Below are positions 1 through 64,000 of a stretch of 64,000 nucleotides of DNA, one piece after another (the stretch's first letter is position 1; each line of letters starts with the position of its first letter). Source of the DNA: Oscillospiraceae bacterium (GTDB lineage Bacteria; Bacillota; Clostridia; Oscillospirales; Acutalibacteraceae); NCBI GenBank assembly GCA_015066385.1, contig SVOJ01000008.1, forward strand, positions 1 to 64,000, read 5' to 3'. The notes beneath the pieces are model-generated. The model saw only the letters and a program-made list of their open reading frames with translations. It did no database searches and was not told where the DNA came from. The translations under genes were made by a program, and so were the position numbers.

Positions 1-76
1 AGTTCAAAAACGAGGATTTTCATGATTTTTACGTCTTTTTATTCAATTTATTCCAAATATTTAACAATACAGACAG

Positions 77-147
77 AAAACCGTGTCTCGCTTGATTGCG
101 AAACACGGTTTTTCGACAGTCTGAGCCGCACAGTTTCCTGTGCGGCT
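77..147. terminator. two adjacent hairpins downstream of the ceramidase-like gene
   Basis: Two stem-loops lie back to back: AAACCGTGT paired with ACACGGTTT (77-113), and AGCCGCACAG paired with CTGTGCGGCT (124-147). They sit just past the stop of the minus-strand gene ending at 164 and can serve as its terminator. The first is followed by T residues on the plus strand, so it may also stop a transcript entering from the left. Nothing else was recognised in bases 1-76. Confidence 0.6.
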
Positions 148-163
148 GTTGGCATATTATTGT

Positions 164-2035
164 TTATCGAACAGATTCAACAAGGTCGATGAATTCGCCG
201 ATGATGCTCGAAGCGGTGTGCTGACCCATGGAAACAAGCAGGCACCATGTGTCGCTTTCAAGCGAGCCGGATTCTGCATCGTACTGATAACCTGCTACGG
301 TGTAGTAGGGATCGGGTTCGATGTAACCTGCAGCATCGTTCATGAGGTCGCATACGATGAGATCTTCACCGAAGTAATCACGCAGAGCAAGGTAGGGGAA
401 GTCAGCAAGCGGAGCGCTGTCAAGAAGCAGTTCGCTCATCAGTTCACCGGGGTCCAGGAAGATCTTGACACTGTCGCCGATTTCCATGTAACCGATTTCG
501 GTCAGGCCGTAATAGTCACGGGTCTTCTTGTCGAACACAAGGGTGTTGCTTGCAATGCCGGTCTTCAGAAGAACTTTTGCAACATTATTGTCGATGGGCA
601 GAAGAATCTGTTCCATGCGGATGTTCATAACGGGGTTGACCTGTTCTTCTTCTACGGTTGCAAGGTTTTCATACCATATCGTGTAATGTTCGGTGCCTGC
701 ATATTTGTTGACTTCCAGCAGGTCGCCGGTGGCTTCGTTGAGGGCAATTCTTTCATCCTCGGTCATGGTCATGGAAAGCGCAATGTATCCCAGTTCATAA
801 CCGAAACGAACAGCGCTCAGGTGGCTGGTATGGTCAAGGTTGTCAGAAGACAGTCCTCTTGAGGAGGTGTTGGTGCCGACGTTGCCCTGAATGAAAATGA
901 AGTTGTAACCTGCGTAATTGCAGACCTTTTCCATGTAGTAAACGAAGTCAGCAGACAGCTTGGAGTCGATCTGAATACCCTTGTCGGTGGTCAGATAGTC
1001 GTAGCTTGCGGATTCGGGATGGCAACCGAAGGTAGCAACAAGAGTCGGCTTGACGGTCTCGTCATAGGGCTTGAACACAAGGCGATACATTTCCTGATCG
1101 CAAGCATAGGGAGGTGTGCGGTCACGAACATAGTCAGCAATGTTGGTGCGTGCATAGAACAGATCGCCTTCGGTCATGTTTTCGCAAGCGGTGCGGATGG
1201 ATTTTGCAGAACTGTCGATGATTTTATCAAGCAGGTCTTCGTTGACACCGCTCTTGTAGTTTTCGATGTCACGGAAGGTGAAACGAAGAACGTTGTTTGC
1301 AAGGGTGGAGATGGGAGCCGTCCAAACACCCTGCGTATCGATGCTCGAATGGGTGTGGGTTGCGGTCACATTGATGGCAATGATGCCGTATTTTTCGATT
1401 TCTTCCTGCGAAATAGCGGCACGGATCTTGCGCACGTCCGCATTGGAAATACCGATGCAGTCGATGGAGGCGAAAATCACAACGCCTCTGCCGTCGTTCA
1501 TGGCAACGGTGCGCACTTTGATATCTTCGGGAGTGCCGTCTTCTTCGGTGTAAACTTCGGTGGTGAACCAATAGGGAATGTAGCTGCCGCGGGTGTATTT
1601 GTAGCCTTCTTTGCCGAAGTCATCGGGCAGAATGGATTCGCTGGCATAACCCAAAGACCATACTGCATCTTCTGCGGGGGCACTCGGGTCGGCAAATTCT
1701 TCGCTGCCTTTGAAGAAGTTTTCGGCTTCTTCCAGATTGACTTCCGACATTTCAAGATATTCGGTGGATCTGGGCATGATTGCCGCAATGATACCGAACA
1801 GGAAATCGTTCACAAACACATTGGCAAGCCAACGCAGGAATTTTGCAAGGTTGTTCATCAGTTTGTCGCTTGCGCTGTCATCGGCAACCGTTTCGGAAGA
1901 AGCGATATAGTCTTCCAACGAAGTGAACTGTGCATCTTCAGCGGTTTCAACTGCACCTGCGCCCACAGCCGTTACTGAGAACAGCATGCAAAGGCAGAGA
2001 ACCAGCGCAATCGTTTTCTTAAAGAGTTTTTTCAT
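164..2035 (-). CDS. exported neutral/alkaline ceramidase-like hydrolase
   Basis: The 623-residue protein has a clear signal peptide (residues 1 to about 28, ending GAGA). A low-complexity segment to about residue 110 is followed by a domain resembling the N-terminal domain of neutral/alkaline ceramidases, which are zinc amidohydrolases that split N-acyl sphingoid bases. Visible family-type motifs are ASIDCIGIS, VTATHTHSS (likely metal His residues), FGCHPES and QGNVGTNTSSRG, the last at the place of the usual CGDVSPN segment. The start follows GAGGAGG. A good promoter lies directly upstream, so it is probably monocistronic. The true substrate is not proven; homologues in gut Clostridia could act on other amides or lipids. 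Confidence 0.65.
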   Translation of the reverse strand: MKKLFKKTIALVLCLCMLFSVTAVGAGAVETAEDAQFTSLEDYIASSETVADDSASDKLMNNLAKFLRWLANVFVNDFLFGIIAAIMPRSTEYLEMSEVNLEEAENFFKGSEEFADPSAPAEDAVWSLGYASESILPDDFGKEGYKYTRGSYIPYWFTTEVYTEEDGTPEDIKVRTVAMNDGRGVVIFASIDCIGISNADVRKIRAAISQEEIEKYGIIAINVTATHTHSSIDTQGVWTAPISTLANNVLRFTFRDIENYKSGVNEDLLDKIIDSSAKSIRTACENMTEGDLFYARTNIADYVRDRTPPYACDQEMYRLVFKPYDETVKPTLVATFGCHPESASYDYLTTDKGIQIDSKLSADFVYYMEKVCNYAGYNFIFIQGNVGTNTSSRGLSSDNLDHTSHLSAVRFGYELGYIALSMTMTEDERIALNEATGDLLEVNKYAGTEHYTIWYENLATVEEEQVNPVMNIRMEQILLPIDNNVAKVLLKTGIASNTLVFDKKTRDYYGLTEIGYMEIGDSVKIFLDPGELMSELLLDSAPLADFPYLALRDYFGEDLIVCDLMNDAAGYIEPDPYYTVAGYQYDAESGSLESDTWCLLVSMGQHTASSIIGEFIDLVESVR

Positions 2036-2068
2036 GAAAAAATCCTCCTCAATATAATTGGTTTAATT

Positions 2069-2097
2069 ATTATAACACAATAAAAAATATAGTGCAA
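2069..2097 (-). promoter_or_regulatory. sigma-A promoter of the ceramidase-like gene
   Basis: Read on the minus strand, TTGCAC and TATAAT are separated by 17 bp, about 35 bp upstream of the start codon. Confidence 0.65.
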
Positions 2098-2122
2098 GAA
2101 AAATTTACAAATATGGAAAATG

Positions 2123-2470
2123 TTAAGAACACAAAACCTTTTTGCAGAAAAGAATCAAATCCGAAATGCCGTCTTCGACCGTTTCCCAAACGGTTTCATC
2201 GTCAATGTTGCCGTATTCATGTGCTACGACATTGCGCATACCGCGAATCTGCCGCCATGGAATCTCTTTGTTGTTTTCTTTGAAGTCATCGGACAGTTTT
2301 GTGCTCAATTCCCCAATCTGCAACAAGCACATGCAAACTGCATTTTTATATACGGAATTGGTTGAAAAAACAGAAAAAGATCTGCCGAATTCGTCATGAG
2401 CCTCGTTGATTTGCGTGCAATATTTCAAAATTTTTTCTATGATATACAAATCACGTTTTTCAGGATTCAT
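2123..2470 (-). CDS. hepT: HepT-like HEPN ribonuclease toxin (DUF86)
   Basis: The 115-residue all-helical protein carries the HEPN signature R-x4-H-x-Y as RNVVAHEY (Arg79, His84, Tyr86). In the HepT family this is the RNase active site, and the Tyr is the residue AMPylated by the partner MntA. It overlaps the upstream mntA by 11 bp, so the two are translationally coupled in the usual antitoxin-first order. The length fits HepT. Call is by motif and gene pairing; activity is inferred. Confidence 0.9.
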   Translation of the reverse strand: MNPEKRDLYIIEKILKYCTQINEAHDEFGRSFSVFSTNSVYKNAVCMCLLQIGELSTKLSDDFKENNKEIPWRQIRGMRNVVAHEYGNIDDETVWETVEDGISDLILFCKKVLCS

Positions 2471-2762
2471 AAATCAGTATTTCCTCCTGTTCGATTCTTT
2501 TCAAAAATGAACTTTCAAGGCTTCCTGTTGTCAGTAAATCCAAAGGTTTGTCAAAACTTTCCTGCAGATCACAATGCAGACCGCCCAAGGCAAACAAGCC
2601 CCGCAGATTTCCTTTGTCAATGCGAAAATCGAGGTCGCTTTTTTCTGTTGCTTCTCCGCGGGCATAAGAGCCGAACAGAAAAACCCTTTGCACACCGTAA
2701 CGCTCTGCAATCGGCGCAACAATATGCTTGATTTCATCAATTGTATAAATCCGGTCAGACAT
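2460..2762 (-). CDS. mntA: MntA-like nucleotidyltransferase antitoxin
   Basis: This 100-residue minimal nucleotidyltransferase has the GS-x10-DxD catalytic motif intact: GSYARGEATEKSDLD, with Gly31, Ser32, Asp43 and Asp45. In characterised HepT/MntA systems MntA neutralises HepT by transferring AMP to the Tyr of its RX4HXY motif. The start is preceded by AAAGGAGGG. It is the first gene of a two-gene operon with hepT and has its own promoter, so the module looks intact. Confidence 0.9.
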   Translation of the reverse strand: MSDRIYTIDEIKHIVAPIAERYGVQRVFLFGSYARGEATEKSDLDFRIDKGNLRGLFALGGLHCDLQESFDKPLDLLTTGSLESSFLKRIEQEEILIYES

Positions 2763-2784
2763 CTGATACCCTCCTTTTACTTTT

Positions 2785-2813
2785 ATTATATCACATTAAA
2801 ATAAGTTTTACAA
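2785..2813 (-). promoter_or_regulatory. promoter of mntA-hepT
   Basis: On the minus strand TTGTAA, a 17-bp spacer and a perfect TATAAT lie about 22 bp upstream of the mntA start codon. Confidence 0.65.
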
Positions 2814-2818
2814 GAAAA

Positions 2819-2850
2819 AACATCGGATCATTGCATACAATGACCCGATG
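2819..2850 (-). terminator. terminator of the glycyl-tRNA synthetase gene
   Basis: On the minus strand a 13-bp stem beginning CATCGGGTCATTG (with one G-U pair) and a TATG loop are followed by TTTTTT, ten bases past the glyQS stop. Confidence 0.85.
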
Positions 2851-2858
2851 AAAATGCT

Positions 2859-4241
2859 TTAGAATTCGATTTTGTTTGCGAAATAGGCTTCCAGTTCTGC
2901 GATGGGCAGACGGATCTGTTCCATGGAATCGCGTTCGCGGACGGTGACGCAGCCGTCTTCTTCGCTGTCGAAGTCGTAGGTGACACACCACGGCGTGCCG
3001 ATTTCGTCCTGACGGCGGTAACGCTTACCGATGGAGCCGGTTTCGTCATAATCGCACATCAGTTTCTTGGAAAGCATGTCGCAGACCTTGCCTGCGCCTT
3101 CCGCCAATTTCTTGGAAAGGGGAAGCACAGCGACCTTGATGGGAGCAACGGCGGGGCTCAGGTGCAGAACCACACGAACATCGTTCTTTTCGGGGTCGAC
3201 AACCTCTTCGTCATAGGCTTCGCAAAGCAGAGCGAGCACGGTTCTGTCCAGCCCGTAGGTGGATTCGATGATGTAGGGAACATACTTTTCGTTGGTTTCG
3301 GGATCCAGATATTCCATCTTTGCGCCCGAATATTCGCTGTGACGCTTAAGGTCGAAGTCGGTACGGTTGTGGGTGCCGTTGATTTCGCCCCAGCCGAACG
3401 GGAACAGGAATTCGATGTCGCAGGCAGCCTTTGCATAGTGGGCAAGTTTTTCATGGTCATGGAAACGAAGATGTTCTGCGGGAATGCCCAGATCCATGTA
3501 ATACTGTCTGCCGTATTCCTTGAAATAGTCGTACAGATCGGCATCCGTGCCTTCTTTGCAGAAGGTCTGGAATTCCATCTGTTCAAATTCGATGGTGCGG
3601 AAGGTGAAGTTGCCGGGGGTGATTTCGTTACGGAAAGCCTTACCGATCTGACCGATGCTGAACGGCAGCTTTGCGCGCATGGAGCGCTGCACATTCAGGA
3701 AGTTGACATATTCACCCTGTGCGTTTTCGGGGCGCAGGTAAATGACGGACTTGGAGTCGTTTGTAACACCTCTGAATGTCTGGAACATGAGGTTGAATTC
3801 GCGGATATCCGTGAAATTGCACTTGCCGCAGTTGGGGCAGGGAATGTTGTGCGAAACGATGAAATCATACATTTCGGGCTTGGTCATGCCGTCTGCGTGT
3901 GCTTCGGGGTCGAAAGCTTCAATCAGATTGTCGGCTCTGTGGCGCATTTTGCATTCCTTGCAGTCCAGAAGCGGGTCAGAGAAGCTCTGTACGTGGCCGC
4001 TGGCTTCCCATACTCTGGGATGCATCAGAATATCGGCATCCACTTCAAAGCTGTTTCTGCGTTCCTGAATAAAACGCTTGCGCCATGTGTCTTTGACATT
4101 GTTCTTGAGTCTTGTGCCCAAGGGGCCGTAGTCCCATGTGTTTGCAAGGCCGCCGTAAATGTCGGAGCCGGGGAATATGAAGCCTCTGCCTTTGCAGAGA
4201 TTCACGATTTTTTCCATGGATTTTTCGTTGTTGGGAATCAT
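2859..4241 (-). CDS. glyQS: glycyl-tRNA synthetase, alpha2 dimeric type
   Basis: The 460-residue class II synthetase charges tRNA-Gly in the cytosol. The N-terminus has the GlyRS segment KGRGFIFPGSDIYGG. The catalytic core shows YLRPENAQGEYVNF (motif 2 region), FRTIEFEQMEFQTF, and motif 3 as STYGLDRTVLALL near residue 345. A Cys-rich insertion (CKECKMRH...CPNCGKC) suggests a zinc ribbon. The C-terminal anticodon-binding domain is present. The start follows GGAGG at good spacing. The leader is only about 45 nt, so there is no room for the T-box riboswitch that often precedes this gene in Firmicutes. Confidence 0.96.
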   Translation of the reverse strand: MIPNNEKSMEKIVNLCKGRGFIFPGSDIYGGLANTWDYGPLGTRLKNNVKDTWRKRFIQERRNSFEVDADILMHPRVWEASGHVQSFSDPLLDCKECKMRHRADNLIEAFDPEAHADGMTKPEMYDFIVSHNIPCPNCGKCNFTDIREFNLMFQTFRGVTNDSKSVIYLRPENAQGEYVNFLNVQRSMRAKLPFSIGQIGKAFRNEITPGNFTFRTIEFEQMEFQTFCKEGTDADLYDYFKEYGRQYYMDLGIPAEHLRFHDHEKLAHYAKAACDIEFLFPFGWGEINGTHNRTDFDLKRHSEYSGAKMEYLDPETNEKYVPYIIESTYGLDRTVLALLCEAYDEEVVDPEKNDVRVVLHLSPAVAPIKVAVLPLSKKLAEGAGKVCDMLSKKLMCDYDETGSIGKRYRRQDEIGTPWCVTYDFDSEEDGCVTVRERDSMEQIRLPIAELEAYFANKIEF

Positions 4242-4285
4242 GGTAACCTCCGTATGTATAACAATGTATTTTTAAACTACATCTT

Positions 4286-4314
4286 AAGATACCTTATTTT
4301 CCCTTTTCTGTCAA
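4286..4314 (-). promoter_or_regulatory. promoter of glyQS
   Basis: On the minus strand TTGACA, a 17-bp spacer and TATCTT lie about 45 bp upstream of the start codon. The short distance rules out a full T-box leader. Confidence 0.65.
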
Positions 4315-4374
4315 GAGAAAACCGTTTTAATATTAGGTTTATTTTAAGTTAAATCTGTTAAAAAGAATTCAGCA

Positions 4375-4403
4375 TTGACAAGTAAGTCACTTGTGCGTAT
4401 AAT
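4375..4403 (+). promoter_or_regulatory. promoter of the dockerin gene with a palindrome in the spacer
   Basis: TTGACA and TATAAT are 17 bp apart. The spacer holds the inverted repeat ACAAGT-aagtc-ACTTGT (4378-4394), whose left arm overlaps the -35 box. A repressor bound there would block RNA polymerase, so it is a plausible operator. Confidence 0.7.
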
Positions 4404-4433
4404 TTAAATACTATTCAGAGAGGAATTTTAACC

Positions 4434-5384
4434 ATGAAAAAATTTTTGAGTATTCTTTTGTGTGCGGTTCTGTTTGTCGGCAGTGCCGCTATCGGCACGG
4501 CTGCCGAAGGTGATATTGTTTACGGGAATGTGGATGGCAGTCCCGGTATCACATCCGGCGATGCCCGCATTGTGTTGCGTTATTCGGTAGGACTTGAAGA
4601 TCTGAACGAAGATCAGCTTCTTGCCGCCGATGTGGACGGCAACGGTGTTGTCAATGCAGGCGATGCCCGTATGATTCTGCGCGGTTCGGTCGGTCTTGAA
4701 AAAACTTCCGAATTCGGTGTCAACGGTTCGCAGGTCTTCATGAGCGGTAACTTTGTGATGACGGCTACGGTTGATGAGGAATCGGGTACAAAATTCACCA
4801 TTTCCCAGACCGAAAATTCTTCTTACATGGAAGCTACTATGGATATTGATATGTCCGACGGATCTACCAATACCGGAAAACCTGTCCGTATCGGTTTTAT
4901 GACGGTCGGCGAAAAAGTATATTGGGTTCTTCCCGATGCCGATCCGATGTGCTATCTGCTGATTGATGAAAAAGTAACTGAAAACATGGGTATCGATGCG
5001 GATTTGTTCAAGGAACTGATTCCGCAGATCATGTCCCCGCAGGTTGGTCGCACACCGGATGAGCAGACTGCGATTACTATCAACGGAAAATCATATAACC
5101 GTTGGATATACGAAAATGAAGACGGCACTTCGATTGCTCACGATATGCGCGGTATCACTTTGCAGTATCTTCGCACCTTTGATGCAGACGGCAATGAAAC
5201 TTCCTGCATGCGCGTCAATTCCATTTTGCCCACTGTGCCCGCTTATCAGCAAGGGCTTCCCTCGGGCAGTATCCTTTATGCGGCAAAAGAAGGCGATGCG
5301 GAAGATAATATCGGTTATATCACCGCTTTCTTAATGCGTTTTGCAGCACTTGCAAATATCCCGACGGATGATTTGCTCAATTGA
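4434..5384 (+). CDS. exported dockerin protein with a LolA/lipoprotein-like C-terminal domain
   Basis: The 316-residue protein has a signal peptide (residues 1-24). A type I dockerin follows at once (about 30-85), made of two F-hand repeats, NVDGSPGITSGDARIVLR and DVDGNGVVNAGDARMILR, each followed by a VGLE-type turn. Having the dockerin at the N-terminus is less common than at the C-terminus. The remaining ~220 residues resemble the lipoprotein at 36250-36987: both have SG.F, YM, FM.V..K.Y, MG.D and LPSGS.LY segments in the same order. Function is unknown. The dockerin implies docking to a surface cohesin, and no cohesin lies in this window. Confidence 0.8.
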   Translation: MKKFLSILLCAVLFVGSAAIGTAAEGDIVYGNVDGSPGITSGDARIVLRYSVGLEDLNEDQLLAADVDGNGVVNAGDARMILRGSVGLEKTSEFGVNGSQVFMSGNFVMTATVDEESGTKFTISQTENSSYMEATMDIDMSDGSTNTGKPVRIGFMTVGEKVYWVLPDADPMCYLLIDEKVTENMGIDADLFKELIPQIMSPQVGRTPDEQTAITINGKSYNRWIYENEDGTSIAHDMRGITLQYLRTFDADGNETSCMRVNSILPTVPAYQQGLPSGSILYAAKEGDAEDNIGYITAFLMRFAALANIPTDDLLN

Positions 5385-5440
5385 GATACGAAGTTTTAAA
5401 GCAGAACGCAGTCCGCAAAACAGAATAAAAACATCAAAAG

Positions 5441-5478
5441 GCTTGCATCGGGTACTCCCCTTGCAAGCTCTTTTTTTT
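5441..5478 (+). terminator. rho-independent terminator after the dockerin gene
   Basis: GCTTGCA pairs with TGCAAGC around a 14-nt loop, followed shortly by a run of eight T residues. Confidence 0.85.
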
Positions 5479-5619
5479 GCATAAGAAAATAAGCACAGTG
5501 TTGTCATAATTCCGTAACAATCTGTGTAAAATTTGAGAAATTTGTTTACAATTAAGGCAATATGAGCTAAAAATCTTTTGTTAAAATGAATAAAGTAAAA
5601 AAATATTGAGGTGTTTATT

Positions 5620-7260
5620 TTGAATCTGTTCCGACTGAAAATGAAAAAAGGGATCAGCATCCTGCTGACTGTATTGCTGTTTGTTTCTTGTCTGCTTCCC
5701 GCTTATGCATGGACAGACCCGAGTGCATCCCGCAGTCAGATTCCCGTCATCCGTATTTCCGGCGACGGCGAACCGCTTTACAATGCGCAAGGGGATCGCA
5801 TTATGCACTTCCGCGGTTTTCTGGAAGACAACGGCGAAAATGATGACAACAGTGCGTTGTATGAATCCATCGGCAATGTTCTGATGCCGTTCTTGCGTGA
5901 AGGGATTTTGTTCAATCAATGGGATAATTATTATGCCGCTTTGCAGACCGAAATCGGCGAACTGTTCGGAGATGCTCTGTTGGACGGCAACGGCGAGCCC
6001 ATCAGCGGAACGGGACTTTCCAAAAGTCGCATTGAAGAGATTGAACAGATGAAAAAAACAGACAAAAAACAGGGGAAAGGCTATTACGGGATTTATGATT
6101 ATTGGTTTAATTATGACTGGCGTCTGGATCCGCTGTATACTGCCGATCTGTTTAACGATTTTATAAAAGCAATCAAAGAAACGACCAAGAGTGAAAAGGT
6201 CTGTATCATTTCAAGTTGTTTGGGCACTTCGGTGGTGACTGCTTATATCGCAAAATACGGTTGTGATGATATTCACGGTATTGCGTTTGACGGCGGTGTA
6301 AGTTACGGATCGGAAGCCATCAGTGAAGCCATCAGCGGCAAGTTTGCCGTCAACGGGGAAGCCATCGAGCGTGTGCTGATTGATTGTGCGAATTACGGTC
6401 TTTTTGATGTCGGCTCATTTGTAATGAAGACCATTGACCTTGCAACCGCAAGCGGTCTTCTGGACGGGGTCGTCGGCATTACAAAGGTAACACTGTATTA
6501 CCGTCTTGCAAAAGGGGTGACCTCCGCACTTGCATTGTCTACATTCTACACATGGCCGAGTTATTGGTCTGCTGTTACAAGTGAAGATTTTGATGCGGCT
6601 CTGAAATATGTGTTCGGTGAAGAAGGCAGTGAAAAGCGTACGCAATATGCAGGGCTGATTGAAAAAATTGTCAACTATGATGAAGTGGTTCGTCAGCACA
6701 TTCCCGAAATCATGGCAAGCATCAAAGAAAGCGGTGCCAATCTTGCGATTATGGCAAAATACGGCAGTCAGATGATTCCCGTCTGCGAATCTGCGGATCT
6801 GGTAGCCGATCAGATTGCATCGGTACACAGAGCCTCTTTCGGTGCAAAAACATCCCGCGTGTGCGAAACATTGTCCGAAGCATATATTGCACAGCAAGAG
6901 GCAAAGGGGTTGGGTAAATATATTTCTCCCGATCGTCAGATTGATGCATCCTGCTGTATGTTCCCCGATTATACATGGTTTATCAAAGGAGCAACGCATT
7001 CCAATTGGACTTCCTATGAAATGCAGATTCTGTATGATGTTGTCACGGCGGATACGCAGCTTACGGTTGATGATTTTGAATATACACAATTTATTGCCTA
7101 TGATACTGAAAAGGATCATGCCGAAGCCATGAATGAAGAGAATTGTAATACCGAAGCATGGAGCACAAAGAAGCCGACTACAATCATTGAAAAGATCGTT
7201 GCATTCTTTAATTCTCTGATCGAATGGTTCAAAGAACTGTTTACTTTGCTGAAAAAATAA
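5620..7260 (+). CDS. exported alpha/beta-hydrolase (LCAT/lipase-like) with Cys at the nucleophile elbow
   Basis: About 546 residues. The TTG at 5620 is preferred because GAGGTG ends 6 bp before it. The ORF-track GTG at 5611 lies inside that ribosome site, and the ATG at 5641 has none. A signal peptide ends near AYAW. The fold is that of LCAT/lipase-like esterases: FNYDWRLDP, then the nucleophile strand VCIISSCLGTSVV, where the usual G-x-S-x-G is S-S-C-L-G, so Cys (about residue 200) replaces Ser. A candidate Asp (SPDRQID) and a late His (KGATHSNW) follow in proper order. The gene at 52362-53540 is a homologue with Gly at the same site. Substrate unknown. Confidence 0.7.
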   Translation: MNLFRLKMKKGISILLTVLLFVSCLLPAYAWTDPSASRSQIPVIRISGDGEPLYNAQGDRIMHFRGFLEDNGENDDNSALYESIGNVLMPFLREGILFNQWDNYYAALQTEIGELFGDALLDGNGEPISGTGLSKSRIEEIEQMKKTDKKQGKGYYGIYDYWFNYDWRLDPLYTADLFNDFIKAIKETTKSEKVCIISSCLGTSVVTAYIAKYGCDDIHGIAFDGGVSYGSEAISEAISGKFAVNGEAIERVLIDCANYGLFDVGSFVMKTIDLATASGLLDGVVGITKVTLYYRLAKGVTSALALSTFYTWPSYWSAVTSEDFDAALKYVFGEEGSEKRTQYAGLIEKIVNYDEVVRQHIPEIMASIKESGANLAIMAKYGSQMIPVCESADLVADQIASVHRASFGAKTSRVCETLSEAYIAQQEAKGLGKYISPDRQIDASCCMFPDYTWFIKGATHSNWTSYEMQILYDVVTADTQLTVDDFEYTQFIAYDTEKDHAEAMNEENCNTEAWSTKKPTTIIEKIVAFFNSLIEWFKELFTLLKK

Positions 7261-7270
7261 AGACGAAAAA

Positions 7271-7299
7271 ATGCGCCCGTCCGAACAGGACGGGCGCAT
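7271..7299. terminator. bidirectional terminator
   Basis: ATGCGCCCGTCC and GGACGGGCGCAT form a perfect 12-bp stem between two convergent genes, with A residues upstream on the plus strand that give T residues for the minus-strand transcript. Confidence 0.85.
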
Positions 7300-7311
7300 T
7301 GTCTGCGTTTT

Positions 7312-7626
7312 TTATGCAATTTTGTGACCGTCTGTAACCTTGATTTTGCCCATGAACGGCACTTTGAGAACACCGGAGAGAACATCATTTTCGATGGTGA
7401 AAGAAACATCAACCACTTTGCCGGGAAGAAGCGAAACTTCTGCTTTTGCGGTGACGGTGTTGCCTTCGGTGGTCACATCATAAATCTTGTAATCGGGCAT
7501 ATCGAAATCTGCATCAATTTCAAGCGTGATGTCATATTCGCCGTTGTTGTCTGCGATGTTGAGGGTTACTTCGCCTCTGTAGAACATGGAATTGACTTTG
7601 CAAAGCCATTTGCCGATACCGATCAT
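7312..7626 (-). CDS. small hypothetical beta-rich protein
   Basis: The 104-residue protein has no signal peptide and no motif I recognise. It alternates hydrophobic and polar residues (YDITLEIDADF, GNTVTAKAEVSLLPG), which suggests an all-beta fold. The start follows AAGGAGTG, and on the minus strand TTGACC-17-TATATT lies about 35 bp upstream. It appears monocistronic. An antiparallel beta-barrel, as in lipid- or ligand-binding proteins, is possible, but no function can be assigned. Confidence 0.6.
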   Translation of the reverse strand: MIGIGKWLCKVNSMFYRGEVTLNIADNNGEYDITLEIDADFDMPDYKIYDVTTEGNTVTAKAEVSLLPGKVVDVSFTIENDVLSGVLKVPFMGKIKVTDGHKIA

Positions 7627-7713
7627 AATAAAACACTCCTTAATTTCTTTTCTTTCAATATATCATATTCCGCTTTTGCGGTCAATATAAGTGATGTAAA
7701 TAATTTGTGACGA

Positions 7714-9366
7714 TTATTTTAAAATATCCATGAACACAACGGTATTCAACAGGATGCTTTCTTCCAGCACAAGCGTTCCGCCTGTTACCGTCACGGTTTG
7801 TTCAACGGGAATAAGTTCTGCTTTTTCCGCATAGCCTGCTTTGAGTTCGTTGAAATAGATATCCCTTGCCCATTGTGCGGAAAGGGTCGTGGGATTGTCA
7901 AGCAGCGGATCTTCCGGCGACCATGCAAAACAATCGTCCGTGATGTTGTATTTTTCGCGGTCAACGAGCCATTCGTCAAAGTAATTGCAGTTGTCGTCAA
8001 TATAGTATCTGACAACGGAATACTCACCGTCAGGCAGATTGATTCGGAACTTCATGTCGGCTGTGCCCGTGACAGTTGTATCATTTCTGAAACTGTATGC
8101 CATAATGCGGATATTGCCGCTTTCGGCATCCACAGCCGCCAGTGCTTTGGCTTCACTGCCGATGGGAAGTTTCATTTCTTTGCCGCCGTCCACATCGATT
8201 CTTTGCATACCCTCAAAGCCTGCAAATAATTTTGCTACATGGTAACTGACCGTCGGATTGCCGTTCAGAAGACCGTCGGAAAGATAATACCAGGACGAGA
8301 AATAGGAAAGACCGCTGTCAACGGCTTGCAACCACAGCCTTGCATCGTAAGCTGCCTGCCATGTGTAGCCGGTGGTTCTGCTGAGCAGTTGGTCTGTGTC
8401 TCTTCCCGCTTTATCGCCGACAAGAATTCTGCCTTCGTCAATGCCGTAGAACAGGTTGGTAAGTCCTTTGCTTTCGGCATAATTTTTAAGGTGTGCAACC
8501 GTTTCGGGCAGGGAAAAGCCTTCGGTGAATTGTCCGGGTTTGCTGTCATAGAACGATGCGGTCAGGAAATTGACCTTACTGCCCGTTTTGCCGTTTGCAT
8601 AGTTTGTGCCGTCAACCAGATGGTCGATGAAAATGCGTTCGTCCCACAGTCCTTCCGTAACGGTCATGGAGTGTGCACCCACGCACACATCTTCGCCGAT
8701 AACATCAATCAGAGCCTGCACCGTGTAGTCATACAGCTTGCAGAATTCAATTGCCGTTTCGTCCGGATTTTCGTTTGCGGTTTTGAACCAGTCTGCATTT
8801 TCATATTCGGTCATCACACCGAATCGCCATGTGCGCAGTTCTTCTTTGCCGAATCGGTCAACCAATGCTTGTGCCAGTGCCGCAATGTAGTTGTAATATA
8901 CATTATAGTCATCCGGCGGATATACATTCACTTCAAAATTGCCGATAGCGTAATCTTTTGAATATTTCATCGGCACATTGCCGAGTTTCAGGTGCGGTTT
9001 TGCACCGAGTTGCAGAATCCCCGCACAGTTGTCAATAAGACGGGAAAAATCATAGTCATCCAAAACGGATGTGTCATAAGGATCTTTGAACAGATCGCGC
9101 TGTGCATTGCCGCCCGAGCACTGCATCAGTTGCACATATCTGACAAAGTCAAAGATGTCATTTGTTTCATTGTTTTCGGCACCGATGAAAGAAGTGCCCA
9201 TTTCCCACACATTCACACTCTGCATGAGATTTTCCATTTCTTCCCTCTCAACAGCAGTATCAATATTGAACTCGACTTCAATATCATTGATAAGCGATTG
9301 CAGGCAGGGGAAGACCATCAGAAAAAACGAAACGATGGCAGAAACGGCTTTGATGATGAATTTCAT
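7714..9366 (-). CDS. exported or membrane-anchored GH39-like (clan GH-A) glycosidase
   Basis: The 550-residue protein starts with a hydrophobic signal or anchor (residues 1-25). The next ~350 residues look like a clan GH-A TIM barrel related to family 39 beta-xylosidases/iduronidases. WRFGVMTEYENADWF fits the acid/base strand, where GH39 has W.FE.WNE.N, and YGIDEGRIL fits the nucleophile strand. A C-terminal beta-sandwich (NIRIMAYSFRNDT onward) matches the family layout. The acid/base motif is divergent, so the specificity and even the family number are uncertain. The start follows AGGAGG. Confidence 0.6.
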   Translation of the reverse strand: MKFIIKAVSAIVSFFLMVFPCLQSLINDIEVEFNIDTAVEREEMENLMQSVNVWEMGTSFIGAENNETNDIFDFVRYVQLMQCSGGNAQRDLFKDPYDTSVLDDYDFSRLIDNCAGILQLGAKPHLKLGNVPMKYSKDYAIGNFEVNVYPPDDYNVYYNYIAALAQALVDRFGKEELRTWRFGVMTEYENADWFKTANENPDETAIEFCKLYDYTVQALIDVIGEDVCVGAHSMTVTEGLWDERIFIDHLVDGTNYANGKTGSKVNFLTASFYDSKPGQFTEGFSLPETVAHLKNYAESKGLTNLFYGIDEGRILVGDKAGRDTDQLLSRTTGYTWQAAYDARLWLQAVDSGLSYFSSWYYLSDGLLNGNPTVSYHVAKLFAGFEGMQRIDVDGGKEMKLPIGSEAKALAAVDAESGNIRIMAYSFRNDTTVTGTADMKFRINLPDGEYSVVRYYIDDNCNYFDEWLVDREKYNITDDCFAWSPEDPLLDNPTTLSAQWARDIYFNELKAGYAEKAELIPVEQTVTVTGGTLVLEESILLNTVVFMDILK

Positions 9367-9408
9367 TTTTTATTTCCTCCTGTAAATAATTTGTAAAACA
9401 AAAATGAA

Positions 9409-9439
9409 AAAAGAGGCCGTTTTTTCAACAGCCCCTTTT
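9409..9439 (-). terminator. terminator of the gltX-glnS operon
   Basis: On the minus strand AAAAGGGGC pairs with GCCTCTTTT (one G-U pair) and the T run continues, just after the stop codon at 9448. Confidence 0.7.
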
Positions 9440-9447
9440 ATTAAGAT

Positions 9448-10182
9448 TTAACCGGACAGTTTGCCTGTGTTTTCATTCTTGATGCTCATGTTGAAAACGA
9501 TTGCAAGCAGAATGACAGCACCGAAAGCAAGCAACACACCCGTGGTTGCAAAGCTGATTTCAAGGGACTTGAAAGAAACAAGAGAATTTGCAAGACCCGA
9601 AAGATTCAGCCCCAGGGATTCACTGAGTGCATCCGAAAGAGTGGACAAGGCACCCGACAGGTCAACCGTTGTGCCGTCTGCCGTGGTGGTTGTGCCCGGA
9701 GTAACTTTGGAGAGCAAGGTCGAAACATTGATTGTACCGTTGATAAAGGGCAGAGCAAACTTGTCAAAGAATTTGCTCATCAGCACCGTAGACAGCATAC
9801 CGCCTGCGGCAAAGCCTGCAGTAAGCAGACGTTTTTCCGTAAAAATGCCGAAAATGACGATCAACAGCATAAACACAAGAATCAGCGCGAGCATGGCAAT
9901 GGACACATACAGCCAGTTGATGGAGGGAATCAAATCTTTCAGCGAGCCGCCCTCGTTGTTTGCGGAATACTGTTTGAACAGTTCAATATAACTTGCAAGC
10001 TGACTGTTTTCATCATTTGCAGCCTGTGCAAGGCGTACAACGGAGTTGTACTCATCAATCCCCAACGACTGGTTGGAAATCAGTGTGCCGCCGAGCGAAA
10101 TGCGAAGAATCGGCAGGAACAATAAAGCAAGAATGACACAAAGAGAAGCAAGCGGAATCAGGATCTTGGAAAGAGTTTTCAT
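9448..10182 (-). CDS. multi-pass membrane protein of unknown function
   Basis: The 244-residue protein has hydrophobic segments near residues 7-29, 90-113, 118-138 and 212-235. Two polar loops lie outside them; the second, between helices 3 and 4, is rich in Ser/Thr (TTTTADGTTVDLSGAL). I do not recognise the family. It starts 19 bp after the glnS stop on the same strand and is followed by a terminator, so it is probably the last gene of the gltX-glnS operon. That link may be only transcriptional. Confidence 0.7.
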   Translation of the reverse strand: MKTLSKILIPLASLCVILALLFLPILRISLGGTLISNQSLGIDEYNSVVRLAQAANDENSQLASYIELFKQYSANNEGGSLKDLIPSINWLYVSIAMLALILVFMLLIVIFGIFTEKRLLTAGFAAGGMLSTVLMSKFFDKFALPFINGTINVSTLLSKVTPGTTTTADGTTVDLSGALSTLSDALSESLGLNLSGLANSLVSFKSLEISFATTGVLLAFGAVILLAIVFNMSIKNENTGKLSG

Positions 10183-10201
10183 GTCGGTTTACTCCTTATT
10201 T

Positions 10202-11863
10202 TTATTTACCCCAGGAGGAGTTGAGTTGTACGGTACGGTTGAGCACGATATGGTCGGGGGTGCTGTCTTTGTCAACACAGAAATAGCCCTGACGCATGAA
10301 CTGGAACACATCGCCTTCTTTGATGTTTTTCAGGCCGCCTTCGAGTTTGCAACCCGTACGCACAATAAGGGAATCGGGATTGAGGTTGGTTGTGAAATCG
10401 CCGTTTGATTCGTCGGACGGATTTTCCGCATTGAACAGACGGTCATACAGGCGGATTTCTGCATCCACGCAATCATCGGCACTGACCCAGTGCAGTGTGC
10501 CCTTGACCTTGCGTCCGTCGGGGGATTCGCCGCCCTTGGAGGCCGGGTCATAGGTGCAGTGCACAACGGTCACGTTGCCGTTTTCGTCGGTTTCGTAGGA
10601 TTCACATTTTGCAAAATAAGCACCTTTCAGACGGACTTCGTTGCCGGGATACAGACGGAAATATTTCTTGGGCGGGTCAATCATGAAGTCGCCCTGTTCG
10701 ATGTAGATTTCACGGGAGAATGTGACTTCTCTGGTGCCCATTTCGGGGTGGTCGGGATGTATTTCCACCGTGATGGTTTCGGTTTTGCCTTCGGGGTAGT
10801 TGTCAATAACCACTTTCAGCGGTTCAATGACTGCCATGGCTCTGGGTGCGTTTGCGTTGAGAACATCACGCACGCAGGATTCGAGCAGACCGTAATCAAC
10901 CACGCTGTTTGCCTTGGAAACACCGATCTTGTCAACAAAGTTGCGGACTGCTTCTGCGGGGTATCCGCGTCTTCTCATGCCGCAAAGGGTTGCCATGCGG
11001 GGATCATCCCAACCGGTTACGATGTTGTCCTGCACAAGGCGCAGGCACTTTCTCTTGCTGGTCAGGCAGTAGTTGAGGTTGAGTCTTGCAAACTCGATCT
11101 GTCTGGGCGGTTCTTCAAAACCGATCTCGTTGATGAACCAGTCATACAGCGGACGATTGTTTTCAAATTCGAGTGTGCAAAGAGAATAGGTAACTCTTTC
11201 TCTTGCATCGGACAGCGGATGCACGAAGTCATACATCGGATATACACACCACTTGTCGCCTGTCTGGTGGTGGCTTACATGCATAATGCGGTAAATAACG
11301 GGGTCACGCATGACGATGTTGGGCGAAGCCATGTCAATTTTCGCACGCAGCACACGGCTACCGTCGGGGAATTCGCCTGCGGTCATGCGGCGGAACAGGT
11401 CGAGGTTTTCTTCCACGGAACGGTCACGGTAGGGGCTGTTCTTGCCGGGTTCTTTGAGGGTTCCTCTGTATTCACGCATTTCTTCGGGTGTCAGGTCGCA
11501 CACGAACGCCTTGCCTTTTTCAATCAGCTTGATGGCACATTCGTAAACGAAATCGAAGTAGTCCGATGCATAATACACATTGTTCCACTTGTAGCCGAGC
11601 CATTCAATGTCGGCTTTGATGGCTTCCACATATTCCACATCTTCCTTGGACGGGTTGGAGTCATCTAAACGCAGGTTGCATTCGCCGCCGTATTTTTCGG
11701 CTGTGGAAAAGTCAATGCAGATGGCTTTGGCATGGCCGATATGCAGGTAACCGTTGGGTTCGGGTGGAAAACGGGTCTGCACACGGGTATTCTTGCCCGA
11801 AGCTAATTCTTCGTCAATAATGTCGTGTATAAAATTGGAATTGGATTTTACGATTTCTTCCAT
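10202..11863 (-). CDS. glnS: glutaminyl-tRNA synthetase
   Basis: The 553-residue class I synthetase attaches Gln to tRNA-Gln. The HIGH motif is [14 protein letters not shown] near residue 35, and the KMSKS equivalent is LTSKRK near residue 270. The GlnRS-type LRLDDSNP and the two C-terminal beta-barrel anticodon domains are present, and its length matches bacterial GlnRS. It lies 15 bp after gltX. Many Clostridia make Gln-tRNA only by the GatCAB amidation route, so a direct GlnRS suggests an acquired gene and predicts a discriminating GluRS next door. Confidence 0.95.
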
Positions 11864-11878
11864 TGCTTTTTTCCTCTC

Positions 11879-13537
11879 TTAAATGTTATTCAGAAATTCG
11901 AGCATACGGGCAAGCACTTTTTCTTTGCCGAGCAACTGCATGATGGTACAAAGGTCGGGGGTGTTCATTCTGCCTGTTACGGCAAGACGGATCACGCCCG
12001 ATACATCGCCGACATGACCCTTGAAGGCATCGGGATTTTTCTTGTATTCTTTGACGTTCGGGGTGAAACCGAGCGGTTCGCAGAGGTCTTTGATCTTGTT
12101 GAACCAGACATCCTTTTCGTCTGCCGCATCATACACTGCCATGTAGGCGTTGAGAATCGCTTTTGCATCTTCTGCGGTGATATTTGCAGGCAGGTCATAG
12201 CAGGGAACAAACAGGCTGTCGAAGAAGTAGGAGAAGAAATCCTTGACTTCGTCCCACTTTGCAATGTCCTTACGGGGTTTCGGATTTTCACGGTCGATGT
12301 TGATGATGGCTTTTGCAAAATCGGCATCGGCGGTGAACAGGTCATAAAGTTCGGTGTCAAATTCCTTTGCCCATTCGGTCACACGGTCGTAAACAGTGTC
12401 CGCGGTCATGACGGAAATAACGCCTTTGCTGATGTCGGTGAGTTTGACAAGGTCAAACAGACAACCCGAAACGCTCATCTTTTTCAGATTGAACGGATAA
12501 TTGTTTACATCCTCTTTCGGGTTGGCTCTGCGCCAGTCTTCAAAACCGGAGTTGAGCAATGTGAGCAGATATTCCACAACGCTTTCCTTGGGAAAACCGT
12601 TTTCAACAAAGTAACTGACGGCGGCTTCGGGATCTTTACGCTTTGAAAGCTTTCTCTTGGTTCCGTCTTCTTCGTCAATTTTCATCACCTGTGCGGTGTG
12701 GCAGTATTTGGGCATCTTGTAGCCGCAGGCACGGAACAGTGCAATGTGGGTGGGAACGGAGGAAATCCATTCTTCACCGCGCACAACGTGGGTGGTGCGC
12801 ATGAAGTGGTCATCACAAGCATGTGCAAAGTGGTAGGTCGGCACACCGTCGGTTTTCAGCAGCACTTCGTCACGCAGGTTTTCGGGCAGTTCAATTTTGC
12901 CTTTTATCATATCGTCAAAACTGACTCTGCCGTCTTCTTTGCCGAGGGAACGAAGACGAAGCATCCAACTTTTGCCGTCTTTGATATTCTGTTCAATTTC
13001 TTCGTAAGTCAATTCACGGCACTTTGCCCATTTGCCGAAATAACCCGTGATCTGTGCACCTTCGGCTTCCTGCCGTTCTTTCATGTCTGCGATGTCTTCG
13101 GGAGAACAGAAACAGGGATAGGCAAAACCCTTTTGTACAAGGCTTTTTGCCACGGTGTGGTAAATTTCAACACGTTGACTCTGTGTGTAGGGGCCGTATG
13201 CACCCTGTTCGGTGCCTTCGCCCGTTGCACCTTCGTCAAAGTTGACACCGAATGCCGTGCATCCGTCCACAATGGCTTTCACACCGTTGACAACTTCACG
13301 TTTCTTGTCCGTGTCTTCAATACGAAGCATGGCGACACCGCCGGTCTGATGTGCAACAAAACAGTCTGTGATTGCCTGGAACAGACCGCCGATGTGCATA
13401 TAGCCTGTCGGTGAAGGGGCAAAACGGGTCACTCTTGCACCCTCAGGCAGATTTCTCGGCGGATAAATCGCTTCAAAATCGTCGGGTGTCTTTGTGACAT
13501 CGGGAAACAGCAGGGCTGCTAATTTTTCGTAATCCAT
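11879..13537 (-). CDS. gltX: glutamyl-tRNA synthetase
   Basis: The 552-residue class I synthetase charges tRNA-Glu. The HIGH motif is FAPSPTGYMHIGG at about residues 39-51. KMSKS appears as KRKLSKRKDP near residue 255, and LRIEDTDKKR is also typical. It is longer than common bacterial GltX (about 470-490). The N-terminal 30 residues before the Rossmann fold and the insert LLNSGFEDWRRANP are features of the longer subfamily often paired with GlnRS. It is the first gene of the operon and starts after GAGAGG. Confidence 0.93.
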   Translation of the reverse strand: MDYEKLAALLFPDVTKTPDDFEAIYPPRNLPEGARVTRFAPSPTGYMHIGGLFQAITDCFVAHQTGGVAMLRIEDTDKKREVVNGVKAIVDGCTAFGVNFDEGATGEGTEQGAYGPYTQSQRVEIYHTVAKSLVQKGFAYPCFCSPEDIADMKERQEAEGAQITGYFGKWAKCRELTYEEIEQNIKDGKSWMLRLRSLGKEDGRVSFDDMIKGKIELPENLRDEVLLKTDGVPTYHFAHACDDHFMRTTHVVRGEEWISSVPTHIALFRACGYKMPKYCHTAQVMKIDEEDGTKRKLSKRKDPEAAVSYFVENGFPKESVVEYLLTLLNSGFEDWRRANPKEDVNNYPFNLKKMSVSGCLFDLVKLTDISKGVISVMTADTVYDRVTEWAKEFDTELYDLFTADADFAKAIINIDRENPKPRKDIAKWDEVKDFFSYFFDSLFVPCYDLPANITAEDAKAILNAYMAVYDAADEKDVWFNKIKDLCEPLGFTPNVKEYKKNPDAFKGHVGDVSGVIRLAVTGRMNTPDLCTIMQLLGKEKVLARMLEFLNNI

Positions 13538-13696
13538 AACAATTAACCTCTCAATTTAAGAGAATATTACTCCATAATATAACTAATATAATACAAACAA
13601 AAGAAAAAGTAAAGCAGATTTTTCAAATTTTCCTTGCAACAAAATCGGTTTTGGTGTACTCTTATACATGAAAAATCTGTTTCGGGAGGAAATCCT

Positions 13697-14422
13697 ATGA
13701 AAAAAGTTCTGATCTTTGGTTTTATTTTTTGCTTGCTGATTGCCGCAACAGCCTGTGGAGATGCACAGCAGGATCCGACACAAGTTGTACCGGCGACGGA
13801 TGAGGTTTCAGCCTTGCTTCCGGGGGCTGATATTTTCTATGGTCTGATTGTTGCCGATATGGGGGATACTCTGCTTGTCACTGAAAATAAAACCAACGGT
13901 AAAACGGCAGGTCTTTATACCTTACCGGAAAAATATATGGATGAAACGCAGGATAAAAGCAAACTTGTTCCGGGAACATACATCACTTTGCACTACAACG
14001 GAACCGTCATTGAAACGTATCCCGCACGGTTTGAGTTGACCGAATCCTTCACTTGTGATGAAACCAAGGAAGATCTTGTCACGCCGATTCTGCGTTTTGT
14101 GCTTGCAAACGTACCTGATTCCGCACAGTGGCTTGCGCTCGATCTGACGGGAATTGCGGATTTGTCCGACGGTGAACGGGAAGCCGTTTGCTATCTTGCG
14201 GAAAACAAACTTGCGGACAAATGCGGCATTGTACGCTATGACCCGCAGCAGTTTACGGCAGAAGAACTGTTGACAGCCGAAAACAGCCCTGAAAACGGTG
14301 CGGTGCTTGCTGTAGACGGACAGTTAGAGAACGGAAAACTGACAGGTACCTGGCGTTTGACCGATACACAGCAGGTGACCGAAGGTGAATGGGAAACGGC
14401 AATTGTTTATTATTTGAATTAA
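13697..14422 (+). CDS. predicted lipoprotein of unknown function
   Basis: The ATG at 13697 is chosen over the upstream ORF-track start because GGGAGGA ends 6 bp before it and a lipoprotein signal follows directly. The signal is MKKVLIFGFIFCLLIAATAC, with the likely lipidated Cys at residue 20. The mature part is about 220 residues, acidic and without a recognisable motif. A first half with GDTLLVTENKTNGKTAGLYTL looks like a small beta-barrel that may bind a ligand. It stands alone between convergent and downstream genes. Confidence 0.7.
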   Translation: MKKVLIFGFIFCLLIAATACGDAQQDPTQVVPATDEVSALLPGADIFYGLIVADMGDTLLVTENKTNGKTAGLYTLPEKYMDETQDKSKLVPGTYITLHYNGTVIETYPARFELTESFTCDETKEDLVTPILRFVLANVPDSAQWLALDLTGIADLSDGEREAVCYLAENKLADKCGIVRYDPQQFTAEELLTAENSPENGAVLAVDGQLENGKLTGTWRLTDTQQVTEGEWETAIVYYLN

Positions 14423-14425
14423 GCA

Positions 14426-14454
14426 TTGCAAAAAGATAAAAATATTGTTATACT
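14426..14454 (+). promoter_or_regulatory. promoter of the HAD hydrolase gene
   Basis: TTGCAA and TATACT are 17 bp apart, about 33 bp upstream of the start codon at 14488. Confidence 0.55.
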
Positions 14455-14487
14455 CTTTTCAGAATTTGTAATATGAGGGGTATAGCC

Positions 14488-15336
14488 ATGCGTGAACTGC
14501 AACAAAAAGCCGCCGAAAATTTTTCCATTGAAGTCATCACACCGCCCACGGGCAGAACATTCAAAGCTGCTTTGTTTGATTTTGACGGTACATTGAGCCT
14601 GATTCGTGAGGGATGGCGTGAGGATATGATTCCCTATTTTTGCGAGGAACTTGCCAAAACACCCGGCGGGCAGAACGAAACGGCAGAAGAAATTTATGCC
14701 TGTGCTGCTGAATTTGTGGATGCACTGACGGGCAAGCAGACTATTTTTCAGTGCATGCAACTGGCGGAAGAAGTCAAAAAACGCGGCGGCACGCCCGAAG
14801 ACCCCATGGTATACAAAACCGAGTATCTGCGCCGTCTGATGGCTCGCATCGACAGCAAGCGCATTGCCCTCGGCAAGGGAGAAATCGACCCCGAAGAACA
14901 GCTTGTAATAGGCTCTTATGCCTTTTTGCAGGGCCTTCTTGACCGCAACATCGGCATTTACTGCGCAAGCGGAACCGACCAGCCGCAGGTGCGCGAAGAA
15001 GCAGGATTGTTAAAATTGCAGTCCTACTTCGGTGAACATATTTACGGTGCACTCGACGAACACGCCGAGCAGTGCTCCAAAGAAGTGGTGCTCAAAACCT
15101 TACTCGAAAAGAACGGCATCAAAGGGGAAGAACTTTTGTCTTTCGGTGACGGCCCCGTGGAAATCGAACTGGTTGCAAACTTGGGCGGTTATGCTGTTGC
15201 TGTCGCAACCGACGAGCAGAAAAAATACGGCGTCAACCCCGTCAAGCGCGAAAAGCTGCTTGCCGCGGGTGCAAGCGCGGTCGTCCCCGATTTTTCAAAA
15301 ACGGAAGAATTGCTCAACTTTTTATTCGGAGAATAA
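14488..15336 (+). CDS. HAD-superfamily hydrolase (phosphatase)
   Basis: About 282 residues. The ATG at 14488 has GAGGGG 7 bp upstream, unlike the ORF-track start at 14473. HAD motif I is LFDFDGTLS (nucleophile and acid Asp), motif II is YCASGTD, a Lys follows in the CSKEVVLKTLLEK region, and motif IV is FGDGPVEIE. A helical cap lies between motifs I and II. The arrangement fits a cytosolic small-molecule phosphatase of the phosphoglycolate or beta-phosphoglucomutase type. Substrate cannot be read from sequence. It is transcribed alone and followed by a terminator. Confidence 0.85.
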   Translation: MRELQQKAAENFSIEVITPPTGRTFKAALFDFDGTLSLIREGWREDMIPYFCEELAKTPGGQNETAEEIYACAAEFVDALTGKQTIFQCMQLAEEVKKRGGTPEDPMVYKTEYLRRLMARIDSKRIALGKGEIDPEEQLVIGSYAFLQGLLDRNIGIYCASGTDQPQVREEAGLLKLQSYFGEHIYGALDEHAEQCSKEVVLKTLLEKNGIKGEELLSFGDGPVEIELVANLGGYAVAVATDEQKKYGVNPVKREKLLAAGASAVVPDFSKTEELLNFLFGE

Positions 15337-15342
15337 GCTGAC

Positions 15343-15369
15343 AAAACGGTGCTTCTGCGCCGTTTTTTT
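15343..15369 (+). terminator. terminator after the HAD gene
   Basis: AAAACGGTGC, a TTCT loop and GCGCCGTTTT (one G-U pair) are followed by a long T run. Confidence 0.85.
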
Positions 15370-15384
15370 CTTTTTTGAAAATGT

Positions 15385-15415
15385 TGTAAGATTTTTCGAT
15401 TTCGACAGTCTTATA
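15385..15415 (+). promoter_or_regulatory. candidate ECF-type autoregulated promoter
   Basis: TGTAAGATTTTT and CAGTCTTATAG stand upstream of the sigma gene with spacing typical of ECF promoters. A similar arrangement, TGTGAGGTTTTTT and CAGATGTTTAAT, precedes the second sigma gene at 18562. Confidence 0.4.
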
Positions 15416-15434
15416 GGTGTAAGGAGGTGATGGA

Positions 15435-15938
15435 GTGACCGATTTTGAAAAACTGTATGAGGACTATTTCAATGATGTTTTTCTTTACATCCGACGACTT
15501 TCGGGCAATGAGCACATCGCGGAAGAAATTACAAGCGACACCTTTTTCAAGGCCATGCATTCCGTGGATCACTTCCGCGGTGAATGTGATATCCGTGTCT
15601 GGCTGTGTCAGATCGCCAAAAACTGTTATTTTTCTTATCTGAAAAAACAGAAGAAGGTGCAGAGCCTGCAGGACAGTGAGCTTCTGATCCTGCCCGATCT
15701 TTCGGACACGGCAGAGGAACAGCTTCTGCGTGCGGATGAAGCTGAGCGCATACGCAAAATTCTGCATGAAATTGACGAGCCTTACAAGGAAGTGTTCATG
15801 TGGCGTGTGTTTGCGGATATGAGCTTCAAGCAGATCGGCCAGATTTTTGCCAAAAGCGAAAACTGGGCTTGTGTCACCTATCACCGTGCAAGAAAACAAA
15901 TCAGAGAACGATTGGAGGGAACGGAAAATGAAAACTGA
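15435..15938 (+). CDS. ECF-family RNA polymerase sigma factor
   Basis: The 167-residue protein has region 2 (YFNDVFLYIRRLSGNEHIAEEITSDTFFKAM, with the RVWLCQIAKNCYFSYLKK part that melts the -10) and region 4 (FMWRVFADMSFKQIGQIFAKSENWACVTYHRARKQI, a helix-turn-helix for the -35). The start is a GTG behind AAGGAGGTGAT. Its 3' end overlaps the next gene by 11 bp, the usual coupling between an ECF sigma factor and its anti-sigma factor. The predicted target promoters include its own. Confidence 0.93.
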   Translation: MTDFEKLYEDYFNDVFLYIRRLSGNEHIAEEITSDTFFKAMHSVDHFRGECDIRVWLCQIAKNCYFSYLKKQKKVQSLQDSELLILPDLSDTAEEQLLRADEAERIRKILHEIDEPYKEVFMWRVFADMSFKQIGQIFAKSENWACVTYHRARKQIRERLEGTENEN

Positions 15939-16476
15939 TTGCTGTGTTATACGTGATCTTCTGCCGCTGTTTGCCGAAGACCTTGTAAGCGACGAAACGG
16001 CAGATGTCATTCGTCTGCATTTGCATGAATGTCCCGATTGCAATGCGGAATACGAGCAGATGCAAAAAGAGGAGTCCGATCGCACAAGGGCAGTCAACAA
16101 GCCTGCCGACAGCGAAATAAAACCGTTTAAAAAAATAATGAAAAAAGCCAACCGCACCCTTTCCGCCATGTGCTTTGCCTTAACGGTGATGCTGTTGTTT
16201 CTGGGGGTTGTCAAGAGTGACGGTGCAAATGCAATGCTGATGTACAATGCAGTCATCATGCCTGTTTGCGGTGTCTGCGGTTATGTTGCGTTCCGCATGA
16301 AGGCGGTCATTGTGTTGCCGCTTCTCCTGTTGCTGACGGACGGTCTTGCTTATGCTTTTGATGTTCTGCCTGAGACGGTGAACATGATTCTGTGGTTAAG
16401 CGGCATTTATTGCATATTTATTCTTGCAGGCATTCTGATCGCGGCACTCTTTCATTATGCGCTGAGAAAGGAGTAA
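15928..16476 (+). CDS. zinc-finger membrane anti-sigma factor
   Basis: About 182 residues. The ATG at 15928 has GGAGGGA 7 bp upstream and gives the coupled overlap with the sigma gene; the longer ORF-track version lies inside the sigma gene. The cytosolic N-terminus has the zf-HC2 motif in HLHECPDC (H-x3-C-x2-C as in ZAS anti-sigma factors). It is followed by hydrophobic helices near residues 75-93, 98-115, 120-137 and 150-175. It should hold the ECF factor at the membrane until a signal arrives. The last ~47 codons are duplicated downstream at 17266-17683. Confidence 0.85.
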   Translation: MKTDCCVIRDLLPLFAEDLVSDETADVIRLHLHECPDCNAEYEQMQKEESDRTRAVNKPADSEIKPFKKIMKKANRTLSAMCFALTVMLLFLGVVKSDGANAMLMYNAVIMPVCGVCGYVAFRMKAVIVLPLLLLLTDGLAYAFDVLPETVNMILWLSGIYCIFILAGILIAALFHYALRKE

Positions 16477-16480
16477 GAAA

Positions 16481-17269
16481 ATGAAAAAGAAAATACTGAA
16501 AATACTTGCGTTTGTTCTTGCCCTGTGTTTGCTTGGCGGAGTCTGTTTTATTGCAAACGGTCTTGTCGGCAATCCTGTTTCAAAAGCACTTGCCAAAAAA
16601 AGTGCGCAGACGTATCTTGCGCAGCATCATGAGGGTGAGAATTATGAAATTGTGAGCAATAATTATGATTTCAAAATCGGTGCTTATTATATCAAAGCCG
16701 CCGTCGCGGACAGCCTTGACAAGAACTTTGTGCTGTATGCCGATTTCTTCGGCAACATTTCTCACACAACATACGAAAATGATATCCTGCTGCACGGTAA
16801 CACGGTAGAGCGTCTGAGCAGGGAGTATATGCTGTCCTTTGAGCCGCTGTTTCAGAATGCAGAGTTTCTTCCTTTTTATACGCATTTGGGATTTGCAGAG
16901 CTGGAGTTTGCCAATGCTTACAATACACAAAATGCTCATTCTGCATTCCGTCAGGAAGACCTGCAGGCAGATGAAAATTATGATCTGCGTGAAATGGGGG
17001 CAACAACAGGACATCTTTATCTGAACGTGCATGACGAGACGGTATCGGTTGAACGCCTGAGCGAGATTCTGTTGGCAGTGAAGAAGGCAGCCGACGATAG
17101 GGGACTCACGTTTTATGATGTTGACTGTTCTCTGAATCTTCCGTTTGATGAACAGGGTTATGCTCCGGATTCAGACGGCGTGGCTGTGTATGCATTTTTG
17201 TACAGCGATATATATGAGGAAGGCATGATTGAGCGGGTTCGCATTGCAAGTGAACATGCGTATGACTGA
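16481..17269 (+). CDS. YfjL-like membrane-anchored protein, copy 1
   Basis: The 262-residue protein has an N-terminal hydrophobic anchor or signal (residues 5-27) and then NPVSKALAKKSAQTYLAQHH, a hallmark of the YfjL-like family of Firmicutes, which has no known function. It starts 4 bp after the anti-sigma stop in the same operon, with GAAAGGAG in that gene's tail as ribosome site, so it may be part of the envelope-stress module. It is a paralogue of 17688-18458: the first 45 residues are nearly identical and the rest has diverged strongly. Confidence 0.75.
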   Translation: MKKKILKILAFVLALCLLGGVCFIANGLVGNPVSKALAKKSAQTYLAQHHEGENYEIVSNNYDFKIGAYYIKAAVADSLDKNFVLYADFFGNISHTTYENDILLHGNTVERLSREYMLSFEPLFQNAEFLPFYTHLGFAELEFANAYNTQNAHSAFRQEDLQADENYDLREMGATTGHLYLNVHDETVSVERLSEILLAVKKAADDRGLTFYDVDCSLNLPFDEQGYAPDSDGVAVYAFLYSDIYEEGMIERVRIASEHAYD

Positions 17270-17683
17270 CGGACGGTCTTGCTTATGCTTTTGATGTTCT
17301 GCCTGAGACGGTGAACATGATTCTGTGGCTAGGGTGACGGATATAATCCGAACCCGCCCGAAAACGGCTATTTTTAAGTCTTTTCGGCGTTTCACCCTTG
17401 AAAGGCGACAGCCTTCCTGCGGTTTCAACCCCAAAAATCCAATAAAAATACCTCGTCTTCGGGTCGAAGATTTTTTACAGAGATGATTTTTGACGAGACG
17501 AGGCACAAAACGCAGAAAATCCTTTGTGGATTTTCGAGGATTTTAACGAAGTATCGGCGGAAATCTGCCTGTAAAAAACGGGTTCGGATTATACCCGTCA
17601 CCCTAAGCGGCATTTATTGCATATTTATTCTTGCAGGCATTCTGATCGCGGCACTCTTTCATTATGCACTGAGAAAGGAGTAA
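17266..17683 (+). pseudogene. duplicated 3' fragment of the anti-sigma gene, split by a MITE
   Basis: Bases 17266-17331 and 17606-17683 repeat bases 16333-16476 almost exactly and encode only the tail of the anti-sigma factor. The fragment has no start codon and is interrupted by the 272-bp element. It marks the edge of a tandem duplication that produced the second YfjL-like gene. This covers the whole gap between the two YfjL-like genes. Confidence 0.85.
17332..17603. mobile_element. 272-bp MITE with 25-bp terminal inverted repeats and a TA target duplication
   Basis: The ends are inverted repeats starting GGGTGACGGATATAATCC on the left; the right end reads GGGTGACGGGTATAATCC on the other strand, and the match continues through GAACCCG with one mismatch in about 25. 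The element is flanked by TA on both sides, and the homologous site at 16397-16398 has a single TA. The TA duplication and absence of a transposase fit a non-autonomous Tc1/mariner-IS630 type element. The interior is palindromic around CCTCGTC/GACGAGG. Confidence 0.88.
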
Positions 17684-17687
17684 GAAA

Positions 17688-18458
17688 ATGAAAAAGAAAA
17701 TACTGAAAATTCTTGCGTTTGTTCTTGCCTTGTGTTTGCTTGGCGGAGTTTGTCTCTTTGCAAATGTAATGGTCGGAAATCCCGTTTCAAAAGCACTTGC
17801 CAAAAGAAGTGCGCAGGACTATTTAATTGAGAACCATGCAGGGGAAGGCTATGAAATCAAGAAGGTTGCATATGACTGGTATAATACCGAGTATCTTGTT
17901 GAATGTGCCGTTCCGGGTAGTCTTGATCGTCATTTTCGGGTGGATACGGATTTTTTCGGCAGAGTGGCATATTCAAGCTATGAAGATGATGTTCTGCGAC
18001 ACGGCAATACGGTTGAGCGGCTGAACGACAGCTATAATGAATTGTGTGATGCTGTGATGGACAGTGCTTTTTTTCCTTCTGAAATTGCGTATGCTTTCTG
18101 CAGATTAAACTTTGAAGCCGGTCCGGAAGAAACGGATTCCGAACACCCGTCCAGCGTATTGCGAATGGAAGATCTGCAGACGGATGCAGACTATGATATA
18201 TGCGAATTGGCTGCAAAAGCAGGTGTTCTGAGTGTTGGCTTCCGTGATGAAAATGCCACAGTTGAACGCATGTGTGAGATTTTGCTTGCATTGAAAAAGA
18301 CAGCCGATCAGGCAGGATTTTCTTTCCATGCGGTCAGCTGCGGAATAGACCCCCCGGCGCATCCTGCCGATGATGCTGTGTATGTATGGGGGTTTTTATA
18401 CAGTGATATTTACGAGGAAGGTCTTATCGACCGTGTACGGCTTGCGATCGAAAATTGA
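17688..18458 (+). CDS. YfjL-like membrane-anchored protein, copy 2
   Basis: The 256-residue paralogue of 16481-17269 shares an N-terminal anchor and the segment GNPVSKALAKRSAQDYL. Further shared segments are spread through the protein (HGNTVERL, a VSVERLSEILLA-like VERMCEILLA, FLYSDIYEEG). The GAAAGGAG ribosome site and start region are copied from the first gene. With the MITE upstream, its link to the sigma operon promoter may be weakened. Function unknown. Confidence 0.72.
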   Translation: MKKKILKILAFVLALCLLGGVCLFANVMVGNPVSKALAKRSAQDYLIENHAGEGYEIKKVAYDWYNTEYLVECAVPGSLDRHFRVDTDFFGRVAYSSYEDDVLRHGNTVERLNDSYNELCDAVMDSAFFPSEIAYAFCRLNFEAGPEETDSEHPSSVLRMEDLQTDADYDICELAAKAGVLSVGFRDENATVERMCEILLALKKTADQAGFSFHAVSCGIDPPAHPADDAVYVWGFLYSDIYEEGLIDRVRLAIEN

Positions 18459-18485
18459 TAATCATTTATTTTTGAATCGTTTTGG

Positions 18486-18516
18486 TGTGAGGTTTTTTGG
18501 CTTTCAGATGTTTAAT
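18486..18516 (+). promoter_or_regulatory. candidate ECF-type promoter of the second sigma gene
   Basis: TGTGAGGTTTTTT and CAGATGTTTAAT resemble the elements found before the first sigma gene at 15385-15415. Confidence 0.35.
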
Positions 18517-18561
18517 GGGTGAAAGGTGCTTGAAACCGATTCTCGAAAAGGGGTGCATTGC

Positions 18562-19119
18562 ATGGATAACGGTGCAGGTAGCTACCGCCGTTTTTTAGCA
18601 GGAGACAACAAGGCGATTGCAGAGATCATTGAAGAATACCGGGCAGGTCTCGAACTGTTTTTGCAACAGATCACAGGCGATGACGAACTTGCAGAAGAAC
18701 TGACACAGCAGACCTTTGTCAGGATCTTTACCAAAAAACCGCACTACAAGCCGACGGCATCCTTCAAAACATGGCTGTATACGGTTGCAAAAAACAATGC
18801 TCTGCAATATCTCAAAAGGCAAAAAAGAACGGTACCGCTGGCTTTTGAGGATTGCTTGCTGATCCCCGACGATGCATTATCGGTCGAAGAACAGTATTTT
18901 GCAGATGAGACCGCACAAAATGTGCACGCAGTAATGGGAAAACTCAAACCCGAATACCGTCAAATTCTGTGGCTTACCTATTTCGAAGGTCTTTCCAACA
19001 AGGAAAGTGCCGCCGTTATGGAAAAGAGTGTGCACAATATTGAAGTTCTGGTCTCAAGAGCAAGGCAGGCACTGAAAAAACAATTGATCAAGGAGGGTTT
19101 TGCAGATGAAATCCAATAA
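18562..19119 (+). CDS. ECF-family RNA polymerase sigma factor, second module
   Basis: About 185 residues from the ATG at 18562, which has AAAAGGGG 8 bp upstream; the ORF-track GTG at 18526 lacks a better site. Region 2 is ELAEELTQQTFVRIFTKKPHY...FKTWLYTVAKNNALQYLKRQ, and region 4 is LKPEYRQILWLTYFEGLSNKESAAVMEKSVHNIEVLVSRARQAL. It overlaps the next gene by 14 bp. It is a different ECF group from the first sigma gene, judging by low similarity outside the core motifs. Confidence 0.92.
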   Translation: MDNGAGSYRRFLAGDNKAIAEIIEEYRAGLELFLQQITGDDELAEELTQQTFVRIFTKKPHYKPTASFKTWLYTVAKNNALQYLKRQKRTVPLAFEDCLLIPDDALSVEEQYFADETAQNVHAVMGKLKPEYRQILWLTYFEGLSNKESAAVMEKSVHNIEVLVSRARQALKKQLIKEGFADEIQ

Positions 19120-19996
19120 GGAAATGATTTCGATTGTCACCCAAGAGGTGGAAAACTATCGCAGACGGCAAAAAAGCCGCCGCAAAAAGATCGCAACCGT
19201 GTGTACGGTGCTGACGGTGTTTGTCTGTCTTGCCGTTGCAGTCGGTGCGGCAGCGAAATATGCCGTACTCAGCCCCGAATGGCGAGAACAACTTTTTGAC
19301 AGTGCACAAAACGCAACCGAGGCGATCGGTGTTGACGAATTCAAAGAAAAACTCGCCGCAAGTGATGATAAATTCTCAAAAGACGAAGTATATCCGGTTC
19401 TTATGGACTACGAAAATGCAGTTGAAATCGGTGTTTCACAGCAAGGCGGTGACTATGTGTTCACCCTTGACAGCATTGTTCCCGGGCAGTGGCTTCGCAA
19501 CAAAATCATCAGCGGGTCAATTGCAAATGTGTCGGAACTTCAATTTGAATGGCAGGTCACGGATGCGTATTTTGCAATTTTTGAAATCAGCCGTGCAGAC
19601 GGACAGTCTATGAACGAAGAAACAGACCCGTGGTTCCATTGGCACCGCTATGTGGCAGGCTACAATCCGTGGGGAATGAATATGTGTCTGGAAGGTGCAG
19701 GAGAATTCAGTGCGTATGAGGACGGCAAACGGTGGACGGCCGTGGTCATTACGGACATGATGATGTTCTCTGACCACGATTTTGTGTTCGCACCTGTCGA
19801 TCTCGATGCACAGTTTGATCCCACAAACGATCTGTATGCCGATGCCGAGGGCACCATTGAACGCAAGGATACCGCCCCCGAAACTGTGGTTCTGCTTCGC
19901 TGCAAAATCCCCGACACCTTTGCCGACAAAGCCGCACAGCAGGAATTTATGAAAGACCGTGAATATCTTACCAGGTTTGACGAATACGAGAAATAA
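19106..19996 (+). CDS. single-pass membrane protein, probable anti-sigma factor
   Basis: About 296 residues from the ATG at 19106, with AAGGAGGG 9-10 bp before it. A cytosolic basic N-terminus (YRRRQKSRRKK) precedes one transmembrane helix (about 30-50, ending VGAAAKYA). An extracytoplasmic domain of about 240 residues carries aromatic-rich segments (DPWFHWHRYVAGYNPWG). The topology and the overlap with the sigma gene suggest a signal-sensing anti-sigma factor of the DUF4179 kind. No zinc-finger motif is seen, so this rests on context. Confidence 0.65.
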   Translation: MKSNKEMISIVTQEVENYRRRQKSRRKKIATVCTVLTVFVCLAVAVGAAAKYAVLSPEWREQLFDSAQNATEAIGVDEFKEKLAASDDKFSKDEVYPVLMDYENAVEIGVSQQGGDYVFTLDSIVPGQWLRNKIISGSIANVSELQFEWQVTDAYFAIFEISRADGQSMNEETDPWFHWHRYVAGYNPWGMNMCLEGAGEFSAYEDGKRWTAVVITDMMMFSDHDFVFAPVDLDAQFDPTNDLYADAEGTIERKDTAPETVVLLRCKIPDTFADKAAQQEFMKDREYLTRFDEYEK

Positions 19997-20005
19997 AATA
20001 TAAGC

Positions 20006-20044
20006 AACAGCCGATGGGTTCTGACCCCTATCGGCTGTTTTTTT
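20006..20044 (+). terminator. terminator of the second sigma operon
   Basis: AACAGCCGATGGG pairs with CCCTATCGGCTGTT (slight bulge) and is followed by a T run. Confidence 0.9.
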
Positions 20045-20049
20045 GCTGT

Positions 20050-20093
20050 TTTACTGAAAATTTTTCGGGCGTACCTTGAAAATTTTCAGTAAA
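20050..20093. repeat. 44-bp palindrome upstream of the ATPase promoter
   Basis: The arms TTTACTGAAAATTTT and AAAATTTTCAGTAAA enclose TCGGGCGTACC. A very similar palindrome lies after the ATPase gene at 21489-21526, and a weaker relative (AAATCGGGTTTACCTGAAAAA) lies at 20138-20158 between the promoter and the start codon. Position suggests operators or element boundaries. Confidence 0.75.
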
Positions 20094-20096
20094 CTA

Positions 20097-20125
20097 TTGA
20101 TTTTTTACGGTTTAACGGATATAAT
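20097..20125 (+). promoter_or_regulatory. promoter of the ATPase gene
   Basis: TTGATT and TATAAT are 17 bp apart, between the two CGGG..TACC palindromes. Confidence 0.65.
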
Positions 20126-20178
20126 CTTATTGAAAATAAATCGGGTTTACCTGAAAAATTTCTGATGGTGATGTAAAT

Positions 20179-21432
20179 ATGGAAATCAAGAGAGATTTAT
20201 ATCTGAATAAACTCATCCGCCACAAGCACAACGGAATGATAAAAGTCATTACGGGTATGCGCAGATGCGGAAAGTCCTATCTTTTGTTTGAGCTGTTTTA
20301 CAAGCATCTGCAGTCTGGCGGTGTGCGCGAGGATCATATTCTGAAAATTGCACTGGATGACAGACGAAATAAAAAGTTCCGCGATCCCGATTATCTGTGC
20401 GACTATGTGCATGATTTTGTAAAAGATGAAGATATGTATTATATTCTTCTGGATGAGGTGCAGATGGTGCCTGAATTTGAGGATGTGCTGAACAGTTTTC
20501 TGCACATCAAAAATGCAGATACTTTCGTTACGGGCAGCAATGCCAAATTCCTGTCGAAGGATATCATTACGCAATTCCGCGGCAGAGGTGATCAGATTCA
20601 TATTGCGCCGCTTTCGTTCAGCGAGTTCATGACCGCTTTTGACGATTCGGTTGAGCAGGGATGGAATCAATATATCAATTTCGGCGGTCTGCCCAAACTG
20701 TTTGCATTTTCAACAGAAGAAGACAAATCGAATTATCTGAAGGATATTTTTACCGAAACATATATAAAAGACATCTGCGAACGCAATAACATCCGCAGCG
20801 ATGCCGAGCTTGCGGAATTGCTTGATATTCTTTCCTCTGCCATCGGGTCGCTCACAAATCCGAAAAAATTGTCAGATACATTCAAATCCGTCAAACAGGT
20901 GCAAATACACCCTGAAACAATAAAAAATTATCTTGACCATTTTGTTGATTCATTTTTGATTGAGCAGGCAAAACGGTATGATATCAAAGGCAAACGGTAT
21001 ATCAACACACCGTCAAAGTATTATTTTACCGATATAGGCCTGCGCAATGCGCGTCTGAATTTCAGGCAGACCGAGGAAACCCACGCAATGGAAAATGTTA
21101 TATACAACGAATTGCGCATCCGCGGCTTCAATGTGGATGTCGGCATTGTGGAGTATTATTCGTCTGAAAACAGCAAAAAGAGTGTTCTGAAACAGGCGGA
21201 GGTCGATTTTGTCTGTAATTTGTCCGATAAACGGTATTATATTCAATCGGCACTTTCCGTTCCGACAAAAGAAAAACTGGAACAAGAGCAGAATTCGCTT
21301 GTCAGAATCGATGATTCTTTTAAAAAAATCATCATTGTCAAAGACCTCTCCCGTTCTCATTATACGGAAAACGGAATTTACCTGATGCGTCTGTTTGATT
21401 TTCTGCTCGATCCGAATAGTCTGCATTTCTGA
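20179..21432 (+). CDS. AAA_14/DUF4143 family ATPase
   Basis: The 417-residue protein has Walker A GMRRCGKS (26-33), Walker B YILLDEVQ with FEDVLNSFL after it, and the sensor-like VTGSNAKFLSKDIITQFRGRG. The C-terminal DUF4143 domain contains YYFTDIGLRNARLNF and a nuclease-like segment EVDFVC. These proteins are widespread in gut bacteria, often in many copies, and their role is unknown; a defence or mobile-element link has been suggested from their patchy distribution. The gene stands alone with its own promoter, and the flanking palindromes are the odd feature here. Confidence 0.88.
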   Translation: MEIKRDLYLNKLIRHKHNGMIKVITGMRRCGKSYLLFELFYKHLQSGGVREDHILKIALDDRRNKKFRDPDYLCDYVHDFVKDEDMYYILLDEVQMVPEFEDVLNSFLHIKNADTFVTGSNAKFLSKDIITQFRGRGDQIHIAPLSFSEFMTAFDDSVEQGWNQYINFGGLPKLFAFSTEEDKSNYLKDIFTETYIKDICERNNIRSDAELAELLDILSSAIGSLTNPKKLSDTFKSVKQVQIHPETIKNYLDHFVDSFLIEQAKRYDIKGKRYINTPSKYYFTDIGLRNARLNFRQTEETHAMENVIYNELRIRGFNVDVGIVEYYSSENSKKSVLKQAEVDFVCNLSDKRYYIQSALSVPTKEKLEQEQNSLVRIDDSFKKIIIVKDLSRSHYTENGIYLMRLFDFLLDPNSLHF

Positions 21433-21438
21433 AAAAAT

Positions 21439-21480
21439 AACCGATGAGGAATCGAATCCGACCCCTCATCGGTGTTTTTT
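21439..21480 (+). terminator. terminator of the ATPase gene
   Basis: AACCGATGAGG pairs with CCTCATCGGT and is followed by TTTTTT. It resembles the terminator before the gene (20006-20044) in sequence as well as shape. Confidence 0.85.
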
Positions 21481-21488
21481 GTTATTTT

Positions 21489-21526
21489 ACTGAAAATTTT
21501 TCGGGTATACCCAAATTTTTTTCAGT
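21489..21526. repeat. second CGGGTATACCC palindrome
   Basis: ACTGAAAATTTTT and AAATTTTTTTCAGT flank the perfect palindrome GGGTATACCC. It is the partner of 20050-20093 and ends on the stop codon of the convergent minus-strand gene. Confidence 0.75.
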
Positions 21527-22020
21527 TACATCGGTTTGTCGTACCTTCCGTGGTTGCGGAAATGCTCGGTGCGGAATTCCTCTTTGCTGACCTTACAGCC
21601 GAGCACATTTGCCCAGCCTTCGCAATAAAGCCAGTAGTATGAATGCTTTTTTTTCAGAAAATACTTCCACACAAGGTTTGCCCAGGTGAACGAGGGAAGT
21701 CCGATCAACAGTTGCCAGAACGGCCCTAAAATCAGGCTTTGCACGGTGTGTCCGAATTCGTGAATGGTCAGGTCGTGCACATAATCGGGGCGTTTTTCGT
21801 ATGTTTCGTCCGACAAAAACAGAAATACGAACATGCCCATTGTGATGCCGCCGAGGCTTTTCTTTTTCAGATGAATATCCGTTACAAGGCAGTTGTGGAA
21901 CAATCTGACCTTGCCGAAGGGGGACAGCACAAGAAAGAAAAGCAGTCCCACAACATTCTGCGGCAGTCCCCATGTAAACTGCCAGAACGCATACAGCCAG
22001 CTTTTAAAATTCTGTTTCAT
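21526..22020 (-). CDS. membrane protein with a HEFGH zinc-metallopeptidase-like motif
   Basis: About 164 residues from the ATG at 22020; AAAGGAG in the GH92 gene's tail lies 8 bp upstream, and the ORF-track start 15 codons earlier lies inside that gene. A hydrophobic helix (residues 18-35) and a second (57-70) precede HEFGHTVQS (HExxH at residues 87-91). Another hydrophobic segment and a Trp/Tyr-rich tail with E in YCEGWANVLGC follow. It may be a small integral-membrane metallopeptidase, but a peptidase role is only inferred from the motif. It is co-transcribed with the mannosidase gene. Confidence 0.65.
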   Translation of the reverse strand: MKQNFKSWLYAFWQFTWGLPQNVVGLLFFLVLSPFGKVRLFHNCLVTDIHLKKKSLGGITMGMFVFLFLSDETYEKRPDYVHDLTIHEFGHTVQSLILGPFWQLLIGLPSFTWANLVWKYFLKKKHSYYWLYCEGWANVLGCKVSKEEFRTEHFRNHGRYDKPM

Positions 22021-22033
22021 GCAAAAAACTCCT

Positions 22034-24082
22034 TTATTCTTCTTCACAAACAATGCAAAGCACACCGCCGTTCATCATGTCCGTAACACTGAATCGAAGG
22101 TCGGGCAGGTCTTCGCCGTTGAGGGTAGCGGATTTTGTGTAAATGCCCTTGCCCTGTTTTTCAATCGTCAAAATGTTGCCGTTGTGTAGTTTCAGAACGG
22201 TTTTTTCGTATTTCGGAAATCCGATGAGCATTAAATTCTGCCCCGTAACGGGGAAAATACCGAGGCAATTCCAGATATGGCAGGACGATGTACCGCCCGA
22301 GTCGTTGTTGCCGGGTAGTCCGCCTCTGCCTGTAGTGAACATGCTGTCTTCACCGGCCGCCAACACTTCGCACAGACGGTCATATCGTTTTGCGTAGTGG
22401 TAGGCATAGGGTGTTTCCATGTCGGATTCATTATTGAATCCCTCAAAACAGCCGGAGTGCTCGTCTTCTTCTGTGAATCCGAAGAAATTGTCAAGTTGCT
22501 TTACAAAGGCTTCGACACCGCCTGCAAGTTCTATTCGTTTGTCCATGTCACGCAGGAGTCTGAAGGAATAATTGCGGTAATTGCCCTCATAATAATCATG
22601 GTTTGCGTAAATATAACCCGTTGCGGGGTCGTATGCATCTGTCCATGTGTCGGCAAAAGCGCGCAGTTCCCCTGCAAGGGCGGTTTCGTTCTGACTTTCG
22701 GCAATGTCTGCAACCGCCGCACAGGCTTCACAGACATCTAAGAAATGGGTCAGGCGGTTGGGGATGACTCCCGCTATAATGTCGGCGTAATGTTCACGTT
22801 TCAAGTCCTTGACAATTGCCCGTAAGGCGGCTTTCCAGTCAGCGGGAATGCCTCTGAAACAGGCATCGGCAAGGCTGTGTTCGGCGAGCATACAAGCCTG
22901 ATCGGACGGCACATGACATCCCTTTGTCAGTAAAAACGTGTGCGGCAGTTGCCCCGTGTGCAGACCGCACAGGATGATGGTGTCAACGATCTCTTTTGCA
23001 ATTCCGGGATACAGCGAAAACACCAGCGGAAGCTGTGTTTTGTAAATATCCCACATCGTCGCAAAGTCCACGCAGAACGCCTTGTCTTCCCACAGCGGGC
23101 TTTCCCCCGAACGCGAGCAGGGTTTGATGAGGGTGTGATACAGATTGGAATAGAAAATATTTTTCTGCCGTTCGTCATCGGTTTCAATGGCAATACGGGA
23201 CAGCGCTTCGTTCCATTTTTCATAAGCGGCATTGCGCACGTCATCAAATCCGCCGTCGTCCACGGCAAGATCTGCCTGTGCAAAGGTCGCATTTTTAATG
23301 GAAACGGACAGCCTTGTTTCCACCGTTTCACCATCGGCTTCGATAAGAACACCGAACGTGTCTTCGGTTTTACCGAACAGAATTTCTTTGCCCGCAATGT
23401 AACGATTGTTCTGCAACAGGGAAACCGCTCTTGCATTTTTCAGTTGCAGGCAGAAATAGGTGGGCAGACCGCTGAGCACGATTTCAGCATATACTTCGGT
23501 CGGCGAAACAATGCGTATAAGGCCCGATTCGGGTCTCGCATAATCGCGTTCGCTCTTTTTAAGCAGTCCGTCATTGGTGAAATCCACCGCGAGAACCCCG
23601 TTTTCACTCGGAAAACGAAAACGGTGGTAGGCACTTGTCGTGGAAACCGTGGTTTCACTGTAAATGCCGTCGGCGGTCTTTACGGCATAATAGCCGGGCT
23701 GCGCGTATTCATCTTCAATGTCCGTTCCGTTGAAAGCGGCGGGATCGCCGAAAAACGGAGAAATGATGCAGTAATTGTAATAATAATCAATCGCACCCGT
23801 ACCGCTTTGCTGAAAATGCGAAAGCCCCAAAAACTTTCTGCATTCGGCACTGCGTCTGAAATCCTGCGGACAAGAGTTCGGAAGATGGTCACCGTAGCCC
23901 GTCGGATAACCCGCCGTATAGGTACAGCAGGAATATTTGCCGAACGGCAAAGCCGCACCGGGGTTTGTGTTGCCGGTGATACCTTTTATGAATTTCCATG
24001 TGGCGGCAACACCTTGCGGCGCAGGCAGGTCGATCTCGTCACAACCGTGAAACACATCTACATACTTGCAGAAATCAATCAT
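22034..24082 (-). CDS. glycoside hydrolase family 92 (alpha-mannosidase-like)
   Basis: The 682-residue protein has no signal peptide, so it probably acts in the cytosol. Family 92 enzymes are calcium-dependent exo-alpha-mannosidases. Diagnostic segments are GAALPFGK near the start, MWDIYKTQLPLVFSLYP, the region GFNNESDMETPYAYHYA that carries the catalytic acid, and GLPGNNDSGGTSSCHIWNCLGIFPVTG, close to the family's GLPGNDD.G..S.W...LG.YPV. It is shorter than many secreted GH92 proteins and lacks extra carbohydrate-binding domains. With amylomaltase and a sugar symporter nearby it fits intracellular oligosaccharide breakdown. Confidence 0.88.
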   Translation of the reverse strand: MIDFCKYVDVFHGCDEIDLPAPQGVAATWKFIKGITGNTNPGAALPFGKYSCCTYTAGYPTGYGDHLPNSCPQDFRRSAECRKFLGLSHFQQSGTGAIDYYYNYCIISPFFGDPAAFNGTDIEDEYAQPGYYAVKTADGIYSETTVSTTSAYHRFRFPSENGVLAVDFTNDGLLKKSERDYARPESGLIRIVSPTEVYAEIVLSGLPTYFCLQLKNARAVSLLQNNRYIAGKEILFGKTEDTFGVLIEADGETVETRLSVSIKNATFAQADLAVDDGGFDDVRNAAYEKWNEALSRIAIETDDERQKNIFYSNLYHTLIKPCSRSGESPLWEDKAFCVDFATMWDIYKTQLPLVFSLYPGIAKEIVDTIILCGLHTGQLPHTFLLTKGCHVPSDQACMLAEHSLADACFRGIPADWKAALRAIVKDLKREHYADIIAGVIPNRLTHFLDVCEACAAVADIAESQNETALAGELRAFADTWTDAYDPATGYIYANHDYYEGNYRNYSFRLLRDMDKRIELAGGVEAFVKQLDNFFGFTEEDEHSGCFEGFNNESDMETPYAYHYAKRYDRLCEVLAAGEDSMFTTGRGGLPGNNDSGGTSSCHIWNCLGIFPVTGQNLMLIGFPKYEKTVLKLHNGNILTIEKQGKGIYTKSATLNGEDLPDLRFSVTDMMNGGVLCIVCEEE

Positions 24083-24114
24083 AAGTCAAATCTACCTTTC
24101 ATTGATGCACTTAC

Positions 24115-24143
24115 AGTATACGCGAAAAGACTGCAAATGTCAA
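24115..24143 (-). promoter_or_regulatory. promoter of the GH92 gene
   Basis: On the minus strand TTGACA, a 17-bp spacer and TATACT lie about 32 bp upstream of the start. Confidence 0.7.
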
Positions 24144-24212
24144 ATCATTGTTATAATTGACAAAAAATAAACGATTGAATTGGAATATTTTTACAAAACA
24201 GCCAATAAGTGC

Positions 24213-24241
24213 TTGCTTTTTACGGTGTAAGGTGGTAATAT
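24213..24241 (+). promoter_or_regulatory. probable promoter of malQ
   Basis: TTGCTT and TAATAT are 17 bp apart, about 36 bp upstream of the malQ start. Confidence 0.5.
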
Positions 24242-24277
24242 AATAAAATAGTACTTATATTGTTTTCGGAGGCGTTT

Positions 24278-25714
24278 ATGAAAAGAAAAAGCGGTGTTTT
24301 GCTTCCCGTTTCCACCCTCAACGGTGAATTTTCCTGCGGCAGTTTCGGAAAAGAAGCATTGAATTTTGTTGATTTTCTGGCAGACTGCGGATTTTCTTAT
24401 TGGCAGGTGTTGCCGTTCTGTATGGTGGACGAATGCAATTCGCCTTACAAATCCTATTCCGCATTCGGCGGGAATCCTTATTTTATTGATCTGAATGAAC
24501 TGTTTCAGCAGGGGCTTATCACCCTTGAAGAACGCGAAAATGCAAAGCAGAACACCCCTTACAGCTGTGAGTATGTAAGGTTGTTCCATACCCGTTTCGA
24601 TTTGCTGCGCAATGCATCCAAGCGTTGCAATGACCGCCAAAAGGTGGAAGCATTCATTGCGGAAAATCCTTATCTTGCACAGTTCTGTGAATTTATGGCA
24701 TTCAAAGCCGCCAATGCGCAGAAACCGTGGACACAGTGGGAAAACACGCAGATCGACCCCGACGAGTTGTTCATGTGGCAGTTTACGCAGTATGAATTTT
24801 TCCGTCAGTGGAAAAAGGTCAAGGATTATGCCAATAATAAGGGTATTCAGATCATCGGGGATATTCCGATTTATGTCGATTTTGATTCCTGCGATGTCTG
24901 GGGCAATCGCACATTGTTCCAATTGGACGAAGAAGGCAATCTTGCCGCCGTGGCAGGTTGTCCGCCCGATTATTTCGCCGTGGACGGTCAGTTGTGGGGC
25001 AATCCGCTGTATGACTGGGAGAAGATGGAAAAAGACGGCTTCTCTTGGTGGAGAGCACGCATGAAGCACATGTTCAATCTTTTTGACGGTGTTCGCATCG
25101 ACCATTTCCGCGGACTTGAATCCTATTGGCGCATTCCTGCCGATGCCGAAACCGCAAGGGAAGGCAAGTGGGTCAAGGGTCCCGGTAAGGCATTTGTGGA
25201 TATGTTGCATGAAATCACCGATGACAAGCATTTTGTCATTGCCGAAGACCTCGGCGAGATCACGCAGGAAGTCATTGACCTTGTGGAATACAGTAAATTC
25301 CCCGGCATGCGTGTGTTCCAGTTCGGCTTCCTCGGGGATGATGACAATCCCCATAAGCCGCACAATTATCCCAATAATTGCATTGCTTACACGGGAACAC
25401 ATGACAACAACACACTGCTCGGTTATGTCTGGGAATTGGATGCAGAACGCAGAAAAAATATGCTCGAATACTGCGGCTACACTTCGCCCGATTGGGACAG
25501 AGGCTACGATGCGGTTCTGCGCACCATGTTCGCAAGCCATGCGGGCACTTTGATTCTGCCGATTCAGGATCTGTTGGGTTACGGTTCGGACACAAGACTG
25601 AACATCCCCGGCAAAGCTGACGGCAACTGGCAGTACCGTGTGACTGCCGATCAGCTCAACGGTATCGACCGAATGAAATTTAGACGGTTCAATACACTTT
25701 ATAAGCGATCATAA
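24278..25714 (+). CDS. malQ: 4-alpha-glucanotransferase (amylomaltase, GH77)
   Basis: About 478 residues from the ATG at 24278, which follows CGGAGG at good spacing. It moves alpha-1,4-glucan segments between maltodextrins in the cytosol. GH77 landmarks are GVLLPVSTLNGEFSCGSFG, SPYKSYSAFGGNP, GDIPIYVDFDSCDVWGN, FDGVRIDHFRGLESYW (nucleophile Asp), FVIAEDLGEI (acid/base Glu) and AYTGTHDNNTLLGY (third acid). The length matches bacterial MalQ. It is divergent from the GH92 gene and is followed by a weak hairpin and a dispersed repeat. Confidence 0.96.
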   Translation: MKRKSGVLLPVSTLNGEFSCGSFGKEALNFVDFLADCGFSYWQVLPFCMVDECNSPYKSYSAFGGNPYFIDLNELFQQGLITLEERENAKQNTPYSCEYVRLFHTRFDLLRNASKRCNDRQKVEAFIAENPYLAQFCEFMAFKAANAQKPWTQWENTQIDPDELFMWQFTQYEFFRQWKKVKDYANNKGIQIIGDIPIYVDFDSCDVWGNRTLFQLDEEGNLAAVAGCPPDYFAVDGQLWGNPLYDWEKMEKDGFSWWRARMKHMFNLFDGVRIDHFRGLESYWRIPADAETAREGKWVKGPGKAFVDMLHEITDDKHFVIAEDLGEITQEVIDLVEYSKFPGMRVFQFGFLGDDDNPHKPHNYPNNCIAYTGTHDNNTLLGYVWELDAERRKNMLEYCGYTSPDWDRGYDAVLRTMFASHAGTLILPIQDLLGYGSDTRLNIPGKADGNWQYRVTADQLNGIDRMKFRRFNTLYKRS

Positions 25715-25750
25715 AAACTGCCTCACGGGAGGTTTTGCGGAGAAACTCTG

Positions 25751-25930
25751 AATGCAAAATGCACAATGCAGAATGCAAAATTATCGGGTCGTTGTGGCTC
25801 CGATTATAATGAATAATGCGATATTGAATACAATGAATCAGATCAAACTGAAAATTGCAACGGCAAAACTGCAAATTACATCATTCTATAATGGCAACGC
25901 CATTCCTTTAATTTTGCATTTTGCATTTTT
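25751..25930. repeat. AATGCAAAATGCA-bounded dispersed repeat, copy A
   Basis: About 180 bp bounded by inverted arrays of AATGCAAAATGC on the left and GCATTTTGCATT on the right. Inside are GGGTCGTTGTGGCTCCGATT and TTCTATAATGGCAACGCCAT. Close counterparts of the ends and both internal boxes occur at 61495-61717, so it belongs to a repeat family, probably a MITE. It fills most of the gap between malQ and the symporter gene. Confidence 0.75.
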
Positions 25931-25976
25931 TATGAAACAACTTTCTGTGAGGAACCAAAAAAAAGGAGGTCATCTT

Positions 25977-27497
25977 ATGGGTAAACTGCCCGATCCGAAC
26001 AAACTCAATACCTATACCAAAAAAGAAAGCATCATGTACCTCATCGGTCTTGCAGGTCAGAACATGATCTACAATATCATCGGTACGGGATTGTATTTCT
26101 ATTTCCAGAGCGTTATTTTTCTGCCTGCCATCGCCATCAGCACATTTATGACGATCGCTCGTGTATGGGATGCTTTCAATGACCCGATGATGGGTTCTAT
26201 TGTTGACCGCACCCGTACCAAGTGGGGCAAATGCCGTCCGTATCTGATTTTCTGTCCGGCGGCAATCTGCATCATTACCATTCTTACGTTCATCAATGGC
26301 CGCTATGTTGAAGGCGGCGATGCCGCACGCAATGCCTTTATTATCGGCTGGGCTGCTATTTCCTACATTCTGTGGGGTATGTGCTATACCGTCGGTGACA
26401 TTCCGTTGTGGGGCATTACGGCACTGATGACGGAAGATGCAAAAGACCGTTCTAAAATTCTGGCGCTCGCAAGAGTTGCAGCCGGCATCGGCGGCGGTCT
26501 TGTGCTTGCGGCAATTGTTCCCATTTCGCAGGCTGTCGGCAGTATGCTGACTCCCGAAAATGCAACCCCGGAACAACTTGCCGACGGTCAGCAAAAGGGC
26601 TTTATTCTGGTTGCCGTTGTCATGTCGATCATCGGCTCGGGTCTGTTCCAGTTGGCAGGTCTGTTCACAAAAGAACGTGTTGCGTCTTCCGAAAGACACT
26701 ATACACTCAAAGAAAATTTCCAACTGATGTGGAGCAACAAGCCGTTCCGTCAGCAGCTCATTTCCGGCGTGCTCAGAAGCCCCATTCAGCTTCTTATGAA
26801 TGTTGCCATGACACTGCTTGCTTACTACTTCGGCGACTACCACGGCGATTACGTTCTTTATATGGTCATTCTCGGCGGCGGTATGATGGTCGGTCAGTTT
26901 GCGATCATGCTCTTCATTCCCGGCCTTGCGCAGAAGTATGAGAAGAAGACACTTATGATCTTGTCCACCGTCATTTCCGCAATCGGTTTTGCACTGGTGT
27001 TTGTGGTTTATCTGATCGCTCCCACCGACCTCGACAAGCCCGTCTGGCTGGTTGTCAATGCCGTTCTCTTTGCCGTTGCAGGTGCAGGACAGGGGGCTTT
27101 GAACGTGTTGCAGTCTGTTATGATCGCCGATACGGTCGACTACGAAGAATACCTGCACGGTGTTCGTCCCGACGGTGTTTTCTTCTCGGGGCAGAGCTTC
27201 ATCACAAAACTTTCCACCGGTATTGCTTCCATTATTTCCGGTGTTGTTTATGCCGTCGTCGGTTTCTCGGGCAGTGCGGTCGAAGAACTCAACAATGCGC
27301 TTTACAACGGTGCGTCGTTCAAATATGACTATCCCGAATACGCAGCCGCCATGTTCTTCCTGTGCTCCATTCCGCCCGCAATCGGTCTGTTCCTGTCGGT
27401 CATCCCCATTCGCAATTATGCCTTGACCAACAAAGAGCATTCCCGCATTCTTGCCGAATTGCAATCCCGCCGCCACGGCAGCGAAAACGCAGAATAA
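25977..27497 (+). CDS. GPH-family sugar:cation symporter
   Basis: 506 residues from the ATG at 25977, preceded by AAAAAGGAGGT; the ORF-track start lies inside the upstream repeat. This MelB-type transporter of the major facilitator superfamily has about 12 transmembrane segments. The loop 2-3 signature is RVWDAFNDPMMGSIVDRTRTKWGKCRPY, where the paired Asp residues bind the coupling cation in MelB. DYEEYLHGVRPDGVFFSGQSFITKLSTG near the C-terminus is typical of the family. Substrate is unknown; with malQ and GH92 beside it, glucosides or mannosides are likely. Confidence 0.93.
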   Translation: MGKLPDPNKLNTYTKKESIMYLIGLAGQNMIYNIIGTGLYFYFQSVIFLPAIAISTFMTIARVWDAFNDPMMGSIVDRTRTKWGKCRPYLIFCPAAICIITILTFINGRYVEGGDAARNAFIIGWAAISYILWGMCYTVGDIPLWGITALMTEDAKDRSKILALARVAAGIGGGLVLAAIVPISQAVGSMLTPENATPEQLADGQQKGFILVAVVMSIIGSGLFQLAGLFTKERVASSERHYTLKENFQLMWSNKPFRQQLISGVLRSPIQLLMNVAMTLLAYYFGDYHGDYVLYMVILGGGMMVGQFAIMLFIPGLAQKYEKKTLMILSTVISAIGFALVFVVYLIAPTDLDKPVWLVVNAVLFAVAGAGQGALNVLQSVMIADTVDYEEYLHGVRPDGVFFSGQSFITKLSTGIASIISGVVYAVVGFSGSAVEELNNALYNGASFKYDYPEYAAAMFFLCSIPPAIGLFLSVIPIRNYALTNKEHSRILAELQSRRHGSENAE

Positions 27498-27516
27498 AAA
27501 ATAAAACCGATTTGCA

Positions 27517-27545
27517 TTGACAAACCGGGTGAAAATGATTATAAT
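27517..27545 (+). promoter_or_regulatory. antisense promoter of small locus 1
   Basis: TTGACA-17-TATAAT is a perfect consensus promoter directed toward the small ORF's 3' end. Confidence 0.85.
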
Positions 27546-27551
27546 ATAACC

Positions 27552-27646
27552 GTAGAGGCTACCGTTTAAAGCGGTTGGTGCCTTATGTTAATGGTATTTT
27601 TGCATTAACAACCGTCACTTGGCAGAGTGGCGGTTGTTACCTTTTT
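27552..27646 (+). ncRNA. predicted antisense RNA of small locus 1 (about 95 nt)
   Basis: It starts near ACCGTAGAGGC and ends at the hairpin AACAACCGTCAC...GTGGCGGTTGTT (27607-27638) followed by TTTTT. It overlaps the opposite-strand small ORF at its last codons and terminator. Its 5' part (CGTAGAGGCTACCGTTTAAA) is an inverted copy of the ORF transcript's 5' end. By layout it is the candidate antitoxin RNA. No known Rfam family was recognised. Confidence 0.65.
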
Positions 27647-27710
27647 GCTTAAACTTGATATGTATAGTAAAAGTGAAATTACCAACATGAAAAGTCAAAG
27701 TGATGGGCAT
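27615..27710 (-). CDS. 31-residue small protein, copy 1
   Basis: The peptide begins MPITLTFHVGNFTFTIHIKF and ends in NNRHSAK. It is too short for the ORF track. The start is preceded by AAAGGAGGTGAGACAA, whose Shine-Dalgarno is folded into CCTCC-GAAA-GGAGG. Strict alternation of Thr/His/Lys with Leu/Phe/Ile/Val suggests one beta-hairpin with a Gly-Asn turn and a basic tail. A consensus promoter lies 66 bp upstream of the start codon. Two paralogues follow at 28884 and 29201. The stop lies within the shared terminator stem. Family unknown to me; a type I toxin is the leading guess. Confidence 0.75.
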   Translation of the reverse strand: MPITLTFHVGNFTFTIHIKFKQKGNNRHSAK

Positions 27711-27775
27711 TTGTCTCACCTCCTTTCGGAGGATTGACACCAACCGCCTTTTAAGCCGCCTCTACGATCGGCATA

Positions 27776-27804
27776 AGTATACCGCTTGTGACGGCTTTTG
27801 TCAA
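27776..27804 (-). promoter_or_regulatory. sense promoter of small locus 1
   Basis: On the minus strand TTGACA-17-TATACT directly abuts the stop codon of the upstream acetyltransferase-like gene. Confidence 0.8.
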
Positions 27805-28686
27805 TTATTCATTTTGTAACATTCTGAAAATTTCTTCTTCATTGTCGCATTTATCATAATCACCAATCAACTTTCCTTGATAGTGATATTTGATACCCTT
27901 TTGTTTATTTTTTAATACACATTCAGCAAGTGAATGAACATCATACTGTTTTGCAAAAGCAGCAAATGCCCTGATACGCATTTTGTCAAGCATAGAACCG
28001 TTGCACGGAAAGTCAACACATTCCCAACAACCGTTCAGATTTTGTTGTCTGCAGCAGTTGTAGTTTTTGCACCATCCGTGCATTTCACAGCCGCCTTCCT
28101 GACAGCCGACACAGGTTGCATCGTGCTCACATACGCAGCAGGCAAGGCCGCAATATGCGATCGGGGAGCGTCTTTTTCTTGCATAATAATAACCACCGGG
28201 ACGGAAATCATTGGTCAGAACAAAACTGAACTTTTTTACCGTGTCGGTGCGCATGGCAAATGCAGGCAGCACCTTGATGCACATGGTCCGCACATCAAAA
28301 TCCGTATAAAAATGATGCACGGCGCAGGTCAACAACTCACTGAAATATGTCGGTGTTTCATACGCAGAACATAAGTCAATCCGCAATACACCAAATTCGC
28401 CACCGAAAATTTCAACCGTACCGATTGCCTTGTCGATACTTTTGTCCACTACGGCAAAACGCACATATCGCTGTTGTTCATATTCCGACAGCCAGAATAA
28501 AATTGCCGCTTCCATTTCTGCAACGCTTTCAAAATAAAAACCGCTTGTGCATGCATCAGCATTCATCCGTGCGACCGACTCTTTGTCTGCATAACATTTC
28601 AAAAGGTCTTCGGCATCGTGCAGAGAAACAAGGCGCAGCATAAAACTTTCTGTTTCATAAGACGGACAATGAATATACGGGTTCAT
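27805..28686 (-). CDS. GNAT-like acetyltransferase fused to a Cys-rich DUF3795-type domain
   Basis: About 293 residues. The ATG at 28686 is chosen because AAGGAG precedes it; the track start nine codons earlier has none. Residues 1-165 resemble a GNAT N-acetyltransferase (SFMLRLVSLHDAEDLLKCYAD, then DKAIGTVEIFGG), although the usual acetyl-CoA loop Q/R-x-x-G-x-A is not clear. Residues 180-260 form a Cys-rich module, IAYCGLACCVCEHDATCVGCQEGGCEMHGWCKNY...GCWECVDFPC, typical of DUF3795 proteins and probably metal-binding. The gene sits between two inverted copies of the small-ORF locus, which suggests an acquired cassette. Confidence 0.75.
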   Translation of the reverse strand: MNPYIHCPSYETESFMLRLVSLHDAEDLLKCYADKESVARMNADACTSGFYFESVAEMEAAILFWLSEYEQQRYVRFAVVDKSIDKAIGTVEIFGGEFGVLRIDLCSAYETPTYFSELLTCAVHHFYTDFDVRTMCIKVLPAFAMRTDTVKKFSFVLTNDFRPGGYYYARKRRSPIAYCGLACCVCEHDATCVGCQEGGCEMHGWCKNYNCCRQQNLNGCWECVDFPCNGSMLDKMRIRAFAAFAKQYDVHSLAECVLKNKQKGIKYHYQGKLIGDYDKCDNEEEIFRMLQNE

Positions 28687-28788
28687 GCAAATCTCCTTAT
28701 TAAAAAAGAACATTTGTTCTATTTTACTTTGAATATACTACATTCTGTTTTACTTGTCAATACAAATTAACAAACTTTTTCCGAAATA

Positions 28789-28817
28789 TTGACAAAATCC
28801 GCTTGTCGGAATATAAT
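28789..28817 (+). promoter_or_regulatory. sense promoter of small locus 2
   Basis: A perfect TTGACA-17-TATAAT consensus. Confidence 0.85.
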
Positions 28818-28883
28818 AATTCCGATCGTAGAGGCGGCTTAAAAGGCGGTTGGTGTCAGATCCTCCGAAAGGAGGTGAGACAT

Positions 28884-28973
28884 ATGCCCATTACTTTAAC
28901 ATTCCATATTTGTAACATAACGATTACAATAAGAATTAAGGTAAAAAGCAACAACCGCCACTCTGCCAAGTGA
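28884..28973 (+). CDS. 29-residue small protein, copy 2
   Basis: The peptide begins MPITLTFHICNITITIRIKV and ends NNRHSAK. Relative to copy 1 most codon changes are synonymous, and the others are mostly conservative (V to I, F to I, H to R) with one in-frame 6-bp deletion. This is the pattern of a protein under selection. The same SD hairpin (TCCTCCGAAAGGAGG) ends 8 bp before the ATG. The transcript would run from about 28824 through the hairpin at 28950-28981. Confidence 0.78.
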   Translation: MPITLTFHICNITITIRIKVKSNNRHSAK

Positions 28974-29035
28974 CGGTTGTTTAACAAAAAATATTTAACA
29001 ATCAGACACTAACCGCTTTAAACGGTAGCCTCTAC
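28943..29035 (-). ncRNA. predicted antisense RNA of small locus 2 (about 93 nt)
   Basis: It is driven by the minus-strand promoter at 29042-29070. It ends at the 32-bp hairpin shared with the ORF transcript, followed by TTTTT on this strand; the other strand has no T run after the hairpin, so termination is stronger for the antisense RNA. Same design as locus 1. Confidence 0.65.
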
Positions 29036-29041
29036 GGTTAC

Positions 29042-29070
29042 ATTATAGCCAATTGCTTCCGATTTGTCAA
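29042..29070 (-). promoter_or_regulatory. antisense promoter of small locus 2
   Basis: On the minus strand TTGACA-17-TATAAT, a perfect consensus pointing at the small ORF. Confidence 0.85.
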
Positions 29071-29107
29071 TGCAGATCGGAAGTTTATTTTTATCTTTTC
29101 CGAAATA

Positions 29108-29136
29108 TTGACAAATATCGATACAAGCGGTATATT
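29108..29136 (+). promoter_or_regulatory. sense promoter of small locus 3
   Basis: TTGACA-17-TATATT, about 65 bp upstream of the GTG start. Confidence 0.8.
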
Positions 29137-29200
29137 TGACCTGATCGTAGAGGCGGCTTAGGGCGGTTGGTGTCAATTCCTCCGAAAGGAGGTGAGACAT

Positions 29201-29296
29201 GTGCCTGTAACTTTGACTTTTCATGTTGGTAATTTTACTTTTACTATACATATCAAGTTTAAGCAAAAAGGTAACAACCGCCACCCTGGCCGGTGA
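29201..29296 (+). CDS. 31-residue small protein, copy 3
   Basis: A GTG start yields MPVTLTFHVGNFTFTIHIKF with the tail NNRHPGR. The ATG two bases earlier (29199) opens a frame that stops after three codons, so GTG is the start. DNA identity with copy 1 is very high in the coding part. The SD hairpin is the same as in the other copies. The tail differs (SAK to PGR) together with compensating changes in the terminator stem (CCACCCTGGCCGGTG). Confidence 0.73.
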   Translation: MPVTLTFHVGNFTFTIHIKFKQKGNNRHPGR

Positions 29297-29358
29297 CGGT
29301 TGTTCAATAAAAAAATTTAACAACTAAGACACTAACCGCTTTAAACGGTAGCCTCTAC
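29265..29358 (-). ncRNA. predicted antisense RNA of small locus 3 (about 94 nt)
   Basis: It starts near ACCGTAGAGGCTACC and ends after the shared hairpin (29273-29304) with TTTTT. Its promoter flank TTGACAAATCGGAAGCAATT is nearly the same as in locus 2, so loci 2 and 3 look like a tandem duplication. Confidence 0.65.
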
Positions 29359-29364
29359 GGTTAT

Positions 29365-29393
29365 ATTATAGTCAATTGCTTCCGATTTGTCAA
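29365..29393 (-). promoter_or_regulatory. antisense promoter of small locus 3
   Basis: On the minus strand TTGACA-17-TATAAT, a perfect consensus. Confidence 0.85.
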
Positions 29394-29413
29394 TGCAGAT
29401 CGGAAGTTTTTTG

Positions 29414-31216
29414 TTATGTAAACTGTGAATTGTAGAGTGTGCTGTAGAATCCGCCGAGTTGCAGCAGTTCTTCGTGGTTGCCGTGCTCGGTGATTTCACC
29501 GTTCTGCACCACAAGAATGGTGTCGGCATTCTGAATGGTGGAAAGTCTGTGGGCGATCACAAAGCAGGTTCGGCCCTGCATCAGCTCGTTCATGGCATCC
29601 CTGATCTGTATTTCGGTTCTTGAGTCAACATTGGAAGTCGCTTCGTCGAGAATCAGCATGGGGGCATCCGACAAAAAGGCACGGGCAATGGTGATGAGCT
29701 GTTTTTGCCCCTTTGAAATGTTCACCCCGTCATCGGATAAAACCGTGTCATATCCGTCGGGCAGACTCTCTATATAACGGTCGATTCTGGCGGCTTTTGC
29801 GGCGGAACGGACCTCTTCTTCTGTTGCATCTTCTCTGCCGTAGGCAATGTTTTCAAACACCGTGCCGTGGAACAGCCATGTATCCTGCAATACCATGGTA
29901 AAACTCTTACGTAGGTCTGCACGTTTAATTTGCATGGACGGAATGCCGTCAATGCGGATTTCGCCCGATTGCGGATCGTAAAAGCGCATCAAGAGGTTGA
30001 TGATCGTTGTTTTTCCTGCCCCTGTCGGACCTACGATGGCAACGGTTGTGCCGGGTTGTGCCGTTACGGAAATGTGTTTGAGGATTGGTTTTTCGGGCAC
30101 ATAAGCGAAGGACACATCGTCAAGCACCGCTTCACCCCGCACATTTTCAAGAGGTTGTGCATCTTCTGCATCGGTAGGTTCGCTCGGTTCATCGAGAATA
30201 CGGAACACCCGCTCCGCCGCCGAGAATGCCGACTGAAATTCATGCAGAATATTTGAAAATTCGTTGATCGGCCCTGCAAACTTGCGGGAGTATTGCACAA
30301 ACTGTGCCACGCCGCCTAATGTGATGAACATGGCAGACCCCGCCGCCACGGCACCGCTTTGTGAGTTCATATACAAAATACCGCCGAAAATGGCAACCAG
30401 CGCAATGGAAATGTTGTTGATGAGGTTGATGCTCGGGAACAGCAATGCCGCACTGTATTCGGCATTGTAGTAGGCATCCATGGCTTCTTCGTTGCGTTTG
30501 TTGAAGCGGTCGGAAATCACATCCTGCCTGCCGTAGGCTTCGATGCTTCTTGCACCCGACAGCATTTCTTCCGCATAGCCGTTGAGCTCGCCGTATTTTT
30601 TGCTTCGTTTGCTGAACAGCGGCCGCACCTTTTTGGAACGGTAGCGGGTGAACAGCACCGAAACGGGCACGGTGAACACAAAAATGAGGATCATCGGCTT
30701 TGAAATATTCCACATGAAAATCAACGAGCCGATGACGGTGTAAATGCTTGTCATAACCTGCACAAGGTCATGCGAAAGGGTGCTGTTGACGGTGTCTATG
30801 TCGTAGGACAGGTGGCTGATGATGTCCCCCGTGTGATTGGTGTCAAAATAATTGACAGGCAGGGTGTTGAGCTTTTCAAACAACTCTTTTCGCATTTTGT
30901 AAGTGATTTTCTGGCTTAAGTGAATCATAATCACCGCAAGGATGTAGGACAGCCCTGCCGACAGCGCATAGCAGACGATCATTTTGATGACATTCACCCA
31001 CACCGCATCAAAATCGACACCGCTTGCAAGTTCAATCGCATCAATTGCCGCACCCGAATAGCGAGGGCCCAGCAGGGAAAGCTGATTGGAAAGAAGCGTG
31101 AACACAATGGCAGGTATAAATAAGTGCCATTGTTGCAACACGTATTTTCCCAATCGTATGAAAATGCCTTTGTTATCGCGTTTGCGCACGGGTGTCTTTT
31201 CTTTTTTCTCAGTCAA
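29414..31216 (-). CDS. ABC exporter subunit B (TMD-NBD) with a degenerate signature motif
   Basis: About 600 residues. A TTG at 31216 is the likely start: GGGAGGTG lies 6 bp upstream, and it overlaps the partner gene's stop by 8 bp. The ORF-track start lies far inside the partner. Six transmembrane helices (residues 25-310) precede an ATPase domain with Walker A GPTGAGKTT, a signature that reads ISKGQ where LSGGQ is usual, and an intact Walker B LILDEAT followed by the switch His (VIAHRLSTI). It forms a heterodimer with the next gene's product. Substrate (drug, lipid or peptide) unknown. Confidence 0.9.
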   Translation of the reverse strand: MTEKKEKTPVRKRDNKGIFIRLGKYVLQQWHLFIPAIVFTLLSNQLSLLGPRYSGAAIDAIELASGVDFDAVWVNVIKMIVCYALSAGLSYILAVIMIHLSQKITYKMRKELFEKLNTLPVNYFDTNHTGDIISHLSYDIDTVNSTLSHDLVQVMTSIYTVIGSLIFMWNISKPMILIFVFTVPVSVLFTRYRSKKVRPLFSKRSKKYGELNGYAEEMLSGARSIEAYGRQDVISDRFNKRNEEAMDAYYNAEYSAALLFPSINLINNISIALVAIFGGILYMNSQSGAVAAGSAMFITLGGVAQFVQYSRKFAGPINEFSNILHEFQSAFSAAERVFRILDEPSEPTDAEDAQPLENVRGEAVLDDVSFAYVPEKPILKHISVTAQPGTTVAIVGPTGAGKTTIINLLMRFYDPQSGEIRIDGIPSMQIKRADLRKSFTMVLQDTWLFHGTVFENIAYGREDATEEEVRSAAKAARIDRYIESLPDGYDTVLSDDGVNISKGQKQLITIARAFLSDAPMLILDEATSNVDSRTEIQIRDAMNELMQGRTCFVIAHRLSTIQNADTILVVQNGEITEHGNHEELLQLGGFYSTLYNSQFT

Positions 31217-32936
31217 CAAAAGCACCTCCCATCTGTGAATCGCTGATCTCACGGTAGGCAAGGCAGGTTTCAAGCAGATCGTTATGCGTACCTTTGCCGA
31301 TGATTCTGCCGTCTTCAAGAACAAGAATCAGATCGCAGTTTTTGACGGAACTGACACGCTGTGCCACGGTAATGACGGTTGTATCTGTTAAGTTTGCATC
31401 GAGTGCCTGCCGCAGCAGTGCATCCGTTTTATAGTCCAAAGCGGACGAGGAATCGTCTAAAATCAGAATATCGGGATTGCCTGCCAGTGCACGGGCAAGC
31501 AGAACTCTTTGCCGTTGCCCGCCTGACAGGTTTGTGCCGTTGGCGGAAAGCAGATGGCCATAGCCGTCGGGAATGTCGCTGATAAAACCGTGTGCCTGTG
31601 CAATTTCGGCGGCACGGCGGATGTCTTCGTCGGATATTTCTCTGCCGAAACGGATGTTTTCAGCAATTGTATCGGCATAAATAAAGCCGTTCTGCAGGGA
31701 TGCACCGATCCTGTTCGTCAGGTCTTCACGGCTGTAAGAGGTAATATTTTTTCCGTTTATGCGGATTTCACCCTCGTTGGGCTCGTAAAAACGAAGAAGC
31801 AATCGAATAAGGGTGGATTTGCCGCTGCCCGTAGCACCGATGATGCCGAGCCGTTGTCCTTTTTGCAACGAAAATGAGATATTTTCAAGATTTTTACTTT
31901 TACCGAAGTAGGAAAAGCCGACATCGGAAAAGGTGACGTGAGCGTTGTCGGTCGGGTTTGTGTCGGGGGTGACCGTGTAGCGGTCGGGGGTGTCAAGAAC
32001 CTGCGAAATGCGGTTTGCTGATGCGGCACATTTTGTGTACATCACAAACATGCGCGACAGTGACATCATTGCCATGGAAATAAGGGTAAAATACTGCATG
32101 AATGCAATCACGGTGGCAGGGCTTGTCAGGTCGCTTTTTACCCTGTAGGCGGCAACGGCAACAACGCCCGCAATGCCTAAATTCATAAGCAGGGTCATCA
32201 CGGGGTTAACAATACCCATAATGGTGCCTGCCTTGCGTTCACGGGCAGAAAGTTCGCGGTTGACACGGTCGTAACGGCGGTTTTCGTGGTCATTTTTGGA
32301 GAGAGCCTTGATTACGCGGATGCCCTGAATATCTTCACGTGCAACACGCACCATGCCGTCCACGCTTTTTTGCACATCGCTGTACAGCGGAACACCTTTT
32401 CGGGAAATGCCGTACACGGTTGCAAAAATAACAGGCAATGTTGCAAGCATAACAAGCGATAACGCGGAGTCCATCAGCATCGTCAGCACCGTTCCGCCGA
32501 TGAGCAGAATCGGGGCACGTACTCCCATGCGTTGCATCATGCCGATAAAATTTTGCACATTGTAGGTGTCGGTGGTGATGCGTGATTCAAGCGAGGGGAT
32601 GGTGAACTTGTCCGTGTCTGTTGCGGATAGATACAAAGTTTTGCTGAACAGTTCTTTGCGCATGGCTTTGGAAAAACGGGTGGTCACTTTGGCCGCCATG
32701 CGGTTTGCGATGATGTTGCCCAAACACGCAATGATGCTGAAAATTACCATGACAACGCCGTAAAATACAATTTTGCCGATGTTTTGCTCAATGATTACAT
32801 TTTCGAGAATGTGCGTCAGAATATAAGGCAGAAACAGTTCTGCCACCGTCCCTGTGACTTTGACAAGAAAGCCCGCCGCCATCCGCAGACGATAGGGTTT
32901 TAAATACAGTAAAATCCGTTTCATTTTTAACCCCAT
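31209..32936 (-). CDS. ABC exporter subunit A (TMD-NBD) with a degenerate Walker B
   Basis: The 575-residue partner of subunit B has six transmembrane helices, Walker A GATGSGKST and a canonical signature LSGGQRQR. In its Walker B LILDDSS the catalytic Glu is Asp, and the switch region is TVAQRVSSV, with Gln for His. These changes match the inactive-site half of heterodimeric exporters such as BmrCD or TM287/288. The start overlaps the upstream gene's stop by 10 bp; an ATG at 32924 is an alternative. Confidence 0.9.
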   Translation of the reverse strand: MGLKMKRILLYLKPYRLRMAAGFLVKVTGTVAELFLPYILTHILENVIIEQNIGKIVFYGVVMVIFSIIACLGNIIANRMAAKVTTRFSKAMRKELFSKTLYLSATDTDKFTIPSLESRITTDTYNVQNFIGMMQRMGVRAPILLIGGTVLTMLMDSALSLVMLATLPVIFATVYGISRKGVPLYSDVQKSVDGMVRVAREDIQGIRVIKALSKNDHENRRYDRVNRELSARERKAGTIMGIVNPVMTLLMNLGIAGVVAVAAYRVKSDLTSPATVIAFMQYFTLISMAMMSLSRMFVMYTKCAASANRISQVLDTPDRYTVTPDTNPTDNAHVTFSDVGFSYFGKSKNLENISFSLQKGQRLGIIGATGSGKSTLIRLLLRFYEPNEGEIRINGKNITSYSREDLTNRIGASLQNGFIYADTIAENIRFGREISDEDIRRAAEIAQAHGFISDIPDGYGHLLSANGTNLSGGQRQRVLLARALAGNPDILILDDSSSALDYKTDALLRQALDANLTDTTVITVAQRVSSVKNCDLILVLEDGRIIGKGTHNDLLETCLAYREISDSQMGGAFVD

Positions 32937-33562
32937 ACATCTTCCTGCGTTCCGAACTGACCGTCTTCCACGGGGGCATCCGCAAAGCCGGTGGTGGTTT
33001 CGGGCGGGGGAGGAATAAACAGCGTTGTGTCTTCCGTCGGAATGTCTTCGATCGGTACGTCTGTCGGCAGAATGAATTCGTCCGTTGCGTTTTCGCCGAA
33101 ATCGTCCTGCGGCAGGGTGGTCACTTCACCGAATTGATTGTCCACGGAAATGTTTTCTTCTTCAATCGACGGCACTTCCGGTGGCGGTGCATCGGAAATT
33201 TCAAGCGCTGTGTCGGTCAGCACAAAGCCGACGGCAAAAAGAATCGGCAGGGCAATTGTCAGCAACACAAGACCGCGGTGCGAAAGCGGTTTGTCATCGT
33301 TTTGTTCGTTGATACGATACCCTTCGGCATCCACACGGTCGGGAAACTCACGGCTGAAACGGTAATAGCCCTTTGTCTTTTCGGCAAAGGGTGCTTTTTT
33401 GTCAGCGGCTTTTTCAATAAGCGTGCGGTATTGCGGATCGGCCGTGGGGCTTACCTGCTTTTTTTTCATGTAGTTGCGCTGACCGGGCTTGCGGTTTTCT
33501 TTGCGCTGACGCAAATTTTCACGCAGAAAATAGACGGTGTTGCGCAGTGTTTCAAATGCCAT
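32927..33562 (-). CDS. single-pass membrane protein with acidic, Pro-rich outer tail
   Basis: The 211-residue protein has a basic cytosolic N-terminus (about 95 residues, RENLRQRKENRKPGQRNYMKKK), one transmembrane helix (about 96-118, LVLLTIALPILFAVGFVL) and an acidic extracellular tail with TTLPQDD and PPPPETTT repeats. No known domain. AAAGGA precedes the start at 7 bp. It is the first gene of the operon with the ABC exporter and overlaps it, so a role as accessory or regulator of the exporter is possible but unproven. Confidence 0.65.
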   Translation of the reverse strand: MAFETLRNTVYFLRENLRQRKENRKPGQRNYMKKKQVSPTADPQYRTLIEKAADKKAPFAEKTKGYYRFSREFPDRVDAEGYRINEQNDDKPLSHRGLVLLTIALPILFAVGFVLTDTALEISDAPPPEVPSIEEENISVDNQFGEVTTLPQDDFGENATDEFILPTDVPIEDIPTEDTTLFIPPPPETTTGFADAPVEDGQFGTQEDVWG

Positions 33563-33659
33563 GCAAGAATCCTTTCATAGTTTCCATTTTTTTTGCATTG
33601 CGCCTGACAAGGCATAAGAATAAAATGAAAACAGATAGTTTTAAGGAGTGGTAAAAACC

Positions 33660-34250
33660 GTGCAATGCAGAATGCTGAGTGAAAACGGAATAGAGGTTCA
33701 ACTGAGCCGCGATGAAATGCAGGCTCTTGATATTACATACGAAAATCTGGATTATGCCAATACCGAAACCCGCCGTGTGCTGTGGACGGTGCTTGATGAA
33801 GCAGGCAGCACCCTGGGATGCAATATTGATCTTTCGGGTCGGATGCTCATTGAAGCCCGACCCGACGGGGACGGCGGATGTATTCTTGATTTTACATTAT
33901 ACCCGCACACAAAAAACAAAGTAAAACGATCGAAATCCGTAAAAACGGACGGCACATTGTTGTTTGAAACCGACAGTGCCGATGCGTTGTTGCGGGCGGT
34001 CTGTGCAAGCGGGACGGACTGCCGTGCCGATCTGTATCTGCAGGGCGGGGTGTTCCGTTTGCTGTTATATCCTGCAACAGAGCAACGTCTGCGCCTGACA
34101 GCCGTGCTGGCGGAATTCGGTGCGTTGTATGAGCCGAATGCAAATGAAGTTGCCGCAATCAGTGAATACTGGCCGTGTGTGTGCAAAAATGCCGTGCAGC
34201 TGTTGCGGTCTTATGCCTTGCTCAGAGAGAGTAAAGATGTTCAAAACTGA
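33660..34250 (+). CDS. MecA-like adaptor protein
   Basis: About 196 residues from a GTG at 33660; AAGGAG lies 11 bp before it and covers the alternative GTG at 33648. The N-terminal part matches the MecA pattern: ENGIEVQLSRDEMQALDITYENLDYANTETRRVLWTVLDEAGSTLGCNID, then LMIEA-like MLIEARP. A C-terminal domain with LLRAVCASG and LYLQGGVFRLLLYP follows. MecA proteins bring substrates to the ClpC ATPase. It overlaps the convergent phosphoesterase gene by 29 bp at the 3' ends. Moderately confident; the C-terminal half is divergent. Confidence 0.7.
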   Translation: MQCRMLSENGIEVQLSRDEMQALDITYENLDYANTETRRVLWTVLDEAGSTLGCNIDLSGRMLIEARPDGDGGCILDFTLYPHTKNKVKRSKSVKTDGTLLFETDSADALLRAVCASGTDCRADLYLQGGVFRLLLYPATEQRLRLTAVLAEFGALYEPNANEVAAISEYWPCVCKNAVQLLRSYALLRESKDVQN

Positions 34251-35334
34251 CACCCGAGTCGGCGATGACGATCTTTGTACCGCCGTTGAAACCGAACTGA
34301 AATCCCGATGCCACGCCGACCTTGAGTGTATAGGTCATGCGCACATCTTCATAAAGAATGGAGAAATTGTTCATATGTTCATGACCGCAGAATATGTTTT
34401 TGGTGGTACCGACTTGCTTGACCGCTTCAAAGAAGCCGTTGGGGACGGGATTGCCGTCTGCATCGCGCGGACAGCAGATTTTTTCGTTGCATTCGCCCGA
34501 GGCTGCAAAACCGTCACGCCATGTTTCGTTTTCAGTGTCCCAAGCGGCATCGTAAGCAAACTGATATTCCGCATTGGGAATGTGATAGAAAACGGTGGTT
34601 TCGGTCGGCTTTCCCGTGACGGACTGAATACCTTTTGCCGCCCATTTGTACCATTCGATCTGCGTTTCGTTCAGGTGTGATTTGTGTGTATCCATCATAA
34701 GAATGGAGTTGACCACCTTTTCACCCTCGCAGATGTTGATGATATAATTGCCGCAACCCATGGACGGATCCCCTTTTTTGAACAGGCAATACGGGCTTTG
34801 CATCATGATGTCGGCAAGGTAATTTGCATCGCAGTTGCCTTCTGCATCATGGTTGCCGAACACGGGTGCCCACGGTGTTTCAAAGGAATTCATCAGGTCG
34901 GTGATGCGTTTGACTGCAAAAACGGTGGAGTCGGTGCACACGATGTCACCGGTGACGGTGATGAGATCGGGCTGCACCTTTTTTACAAGTCTTTTCATGG
35001 TTGCCGAAGACAAAAATGCCGTGAATGCGCGGTAATCGTAGTCTGCAAAGTGCGTGTCCGTGAAGTTGAGAATCACAAAATCCTTGCCTTCTTCCTTTTG
35101 CAGAACAAAGGTGTCTTCCAATTTGTATTCATCGTCAGCCGACCACTCATCCGTGCTCGGTTCCCCGATGTACTCGGTGTTCTTGATTTCTTTCATGTGA
35201 AACAGTGCATAAATCATGTCTTTGAATGTTGCCATACGCACATATCCTTGCGTTGTGTCACTTGCCGCAACACAAAAGCCTGCCGTCGAAAAAACAAGAA
35301 CACTGCAAAGCAGAATGCTGATTATTTTTTTCAT
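34222..35334 (-). CDS. exported calcineurin-like metallophosphoesterase
   Basis: About 370 residues from the ATG at 35334, which has AGGAG 9 bp upstream. A signal peptide ends at CVAAS. Metal-binding motifs run in order: NFTDTHF (D-x-H), TVTGDIV (GD), PVFGNHDAEG (GNHD/E), a central His in FYHIP, and IFCGHEHMNN (GHxH equivalent). The family hydrolyses phosphomono- or diesters with a two-metal centre outside the cell. It is monocistronic and convergent with the MecA-like gene. Confidence 0.87.
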   Translation of the reverse strand: MKKIISILLCSVLVFSTAGFCVAASDTTQGYVRMATFKDMIYALFHMKEIKNTEYIGEPSTDEWSADDEYKLEDTFVLQKEEGKDFVILNFTDTHFADYDYRAFTAFLSSATMKRLVKKVQPDLITVTGDIVCTDSTVFAVKRITDLMNSFETPWAPVFGNHDAEGNCDANYLADIMMQSPYCLFKKGDPSMGCGNYIINICEGEKVVNSILMMDTHKSHLNETQIEWYKWAAKGIQSVTGKPTETTVFYHIPNAEYQFAYDAAWDTENETWRDGFAASGECNEKICCPRDADGNPVPNGFFEAVKQVGTTKNIFCGHEHMNNFSILYEDVRMTYTLKVGVASGFQFGFNGGTKIVIADSGVSFEHLYSL

Positions 35335-35363
35335 AAAAAACAACTCCTGTTCATATATTTATT

Positions 35364-35402
35364 CCAGGCCGTGCAGCATAACAAAGACGGCTTTGTTGTC
35401 TG
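35364..35402 (-). repeat. degenerate second copy of the rpe 3' end
   Basis: Read on the minus strand this encodes KAVFVMLHGLE and a stop, against KAVIDLLHGLQ and a stop at the end of rpe. The two segments share CAGGCCGTGCAGCA and most bases after it. It looks like a short tandem duplication at the gene's end. Confidence 0.65.
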
Positions 35403-35420
35403 CTATTCTTTCGTATATTC

Positions 35421-36071
35421 TTACTGCAGGCCGTGCAGCAGATCAATGACGGCCTTGCGGTCTGTCTGTTTGAATACATAACTGCCTGCAACAAGCACAT
35501 CCGCACCCGCTTTTACGCACAGCGGTGCGGTTTTGTCGTCCACGCCGCCGTCCACCTGAATGTGGGTGGCAAGACCTCTGCGGGTGATTTCTGCACGGAT
35601 TTTTTCAATTTTCGGCAACATATCTGCCATAAATTTCTGTCCGCCGAAACCGGGTTCCACAGTCATCACAAGCACCATATAAAGACGGTCAAGATAAGGG
35701 AATACCGCTTCAGCGGGAGTGCCGGGTTTGAGTGAAAGGGCGGCTTTAATGCCTTTTTCGTCAAGATAATCAAGCACTTCGCCGATGTCTGCATCCGCTT
35801 CAATGTGGAATGTGATGAGATCTGCCCCTGCTTCGACAAACAGGGGAGCCGCAAACTTCGGGTCTGTGACCATCAGATGCACGTCCAGCACCGTGTCGAA
35901 CTGCTTGCGCAGGGTGCTGACAAGGCCGGGGCCGAAACTTAAATTCGGCACAAAATGACCGTCCATAATGTCTATATGCAACATATCCGTGCCGCCGTTC
36001 ACCACGTCGGCGGCTTCAAGGGAAAGTTTACCGTAATCGCATCCCAACAGGGACGGGGAAACAAGGATCAT
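35421..36071 (-). CDS. rpe: ribulose-phosphate 3-epimerase
   Basis: The 216-residue TIM-barrel enzyme interconverts ribulose 5-phosphate and xylulose 5-phosphate in the pentose phosphate pathway. Family motifs are VSPSLLGCDYGKL, LHIDIMDGHFVPNLSFGP (metal His and catalytic Asp), DVHLMV, MTVEPGFGGQKF and QVDGGVDDKTA (second catalytic Asp). The length is standard. A good SD (AAAGGAGTG) precedes the ATG. It appears monocistronic. Confidence 0.96.
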   Translation of the reverse strand: MILVSPSLLGCDYGKLSLEAADVVNGGTDMLHIDIMDGHFVPNLSFGPGLVSTLRKQFDTVLDVHLMVTDPKFAAPLFVEAGADLITFHIEADADIGEVLDYLDEKGIKAALSLKPGTPAEAVFPYLDRLYMVLVMTVEPGFGGQKFMADMLPKIEKIRAEITRRGLATHIQVDGGVDDKTAPLCVKAGADVLVAGSYVFKQTDRKAVIDLLHGLQ

Positions 36072-36162
36072 AATAAAACACTCCTTTCATCCCTTTATTA
36101 TACACCATTATAATTTATTTTTCAATACTTTTGGTGCGGTGCATATTTTTCTGTTTTTATTA

Positions 36163-36191
36163 TTGATTTTTTAAGGAAAATAGTGTATTGT
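36163..36191 (+). promoter_or_regulatory. promoter of the lipoprotein gene
   Basis: TTGATT and TATTGT are 17 bp apart, about 58 bp upstream of the start codon. Confidence 0.45.
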
Positions 36192-36249
36192 AGAATCAAA
36201 TACTATGGGTAATTGCGGTGTGCATTCCCGTTTTTAAGGAGTTTTAGCA

Positions 36250-36987
36250 ATGAAAAAAAAGATGATCTCAATTTTTTGTGTACTTCTGGCTATGAGTCTG
36301 TTGCTGTGCGGTTGTTCCTCGGATGACGATGCCGTTTCAGACGGCGATGTTTCCTTTGAACTGAGCAAAGACCTGATCGATGATGATCTTGCACAATTGA
36401 AACTGTTTGAAAGCGGTTGTTTTTATCTTAACGGTTTCATGACGGATGCAACGGGCGAAACGCTCCCGATGGAAATGGCAATCAAAAACAACAATACCTA
36501 TATGGGCTCGCAGATGGAAGGTGTGACCATTGCTTTCATGTGCGTGGACGGTAAATATTATATGAATTATCCCGACGGCGAATGCGTGCTCGAACTGGAT
36601 GAATCAGTTTGCAGTGAAATGGGACTCGATCCGACGGAACTGGCATTTGATGCTTCTTCCATTGCCATCGGTGATGTGGATAACAGTGTTCTTATCAGCG
36701 AAGAAGATGCCCTCGTGGATGACGTAAAGGCTGTTTGCCGTACATATCAGCAGCCCTCCGGCAACTATGTCAAGACCTACATGAAAGACGGCAAGATGAT
36801 CCGTTTGCAGCGTGAAGATGCACAGGGCAATATGACCAGTGTATTTGACATTGATGTGCTTGTCGATATTTTCCCCGATTCTGTTGTCAGTCTTCCGTCC
36901 GGCAGCAAACTGTACAGCGGAACAACAGGCATGATGGCGTTCATGATGAAATTCGCCGCCGCTGTCGGTATGGATGCTTTTGAATAA
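36250..36987 (+). CDS. lipoprotein, paralogue of the dockerin protein's C-terminal domain
   Basis: The 245-residue protein has a lipoprotein signal MKKKMISIFCVLLAMSLLLCGC, giving a lipidated Cys near residue 20-22. The mature part matches the C-terminal domain of 4434-5384 in order: FESGCFYLNG, TYMGSQMEG, IAFMCVDGKYYM, CSEMGLDP, LPSGSKLYSG and MKFAA. This suggests one extracytoplasmic domain attached by lipid here and by dockerin there. It may be a LolA/LppX-like beta-sheet lipid-binding domain, but that is a guess. It is followed after 1 bp by an SDR gene. Confidence 0.78.
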   Translation: MKKKMISIFCVLLAMSLLLCGCSSDDDAVSDGDVSFELSKDLIDDDLAQLKLFESGCFYLNGFMTDATGETLPMEMAIKNNNTYMGSQMEGVTIAFMCVDGKYYMNYPDGECVLELDESVCSEMGLDPTELAFDASSIAIGDVDNSVLISEEDALVDDVKAVCRTYQQPSGNYVKTYMKDGKMIRLQREDAQGNMTSVFDIDVLVDIFPDSVVSLPSGSKLYSGTTGMMAFMMKFAAAVGMDAFE

Positions 36988-36988
36988 A

Positions 36989-37699
36989 ATGAAAACAGCA
37001 CTTGTGTTCGGCGCAACGGGCGGAATCGGTGAAGCCGTTGTGCGCCGTTTGCACCGTGACGGATATAAAACCGCGCTCGGCTATTGCCGTTCCGAAGAAA
37101 AGGCAAAGGCTCTGGCAGAAGAATTGTCTGCTTTTTGCGTGTATTGCAATCAAAGCGACCCTGCCGGTGTCAATCAGGCCGTACAGACCGTGTATGCACA
37201 GTTCGGATCCTTGGATCTGCTTGTAAACTGCGCGGGCGTTTCCGAATGGGGGCTGTTTGACATGCTTTCCGATGAAGCGTGGCAACATCTTCGCGGTGTC
37301 AATCTGGACGGTACACTGTATGCCTGTCGTGCCGTCGTACCGCTTATGGTGCGTCAAAAAAGCGGTTGCATTGTGAATATGGGTTCCGTCTGGGGCGAAA
37401 CGGGAGCATCCTGTGAAGTGGCTTATTCAGCTTGCAAGGCAGGCGTTTCCGGGCTTACCAAGGCACTCGCAAAGGAACTTGCACCGTCGGGCATTACGGT
37501 CAACTGCGTTGCTCCGGGGGCTGTTGAAACCGCTATGATGCGCCGTTTTTCCGAAGCGGAAATCGATGCGCTCTGTGAAGAAATTCCCCTCGGCAGAATG
37601 GCAAAGCCCGAAGAAGTAGCCGATGCCGTTGCATTCCTTGCAAACGCGCCTTACATAACAGGTCAGATCCTCGGTGTCAACGGAGGACTTTATATCTGA
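36989..37699 (+). CDS. short-chain dehydrogenase/reductase, FabG-like
   Basis: About 236 residues from the ATG at 36989, one base after the lipoprotein stop, so probably translated by coupling. The NAD(P)-binding motif is VFGATGGIGEAV, followed by LVNCAGVSEWG and the catalytic Ser (NMGSVWGE) and Tyr-x3-Lys (AYSACKAG). The C-terminus ITGQILGVNGGLYI is typical of FabG-like 3-ketoacyl-ACP reductases. A sugar or alcohol substrate is equally possible since it lies outside a fatty-acid cluster. Confidence 0.9.
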   Translation: MKTALVFGATGGIGEAVVRRLHRDGYKTALGYCRSEEKAKALAEELSAFCVYCNQSDPAGVNQAVQTVYAQFGSLDLLVNCAGVSEWGLFDMLSDEAWQHLRGVNLDGTLYACRAVVPLMVRQKSGCIVNMGSVWGETGASCEVAYSACKAGVSGLTKALAKELAPSGITVNCVAPGAVETAMMRRFSEAEIDALCEEIPLGRMAKPEEVADAVAFLANAPYITGQILGVNGGLYI

Positions 37700-37716
37700 A
37701 AAAAAGAGGAATTCAA

Positions 37717-39003
37717 ATGAAAGTATTGCAAAAATTAACCCGCATGACAGCCCTGTTGCTGGCGGTTATGCTGATTGTTCCCGCTTTTTCCGTTCCTTCC
37801 GAAGCGGCATCGGTCGTAACTGTCAGGGATGAACAACTCAAAGAGTTTTATCTGAATGAATTCAACAAGGTCGTCAATGCCGTCAAAAGGAATCGCCCCG
37901 GTGTCACGGTATTGGCAACAGGTGAGGTTTCGCAGAGTGAGGATCTCGAAGAAGACCGCATGGCCGATTTTGCAAAAACGGTTGTTGCAAATGTGTTTGC
38001 AAATGAAAAATCACTTGCTTCTGATCTTCTTGATGCGCTGAATGAGGATGATTTTTTTGGTCAGCAACAGGCAGATGTTTCTTATGACCGCGGTGCATTG
38101 AATATGGATAAAGTGCCCGTTTCAGGCAAGGACTATGTAAGCTCCCTGACAACAAAATATGATTTTACCATGAAAATGCTTCGCAATGATGAAAAGCAGA
38201 GAACGGAGCTGCTTATTCAGTTCCCCGAAACCTTGCTTTTGGATGCGCTCAATCCGCAGAAAAGTGATCTTTCCAAGGTTTTTGACCTGCCGACCAATAC
38301 TGACGTTGTTCTCACACAGGATGAAGATGAAATCATTATTCTGGAAGGCGGCTTCTTCCAGTTGAATGATATTGTCTGCACCGATGCGTACATTGATATT
38401 ATCTACAATGATAATATGGAGCTGATCACCTACACCTCCAACATCAACTACCGTGTCAAGGTCAGCACCTACACCATGCTCGAACAGCTCTGGCCTGTTT
38501 TCTTCAAGACCCTGCAAAGCATGGGACTTGATGTCGGTGATATTGCAAACTTTAACATTGTGTCCATCATTATGAGGCTGATCGGTGCTTTTACGGGATT
38601 CGACCCCGAAGAGTCCATGAGCAGTGTGTATACGGATTACACGGTCAAGTATCAGATGTATGAACTGGATTGGACACCGCGCTATTTCGGCGATGTGGAC
38701 GAAGACAACCGTGTGGATTCCAATGATGCACGCACACTTCTGCGTTCGGCTGTCGGTCTGCAAGTCATTCGCGATGCAAGTGACCTCTATTTCTCCGATA
38801 TGGATTTTGACGGTGAGATCACTTCGGGTGATGCACGTCTTGCACTGCGTGTTGCCGTCGGGCTTGAAAAAAAATATACATCCAAAGCAATGCGAGAGGC
38901 ACAGCTCGAAGATAATTGGGAAGATCCCGATGAGCCGCTGATTCCCGATGATCCCATTGAAATACCCGACGAGCCGGAAGTGCCCGAAATCCCGATCGGC
39001 TGA
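37717..39003 (+). CDS. exported dockerin protein of unknown function
   Basis: The 428-residue protein has a signal peptide (about 1-30, ending SEAAS), a ~310-residue region without known motifs, and then a type I dockerin (about 327-388). The dockerin repeats are GDVDEDNRVDSNDARTLLR with AVGL, and SDMDFDGEITSGDARLALR with AVGLE. An acidic, Pro-rich tail (PDEPLIPDDPIEIPDEPEVPE) ends the protein. The dockerin points to a cell-surface complex. It follows the SDR gene by 17 bp and may share its transcript. Confidence 0.78.
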   Translation: MKVLQKLTRMTALLLAVMLIVPAFSVPSEAASVVTVRDEQLKEFYLNEFNKVVNAVKRNRPGVTVLATGEVSQSEDLEEDRMADFAKTVVANVFANEKSLASDLLDALNEDDFFGQQQADVSYDRGALNMDKVPVSGKDYVSSLTTKYDFTMKMLRNDEKQRTELLIQFPETLLLDALNPQKSDLSKVFDLPTNTDVVLTQDEDEIIILEGGFFQLNDIVCTDAYIDIIYNDNMELITYTSNINYRVKVSTYTMLEQLWPVFFKTLQSMGLDVGDIANFNIVSIIMRLIGAFTGFDPEESMSSVYTDYTVKYQMYELDWTPRYFGDVDEDNRVDSNDARTLLRSAVGLQVIRDASDLYFSDMDFDGEITSGDARLALRVAVGLEKKYTSKAMREAQLEDNWEDPDEPLIPDDPIEIPDEPEVPEIPIG

Positions 39004-39043
39004 TCGGAATCTTGTTGTTTTTTGGTAATGTGATATTATTTGC

Positions 39044-39072
39044 TTGACAAATTTAAAAAATTATTGTATATT
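39044..39072 (+). promoter_or_regulatory. promoter of greA
   Basis: TTGACA and TATATT are 17 bp apart, about 40 bp before the start. Confidence 0.75.
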
Positions 39073-39112
39073 GTTGCTTAATACTCTCCCCCCGGAAAGG
39101 ATATGAACTGAC

Positions 39113-39586
39113 ATGGCTGATGTTTACAAACTGACAGCGGAAGAATTTGCCCGTTACAAAAATGAACTTGACACTTTGCGCGACTCCGGCAGAAAAGAAA
39201 TTGCCGTAAGACTCGACGAAGCAAGAAGCCTGGGCGATCTTTCCGAAAATGCGGAATATGATGCCGCCAAGGATGACCAGGGCAGAATGGAAGCCCGCAT
39301 CGCAGAACTCAAGACCATTATTGAGAATTCTGAAATTATTGATGCAAGTGCTCTTTCTACTGCAACGGTCGCTGTAGGTTTGTCTGTTAAAGTGTTTGAT
39401 AAAACATTCAATGAAGAAGTGGTTTATTCCATTGTAAATCCTCCGCAGGCAGATCCGTTTGATAATAAGATTTCCGATGCTTCTCCCGTAGGTTCCGCAT
39501 TGCTCGGACATTCTGTCGGAGATGTTGTCAATGTTGAAACGCCTGCAGGTATGCTTGAGTTTAAAATTCTCGACATCTTCAAGTAA
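39113..39586 (+). CDS. greA: transcription elongation factor GreA
   Basis: The 157-residue factor rescues backtracked RNA polymerase by stimulating transcript cleavage. The N-terminal coiled coil carries the tip residues in RSLGDLSENAEYDAAKDDQGRMEARI, where the D/E pair reaches the active site. The C-terminal globular domain ends LLGHSVGDVVNVETPAGMLEFKILDI. Length and both domains match the family. Confidence 0.97.
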   Translation: MADVYKLTAEEFARYKNELDTLRDSGRKEIAVRLDEARSLGDLSENAEYDAAKDDQGRMEARIAELKTIIENSEIIDASALSTATVAVGLSVKVFDKTFNEEVVYSIVNPPQADPFDNKISDASPVGSALLGHSVGDVVNVETPAGMLEFKILDIFK

Positions 39587-39596
39587 AAATCCTTCG

Positions 39597-39619
39597 CCGC
39601 CCGGATCTTCTCCGGACGG
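39597..39619 (+). terminator. hairpin after greA
   Basis: CCGCCCGGA pairs with TCCGGACGG (one mismatch) around TCTTC; only scattered T residues follow, so some read-through into the next gene is likely. Confidence 0.55.
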
Positions 39620-39659
39620 TGCTTGTTTATTTATTGACCGCAAAGGTACAGGAGTTTGT

Positions 39660-40361
39660 ATGGTTGCAGCGGCAATTCTTGCAGGCGGCATAGGCACCCG
39701 CATGGGTTCTCATACCCCCAAACAATATCTTGAACTTAACAAAGAACCGATTCTGATTCACTCCGTGCGCGCTTTTCTGACGCATGATCGGGTGGATCGG
39801 ATTTGTGTTGTTGTGCCGCAGATTTTCTGCGATGAAACAAGAAAGTTGTTGCAGGATGCATTCGGTGCAGACTGCGGCATTGATGTGATTGCCGGCGGTG
39901 AAAACCGCAGTTTGTCGCTTCTCAATGCGGCAGGATTTTTTTCACGAACCTGCCCGCCCGATACTGTTTTTATCACGCATGATGCGGTGCGGCCGTTTAT
40001 TACAAAGCGCATTATAGACGAAAATATTGATTTTTGCATCCTTCACGGTGCGGTCGGCACGGTCATTCCCGCAGTGGACACCATTTTAATGAGTGAAGAC
40101 GGGCAGTTTATAAGCCATGTGCCGCCGCGCAAAAATGCATTTCATGCACAAACCCCGCAAACATTCCTGCTGGGGAAAATGACACAGTTGCTCGAAAGCG
40201 CAACTGCCGCACAGCATGCCGCATTCACCGACGGTTGCTCTGTGTTTTTGCAGGCGGGACTGCCTGTTTATATGGTACAAGGTGAAAGTTATAACATAAA
40301 AATTACCTATCCCGATGATTTGAGTCGCGGAGAAGAAATACTCAAAAAGTTTTTTAACTGA
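39660..40361 (+). CDS. IspD/TarI-family cytidylyltransferase, TarI-like
   Basis: 233 residues from the ATG at 39660; CAGGAG precedes it, and the ORF-track start lies in greA. The family activates a sugar alcohol or methylerythritol phosphate with CTP. The P-loop-like AAILAGGIGTRMGSHTPKQYLEL is common to both branches. RPFITKRIIDENI, GAVGTVIPAVDTI, QTPQTF and NIKITYPDDL agree better with TarI (ribitol-5-phosphate cytidylyltransferase) than with IspD. With a glycosyltransferase 14 bp downstream, synthesis of a CDP-polyol for a surface polymer is plausible. No TarJ-type reductase is adjacent, so IspD cannot be excluded. Confidence 0.82.
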   Translation: MVAAAILAGGIGTRMGSHTPKQYLELNKEPILIHSVRAFLTHDRVDRICVVVPQIFCDETRKLLQDAFGADCGIDVIAGGENRSLSLLNAAGFFSRTCPPDTVFITHDAVRPFITKRIIDENIDFCILHGAVGTVIPAVDTILMSEDGQFISHVPPRKNAFHAQTPQTFLLGKMTQLLESATAAQHAAFTDGCSVFLQAGLPVYMVQGESYNIKITYPDDLSRGEEILKKFFN

Positions 40362-40375
40362 AAGAAGGTACACGG

Positions 40376-41725
40376 ATGGCATCCATTACTGTTGTTGTTA
40401 CTTCCCATAAAACGGATGAAGAAGGTCTTCGCTGGTCACTGGAAGCATTGGTTGAACAAACCGTTGAGAATTTTGATGTTGTGCTTGTGGATGACGGTAC
40501 AACTGCGTGTGCGGCAAAGGTTTTTGAAGAATATTGCAATGAATATGACGGCTTTGTGACTGTTGTCAGTGAAAAACAGGGAACAGCCGCTTCCCGCAAT
40601 GCGGGTGTGCTGAAAGCAAAAGGTGATTTTGTGACCTTTCTGGACGGCGGCGATTATATTTCCCCCGAAACGATCGAGCGTTTCCGCAAAACACAGGAAG
40701 ACACCAAAGCCGACCTTGTCTGCAACCGTTATTATTATTCGGGCGAAGGCGAACCCGGTTATGACAGTTGGTCGGAACAAATCTGCGTTGTTCCCTCGGT
40801 GGACCGTCTGGACAGAGCTTTGCTCAATACCTGTGATCTGGACGGTAAGCTCTACAGCCGTAAATTTTTTGACCTGTATTCTCTGCGGTTTCCCGAACAG
40901 AGCGTGGCTTACAATGCATGGTTGACCATGAAATGTGCACTCAGCGGTGCAAAAATTGCCGGCTGTGCAGGTGCAATTTATGAAAAGAAGACCAATCCGC
41001 TGTTCGGCGAAGCAAAGCCGACGGCAGGTTCTTTCAAGGCATTCGTTGCTGTTTATGACGAAATTCTTGATTGGATCCGTGCTGTCATCGAAGAAGAAAC
41101 GGGCAATCTTGACGGCGATGAATATGTTTATCAGGAAATCCTGACCGTATATTTCCAGTTGCTCACCGACCGTTTTTACCGTGCATTCTGGCACATAGAC
41201 GATGATATTCTTGAACTGCTTCGTGCCAAACTCGAAGAACTCAGCGAACCGCTCGGCGAAGACAGAAAAAAGAAGATCAACGAAAAGAACATTGACATCC
41301 GTTTTCCTGCCATGTATATCCACGTGGAGGATGCCGTGCAGATGCCGTTGTTCAGCATGCTGATTGATATTACGAAAACGGAAGAACTCGGCGATCTCAT
41401 CCGTTCTTTCTACGGGCAGAAATTTCCGTTCTTTGACCTGTGGGTCAAGCAGAGCGACTTTAATTCAGGCTTCTATCCCGCAGAATGGAAGTCTGCTCCC
41501 AACCTGCATCTGTTGCCCGATAACGGCTTCTTTGCCAAGGCAAGGCAGGATTGCGCGGGTATCCCGATCAATGTCAAGGATGCAACACCTGTAGACAGCA
41601 GTGTTTTGAGCGAACTTGCAACCGCCAAAATGCCGAGAGCCATGATTCAGTATAAATTTGCAGCATTGCGCAAATCCAAAGGTGCCAAAACTTATCTCAA
41701 AGGCAAAGGCTTCAACCTCCGATAA
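40376..41725 (+). CDS. family 2 glycosyltransferase
   Basis: The 449-residue protein has an N-terminal GT-A domain: TVVVTSHKTDEEGLRWSLEALVEQT, FDVVLVDDGTT, QGTAASRNAGVLKAKGDFVTFLDGGDYI, the last replacing the usual D.DD with DGGD. The C-terminal ~230 residues are helical and unassigned. No transmembrane helix is visible, so it is a cytosolic enzyme, perhaps adding a sugar or polyol-phosphate unit to a cell-wall polymer with the upstream cytidylyltransferase. AGAAGG serves as SD. Confidence 0.85.
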   Translation: MASITVVVTSHKTDEEGLRWSLEALVEQTVENFDVVLVDDGTTACAAKVFEEYCNEYDGFVTVVSEKQGTAASRNAGVLKAKGDFVTFLDGGDYISPETIERFRKTQEDTKADLVCNRYYYSGEGEPGYDSWSEQICVVPSVDRLDRALLNTCDLDGKLYSRKFFDLYSLRFPEQSVAYNAWLTMKCALSGAKIAGCAGAIYEKKTNPLFGEAKPTAGSFKAFVAVYDEILDWIRAVIEEETGNLDGDEYVYQEILTVYFQLLTDRFYRAFWHIDDDILELLRAKLEELSEPLGEDRKKKINEKNIDIRFPAMYIHVEDAVQMPLFSMLIDITKTEELGDLIRSFYGQKFPFFDLWVKQSDFNSGFYPAEWKSAPNLHLLPDNGFFAKARQDCAGIPINVKDATPVDSSVLSELATAKMPRAMIQYKFAALRKSKGAKTYLKGKGFNLR

Positions 41726-41734
41726 AATCAAACG

Positions 41735-41764
41735 AAAAGACCTGCAAAAGCGGGTCTTTTTTAA
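41735..41764 (+). terminator. terminator after the glycosyltransferase gene
   Basis: AAAAGACC and GGTCTTTT form the stem around a 14-nt stretch; the T run extends further. Confidence 0.8.
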
Positions 41765-42282
41765 TCGCTTTGTGTTTTGCAATGCCTTTATTATAATAAA
41801 AAATAGAGAATTATTCCACCCTGCATTTTCATCCCCGACAAGCCAAAAAGACCGTAGAATCGGGCTTTCCGGGGGATAAAAATTTTGATTTTTTGTAAAA
41901 TAAATTACGGTTTGCCGGCTATTTCGGATTGAACTTTGATGAAAATAATCTTTTTATTTTTTTTCTTTATTTTGCGCGCGGTTATATATAACATTCTTTC
42001 AATACTTTCTTTATCTTTCTTACTTATATAATTGTATATACGGTCTTACAATCGGTCTGACAAAAAAATGGGGTCGGTCTGACGCTTGGTCTGACGAATT
42101 GGAGACCGCACACCCCGAAAAGCCTTTGCTGACGGGCGTTGCGGGACAGGTCGGTCTACAATTTGTCAGACGAATTGTAGACCGTTGGTCTGACGAAAAT
42201 TCTGACAAAACTCGATTCAGCATGCAATGAATGCGTTTTTGTTATGATTTCGCATTTTACATTCCCGCTTTTCCGTAAAGCA
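41765..42282. other. 520-bp non-coding region with a GGTCTGAC motif array
   Basis: The left part (to about 42040) is AT-rich with no gene or clear signal. The right part holds four direct GGTCTGAC copies at 42054, 42076, 42088 and 42187, an inverted GTCAGAC at 42165, and the stem GGTCTACAATT / AATTGTAGACC (42153-42183) with that inverted copy in its loop. It could be a regulator-binding array or a mobile remnant; no ORF of credible length crosses it. Confidence 0.6.
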
Positions 42283-42311
42283 CAAAAAAGGAGCTGTTTT
42301 TCACAGCTCCT
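42283..42311 (-). terminator. terminator of the iron alcohol dehydrogenase gene
   Basis: On the minus strand AGGAGCTGT, GAAAA and ACAGCTCCT are followed by TTTTTT. Confidence 0.9.
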
Positions 42312-42324
42312 CTCATATAGTTTC

Positions 42325-43536
42325 TTATTCCACAATGTTTGCAAAGCGGCGGATCACGCTTTCGCAATCCTTTTTGTCCATGATTTTCGGCACGGGATAG
42401 GTCGGGTTGCCTTCCTGCAAAGCACGTGCAACAAGGGTGGGAATGTCCTTTTCCTTGACGTCGAGCTTTTCGGGAATATCCATGCTTGCATTGAGTGCAC
42501 GGATGGCCTTGATGAAAGCGGCGGCTTTCTGATTGTCGGTCAAGCCCTTGGTGTCAAGGCCTGCGAAATCGGCAAGTTTTGCAAGACCTTCTGCAGCGGT
42601 TTCGCCGTAGTATTCGAGCACATAGGGAAGAATAACTGCATTTGCAAGGCCGTGCGGCACACCGTACAGACCGCCCATGTTGTGCGCGATTGCGTGTACA
42701 TAACCGACATAAGCTCTCGTGAATGCAATCCCCGCAAGGTGGGATGCCATAAGCATATTGGTGCGTGCGGCGGTGTTTTTGCCGTCGTCGTAAGCGGTTT
42801 TCAGGTTTTCAAAAATCAGTTTGACGGCACGTTCTGCGCAGTCGAGTGTTTCTTTGGTGTTTGCATGGTTTATATACGCTTCAACCGCATGGGTCAGTGC
42901 ATCGATACCCGTGGTGGAAGTGATGTGCTTGGGCAGACCGTAGGTAAGCTCGGGGTCAAGCACCGCATACTTCGGGCGAAGCGACGGGTCGTTGATGGCA
43001 TATTTTTCGTGCGTCTGCGGGTTGGTAACAACAGCGGCAACCGTGGTTTCCGAACCCGTTCCTGCTGTTGTGGGAACGGCAAACAGGGTGGGGATGGGTT
43101 TGATGACTTTCAGAAGACCTCTGAGCTGGGGCAATGTTGCCTTGGGACGGGCGATGAGTGCACCGCAGGCTTTGGCACAGTCCATGGGAGAACCGCCGCC
43201 GAATGCAACGATGGCTTCGCAGTTGTTCTTTTTATAAAGATCTCTTGCGGCATGAATGTTGTCAAAGGTGGGGTTGGGCTGTGTACCGTCATACACAACA
43301 TATTCGATACCCTGTTCGTCCATGGCATCATACAGCGGTTGTGCAAGACCGATTTTGGTGATGCCGCCGTCGGTTACAACGAGCACTTTTTTGAATCCCT
43401 TTGCTTTGATGAAAGCGGGCAACTGTTTGACTGCACCTGCACCCTGCAACAGTTCGGGACTCTTCCACGGCAGCACATAAGATGCACCGCGCATGACGAC
43501 CTGATATGTACGGTAAAAAGCATTGATAGGTTTCAT
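42325..43536 (-). CDS. iron-containing alcohol dehydrogenase
   Basis: About 403 residues from the ATG at 43536, which follows GGAGGCAGAG; the ORF-track start lies upstream of this site. NAD(P) binding is shown by AIVAFGGGSPMDCAKA, and Fe-binding His residues by TGIDALTHAVEAYI, HAIAHNMGGLYGVPHGLAN. The length and the order of motifs match class III dehydrogenases such as butanol or 1,3-propanediol dehydrogenase, which reduce aldehydes during fermentation. Substrate not determined. It is transcribed alone. Confidence 0.93.
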   Translation of the reverse strand: MKPINAFYRTYQVVMRGASYVLPWKSPELLQGAGAVKQLPAFIKAKGFKKVLVVTDGGITKIGLAQPLYDAMDEQGIEYVVYDGTQPNPTFDNIHAARDLYKKNNCEAIVAFGGGSPMDCAKACGALIARPKATLPQLRGLLKVIKPIPTLFAVPTTAGTGSETTVAAVVTNPQTHEKYAINDPSLRPKYAVLDPELTYGLPKHITSTTGIDALTHAVEAYINHANTKETLDCAERAVKLIFENLKTAYDDGKNTAARTNMLMASHLAGIAFTRAYVGYVHAIAHNMGGLYGVPHGLANAVILPYVLEYYGETAAEGLAKLADFAGLDTKGLTDNQKAAAFIKAIRALNASMDIPEKLDVKEKDIPTLVARALQEGNPTYPVPKIMDKKDCESVIRRFANIVE

Positions 43537-43706
43537 TTCTCTGCCTCCTTTTTTTATAAACATAATTTTACCACTTTGCACTTGTTTTTGCAAGTATTAA
43601 ATCATTATTTTCCTTTTTTCCTGCGGCAAATGCAAAAATGGGATTGCTTTTTTTGCATAAAAGTGTTAATATTTTAACAGTTTAAAACCGAAAGGGGATT
43701 TTAATT

Positions 43707-44723
43707 ATGAGAACAGCAATTTACGGAGCAGGATCGCTGGGTACGGTTCTTGGTGCTTACATCGCAAAAGCCGGCGTGCAGGTGGATCTTATCAACCGCA
43801 ACAAAGCCCACATTGCCGCCCTTAAGGAAAAAGGTGCACACATTGTCGGTACGGTCGATTTCGTGCAACCTGTCAATGCACTTCTTCCCGAAGAAATGGA
43901 GGGCAAATATGACCTCATCATTCTGATGACCAAACAGCTTTATAACAAAGAAGTGCTGGAATTCTTGCTTCCCTTTCTTGCAGATGACGGCGTTGTCTGC
44001 ACCATGCAGAACGGTCTGCCGGAACTGTCCGTCAGTGAAGTGGTCGGCGAAGAACGCACCATGGGCTGTTCCGTCGCATGGGGTGCAACCCTCAAAGAAC
44101 CCGGTGTGGCTGAGCTGACCAGCGAAGCAGATTCTCTGTCCTTCGGTCTGGGCAGAATGGACGGCAGACACGACAAGAAACTCGACGAAGTTAAGGAAGT
44201 TCTTGAATGCATGTGCACGGTCATCATTGAAGACAACTTCATGGGTGCCCGTTGGTCGAAACTGCTCATCAACTCCGCTTTCTCGGGTATGTCCGCTGTT
44301 ATGGGCGGTACTTTCGGCGATGCCGCAGAACGCAAGGATTCCCGCGTTTGTTGCCAGAATATCATCAAGGAATGCATCGATGTTTCCCGTGCCGCAGGTG
44401 TCACCATCGAACCCGTACAGGGCAAGGATATCGTAAAACTGCTTGATTACAAGGGTGCTTTTAAAAAGAAACTCGCATTCCTCATTCTTCCTCTTGCCAT
44501 CAAAAAGCACCGCCTGCTCAAAGCAAGTATGTTGCAGGATCTTGAAAAGGGCAAAAAGTGCGAAATTGATGCCATCAACGGTGTTGTGTGTGCTTACGGC
44601 AAAAAACTCGGTATCCCCACACCCTACAATGATAAGGTTGTGGAAATCGTGCACGGCATCGAAGACGGAACTTATACTTATTCTTTCAGCAACGTAAAGT
44701 TGTTCTCCAAACTGCCCAAATAA
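43707..44723 (+). CDS. panE: ketopantoate reductase (PanE/ApbA family)
   Basis: The 338-residue protein has a Rossmann start TAIYGAGSLGTVLGAYI. LIILMTKQ and MQNGLPE are at the expected sites, and a C-terminal helical domain carries KLLINSAFSGMSAVMGG (catalytic Lys and Asn) and CEIDAINGVVCAYGKKLGIPTPYND. PanE makes pantoate for coenzyme A with NADPH. It stands alone, away from other pan genes, so a related 2-hydroxyacid role is possible. AAAGGGG lies 8-10 bp before the start. Confidence 0.88.
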   Translation: MRTAIYGAGSLGTVLGAYIAKAGVQVDLINRNKAHIAALKEKGAHIVGTVDFVQPVNALLPEEMEGKYDLIILMTKQLYNKEVLEFLLPFLADDGVVCTMQNGLPELSVSEVVGEERTMGCSVAWGATLKEPGVAELTSEADSLSFGLGRMDGRHDKKLDEVKEVLECMCTVIIEDNFMGARWSKLLINSAFSGMSAVMGGTFGDAAERKDSRVCCQNIIKECIDVSRAAGVTIEPVQGKDIVKLLDYKGAFKKKLAFLILPLAIKKHRLLKASMLQDLEKGKKCEIDAINGVVCAYGKKLGIPTPYNDKVVEIVHGIEDGTYTYSFSNVKLFSKLPK

Positions 44724-44745
44724 AGGTAATAAAACTTATAAAACC

Positions 44746-44783
44746 AAAACCCAAGGAGTTGCGAAAAACTCTCCTTGGGTTTT
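44746..44783 (+). terminator. terminator after panE
   Basis: AAAACCCAAGGAG pairs perfectly with CTCCTTGGGTTTT. Confidence 0.9.
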
Positions 44784-45049
44784 AAATTGCGGTTTAGCGG
44801 GGAGTTGGAGGAGTCAATCATGGGGACGGCTACTGTGATTGCCACTACCATTTTTCAAAAAAGGCAATCGCAGTACTGTCCCCTGATTTACGACCACGCA
44901 TAAATTTAAACAAAATAATGCAAATAAATATCCAAAAATATCGCCGCCAATCAGGGGGACGGAACCATGATTGACTGCTTTTGTTGTATCATAGAGTCAA
45001 TCACGGACACCGTCCCCGTGATTGGCTACTCCCCGCTAAACCGTAATTT
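44784..45049. mobile_element. 266-bp REPIN/MITE-like element
   Basis: The ends are 22-bp inverted repeats AAATTGCGGTTTAGCGGGGA and its mirror (one mismatch). Inside are two long hairpins: one with GGGGACGG...TGATTGCC arms (44818-44886), the other with GGGGACGG...TGATTGACT arms (44949-45025). Repeats with GGGGACGG and TGATTGAC are typical of REP sequences mobilised by IS200-like (RAYT) transposases; none is encoded here. This accounts for most of the gap between panE and the XRE gene. Confidence 0.75.
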
Positions 45050-45089
45050 GTCTGCTTGTCGTAATTCCTCAACTTTCCGTAAAAAGCAA

Positions 45090-45126
45090 AAAAGACATCG
45101 GCTGTTGCGAGTCGATGTCTTTTTTT
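45090..45126 (-). terminator. terminator of the XRE regulator gene
   Basis: On the minus strand AAAAGACATCG pairs with CGATGTCTTTT and is followed by T residues. It lies nine bases past the stop codon. Confidence 0.85.
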
Positions 45127-45134
45127 CTGGAATG

Positions 45135-45380
45135 TTACCCGATATCTTCGGGTTCGTCGGAAGCAAATTCGGCGGTATCAAAAAATTGTGTCAGACTGAT
45201 GCCGAAGCCGTCACATAACATTTTAAGTGTTACAATGCCCGGATTTTTACTTTTTCCGTACAAGATGTTTTTGATTGTGGATGGTGCCACACCTGAACGC
45301 AGAGCCAATGCATGAATGGACAAGTTGTTTTTTTCCAACAAATGCAACAGGCGATCTTTTACAGTGCTGTAAGTGTCCAT
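45135..45380 (-). CDS. XRE-family helix-turn-helix regulator
   Basis: The 81-residue protein is a single Cro/C1-type DNA-binding domain: KDRLLHLLEKNNLSIHALALRSGVAPSTIKNILYGKSKNPGIVTLKMLCDGFGISLTQFF. The acidic tail (SDEPEDIG) is short. It is divergent from the small lipoprotein gene at 45501 and may regulate that shared 120-bp region. AAAGGGGG precedes the start. Confidence 0.9.
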   Translation of the reverse strand: MDTYSTVKDRLLHLLEKNNLSIHALALRSGVAPSTIKNILYGKSKNPGIVTLKMLCDGFGISLTQFFDTAEFASDEPEDIG

Positions 45381-45422
45381 AAAAATCCCCCTTTTTATAC
45401 AATAAAATTATAGCTTTTATTG

Positions 45423-45452
45423 TTGATAAAGGAGGGCTATATATGATACTAT
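45423..45452 (+). promoter_or_regulatory. possible promoter of the small lipoprotein gene
   Basis: TTGATA and TACTAT are 18 bp apart. Nearby CTATATAT and ATAGACTATATA repeats could be a site for the divergent XRE regulator. Confidence 0.35.
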
Positions 45453-45500
45453 AGACTATATAAAGACCAAATGTCTTGTTTGTAAAAGGAGATATAATAT

Positions 45501-45911
45501 ATGAAAAAAGTACTGATTGCGGCACTTATAATTTTCGCAATTCTGCTGTTTTCTTTCTGTGGGGAAACTGACAATACTGCTACGCAGAACGAGGTCGCAA
45601 CACAGAAAATTGTAACAACAGAGGAGCAAGAACCGACCGACACAGCAGTAGAAACAACATCGGAAGTTGCAACGAAAGAACCGACGGACATCTCCACCGA
45701 ACCGCCGACGCAGACACCGACAGAGGAACCAACGGAACCTCCCACCGAAGCGGTTGAAGAAACAACCAAAAGGGAAGTCATGGTATGGATTCCGAACAGC
45801 GGCAGTAAATATCACAGCCGTGCAGGGTGCAGTAATATGAAAAATCCGTCGCAGGTCACATTGGAAAAAGCTCAGAGCTGGGGTTATACGCCTTGTAAAA
45901 AATGTAATTGA
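45501..45911 (+). CDS. small exported protein with a Thr/Glu/Pro linker and a Cys-rich C-terminal motif
   Basis: The 136-residue protein has a signal peptide with a possible lipobox (LFSFC, Cys about 20). A linker of about 65 residues is made of TEEQEPTDTAVETT-like repeats. The C-terminal ~40-residue module is VWIPNSGSKYHSRAGCSNM...LEKAQSWGYTPCKKCN. The YH...C...PC..C pattern is common at the C-termini of secreted Firmicutes proteins and looks like a small metal-binding domain. Its role is unknown. Confidence 0.75.
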   Translation: MKKVLIAALIIFAILLFSFCGETDNTATQNEVATQKIVTTEEQEPTDTAVETTSEVATKEPTDISTEPPTQTPTEEPTEPPTEAVEETTKREVMVWIPNSGSKYHSRAGCSNMKNPSQVTLEKAQSWGYTPCKKCN

Positions 45912-45918
45912 TATATGC

Positions 45919-45954
45919 AAAGACGAGGTCTGCTTCTGCAAACCTCGTCTTTTT
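45919..45954. terminator. bidirectional terminator between the small lipoprotein gene and folD
   Basis: AAAGACGAGGT and ACCTCGTCTTT-like arms are followed by T residues on the plus strand; A residues on the left serve the minus strand. Confidence 0.8.
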
Positions 45955-45964
45955 ATATGGTTAT

Positions 45965-46816
45965 TTATGCAAGTCCGTTCTGCTTTTTGGCGGCGAGCAC
46001 GGTGTTCTGCATGAGCATGGCGATGGTCATGGGACCCACACCGCCGGGAACAGGGGTGATGGCAGAGGCCTTCACGCTGACGGCTTCAAAGTCCACATCA
46101 CCGCAGAGCTTGCCGTTTTCAAGGCGGTTGATTCCCACGTCAATCACAACCGCACCGTCTTGCACCATGTCTGCTGTCACAAAATTCGGTCTTCCGACAG
46201 CGGCAATGATGATGTCTGCGGCCTTTACTGCCTCTTTGAGGTTGGCGGTGCGGGAATGGCAGACTGTGACCGTGGCATCGGCGGCGAGCATCAGCAGAGC
46301 CGCAGGTTTGCCGACAATGTTGCTTCTTCCGATGACAACGCAGTTTTTACCCTTGCAGTCGATGTTTTCATACTTGAGCATTTCCATAATGCCGGCGGGT
46401 GTGCAGGGCAAAAAGCCCTCTTTGCCCGACAGCAGAAGTCCCGCATTGACGGGGTGGAAGCCGTCTACGTCCTTTTCGGGCAGGATGGCACTCGTGATTG
46501 TGTCTTCATCAATGTGCTTGGGCAGGGGCAACTGACAAAGAATGCCGTTGACCGTTTTGTCTGCATTTAAGTTTGCAATCAGTTTCAGAAGGTCTTCCTG
46601 TTTTGTGTCGGCGGGCAGTCTGTATTCAAGCGAACGCATGCCGCAGGCTTCGCAGGCCTTTTTTTTGTTGCCGACATACACCTGCGATGCGGGATCGTCA
46701 CCCACCAAAATGACCGCAAGACACACTTCAATGCCTTGTTCCTTTAATGTTGCAACCTCTGCGGCGGCTCTTTCCTTGACTGCCGCGGAGATTTCTTTAC
46801 CGTTTATGAGTTTCAT
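45965..46816 (-). CDS. folD: methylenetetrahydrofolate dehydrogenase/cyclohydrolase
   Basis: About 283 residues from the ATG at 46816; the ORF-track start six codons earlier overlaps the upstream gene. It interconverts 5,10-methylene- and 10-formyl-tetrahydrofolate. Family motifs are ILVGDDPASQVYVGNKKKACEACGM (catalytic Lys), GILCQLPLPKHI, PEKDVDGFHPVNAG, PCTPAGIMEML, VIGRSNIVGKPAALLML (nucleotide binding) and TPVPGGVGPMTIAML. It follows the sugar-isomerase genes closely and may be read with them. Confidence 0.96.
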   Translation of the reverse strand: MKLINGKEISAAVKERAAAEVATLKEQGIEVCLAVILVGDDPASQVYVGNKKKACEACGMRSLEYRLPADTKQEDLLKLIANLNADKTVNGILCQLPLPKHIDEDTITSAILPEKDVDGFHPVNAGLLLSGKEGFLPCTPAGIMEMLKYENIDCKGKNCVVIGRSNIVGKPAALLMLAADATVTVCHSRTANLKEAVKAADIIIAAVGRPNFVTADMVQDGAVVIDVGINRLENGKLCGDVDFEAVSVKASAITPVPGGVGPMTIAMLMQNTVLAAKKQNGLA

Positions 46817-46821
46817 GTTGT

Positions 46822-47787
46822 TTATACCCACCACATCGCAGCGGCATCTTCGGTGATCAGAACATTTTTCAGCGTTCCGACAGCCTTGGACAGACCTTCG
46901 TTCTGGCTCATGAGGGAATCTTCGTGTTCAATGGACAGAACATGGTCATACCCCACAAGACGCAGGTTGCTGACGATGTCTTTCCAATACAGTTCGTCGT
47001 TGCCGTAGCCGACCGAACGGAAGCTCCATGCACGGTTGACAACATCGGCATAAGGTGTCATGTCAAGCACACCCGTACGCGCGGTGTTGTATTTGTCCAC
47101 TCTGGTGTCCTTTGCGTGGACGTGGAAAATAGCATCCTTGAGCGTGCGGATAACCACAACGGGATCCATGCCCTGCCAGATAAGGTGCGACGGGTCGAAG
47201 TTTGCGCCGATCTCGGGACCGACGGCTTCGCGAAGACGAAGCAGGGACTGCGTGTTGTAAACGCAGAAACCGGGATGCAGTTCGAGTGCGATCTTGTCTA
47301 CACCGTGTGCTTTTGCAAACGCAACCGTGTCTTTCCAATAGGGAATGAGCACTTCGTTCCACTGCCATTCGAGCACTTCCGAGAAGTCATTCGGCCACGG
47401 GCAGGTGACCCAGTTGGGATATTTTGCGGTTTCGCAGTCGCCGGGGCAACCCGAGAAGGTGTTGATCTGATGAATATCCAGCTTTTCTGCAAGCAGAATG
47501 GTGTCCTTGATGACCTTGTCAAACTTTGCGGCAATTTCCTTGTTGGGATGCACGGGGTTTGCATGGCAGGACAGGGCACTGATTTCAACATTATACTTTT
47601 TAATGAGTGCCTTGAATTCTTCAAGAGCCTTGTTGTCATTGAGCAGAATGTCGGGGTTTGCGTGTGCATTGCCGGGGTATCCGCCGCAACCGATTTCGAC
47701 CATTTCAATGCCGAGCGAGGTGAAATATTTGAGTGCATCTTCCAGCGGAAGATTGCTCAGAAGTGTGGTAAATACGCCTAATTTCAT
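46822..47787 (-). CDS. sugar phosphate isomerase/epimerase (xylose isomerase-like TIM barrel), 321 aa
   Basis: The protein has the AP endonuclease 2-like fold: KLGVFTTLLSNLPLEDALKYFTSLGIEMVEIGCGGYPGN, then a metal site spread over ALELHPGF (Glu, His), GANFDPSHLIWQG (Asp, His), VHAKDTRV and LSIEHEDSL (Glu). Such proteins act as sugar or inosose isomerases/epimerases. It is the third gene of an operon with another barrel isomerase and a Gfo/Idh/MocA dehydrogenase. Confidence 0.88.
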   Translation of the reverse strand: MKLGVFTTLLSNLPLEDALKYFTSLGIEMVEIGCGGYPGNAHANPDILLNDNKALEEFKALIKKYNVEISALSCHANPVHPNKEIAAKFDKVIKDTILLAEKLDIHQINTFSGCPGDCETAKYPNWVTCPWPNDFSEVLEWQWNEVLIPYWKDTVAFAKAHGVDKIALELHPGFCVYNTQSLLRLREAVGPEIGANFDPSHLIWQGMDPVVVIRTLKDAIFHVHAKDTRVDKYNTARTGVLDMTPYADVVNRAWSFRSVGYGNDELYWKDIVSNLRLVGYDHVLSIEHEDSLMSQNEGLSKAVGTLKNVLITEDAAAMWWV

Positions 47788-47799
47788 GTTTATTACTCC

Positions 47800-48513
47800 T
47801 TATACATTGGCTTTGAGCCACTTCATGCTTCTGCCGATATCGGAAAGACCGTCCGGCACGGGATCGTCATTTTCAAGAACGATCCATTCAATGCCTGCAT
47901 CTTTTGCGGCTTTGATGACGGCGGCAAGATCGTTGTTGCCTTCACCGAGTGCGGTGGGCTTGCGGTCGATGCCGTCCTTGATGTGCAGAAGAACGATATC
48001 CTCTTTGTTTTTGGTGATGTAATCATAGTTGTCCACACCGGCACAGAAACTCCAGTATGTATCGAGTTCAAGTTTGCAGTATTCCGCCATGACCTGCATT
48101 GCGGTTTTACCGTTGCGGAAAACCTTGAATTCTTCGGTGTGGTTATGGTAATAGGTCGGAATGCCGAGTTTTTCGGCGGCTTTCCCGAGAATTTTTGCGG
48201 TTTTTGTGGATTCTGCACAAGTGCCGTGCGGTGCCCCGCCGACACCGGCATACATAAGACCGAGTGTTTTGACATATTCGGCGGTTTTATTGATGTTGAC
48301 GGGAAGATAGTCCTGCAGACCCATGTGTGTGCCCACGGCGACAAGTCCGCATTCATCGAGTTTTGCTTTGAGCACATCTGCTTCTACGCCGAAATAACCT
48401 GCAAATTCAACACCCTCAAAGCCGAGTTCCTTGATTTTGGGCAGAATGTTCAGCAGATCGTCACCGCATTTGATATGGTCACGTACGGAATAAAGCTGTA
48501 TGGCAAGTTTCAT
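47800..48513 (-). CDS. sugar phosphate isomerase/epimerase, 237 aa
   Basis: A shorter xylose isomerase-like barrel: AIQLYSVRDHIKCGDDLLNILPKIKELGFEGVEFAGYFG, YYHNHTEEF, LELDTYWSFCAGVDN and VLLHIKDGID mark the metal ligands His, Glu, Asp and His. It lies 20 bp downstream of the dehydrogenase gene and 12 bp before the second isomerase. This architecture suits 3-keto-sugar or inositol-type catabolism. Confidence 0.9.
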   Translation of the reverse strand: MKLAIQLYSVRDHIKCGDDLLNILPKIKELGFEGVEFAGYFGVEADVLKAKLDECGLVAVGTHMGLQDYLPVNINKTAEYVKTLGLMYAGVGGAPHGTCAESTKTAKILGKAAEKLGIPTYYHNHTEEFKVFRNGKTAMQVMAEYCKLELDTYWSFCAGVDNYDYITKNKEDIVLLHIKDGIDRKPTALGEGNNDLAAVIKAAKDAGIEWIVLENDDPVPDGLSDIGRSMKWLKANV

Positions 48514-48533
48514 GGTAAAGTCCTCCGTGTTGA

Positions 48534-49634
48534 TCAGTCAAAATAGACGGGCTCGCCTGTTTTTGCGGATGTGTAAATGGCTTCCAGAATACGGGTGACG
48601 GTGGCTGCCTGTTCGGGAAGAACGCAGGGATCGGTGTCGGTTTCAATGGCTTTCAGCCAGCGGCCCATGTCAACCACGGATGCATCGCTGCTTGTGTTGC
48701 CTTCATAGAATGCAACGCCGCCTGCATCGAGGTTGGGCTTTTCAATGGTCTGACGGCCGTGGCGGACATAGTTGAGCTTGACTTCGTCAACCGTGTCGAT
48801 ACCGCCGTTGACACCGCAAAGCATATAGGAAGCTTCGATGGGCTTGGAAATGTTGAGTGCCCAGCTCGATTCAAGCATGACAACAGCACCGTTTTTCATG
48901 ACGATGTAACCGAATGCGGAATCTTCAACCGTGAACTTTGCGGGATCCCAATCGCCCCATGCGTTGCCGGTGTTGGTCTGGTCACGCAGTTTTGCGAATG
49001 TGTTACCCACAACCATCTTGGGTTCGTAGTTGTTCATCATCCACAAAGTAAGGTCCAGTGCGTGGGTACCGATGTCGATCAGCGGACCGCCGCCCTGTTC
49101 ATATTCATTCAGGAAAACGCCCCATGTGGGAACGGCTCTGCGACGGATGGCGAGTGCCTTGCCGTAGTAGATTTCGCCAAGAACGCCGCTTTCGATAACG
49201 CTTCTTGCGTAAATGTTTTCGGGTGTCTGACGGTTCTGATAGCCGATGGCAAGTTTTTTGCCGTTGCGCTTGGCGGCTTCGCACATGGCAACTGCTTCCG
49301 CATAGGTTTTTGCCATGGGCTTTTCGCACATGACGTGTTTGCCGGAATCAAGTGCATCTATTGTAATGAAGGAGTGAGAACGGTTGGGGGTGCAGACATG
49401 AACGATGTCGATGGTCTTGTCTTCGAGCAGTTCTTTGTAAGCGGTTTCACTGCCGAAGTAGACTTTTGCGCCTTCAATGCCGTATTTTTCGGCGGCTGCT
49501 TTTGCTTTTTCTTCATCAATGTCGCAGAATGCGACCATTTCGCATTTTTCGCTGAATTTGGAAAGTGCAGGCATGTGTTTGCCGTTGGCAATACCGCCGC
49601 AGCCGATGATACCGATACGAAGTTTTTCACTCAT
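48534..49634 (-). CDS. Gfo/Idh/MocA-family oxidoreductase
   Basis: The 366-residue NAD(P)-dependent sugar or polyol dehydrogenase has the Rossmann start RIGIIGCGGIANGKHMPALSKF. The EKP motif is HVMCEKPMAKTYAEAV, with the following AIGYQNRQTPENIYAR. Catalytic residues are probably in GGGPLIDIGTHALDLTLWMM (Asp, His). It is the first gene of the operon; its product could oxidise a sugar ring carbon before the isomerases act. The start follows GGGAGG. Confidence 0.93.
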   Translation of the reverse strand: MSEKLRIGIIGCGGIANGKHMPALSKFSEKCEMVAFCDIDEEKAKAAAEKYGIEGAKVYFGSETAYKELLEDKTIDIVHVCTPNRSHSFITIDALDSGKHVMCEKPMAKTYAEAVAMCEAAKRNGKKLAIGYQNRQTPENIYARSVIESGVLGEIYYGKALAIRRRAVPTWGVFLNEYEQGGGPLIDIGTHALDLTLWMMNNYEPKMVVGNTFAKLRDQTNTGNAWGDWDPAKFTVEDSAFGYIVMKNGAVVMLESSWALNISKPIEASYMLCGVNGGIDTVDEVKLNYVRHGRQTIEKPNLDAGGVAFYEGNTSSDASVVDMGRWLKAIETDTDPCVLPEQAATVTRILEAIYTSAKTGEPVYFD

Positions 49635-49756
49635 TTTTAATTTCCTCCCTTGAATCGAGAATAAATTTGACAGAAACCCAAAGTTTCATATCTTGATTAT
49701 ATAATACATTTTTCTATTTTTAAAGTAAGTTTTTCACACGGGAAGTAGAATATTTT

Positions 49757-49797
49757 GCCGTTCGTTTGTATAGTTTGCACAAACGAACGGCGTTTTT
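49757..49797. terminator. strong hairpin after spoIIE
   Basis: GCCGTTCGTTTG and CAAACGAACGGC form a perfect 12-bp stem followed by GTTTTT on the plus strand; on the minus strand it lies just past the spoIIE stop. Confidence 0.8.
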
Positions 49798-49802
49798 ATG
49801 TT

Positions 49803-52175
49803 TTATTGCCTTGCCATCGCCGGCGTACGGTTTGCTTTTTGCTGCGCAGGCGATGCCTTTGCGGTGCTCGTCAGTCGCAGTGCAAGGCAGGTGATGTCAT
49901 CGGCTTTTCCTTGCGTACTGCATCGCAGGGCTTCTTCCATGATTTTTTCAACCGCTTCGGATAAATCCTGCGTACTGTTGCGCAGAGTTCTGAAAAAATC
50001 GGGATGGATCGTGCAGGCACCGTCCGACATTAAAAACAGCGTGTCACCGTCGTGCATTTCAAATTCACAGTAAGCAGGGTCTGCTTCATCCAGAATTCCC
50101 AACGGCAGAGATTGTTGTTCAATAACGGCGGTTTCACTCCGTTTTTGCAGTACGGAAAAGGACGCGCCTGCTTTATAAATTTTCACTTTTCCTGTATAAA
50201 GATCAATCACGGCAACATCCAGCGTGGCTACTGTTTCCTGACGGGATCGCAACAGGAGTGCGGCATTGACAAGGCGGGCGGTGCATTCTACGCTTAAATT
50301 CGCTTTGAGCAGTGTTTGTGAAAGTCCCGTTGTCATCAGGCTGTCAAGTGCGGCACGTTCGCCCGTGCCCATGCCGTCCGACAAAACGGCAAAAAACCGT
50401 CCTTTTGCATCGCGGAAGCAGGCAAGGGAGTCGCCGCAGATCTGCTCTCTGCCGCCGATACATTGTATGTTTTCACATTGAACGGAAAAGGCAGGCTGTT
50501 CATAAAAACAGTAAACCAGGCCTTTTTCGTCACAGCGGACGGCTTTTGCAAAGGGTTGATGCAACTTGTCCGACAGCAAATTTTCAATCAGTTGCAGGCA
50601 ACTGCGGGAGGGAAGGGCGTTGAAATGAATATGTATAAATATACGTTTTTCTGTATCAAACTCTGCATGAATGTCGGCAACGGAAATATCCGCTTTTTTA
50701 AGCAACTGCCGAACGGAGTCACGAATGATACCGGCAGGTTTCGTGTCGGGTGTATGGCGCAGATCTTCCAGAACATCTGCTGCGGTGCGCAATTGTGTAC
50801 TTGCTAATTTTTTAACGGCAAGAATTTCTTTATTCTGCGCACTGCGTTGCAGAAATCTTGCATAGGCATCGTTGAACGTATGCAGAAGAATGTCGGGCTT
50901 GCGACAGGCGGCGGTCAGGCGGTCGGGCAATGTTGCGGGGGTGAGTTGTCCGTCTTTGATGAGGCGTTGTCTGGCCTGCAGAAAAACGGGTCGAAGTCCT
51001 GCAAGGGAGTGTTCCCAACAAAGGTTTTGCCGCGGACAATCCGCACAACAGACACTGCGCACATAGTGGCAGATTTCTTCTTCTTTCGGGGCTTTCACGC
51101 AGGCAATCCGTTCGTTTACTTCTGCGGCAATCTGTGCAAAACTGTTGATTGCGGCTTCGGCTTGTATCAGTTTTTTGTCAAACCCCGCACGCATCTCGTC
51201 TGCAAGCAACGTATGGTCTGAAAAACCGAATCGGGTGCGTATTTTTTGCAAAAAACGATCGGGAATCAGTAAAAACAGAATGCCTGCCGTCACTGCGGCA
51301 AGTGCGTATAACACGGGATTGCCCGTCACACCGTTGGCGATCATGGTCAGCAAGCACGACACAATGTAGGCGAGAACGGCGGCAAATTTTCCTGCCGGCA
51401 TGCAAAGCCCCGACAGCAATCCGCCCATGCAACAGGAAATGACGGTATAAGCTCCGTCATCGGAAAGTCCCGCAATGCAACCGCAACAGACACCCGCCAG
51501 GCAGCCGCCCGTTTCTTTGTTGCAGAATGCGGCAATAAGCACCGTCAAACCCGCCAATACGGAAGCGACGGGAAAACCGAACGGACGGATCTGCATAACG
51601 GACAGAATGCCTGTTCCGCAGGAGAGCAGAATGAGAATTTTCGTTCGGCGTGTGAGCAGGGCATGGCCGCCGTCTTGTACCGCTTGCAAAAGATTTCGCA
51701 GTAAAAACGTACCCGCACCGCTGAAAATGCCCTCGCAAACGCTGAGAATAAGCCCTGCGGCGGTGATTCCTTTTGCAAATTCGATCGCCGCCGCGCAGAC
51801 ACACAGACTTCCCGCCGCGGCGAGGGACGGAAAAATGCCTGCATCCTCTTTTTCAAAATGCGCATGGACGGTAATGCGCAACAATGTGATCAGCACAACG
51901 GCGGATATATATTTGAGTGCGCCGAGCACATCGCAGAACAGCAAGGCACCAAAAGAAGCACCGAATGCTGCCCAGATCTCGCAATCGGTCGGCAGTGCCG
52001 CCGCGGCGGAAATGCCCAACGGACGGATGTTTCCGATCAGGCAGGCATTGCTCAGAAGAAATCCCGTGCCCGCACAGGCAAGATACCGCAGAGCCGATTT
52101 TGCCGTGCGGGGAAGGCGGAATGTTGTTTTTTGCAAAGTGTGCGCATGCAGATACCGTTTTTTCAGTTTTTCCAT
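49803..52175 (-). CDS. spoIIE: stage II sporulation protein E (SpoIIE)
   Basis: The 790-residue membrane phosphatase activates sigma-F in the forespore by dephosphorylating SpoIIAA. About ten transmembrane helices fill residues 30-300. A regulatory region with a Cys cluster (CCADCPRQNLCW) follows, then a C-terminal PP2C-type domain: GDSLACFRDAKGRFFAVLSDGMGTGERA, FLMSDGA and GKADDITCLALRL provide the metal Asp residues. It is close to the B. subtilis protein in length. Its presence is good evidence that the organism sporulates or descends from a sporulator. Confidence 0.96.
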   Translation of the reverse strand: MEKLKKRYLHAHTLQKTTFRLPRTAKSALRYLACAGTGFLLSNACLIGNIRPLGISAAAALPTDCEIWAAFGASFGALLFCDVLGALKYISAVVLITLLRITVHAHFEKEDAGIFPSLAAAGSLCVCAAAIEFAKGITAAGLILSVCEGIFSGAGTFLLRNLLQAVQDGGHALLTRRTKILILLSCGTGILSVMQIRPFGFPVASVLAGLTVLIAAFCNKETGGCLAGVCCGCIAGLSDDGAYTVISCCMGGLLSGLCMPAGKFAAVLAYIVSCLLTMIANGVTGNPVLYALAAVTAGILFLLIPDRFLQKIRTRFGFSDHTLLADEMRAGFDKKLIQAEAAINSFAQIAAEVNERIACVKAPKEEEICHYVRSVCCADCPRQNLCWEHSLAGLRPVFLQARQRLIKDGQLTPATLPDRLTAACRKPDILLHTFNDAYARFLQRSAQNKEILAVKKLASTQLRTAADVLEDLRHTPDTKPAGIIRDSVRQLLKKADISVADIHAEFDTEKRIFIHIHFNALPSRSCLQLIENLLSDKLHQPFAKAVRCDEKGLVYCFYEQPAFSVQCENIQCIGGREQICGDSLACFRDAKGRFFAVLSDGMGTGERAALDSLMTTGLSQTLLKANLSVECTARLVNAALLLRSRQETVATLDVAVIDLYTGKVKIYKAGASFSVLQKRSETAVIEQQSLPLGILDEADPAYCEFEMHDGDTLFLMSDGACTIHPDFFRTLRNSTQDLSEAVEKIMEEALRCSTQGKADDITCLALRLTSTAKASPAQQKANRTPAMARQ

Positions 52176-52299
52176 GATTGCTGTACATCCTTGTCAATTT
52201 TACTTTTTATTTATTGTACTGCAATCCTGACGGTGTTTTTTGTCATTCGCGCTTGCTGTTTTTGCATTCTTGCAGTCGAAAGAAACAGAAAAATTTGTC

Positions 52300-52328
52300 T
52301 TGCATTTAAAGAATTATTGTGTTATTAT
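52300..52328 (+). promoter_or_regulatory. promoter of the second hydrolase homologue
   Basis: TTGCAT and TATTAT are 17 bp apart, about 33 bp upstream of the GTG start. Confidence 0.5.
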
Positions 52329-52361
52329 ATACGATGAGTAATTTTCGGGAGGTGTACAGGC

Positions 52362-53540
52362 GTGAAAAGTCCTGTTCTGATCGTACCGGGTATCGGTTTT
52401 TGTAAAGTTTATAACGGCAGCGAAGAAACAACCGCCTGGCCGCCCGCGCTGAAAGAGGATTCTTTCATGAAGAGTCTGGGAATGCGTATCGGCAAGATGG
52501 CACTGTTTCGTAAGGACAGCGGATTTTCGGATATGCTTGCGCAGACAACACAAGACGTTTTGTCCGTATTTGCGGCAGATGAAACGGGCGCACACTGCAA
52601 CGGTAATCTGTTTGTCAAATCTGCCTTTTCCTTTGATTCGCTTACGGATGAAGAAAAACAGGCGCAATACCGCCTGTTGCCCGTGCAGGAGATCTGCGCG
52701 AAAAACGGGGAAGAGAATGTGTTTGTTTTTCCCTACGACTTTTCGGGCGATCCGCTTGAAAACGGCAAAAAACTTGCCGCTTGTGTGAATGAAATCTGCA
52801 TTGCACGCGGCTGTGATAAAATTTCTCTGCTTGCCGTCGGTTGCGGCAGTACGGTCGTGAATGCATATCTTGCCGATTCCGATGCCGCAAACAGACTGGA
52901 TAAACTGGTTTTCTGCTTCTCTCCGCTCAACGGCAGTTTGCTGTTGTCTGATTTGTTACTTGACAGTCTGGATTACCGCAAAAGCGGTTCTTTCCTTTGC
53001 ACGGTGATGAAACAGCAGGATGCGGATATGTTCATTGAACTCAACAACATGATTCCGGGGCTGCTCGAAAATATTTTCGATAAAGTTTTTACCGTTGTGC
53101 GTGATTTGTTCCTGAATCTGCCTGCGGCATGGGCGCTGTGTCCGTCAGACGATTACGAAGATCTCGCCGAAGAACTTCTGGCAGACAAACCGCAGCTCAG
53201 AGCACGCACGGATGCCTTTGATGCCCTGCGGCGCTCCTTGCCCGCACTTTTGCGGAACTTGCAGAGCAACGGTGTCAACGTACATATTCTTGCCGGCAGT
53301 GCCTTGCCCTTTGTTCCGCTTTCAAAATCGACGGACGTGGTCAGCGATCAACTTGTGAACACATCCTCGGCGGCACTCAATGAATCCATCGAAGAAACGG
53401 CGGAAGTGGCGGGCTATGTCATCGACACGACACAGGCTTGTCTGCCCGAACAGACCGTTTACTTCCCCGGTGTGTCTCACATGCAGGCACTCAAAAATGA
53501 ACAGGTGCAAGCATTGCTTACCCAAATTCTGACCAACTGA
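52362..53540 (+). CDS. cytosolic alpha/beta-hydrolase homologue lacking the Ser nucleophile
   Basis: The 392-residue protein starts with GTG after GGGAGGTG. It has no signal peptide, unlike its homologue at 5620-7260. The two align without gaps around the elbow: ISLLAVGCGSTVVNAYL here against VCIISSCLGTSVVTAYI there. Gly160 stands at the nucleophile position, with Cys161 next to it. The late His is kept (PGVSHMQ). Other shared stretches are VFPYDFSGDP and STDVVSDQLVNTSSA. It may be a pseudoenzyme that binds rather than cleaves. It precedes an ABC transporter by 42 bp and may be in the same operon. Confidence 0.68.
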   Translation: MKSPVLIVPGIGFCKVYNGSEETTAWPPALKEDSFMKSLGMRIGKMALFRKDSGFSDMLAQTTQDVLSVFAADETGAHCNGNLFVKSAFSFDSLTDEEKQAQYRLLPVQEICAKNGEENVFVFPYDFSGDPLENGKKLAACVNEICIARGCDKISLLAVGCGSTVVNAYLADSDAANRLDKLVFCFSPLNGSLLLSDLLLDSLDYRKSGSFLCTVMKQQDADMFIELNNMIPGLLENIFDKVFTVVRDLFLNLPAAWALCPSDDYEDLAEELLADKPQLRARTDAFDALRRSLPALLRNLQSNGVNVHILAGSALPFVPLSKSTDVVSDQLVNTSSAALNESIEETAEVAGYVIDTTQACLPEQTVYFPGVSHMQALKNEQVQALLTQILTN

Positions 53541-53582
53541 TATTTTTATATATAACTTCAATCTCACAAAGGAGACGATACA

Positions 53583-54377
53583 ATGGACTACATCCCTTCG
53601 GACATCAATCCCGCAACGGGACAGCCGTATTTCCCGCAGCAGGACGATGTTGTCATCTACACCCGCAACACCTTTGCGTTCAAGGTGCGCAACCTGTCCA
53701 AATCCTACGGCGACAATCTGGTGCTGGATAACATTTCGTTTGATATCCCCGCAGGCAGAATCGTGGGTCTGCTCGGCCCCAACGGCTGCGGTAAGACAAC
53801 GCTGATCAAAATTCTGGCAGGGCTTATCAATGATTATTCGGGACTTGTCAAGGTCGACGGCAAACGCATCGGCATTGCTTCCAAATCCCACACGGCTTAT
53901 CTGCCTGACAAGACTTTCTTCCCCGGCCGTTTCCGCACGATTGACTGTATTGATTATTTCCAGGACTTCTTCACGGACTTCAACCGTGAAAAGGCAATCG
54001 ATTTCATGGATCGTTTCGGCATTGAGCGCAATCAGCGTGTGCAGACCATGTCCAAGGGTATGCAGGAAAAATTGCAGTTGCTGACCGTTATGGCACGTGA
54101 AGCAGACATTTATCTGCTTGACGAACCGCTCGGCGGCGTTGACCCCGCGGCAAGAAGCGTTATTCTTGACATTATTATGAATAACTACAAAGAGGATGCA
54201 ACCGTTCTGCTGTCCACGCACCTCGTTAACGACCTTGAAACGAGTTTCGACCATGTGCTGATGCTCGGCAAGGGCAGTGTGCTTGTCAATACCGGTATCG
54301 ACAATCTTCGTCAGACCGGTAAATCCGTTGAAGAAATCTTTAAGGAGGTCATCGGCGATGCTTGGGAAGTTGATTAA
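53583..54377 (+). CDS. ABC transporter ATP-binding protein (ABC-2 type)
   Basis: The 264-residue ATPase has Walker A GPNGCGKTTLIK, the Q-loop region KSHTAYLPDKTFFPGRF, and Walker B YLLDEPLGGVDP with the switch His in LSTHL. The signature motif is MSKGMQEK where LSGGQ is usual, a form seen in YtrB/YxlF-like ATPases of bacterial ABC-2 exporters. The extra N-terminal ~30 residues (DYIPSDINPATGQPYFPQ) are unusual and Pro-rich. It overlaps the permease gene by 20 bp. Confidence 0.92.
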   Translation: MDYIPSDINPATGQPYFPQQDDVVIYTRNTFAFKVRNLSKSYGDNLVLDNISFDIPAGRIVGLLGPNGCGKTTLIKILAGLINDYSGLVKVDGKRIGIASKSHTAYLPDKTFFPGRFRTIDCIDYFQDFFTDFNREKAIDFMDRFGIERNQRVQTMSKGMQEKLQLLTVMAREADIYLLDEPLGGVDPAARSVILDIIMNNYKEDATVLLSTHLVNDLETSFDHVLMLGKGSVLVNTGIDNLRQTGKSVEEIFKEVIGDAWEVD

Positions 54378-55266
54378 AAACGGTTTTAAGTCCAATCTCT
54401 CCGCAACCTTTACCATTTATATCACCATGCTCATCATGAGCGTTGTGCTCGGGGCACTCATTCTGTTTGATTTCACCTCGTTCGGTACAAACGGTGCTGT
54501 GGCGGCTCTGGTTTCCAAACTGGTTGTATCGCTCGCACTTTGTGTGACCGCCATCGTTTCGGTCATTCTGACCCTCGTAGCCGTGTTCGGTGACTTCACC
54601 AGAAACATGTACGGCACCGAAGGTCACCTGACCATGGCTCTGCCTGTCAGAGGCTCGGCTCTGCTTCTTGCAAAGTGGATTGCAGGTGCACTGTGTGTCA
54701 TTATCAGTTATTTTGTTTTCTATTTAAGCCTTGTTTTTTGTGCATTTTCGGTGCTGACAGACTTAAGCGGGTATATCAACGCGGGTGATGCGGCATCCTA
54801 TAATGTCTACGCAATCGCCTGGCAGTTCATCACCTATGCCATTCAGGCTTCGGGCAAGGTCATTCCCGATGAAAGCATCATTTTCACTATGGTCAACCTG
54901 TATGCCATGGAAGGTGCCATCCGTGTGTGCATCTTTGTGCTGCTTGTTTTCTTCGCTGTCACGCTGTCGCATGTGCGTCCGTTCAACAAGAGCAAAAAGT
55001 TAGGGCCCATCCTTTATTTCTTTGCAAGTTTTGCTGTTACCGAAGGTCTTTCGAGATTGATTGCAAAAGTTGTTAATATCTATATGCTTGTGGATGCAAA
55101 TTACGCATTTACATTCTCTATGCAGGAAAGCGAAGCCAACCTTGCATGGTCTTACGGACTGGGGGCTTATCCCATCACGAGCGTTTACTGCTCGCTGATT
55201 ATGTCCATCGCCGTATTCCTTGTAACGGCATATCTGATAGACCGCAAGGTCAACGTGGATGCATAA
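54358..55266 (+). CDS. ABC-2 type membrane permease
   Basis: 302 residues from the ATG at 54358, which follows AAGGAGG inside the ATPase gene; the ORF-track start is much earlier. Six or so transmembrane helices are visible (about 20-42, 62-88, 108-138, 185-205, 220-240, 270-292). The loop DFTRNMYGTEGHLTMALPVRGSALLLAKW is typical of ABC-2 permeases. It forms the transport pore with the preceding ATPase. Substrate unknown. Confidence 0.85.
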   Translation: MLGKLIKNGFKSNLSATFTIYITMLIMSVVLGALILFDFTSFGTNGAVAALVSKLVVSLALCVTAIVSVILTLVAVFGDFTRNMYGTEGHLTMALPVRGSALLLAKWIAGALCVIISYFVFYLSLVFCAFSVLTDLSGYINAGDAASYNVYAIAWQFITYAIQASGKVIPDESIIFTMVNLYAMEGAIRVCIFVLLVFFAVTLSHVRPFNKSKKLGPILYFFASFAVTEGLSRLIAKVVNIYMLVDANYAFTFSMQESEANLAWSYGLGAYPITSVYCSLIMSIAVFLVTAYLIDRKVNVDA

Positions 55267-55292
55267 TTTGTGCCAAAAGGGAGGGGAACGGT

Positions 55293-55916
55293 TTGGAACT
55301 TCGTATCATTGATATATCAAAGGATATTCTGGACTGTCCCGTCTATCCGGGGGATCCCGAACCGCAATTGCAATTGGTGTCGGGCATCCGCAAAGGCGAT
55401 GCCTGCAATGTTGCGCAACTGACCATGTGCCTGCACACGGGAACACATGCGGATGCACCTTTGCATTTCATTGACGGTGCAGCGCCCATCAACCATACAG
55501 ATCTGTCCGCGTTCATCGGTGAATGTGTGGTGGTGGAATGTTCCGAAGGGCTGATCACGGGGGAAACGGTCAATGCCGCTTTCCCGAAAGCCGATCGTAT
55601 TCTCGTCAAAGGCAACGGTAAAGCCTTTTTCGATGTCACTGCGGCGGAGGAACTCACCTTTGCAGGGGTGAAACTCATCGGTACGGATGCCGCATCCATC
55701 GGTGTGTTCGGCAATGAAGCCCCTGCGCACAAAGCCTTTCTGCGTGAAAAAACCGCCATCCTCGAAAACCTCGACCTTTCAAAGGTGCAGGCGGGAAAAT
55801 ATTTCCTTATGGCACAACCGCTGAAGATCAAAGGTGTCGAAGCCGCACCCTGCCGTGCGGTGCTGATCGAAGACTATCTGTTCTGGGGAGGCAAACGCGG
55901 ATTTGGTGTATTCTGA
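55293..55916 (+). CDS. cyclase-family (KynB-like) metal amidohydrolase
   Basis: 207 residues from a TTG at 55293, which has GGGAGGGGAA just upstream; the ORF-track start is inside the permease gene. The H-x-G-T-H-x-D-x-P-x-H metal motif is intact in LHTGTHADAPLHF (about residues 50-62), and YPGDPEP near the start is typical. Relatives include kynurenine formamidase and other cyclic-amide or ester hydrolases. Length matches. No tryptophan-degradation genes are near, so the substrate is open. Confidence 0.88.
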   Translation: MELRIIDISKDILDCPVYPGDPEPQLQLVSGIRKGDACNVAQLTMCLHTGTHADAPLHFIDGAAPINHTDLSAFIGECVVVECSEGLITGETVNAAFPKADRILVKGNGKAFFDVTAAEELTFAGVKLIGTDAASIGVFGNEAPAHKAFLREKTAILENLDLSKVQAGKYFLMAQPLKIKGVEAAPCRAVLIEDYLFWGGKRGFGVF

Positions 55917-55992
55917 TTTTTGTTAATAACCTCTCACGGGGATATTTATTCAGTCTTAATAATTTTAATCATAAAAAAGGAGTCAAAAAACT

Positions 55993-57183
55993 ATGGGCAA
56001 TCTCAACAAAAGAACCGTAGAGAACCTTGACGTAAAAGGCAAGAAAGTTCTCGTACGCTGCGACTTCAACGTCAAAATGGAAAACGGTGTTATCACCAGC
56101 GACAAGCGTATCGTTGCCGCTCTTCCCACCATCAAGTACCTTATTGAAAACGGTGCAAAAGTTATTCTTTGCTCCCACCTCGGCAGACCCAAGGGTGAAG
56201 TCAACCCCGAATTCTCCATGAAGCCCGTCGCAGAATGCCTTGCAGGCTATCTCGGTCAGGAAGTCAAACTGGCAGAAGACGTTGTCGGCGAAAGCGCACA
56301 GGCACTTGCTGCCGAACTCAAAGACGGCGAAGTCATGCTTCTTGAAAACGTACGTTTCGAAGCAGGCGAAACCAAGAACTGCCCCGAACTGAGCAAAAAG
56401 TTTGCTGATCTTGCAGAACTGTTTGTCAGCGATGCTTTCGGCACTGTTCACAGAGCACATGCTTCCACCGCAGGCGTTGCCGCATATCTTCCCTCTGCTG
56501 TCGGTTTCCTGATTCAGAAGGAACTCGAAGTTATGGGCGGCGCTCTTGAAAATCCCGTTCGTCCGCTTGTTGCCGTTCTCGGCGGCGCAAAGGTTTCCGA
56601 CAAGATCGGTGTTATCGAAAACCTCATCGAAAAGTGCGACACCATCATCATCGGCGGCGGTATGGCTTACACCTTCTTCAAGGCTCTCGGCAACGAAGTC
56701 GGTACTTCCATCTGCGAAAACGACAAGCTTGACCTTGCCCGCGAACTCATGGCAAAGGCACGCGCAAAGGGCGTCAACTTCCTTCTTCCCGTTGACAACA
56801 TCATCGGTAAGGAATATAAGTGCGACACTCCCTGCATGCGCATTTACTCTGACTCCATTCCCGACGGCTGGATGGGTCTTGACATCGGTACCACCACACA
56901 GGAACTCTTCGCAAAGTCCATTCAGGGTGCAGGCACCGTCATCTGGAACGGCCCGATGGGTGTTTCCGAATGGGAAAACTTTGCAGGCGGCACCACCGCC
57001 GTTGCACAGGCTATTGCTGATTCCGGTTCCATCTCCATCATCGGCGGCGGCGACTCCGCAGCTGCGATCAAGAAGCTCGGCTTTGCTGACAAGATGACCC
57101 ACATCTCCACCGGCGGCGGTGCATCTCTTGAATTCCTGGAAGGCAAAGAACTTCCCGGCATCGCTTGCATCAGCGAGAAATAA
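55993..57183 (+). CDS. pgk: phosphoglycerate kinase
   Basis: The 396-residue glycolytic enzyme transfers phosphate from 1,3-bisphosphoglycerate to ADP. Motifs: [94 protein letters not shown] and [11 protein letters not shown]. Length is standard. Strong preference for C-ending codons suggests high expression. It is the first gene of a pgk-tpiA-gpmI cluster; AAAAAGGAG precedes the start. Confidence 0.98.
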
Positions 57184-57197
57184 AATAAAAAATTAAA

Positions 57198-57233
57198 CAG
57201 GGGGACGGGTTTTTGATTACACCCGTCGCCCTG
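57198..57233. other. intergenic hairpin between pgk and tpiA
   Basis: CAGGGGGACGGGT pairs with ACCCGTCGCCCTG (one mismatch). With no proper T run after it, it is more likely a stabilising or attenuating stem than a full stop. Its arm on the minus strand, AGGGCGACGGGTGTAATC, closely resembles the MITE terminal repeat AGGGTGACGGGTATAATC at 17604-17587. Confidence 0.65.
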
Positions 57234-57253
57234 ATTTTACGGAGGAAAAACAA

Positions 57254-58021
57254 ATGAACAAAGCTCTTCGCAAGGCAGTTATTGCCGGCAACTGGAAAAT
57301 GAACAACACCCCCGACACCACCAAGGCTACCATCGAAGCTATGAAACCCCTCGTAGCAGATGCAGACTGTGATGTCGTTCTCTGCGTACCTTACATTGAC
57401 ATTCCCGCCGCTCTGGAAGCCACCGCAGGCTCCAACATCAAAATCGGTGCCGAAAACTGCCACTGGGCTGTTTCCGGTGCATTCACCGGCGAAGTTTCCG
57501 CTGAAATGCTCAAGGCAATCGGCGTTCCCTATGTTATCATCGGCCATTCCGAAAGAAGACAGTATTTCGGCGAAACCGACGAAACCGTCAACAAGCGTGT
57601 CCGTGCCGCTTTGGATGCAGGTCTCATCGTTATTCTTTGCGTAGGCGAAGTCAAAGAAGAACGTCTGCAGGGTGTTACTTCCGAAGTCGTCCGCAAGCAG
57701 ACCAAGGTTGCTCTCGGCGGTGTTTCCGAAGCTGAACTCGACAACATCATCCTTGCCTACGAACCCGTATGGGCAATCGGCACAGGCCTTACCGCTACGC
57801 CCGAACAGGCACAGGAAGTCTGTGCAGACATCCGTGCTCTTGTCGGTGAACTCTACAACAAGGCAGCTGCTGACAAGTTCGTCATCCAGTACGGCGGATC
57901 CATGAACGCTGCAAACGCTGCTGAACTTCTTGACAAAGAAGATGTTGACGGCGGTCTCATCGGCGGTGCTTCCCTGAAAGCACAGGACTTCTCCGTCATC
58001 GTCAAGGCTGCTTCCAGATAA
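57254..58021 (+). CDS. tpiA: triose-phosphate isomerase
   Basis: The 255-residue TIM barrel interconverts dihydroxyacetone phosphate and glyceraldehyde 3-phosphate. Active-site residues: Lys in AGNWKMNN, His in IIGHSERRQYFGE, Glu in AYEPVWAIGTG; the phosphate loop is YGGSMNAANA and GGASL. AGGAGG precedes the start. It ends 12 bp before gpmI. Confidence 0.98.
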   Translation: MNKALRKAVIAGNWKMNNTPDTTKATIEAMKPLVADADCDVVLCVPYIDIPAALEATAGSNIKIGAENCHWAVSGAFTGEVSAEMLKAIGVPYVIIGHSERRQYFGETDETVNKRVRAALDAGLIVILCVGEVKEERLQGVTSEVVRKQTKVALGGVSEAELDNIILAYEPVWAIGTGLTATPEQAQEVCADIRALVGELYNKAAADKFVIQYGGSMNAANAAELLDKEDVDGGLIGGASLKAQDFSVIVKAASR

Positions 58022-58033
58022 GTGAGGTTTGAC

Positions 58034-59602
<1,569 letters not shown>

Positions 59603-59641
59603 AATTAAGAACAGTATTTTTTTGAAAGGATGGAAAATTTT

Positions 59642-61438
59642 ATGACAGAAAACAGACTGATCGGCTCCTATCCCGTCATCGGTATCCGTCCCGTCATCGA
59701 CGGACGCAGAGGCCCGCTGAAGGTCCGCGAATCCCTTGAAGATCAGACAATGGGTATGGCACAGGCCGCCAAGAAACTGTTTGAAGAAAATCTTTGCTAT
59801 TCCAACGGCGAACCCGTCCGTGTTGTTATTGCAGACACCACCATCGGCCGCGTTGCCGAAGCCGCCGCTTGTGCAGATAAATTCAAAAGAGAAGGCGTGG
59901 ACATCACCTTGTCCGTCACTCCCTGCTGGTGCTACGGCTCGGAAACCATGGATATGGATCCCAACACCATCAAAGGTGTATGGGGCCTGAACGCAACCGA
60001 AAGACCGGGTGCCGTTTACCTTGCATCCGTTCTTGCCGCCCACGCACAGAAGGGTCTGCCCGCATTCGGCATTTACGGCAAGGATGTTGTGGATGCCGAT
60101 GATATGCGCATTCCCGCTGACGTAGAAGAAAAACTGCTTCGCTTTGCAAAGGCCGCTGTTGCCGCCGCTACCATGAGAGGCAAGAGCTATCTGCAGATCG
60201 GTTCCATCTGCATGGGTATTGCAGGTTCTTCCATCGACCCGAACTTCCTCGAAGAATACCTCGGCATGCGTGTTGAATCCGTTGACGAAGTGGAAATTAT
60301 CCGCCGCATGACCGAAGGCATCTATGACGAAGAAGAATTCCAAAGAGCCCTCAAGTGGACAAAAGAAAAATGTCCCGAAGGCTTCGACAAGAACCCCGAA
60401 TTCGTCCGCAAGTCCGACGAACAGAAGGAACAGGATTGGGAATTTGTTGTCAAAATGATGTGCATCATCAAGGACCTCATGAACGGCAACAAGAACCTTC
60501 CCGCAGGCCGTGAAGAAGAAATGGTCGGCCACAATGCCATCGCCGCCGGTTTCCAGGGTCAGCGTCAGTGGACAGACTTCTATCCCAACGCAGACTTTGC
60601 AGAAGCACTGCTCAACACCTCTTTCGACTGGAACGGCATCCGCGAACCCTACATTCTTGCCACCGAAAACGACGTTCTCAACGGTATTTCCATGCTGTTC
60701 ATGAAGTTGCTCACCAACCGTCCGCAGATGTTTGCAGACGTGCGTACCTGCTGGAACGGCGAATCCATCAAGCGTGTCACCGGTTACGACATCGAAGGCC
60801 ATGCAAAGGATGCAAACGGCCTGATTCATCTTATCAACTCCGGTGCCTGCTGTCTTGACGCCTGCGGCGAAGCCAAGAACGCAGACGGCAACGGCGAAAT
60901 CAAAGAATGGTACAATGTGACTGAGGAGGATATGGAAACAATCCTCAAGGCTACCACATGGAATGCCGCAGACAACGGCTATTTCAGAGGCGGCGGATAT
61001 TCTTCCCGTTTCCTCACCAGAGCCGAAATGCCCGCTACCATGATCCGTCTGAATCTCGTCAAGGGCCTCGGTCCCTGCATCCAGATCTGCGAAGGCTGGA
61101 CGGTCAACCTGCCCGACGAAGTTTCCGACATCATCTGGAAACGTACCGACTACACATGGCCCTGCACATGGTTTGCTCCGCGTTGCGACGATTCTGCCGC
61201 ATTCGCAAGTGCTTATGACCTGATGAACCACTGGGGTGCCAACCACGGTGCAATCTCCTACGGCCACATCGGTGCAGACATCATCACACTGTGCTCCATG
61301 CTCAGAATCCCCGTCAGCATGCACAACGTGCCCGATGAAAAAATCTTCCGTCCCGCTTGCTGGAACGCATTCGGCACCAAGGATCTCGAAAGTGCAGACT
61401 TCCGTGCCTGTGAAGCCTACGGCCCGCTTTACAAATAA
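59642..61438 (+). CDS. fucI: L-fucose isomerase
   Basis: 598 residues from the ATG at 59642, which has AAAGG at 13 bp (weak site); the in-frame ATG at 59630 lies too near it. FucI converts L-fucose to L-fuculose in the cytosol with Mn. Family features include [25 protein letters not shown] at the start, [31 protein letters not shown], and CENDVLNG-like [14 protein letters not shown] (metal Glu/Asp); [16 protein letters not shown] marks the late His. The length matches the 591-residue E. coli enzyme. Shares the high-expression codon bias of the glycolytic genes. No fuculokinase or aldolase lies within the window. Confidence 0.95.
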
Positions 61439-61445
61439 GCGATCG

Positions 61446-61472
61446 AACCCCCGTTCATCGAACGGGGGTTTT
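61446..61472 (+). terminator. terminator after fucI
   Basis: AACCCCCGTT, a CATCG loop and AACGGGGGTT are followed by TTTT. Confidence 0.9.
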
Positions 61473-61494
61473 AAAATGGAGGATAAACCGTAAT

Positions 61495-61717
61495 AATGCA
61501 AAATGCAAGAATGCAAAATGCAAAATTAAAGGGTCGCTTACGCTCCGATTATAGAGCATAAATAACTTTGATTTTAATACAAAGCCTCATTTTTTAATTT
61601 ATTTTTGTAAAGGATGCCACAAAATTACCGTTGCTCGCACAAGATTAAAATTTATATCTTCTATAAATGCCAACGCAGTTCCGATAATTTTGCATTTTGC
61701 ATTTTTCATTTTGCATT
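61495..61717. repeat. AATGCAAAATGCA-bounded dispersed repeat, copy B
   Basis: About 223 bp bounded by inverted AATGCAAAATGC arrays. It shares GGGTCGCTTACGCTCCGATT and TTCTATAAATGCCAACGC-type boxes with copy A at 25751-25930, but has a longer, unrelated middle. It occupies most of the gap between fucI and the XRE fusion gene. Confidence 0.75.
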
Positions 61718-61818
61718 CAGGGCAACAGCCCGATAAACTCCAATTTCCACTCTCCGTAGGTTGTCTTCTGTTACGGTATGTATTATACTATTACCATATC
61801 GCCAAAAGGAGAGAACCT

Positions 61819-62403
61819 ATGAATACCTATGTAACCGGACAGACCATCAAAAAACTGCGTGAAGCCAAAGGCTTAACCCAGTCTGACCTTGCAGACCGCA
61901 TCGGTGTCAGCAGTAAAGCCGTTTCCAAATGGGAAACCGCCAAAGGTCTGCCCGATATTTCTTTGTTGGAACCCTTAAGCCTTGCCCTCGGCGTTTCGGT
62001 GTCGGAACTGCTGTCCGGCAATACGGTCGTCAATAAAAACATTTCATCCAATATTCTCTTTTCAAAATTCTATGTCTGCCCCGTCTGCGGCAACATTATC
62101 CATGCAACAGGGGAAAGTGTGATTTCCTGCTGCGGCATCACCTTGCCGCCGCTGGAAGCGGAAGACACGGACGAAGACCACACCGTCACCATCGAACCCG
62201 TTGAGGATGAAAAATTCATCACCGTCAAGCACCCCATGACCAAAAGCCATTTTATTTCGTTTTTGGCCTATGTCACCTCCGACAAGGTGCACTTTGTCAA
62301 ACTCTACCCCGAAGGCAACGCAGAAACAAGAATGCAGTTCCGCGGCAGGGGATATCTGTATCTGTATTGCAACAAACACGGCTTGATGAAAGTCAGGGTA
62401 TAA
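61819..62403 (+). CDS. XRE regulator fused to a desulfoferrodoxin (superoxide reductase)
   Basis: 194 residues from the ATG at 61819, behind AAAAGGAGAG. Residues 8-66 are a Cro/C1 helix-turn-helix (TIKKLREAKGLTQSDLADRIGVSSKAVSKWE). Residues 84-110 match the desulforedoxin domain, YVCPVCGNIIHA...SCCG, with four iron ligands Cys87, Cys90, Cys104 and Cys105. Residues 118-192 match the superoxide reductase domain with His121, His138 (HPM), His144, Cys184 and His187 (YCNKHGLMK). Both iron sites of a class I superoxide reductase are therefore complete. This suggests a redox- or superoxide-sensing repressor, or a detoxifying enzyme carrying its own DNA-binding domain. Confidence 0.88.
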   Translation: MNTYVTGQTIKKLREAKGLTQSDLADRIGVSSKAVSKWETAKGLPDISLLEPLSLALGVSVSELLSGNTVVNKNISSNILFSKFYVCPVCGNIIHATGESVISCCGITLPPLEAEDTDEDHTVTIEPVEDEKFITVKHPMTKSHFISFLAYVTSDKVHFVKLYPEGNAETRMQFRGRGYLYLYCNKHGLMKVRV

Positions 62404-62497
62404 AAAATTTATATTTCCTGTTATTTCTATTGCTGTTTTCCGTAAAATGTGGTAAGATAATAAGCAAGATAATAAGCAAGTTAAAGGAGAAAAAGTG

Positions 62498-63490
62498 ATG
62501 TCGGATTATGTCCCTCCTTATCAGATCACCGATAAAATACTGACCCTTGTTGCTTTGATTTCCGAAAAAATCGGAAGGATCACCCAACGAAGCAATCTTG
62601 ATGCAAAACCACATCTGCGAAAAAACAATAAAATAAAATCCATTCATTCTTCCCTTGCCATAGAAGCCAATTCACTGACCCTCGGTGAGGTGAAGGATGT
62701 TATCAACGGCAAAACCGTCCTCGGTGCGGAAAAAGAAATTCAGGAAGTCAAAAATGCATATGCCGCTTATGACGAAATTGCAAGTCTTGATGTTTACAGT
62801 CTGCAGGAACTGCAAAGATTGCACGGCATTATGACAAAATATTTGACGGATGTCAGCGGTTCTTTCCGACTTGGCGAAGAGGGTGTTTTCAGCGACGGAA
62901 AGTGCATTTTTATGGCACCGCCGGCAAAACTTGTCCCGTCTCTTATGGAAGATTTATTCGCATGGATGAAACGCAGTCAGGGCATTGTGCATCCGCTGAT
63001 TCTTTCTGCTGTTTTTCATTATGAGTTTGTTTTCATTCACCCGTTTACCGACGGCAACGGCAGAATGGCAAGGCTCTGGCACACGGCAATTCTTGCAAAA
63101 TGGCAGCCGATTTTTGAGTTTATCCCGATTGAAAGTCAGATTGAAAAATTTCAAAACGGCTATTATGATGCGATTTCAAAATGCCACACTAACGGCAGCA
63201 GCACCGTGTTTATAGAATTCATGCTTGAGCAGATCAATACGGTTCTGGATGAAATCAGCATTGCTGTAACGGCACCGGGCAGCCATGTTTCGGAATATGT
63301 CAGCCGCTTGCTGTCGGCTATGGAATACGATACCCCGTATTCATCGAATGAACTGCTTGCATTATTGGGGCTTAAATCCAAAGAAACTTTACGCAAGAAT
63401 TACCTCATCCCCGCAATCCGGGACAATTTGATCTGCATGACCGAGCCCGATAAACCCAACAGCAGAAATCAGAGATATATAAAGAAATAA
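62498..63490 (+). CDS. Fic-family AMP-transferase-like protein
   Basis: About 330 residues; AAAGGAGA lies 7 bp before the ATG at 62498, with an in-frame GTG one codon earlier. The catalytic Fic motif is complete: HPFTDGNGRMAR (about residues 181-192), so AMP or another nucleotide could be moved to a protein. An N-terminal SLAIEAN near residue 53 matches the (S/T)xxxE inhibitory helix of class II Fic proteins, except that Ala replaces the usual Gly/Asn. A C-terminal winged-helix-like domain (LLSAMEYDTPYSSNELLALLGLKSKETLRKNYL) follows. Target unknown. Confidence 0.92.
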   Translation: MSDYVPPYQITDKILTLVALISEKIGRITQRSNLDAKPHLRKNNKIKSIHSSLAIEANSLTLGEVKDVINGKTVLGAEKEIQEVKNAYAAYDEIASLDVYSLQELQRLHGIMTKYLTDVSGSFRLGEEGVFSDGKCIFMAPPAKLVPSLMEDLFAWMKRSQGIVHPLILSAVFHYEFVFIHPFTDGNGRMARLWHTAILAKWQPIFEFIPIESQIEKFQNGYYDAISKCHTNGSSTVFIEFMLEQINTVLDEISIAVTAPGSHVSEYVSRLLSAMEYDTPYSSNELLALLGLKSKETLRKNYLIPAIRDNLICMTEPDKPNSRNQRYIKK

Positions 63491-63504
63491 GCAAAAAAGC
63501 AAAA

Positions 63505-63535
63505 CCTCCTTGTTCCGGAAAGCGGAGCAGGGAGG
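63505..63535 (+). terminator. hairpin after the Fic gene
   Basis: CCTCCTTGTTCCG pairs with CGGAGCAGGGAGG (two G-U pairs) around GAAAG. No T run follows, so termination efficiency is uncertain. Confidence 0.6.
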
Positions 63536-63601
63536 GCTTAGTATTTATAAATCAGGTTTTGATAAAAGACAGATTTTCCAATTTCTATTTATTTTCCTTT
63601 G

Positions 63602-64000
63602 TCAATAATTATTATCATAGTTATTGTTTTCCTCGGCTGAAATACTGTCTTTAATAGAATCAATTCGGTCATTTATGTCATCAATATAATCGTCTAAATC
63701 AGACATATCTGACCTGATATCAGAAATTTCTCCCTGCAAATCATCTAATGAAGATTCAAGACTTTCGATTTTTCCATACAATCCTTTCATTGCCAGTATA
63801 AATTCTACTTTCAGCCCTTTATCATCTAATGAAAACAAGCGGTTTCTTTCAATCGCAATTTCGTCTTTTTCGCGTTGAAGCTGTTCTTGTTTCTTTTTAG
63901 CATCTCTTTCTTGAGAAGCTAATTGCTTTTTTCTATATTCACTGTCAACTTTTTGCTGTTCTGCAATGCGTTGTTCCTTTTTTAACGAGCGTATTTCATC
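63602..64000 (-). CDS. C-terminal part of a coiled-coil protein, cut by the window edge
   Basis: The frame stays open to base 64000, so the ORF-track start at 63838 (a TTG inside NRLFSLDD) is not the true start. The visible ~132 residues are rich in Lys, Glu and Gln (EQQKVDSEYRKKQLASQER) and then form heptads (IESLESSLDDLQGEISDIRS, MSDLDDYIDDINDRIDSIKD), a strong coiled-coil pattern. It ends in an Asn/Tyr-rich tail. No family can be named without the missing N-terminus. The DNA is more AT-rich than the neighbouring genes. Confidence 0.75.
   Translation of the reverse strand, partial: DEIRSLKKEQRIAEQQKVDSEYRKKQLASQERDAKKKQEQLQREKDEIAIERNRLFSLDDKGLKVEFILAMKGLYGKIESLESSLDDLQGEISDIRSDMSDLDDYIDDINDRIDSIKDSISAEENNNYDNNY

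Follow-up and report, generated by a model that had tools for sequence, protein, structure and literature searches.

Our analysis indicates that the three copies of a compact locus at 27517-27804 (minus strand), 28789-29070 (plus) and 29108-29393 (plus) of the window, the 64,000-nucleotide stretch of Oscillospiraceae contig SVOJ01000008.1 studied here, are probably antisense-RNA-controlled small-peptide genes that act like type I toxin-antitoxin (TA) modules, with mRNAs predicted to fold in the manner of hok and AapA. The first-pass annotation had placed the three copies correctly, and the genome of this gut bacterium carries nine in total, dispersed as well as in tandem. Convergent TTGACA/TATAAT promoters, a Shine-Dalgarno (SD) hairpin, an ORF of 29 to 31 amino acids and a hairpin with AACAACCG arms are found in 9/9 of these copies.

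In the window, all six promoters combine TTGACA with a 17-bp spacer, and the -10 box is TATAAT in four of them, the exceptions being the ORF promoters of copy 3 (TATATT) and copy 1 (TATACT). Each copy holds its SD inside a CCTCC-GAAA-GGAGG hairpin and has an ORF of 29 to 31 codons and the hairpin with AACAACCG arms, while CGTAGAGGC is present at both predicted 5' ends, forming inverted copies on the DNA. These promoters, the small ORF with its strong SD and the inverted copies had all been described in the first-pass annotation, and we recovered each of them; the inverted copies had been left unexplained. The features of the three copies are as follows.

27776-27804, minus: copy 1 mRNA promoter (TTGACA 27804-27799, 17 bp, TATACT 27781-27776; from the sequence)
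27736-27769, minus: copy 1 mRNA leader and predicted 5' panhandle arm (folding)
27719-27732, minus: copy 1 SD hairpin (sequence, folding)
27615-27710, minus: copy 1 ORF MPITLTFHVGNFTFTIHIKFKQKGNNRHSAK (AlphaFold2 model a beta hairpin)
27607-27638, no strand: copy 1 shared hairpin (sequence)
27548-27583, minus: copy 1 predicted 3' panhandle arm (folding)
27517-27545, plus: copy 1 antisense promoter (TTGACA, 17 bp, TATAAT; sequence)
27496-27528, minus: copy 1 predicted mRNA terminator, CCGGTTTGTCAATGCAAATCGG + TTTTATTTTTT, enclosing the antisense -35 (terminator scan)
28789-28817, plus: copy 2 mRNA promoter (TTGACA 28789-28794, 17 bp, TATAAT 28812-28817; sequence)
28824-28857, plus: copy 2 mRNA 5' leader, the predicted panhandle 5' arm (GATCGTAGAGG...GCGGTTGGTGTC; partner 29005-29036)
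28862-28875, plus: copy 2 SD hairpin CCTCC-GAAA-GGAGG (sequence, folding)
28884-28973, plus: copy 2 ORF MPITLTFHICNITITIRIKVKSNNRHSAK, predicted toxin (sequence; coding selection across the family)
28950-28981, no strand: copy 2 shared hairpin AACAACCGCCACTC..GTGACGGTTGTT, overlapping the ORF end; predicted antisense terminator
29005-29036, plus: copy 2 predicted panhandle 3' arm, complement of the antisense RNA 5' end (duplex and folding)
29042-29070, minus: copy 2 antisense promoter (TTGACA 29070-29065, 17 bp, TATAAT 29047-29042; sequence)
28945-29036, minus: copy 2 predicted antisense (antitoxin) RNA, starting at about 29035 and ending just past the shared hairpin (promoter and terminator positions)
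29056-29092, plus: copy 2 predicted mRNA terminator, CTTCCGATTTGTCAATGCAGATCGGAAG + TTTATTTTT, enclosing the antisense -35 (terminator scan)
29108-29136, plus: copy 3 mRNA promoter (TTGACA, 17 bp, TATATT; sequence)
29143-29174, plus: copy 3 mRNA leader and predicted 5' panhandle arm (folding)
29179-29192, plus: copy 3 SD hairpin (sequence, folding)
29201-29296, plus: copy 3 ORF MPVTLTFHVGNFTFTIHIKFKQKGNNRHPGR, GTG start (sequence)
29273-29304, no strand: copy 3 shared hairpin (sequence)
29328-29359, plus: copy 3 predicted 3' panhandle arm (folding)
29365-29393, minus: copy 3 antisense promoter (sequence)
29379-29415, plus: copy 3 predicted mRNA terminator, enclosing the antisense -35 (terminator scan)

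In copy 3, an out-of-frame ATG at 29199 encodes MCL only.

Homologues were retrieved with the hairpin core alone as bait and with model searches, most of them by the hairpin core alone, giving 140 distinct loci that combine an ORF, an SD and the hairpin and whose named hosts are Bacillota only. Cultured carriers include Evtepia gabavorous KLE1738, Gemmiger formicilis MCC627 and Pseudoflavonifractor capillosus An827. A 12/12 antisense promoter is present in 68/103 homologous loci, compared with 0.6% of random 160-nt windows, and the architecture of the locus is therefore far beyond chance. The homologues have kept this flanking promoter, which is found with at most one mismatch in 125/140 loci (about 1% of random windows) and at a fixed distance from the hairpin (median, 83 nt). 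Its -10 box is TATAAT in 75/95 loci, whereas that of the mRNA promoter is TATAAT in only 20/95. As already noticed in the first-pass annotation, the promoter boxes are conserved while the spacers have diverged between copies.

The ORF is clearly under protein-level selection, with a pS of 0.55 against a pN of 0.17 when the hairpin codons are excluded, a relation that is reversed in the other frames. Across the family, the peptides are 25 to 31 amino acids long, cationic and amphipathic (mean GRAVY, -0.23), with no long hydrophobic run and an alpha moment below that of shuffles. AlphaFold2 modeled the 31-amino-acid peptide of copy 1 as a beta hairpin (pLDDT of about 91 in residues 1 to 20); a fold search with this model returned weak matches only (best E, 3.1), as expected for an isolated hairpin. 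The peptide is thus predicted to be an amphipathic beta hairpin, unlike the helical membrane toxins of type I systems, and its lack of a long hydrophobic helix such as most type I toxins have is evidence against the TA reading. Membrane-associated type I toxins are described as having an alpha-helical transmembrane segment (PMC8309996), which was not found in the peptides analyzed here.

This composition, together with the coding selection, would also suit a regulated peptide that is not a toxin but a signal, an antimicrobial or a housekeeping product silenced by the antisense RNA. We consider this alternative unlikely. The peptide sequence has no evident signal peptide, and the examined flanks contain unrelated chromosomal genes, among which no export or maturation gene was found. 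Moreover, the multicopy, patchy and tandem distribution of the family and the existence of antisense cassettes without a toxin start (L131, L126, L154, the first copy in L068, L071) fit the behavior of TA modules. A plasmid search for the family gave no match, and the phage records searched gave one, an unannotated 4.5-kb record.

The first-pass annotation had recognized a plan similar to that of Fst/par, with a shared hairpin ending both transcripts. While the convergent promoters stand, the bidirectional terminator is not convincing: the tract after the hairpin averages 4.6 U in 8 nt in the antisense direction but 2.6 in 8 in the mRNA direction, and a second terminator-like hairpin, enclosing the antisense -35, lies at the expected mRNA end in 3/3 window copies. 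We conclude that the shared hairpin is the predicted terminator of the antisense RNA and that the mRNA probably continues past it to the second terminator. In the expected mRNA-end stretch, a terminator with a ΔG of -10 or better occurs in 36% of homologous loci, compared with 4% of shuffles, and hairpins around the antisense -35 with a T tract were found in 38 loci; a simple scan detects no second terminator in most homologous loci, which leaves the 3' end of their mRNAs uncertain. An mRNA reaching the second terminator would include a sequence complementary to the antisense RNA from end to end, and the inverted copies would then form a panhandle of about 26 bp between the 5' and 3' ends of this mRNA.

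This panhandle, computed from the sequence on the supposition that the mRNA extends to the second terminator, is locus specific, the 5'-3' duplex energy being -48.2 kcal/mol for a locus's own ends and -31.9 kcal/mol with the 3' ends of other loci. In full-length folds, the ends were joined in 66/66 cases, with a mean of 26 pairs compared to 14 after swapping. RNAalifold found the panhandle unprompted in the nine paralogues, with both-sided changes at four of its pairs, and between leader and antisense 5' end (one locus from each of 58 clusters) 113/141 transitions were of the kind that keeps G-U pairing in the mRNA, compared with 62% in cross-locus alignments; the sequences are related, so the independence of these covariation counts is weakened despite clustering. 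A MAFFT alignment including other genera shifted the left arm by one base and was excluded from the pair counts. The locus-specific pairing, the compensatory changes and the G-U-keeping bias support pairing of RNA over a mere inverted repeat of the DNA, and the most plausible reading of the inverted CGTAGAGGC copies is that they form the opposite ends of a panhandle in the mRNA. Direct contact between the antisense 5' end and the mRNA 5' end was considered separately and rejected, because own pairs (-27.7) are hardly better than cross pairs (-26.1).

If instead both RNAs stopped at the shared hairpin, as in Fst/par, complementary terminator loops would begin the contact between mRNA and antisense RNA, and the common 5' sequences would compete for the hairpin arm (GCGGUUG x CAACCGC). 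The hairpin is indeed strong, its 3' arm ends in UUGUU in the mRNA sense, and par has convergent promoters as well (PMC7472228). Furthermore, the leader still closes on the hairpin arm when the mRNA is truncated at the hairpin, so that, for an mRNA ending there, GGCGGUUG x CAACCGCC pairing could provide the lock instead. We nevertheless regard this arrangement as rather improbable: in addition to the scant U tract on the mRNA side, it leaves unexplained both the bias toward G-U-keeping differences and the locus-specific match of the leader to the antisense 5' end beyond GCGGTT, and the repeats of par are direct, not inverted.

It is very doubtful that the locus encodes a pair of regulatory RNAs whose targets are other genes and whose leader peptide has no role in itself; many small RNAs do contain short ORFs, conservation is highest in the hairpin and some antisense cassettes persist alone, lacking the ORF, but amino-acid selection on the peptide outside the hairpin is clear. 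A nonautonomous, MITE-like palindromic element with promoters in its inverted ends by chance and incidental ORF and RNAs, although suggested by those ends and by the dispersed and tandem copies, is rejected as the main explanation and hardly credible, because of the coding selection and the G-U-directional differences between the ends, which a DNA-level repeat does not predict, with further evidence against it in the conserved promoter boxes beside diverged spacers and in the inspected flanks of the nine genomic copies, which share no element end outside the promoters, the tandem pair excepted.

The family is widespread and apparently undescribed. Rfam gave no match at the gathering threshold, AgrB and BsrG appearing below threshold only, and Pfam and NCBIfam gave none at E up to 5. 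PHROGs, PADLOC and PDB yielded nothing usable (two PHROG matches at E 0.03 to 0.06 were disregarded), and a literature search that included the peptide tail string found no description of the family. In Bacillus subtilis, TxpA/RatA and BsrG/SR4 are convergent genes whose antisense RNA overlaps the 3' part of the mRNA. The loci studied here are predicted to have the same arrangement, and the BsrG model (RF01412) aligns weakly with copy 3 over the full length; however, the score of 19.8 bits is far under the family threshold of 55, no relation in peptide sequence was found, and the Bacillus toxins are transmembrane helices. In yonT/SR6, the genes likewise converge and the antisense RNA overlaps the 3' part of the mRNA (PMC5848175). 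Fst/par has convergent promoters in a compact locus, an SD sequestered by a stem-loop and an intergenic hairpin (PMC7472228), all with counterparts here, but the Fst PXXXG(C) motif is absent from the peptide on inspection, in line with the earlier view that the sequences are unrelated. Overlapping convergent toxin and antisense genes are also known from another clostridial host, Clostridioides difficile (CD2517.1-RCd8 and others [PMC6563280]), where the toxins have 34 to 59 amino acids and a transmembrane segment, in contrast to 25 to 31 and none here. With AapA/IsoA of Helicobacter (PMC6733600) and hok/sok, the loci share a small-peptide mRNA with paired 5' and 3' ends and a short antisense RNA from the opposite strand (both here predicted) and several module-specific copies per genome. 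They differ in unrelated sequence and host, in an SD held in its own local hairpin, in a predicted antisense RNA spanning the mRNA 3' part and in the predicted beta-hairpin peptide.

We propose the following model. The mRNA promoter would yield a roughly 270-nt mRNA carrying the ORF of 25 to 31 amino acids, whose SD is held in the local CCUCC-GAAA-GGAGG hairpin while the leader (CGUAGAGGC...GCGGUUGG) pairs with the mRNA's own 3' end, so that the primary transcript would be translationally locked; covariation supports the pairing, and its effect on translation is proposed by analogy with hok and AapA. The stronger convergent promoter would produce an antisense RNA, about 90 nt long, that ends at the shared hairpin and is complementary from end to end to the 3' part of the mRNA. 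Once the lock of an mRNA is open, for instance through trimming of its 3' end, this RNA would catch the transcript and bring about its degradation. The mRNA terminator appears to be built around the antisense -35 in the window copies and in roughly one-quarter to one-third of loci, so that the two genes would overlap almost completely. Should the supply of antisense RNA fail, translation would yield the peptide, predicted to be cationic and amphipathic, which would damage the cell, probably by acting on its membrane.

In conclusion, the proposal of a new type I TA family holds as a TA-like family, well supported by comparative evidence: the convergent promoters are conserved, the ORF is under coding selection, the antisense RNA has a predicted terminator, the SD is sequestered, the family is multicopy and patchily distributed, and some antisense cassettes lack a toxin ORF. 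The bidirectional terminator is revised. We give an even chance to the broader view that this is a large, undescribed type I TA superfamily of gut Clostridia with amphipathic beta-hairpin toxins and an mRNA terminator inside the antitoxin promoter, so that finishing the mRNA and starting the antitoxin RNA would involve a single stretch of DNA for which the two processes may compete. If true, type I TA-like systems would extend through the Oscillospiraceae, Ruminococcaceae and Lachnospiraceae, major gut bacteria, in up to nine copies per genome, with genes too small to be picked up by routine annotation. A toxin folded as a beta hairpin would be an exception to the rule that membrane type I toxins are helices, and the strong covariation among more than 100 natural variants makes the mRNA panhandle directly testable.

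Promoter conservation and selection on the ORF indicate two real genes per locus with many relatives, a stronger finding than the first-pass annotation could have known. It had described three cassette copies in the window, and their positions were reproduced from the sequence:

27517-27804, minus strand: copy 1
28789-29070, plus strand: copy 2
29108-29393, plus strand: copy 3

Copies 2 and 3 form a tandem duplication of 319 bp. The opposing promoters with 17-bp spacers reported to flank each copy were also recovered, with TTGACA and this spacing in 6/6; the -10 box is TATAAT in four, TATATT on the ORF side of copy 3 and TATACT on the ORF side of copy 1. All nine copies in the source genome retain both promoters, a CCTCC-GAAA-GGAGG hairpin at the Shine-Dalgarno sequence (SD; one has a GAGA loop), an ORF of 29 to 31 amino acids and the AACAACCG hairpin. 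The cassettes' neighbors in the window encode an MFS_2 sugar transporter, a GNAT-like protein and two ABC transporters, and those outside it are other, unrelated genes; since flanking genes are unrelated between sites, the module stands on its own as a chromosomal cassette. Copy 3 (29199-29296) starts at a GTG that is overlapped by an out-of-frame ATG immediately upstream; with the weaker TATATT box and an altered peptide tail, NNRHPGR, it may have begun to decay.

When genomes were searched with a covariance model of the ORF transcript, relatives turned up in 6/150 from the family, 17/295 from the order, 2/291 from the class and 5/398 from the phylum (counts including the source genome), with at most seven copies in another genome. 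The hairpin core ACCGCCACTCNGNNNAGTGACGGT alone, a bait independent of the upstream ORF and promoters, matched at least 120 stretches in a named genome collection. Matches listed with a group in the title came from Clostridia or Bacillota, mostly Oscillospiraceae, Ruminococcaceae and Lachnospiraceae, and carriers among the matches listed include Evtepia gabavorous KLE1738, Gemmiger formicilis MCC627 and Pseudoflavonifractor capillosus An827. With all sources merged, SD, ORF and hairpin occur together in at least 140 loci. One stretch (L068, 1-2400) holds five hairpin cassettes in tandem at intervals of about 450 bp; their peptides differ, and the first has lost its ORF. Genomes of family f193, genus g587, from the same phylum but another class than the window genome, carry three to seven diverged copies each in unchanged layout (L186-L188, L190-L192, L194-L196), and the cassette also occurs on a few viral contigs (L055-L065) and in one unannotated phage record, MT839148.1, which may be true phages or prophage edges. 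No matching sequence family was found in Rfam at the gathering threshold, Pfam, NCBIfam, PHROGs, PADLOC or the PDB, nor any prior description in the searchable literature, which included few subscription papers or preprints.

The antisense promoter matches the consensus at 12/12 positions in 68 of 103 loci and with one mismatch in 25 more, while random 160-nt windows from the same contigs contain a perfect promoter in 0.6% and a one-mismatch promoter in 0.4% of cases; the antisense start lies 79 to 86 nt from the hairpin (interquartile range). Because a TATAAT -10 box is far commoner on the antisense side (75/95 loci) than on the ORF side (20/95), the antisense promoter appears to be the stronger of the two, which is what an RNA antitoxin would be expected to have. 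Without its hairpin-coded tail, the ORF has a pS of 0.55 and a pN of 0.17, an order reversed in the other two frames. Conservation of the NNRHSAK tail probably reflects the hairpin that its codons encode at the RNA level, and a few ORFs end ahead of the tail (loci L082 and L047).

The shared hairpin had been proposed to end both transcripts, a role that the sequence supports mainly for the antisense direction. There a U tract (GTTGTTGCTTTTT and variants) follows it in most loci, whereas the mRNA direction mostly lacks one (4.6 versus 2.6 U in the 8 nt past the hairpin). Altogether 38 loci, the window copies included, carry another hairpin with a T tract beyond the first, a few of these being weak; this second hairpin encloses TGTCAA, the antisense -35 box, and its stem sequences are unrelated between lineages. 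Scanning that stretch gave a terminator with a dG of -10 or better in 36% of loci, compared with 4% for dinucleotide shuffles and 14% for the region outward of the ORF promoter; many loci have no second terminator by this simple scan. Since the U tract sits on the antisense side and the second terminator lies further on, the mRNA likely traverses the whole antisense gene.

If the mRNA reaches the second terminator, the inverted CGTAGAGGC copies, noted earlier at the transcript 5' ends and left unexplained, would be the two ends of one RNA, paired as a panhandle, a reading on which four tests agree. Leaders pair with their own 3' end at -48.2 kcal/mol versus -31.9 with those of other loci (permutation, 0/10,000); with one locus per cluster the values are -45.6 and -31.0, and the own partner is best in 32/58. 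Free folding joined the ends in 66/66 predicted mRNAs, with a mean of 26 pairs that drops to 14 when the 3' end is swapped from another locus. RNAalifold recovered the panhandle unprompted from nine paralogues, with two-sided changes at columns 6-226, 9-223, 12-220 and 35-196; the matched change between two loci is exemplified by CATAGAGG at both ends of L007 and CGTAAAGG at both ends of L009. With each of 58 clusters represented by a single locus, 141 transitions separate the leader from the antisense 5' end; 113 are G/A or T/C changes that preserve a G-U pair in the mRNA and 28 would break the pair, while the G-U-keeping share in cross-locus alignments is 62%. A mere inverted repeat at the DNA level does not predict this direction of differences, and the antisense 5' end pairs with the mRNA 5' end of its own locus hardly better than with that of another. 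A stable stem-loop of the GCCCCGAAAGGGGC type lies no more than 4 nt from the start in about half of the predicted mRNAs and in a smaller share of the antisense RNAs; it is perhaps a 5' stabilizer of the toxin mRNA.

The proposal of a new type I toxin-antitoxin-like family is partly upheld, with its terminator detail revised. Layout, unequal promoter strengths and a predicted double translation lock favor such a candidate system, and its multicopy, tandem and patchy distribution counts toward it. So do remnants in which the N-terminal part of the ORF is replaced by unrelated sequence while antisense promoter and hairpin are intact (loci L131, L126, L154 and L071; also the first copy of L068, near 397, L079, near 1160, and L100, minus strand). 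These candidate solo antitoxin RNAs are expected if loss of the toxin is tolerated and loss of the antitoxin is not. Against this reading, the predicted toxin peptide resembles no known toxin.

Judged from sequence, the mechanistically closest systems would be hok and AapA/IsoA, together with Bacillus subtilis systems with a 3' overlap, where the likeness is antisense overlap at the 3' part of the mRNA. In hok and AapA/IsoA, the full-length mRNA is locked and opened by 3' trimming, and the antisense RNA catches the opened form (PMC6733600). Fst/par shares the convergence but differs by its direct repeats and bidirectional terminator (PMC7472228), and the Clostridioides difficile modules, likewise convergent and from clostridial hosts, encode membrane toxins of greater length (PMC6563280).

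Typical family peptides are MPITITLHIFGYTVTIRIKGRNRHSAK and MRITLHIGRFTVTIIVKSRNRHSAK, with no transmembrane stretch. Residues alternate as I-T-L-T-F-H-V-GN-F-T-F-T-I-H-I-K, a pattern that points to an amphipathic beta hairpin; the hydrophobic moment lies above that of shuffles at 170 degrees and below it at 100 degrees, and an AlphaFold2 model of the copy 1 peptide, built with 64 family members, places strands at residues 2-9 and 12-19 (pLDDT of about 91), the basic tail being less certain. The mode of action of the predicted peptide may resemble that of cationic beta-hairpin antimicrobial peptides. A toxic beta hairpin, if true, would be new.
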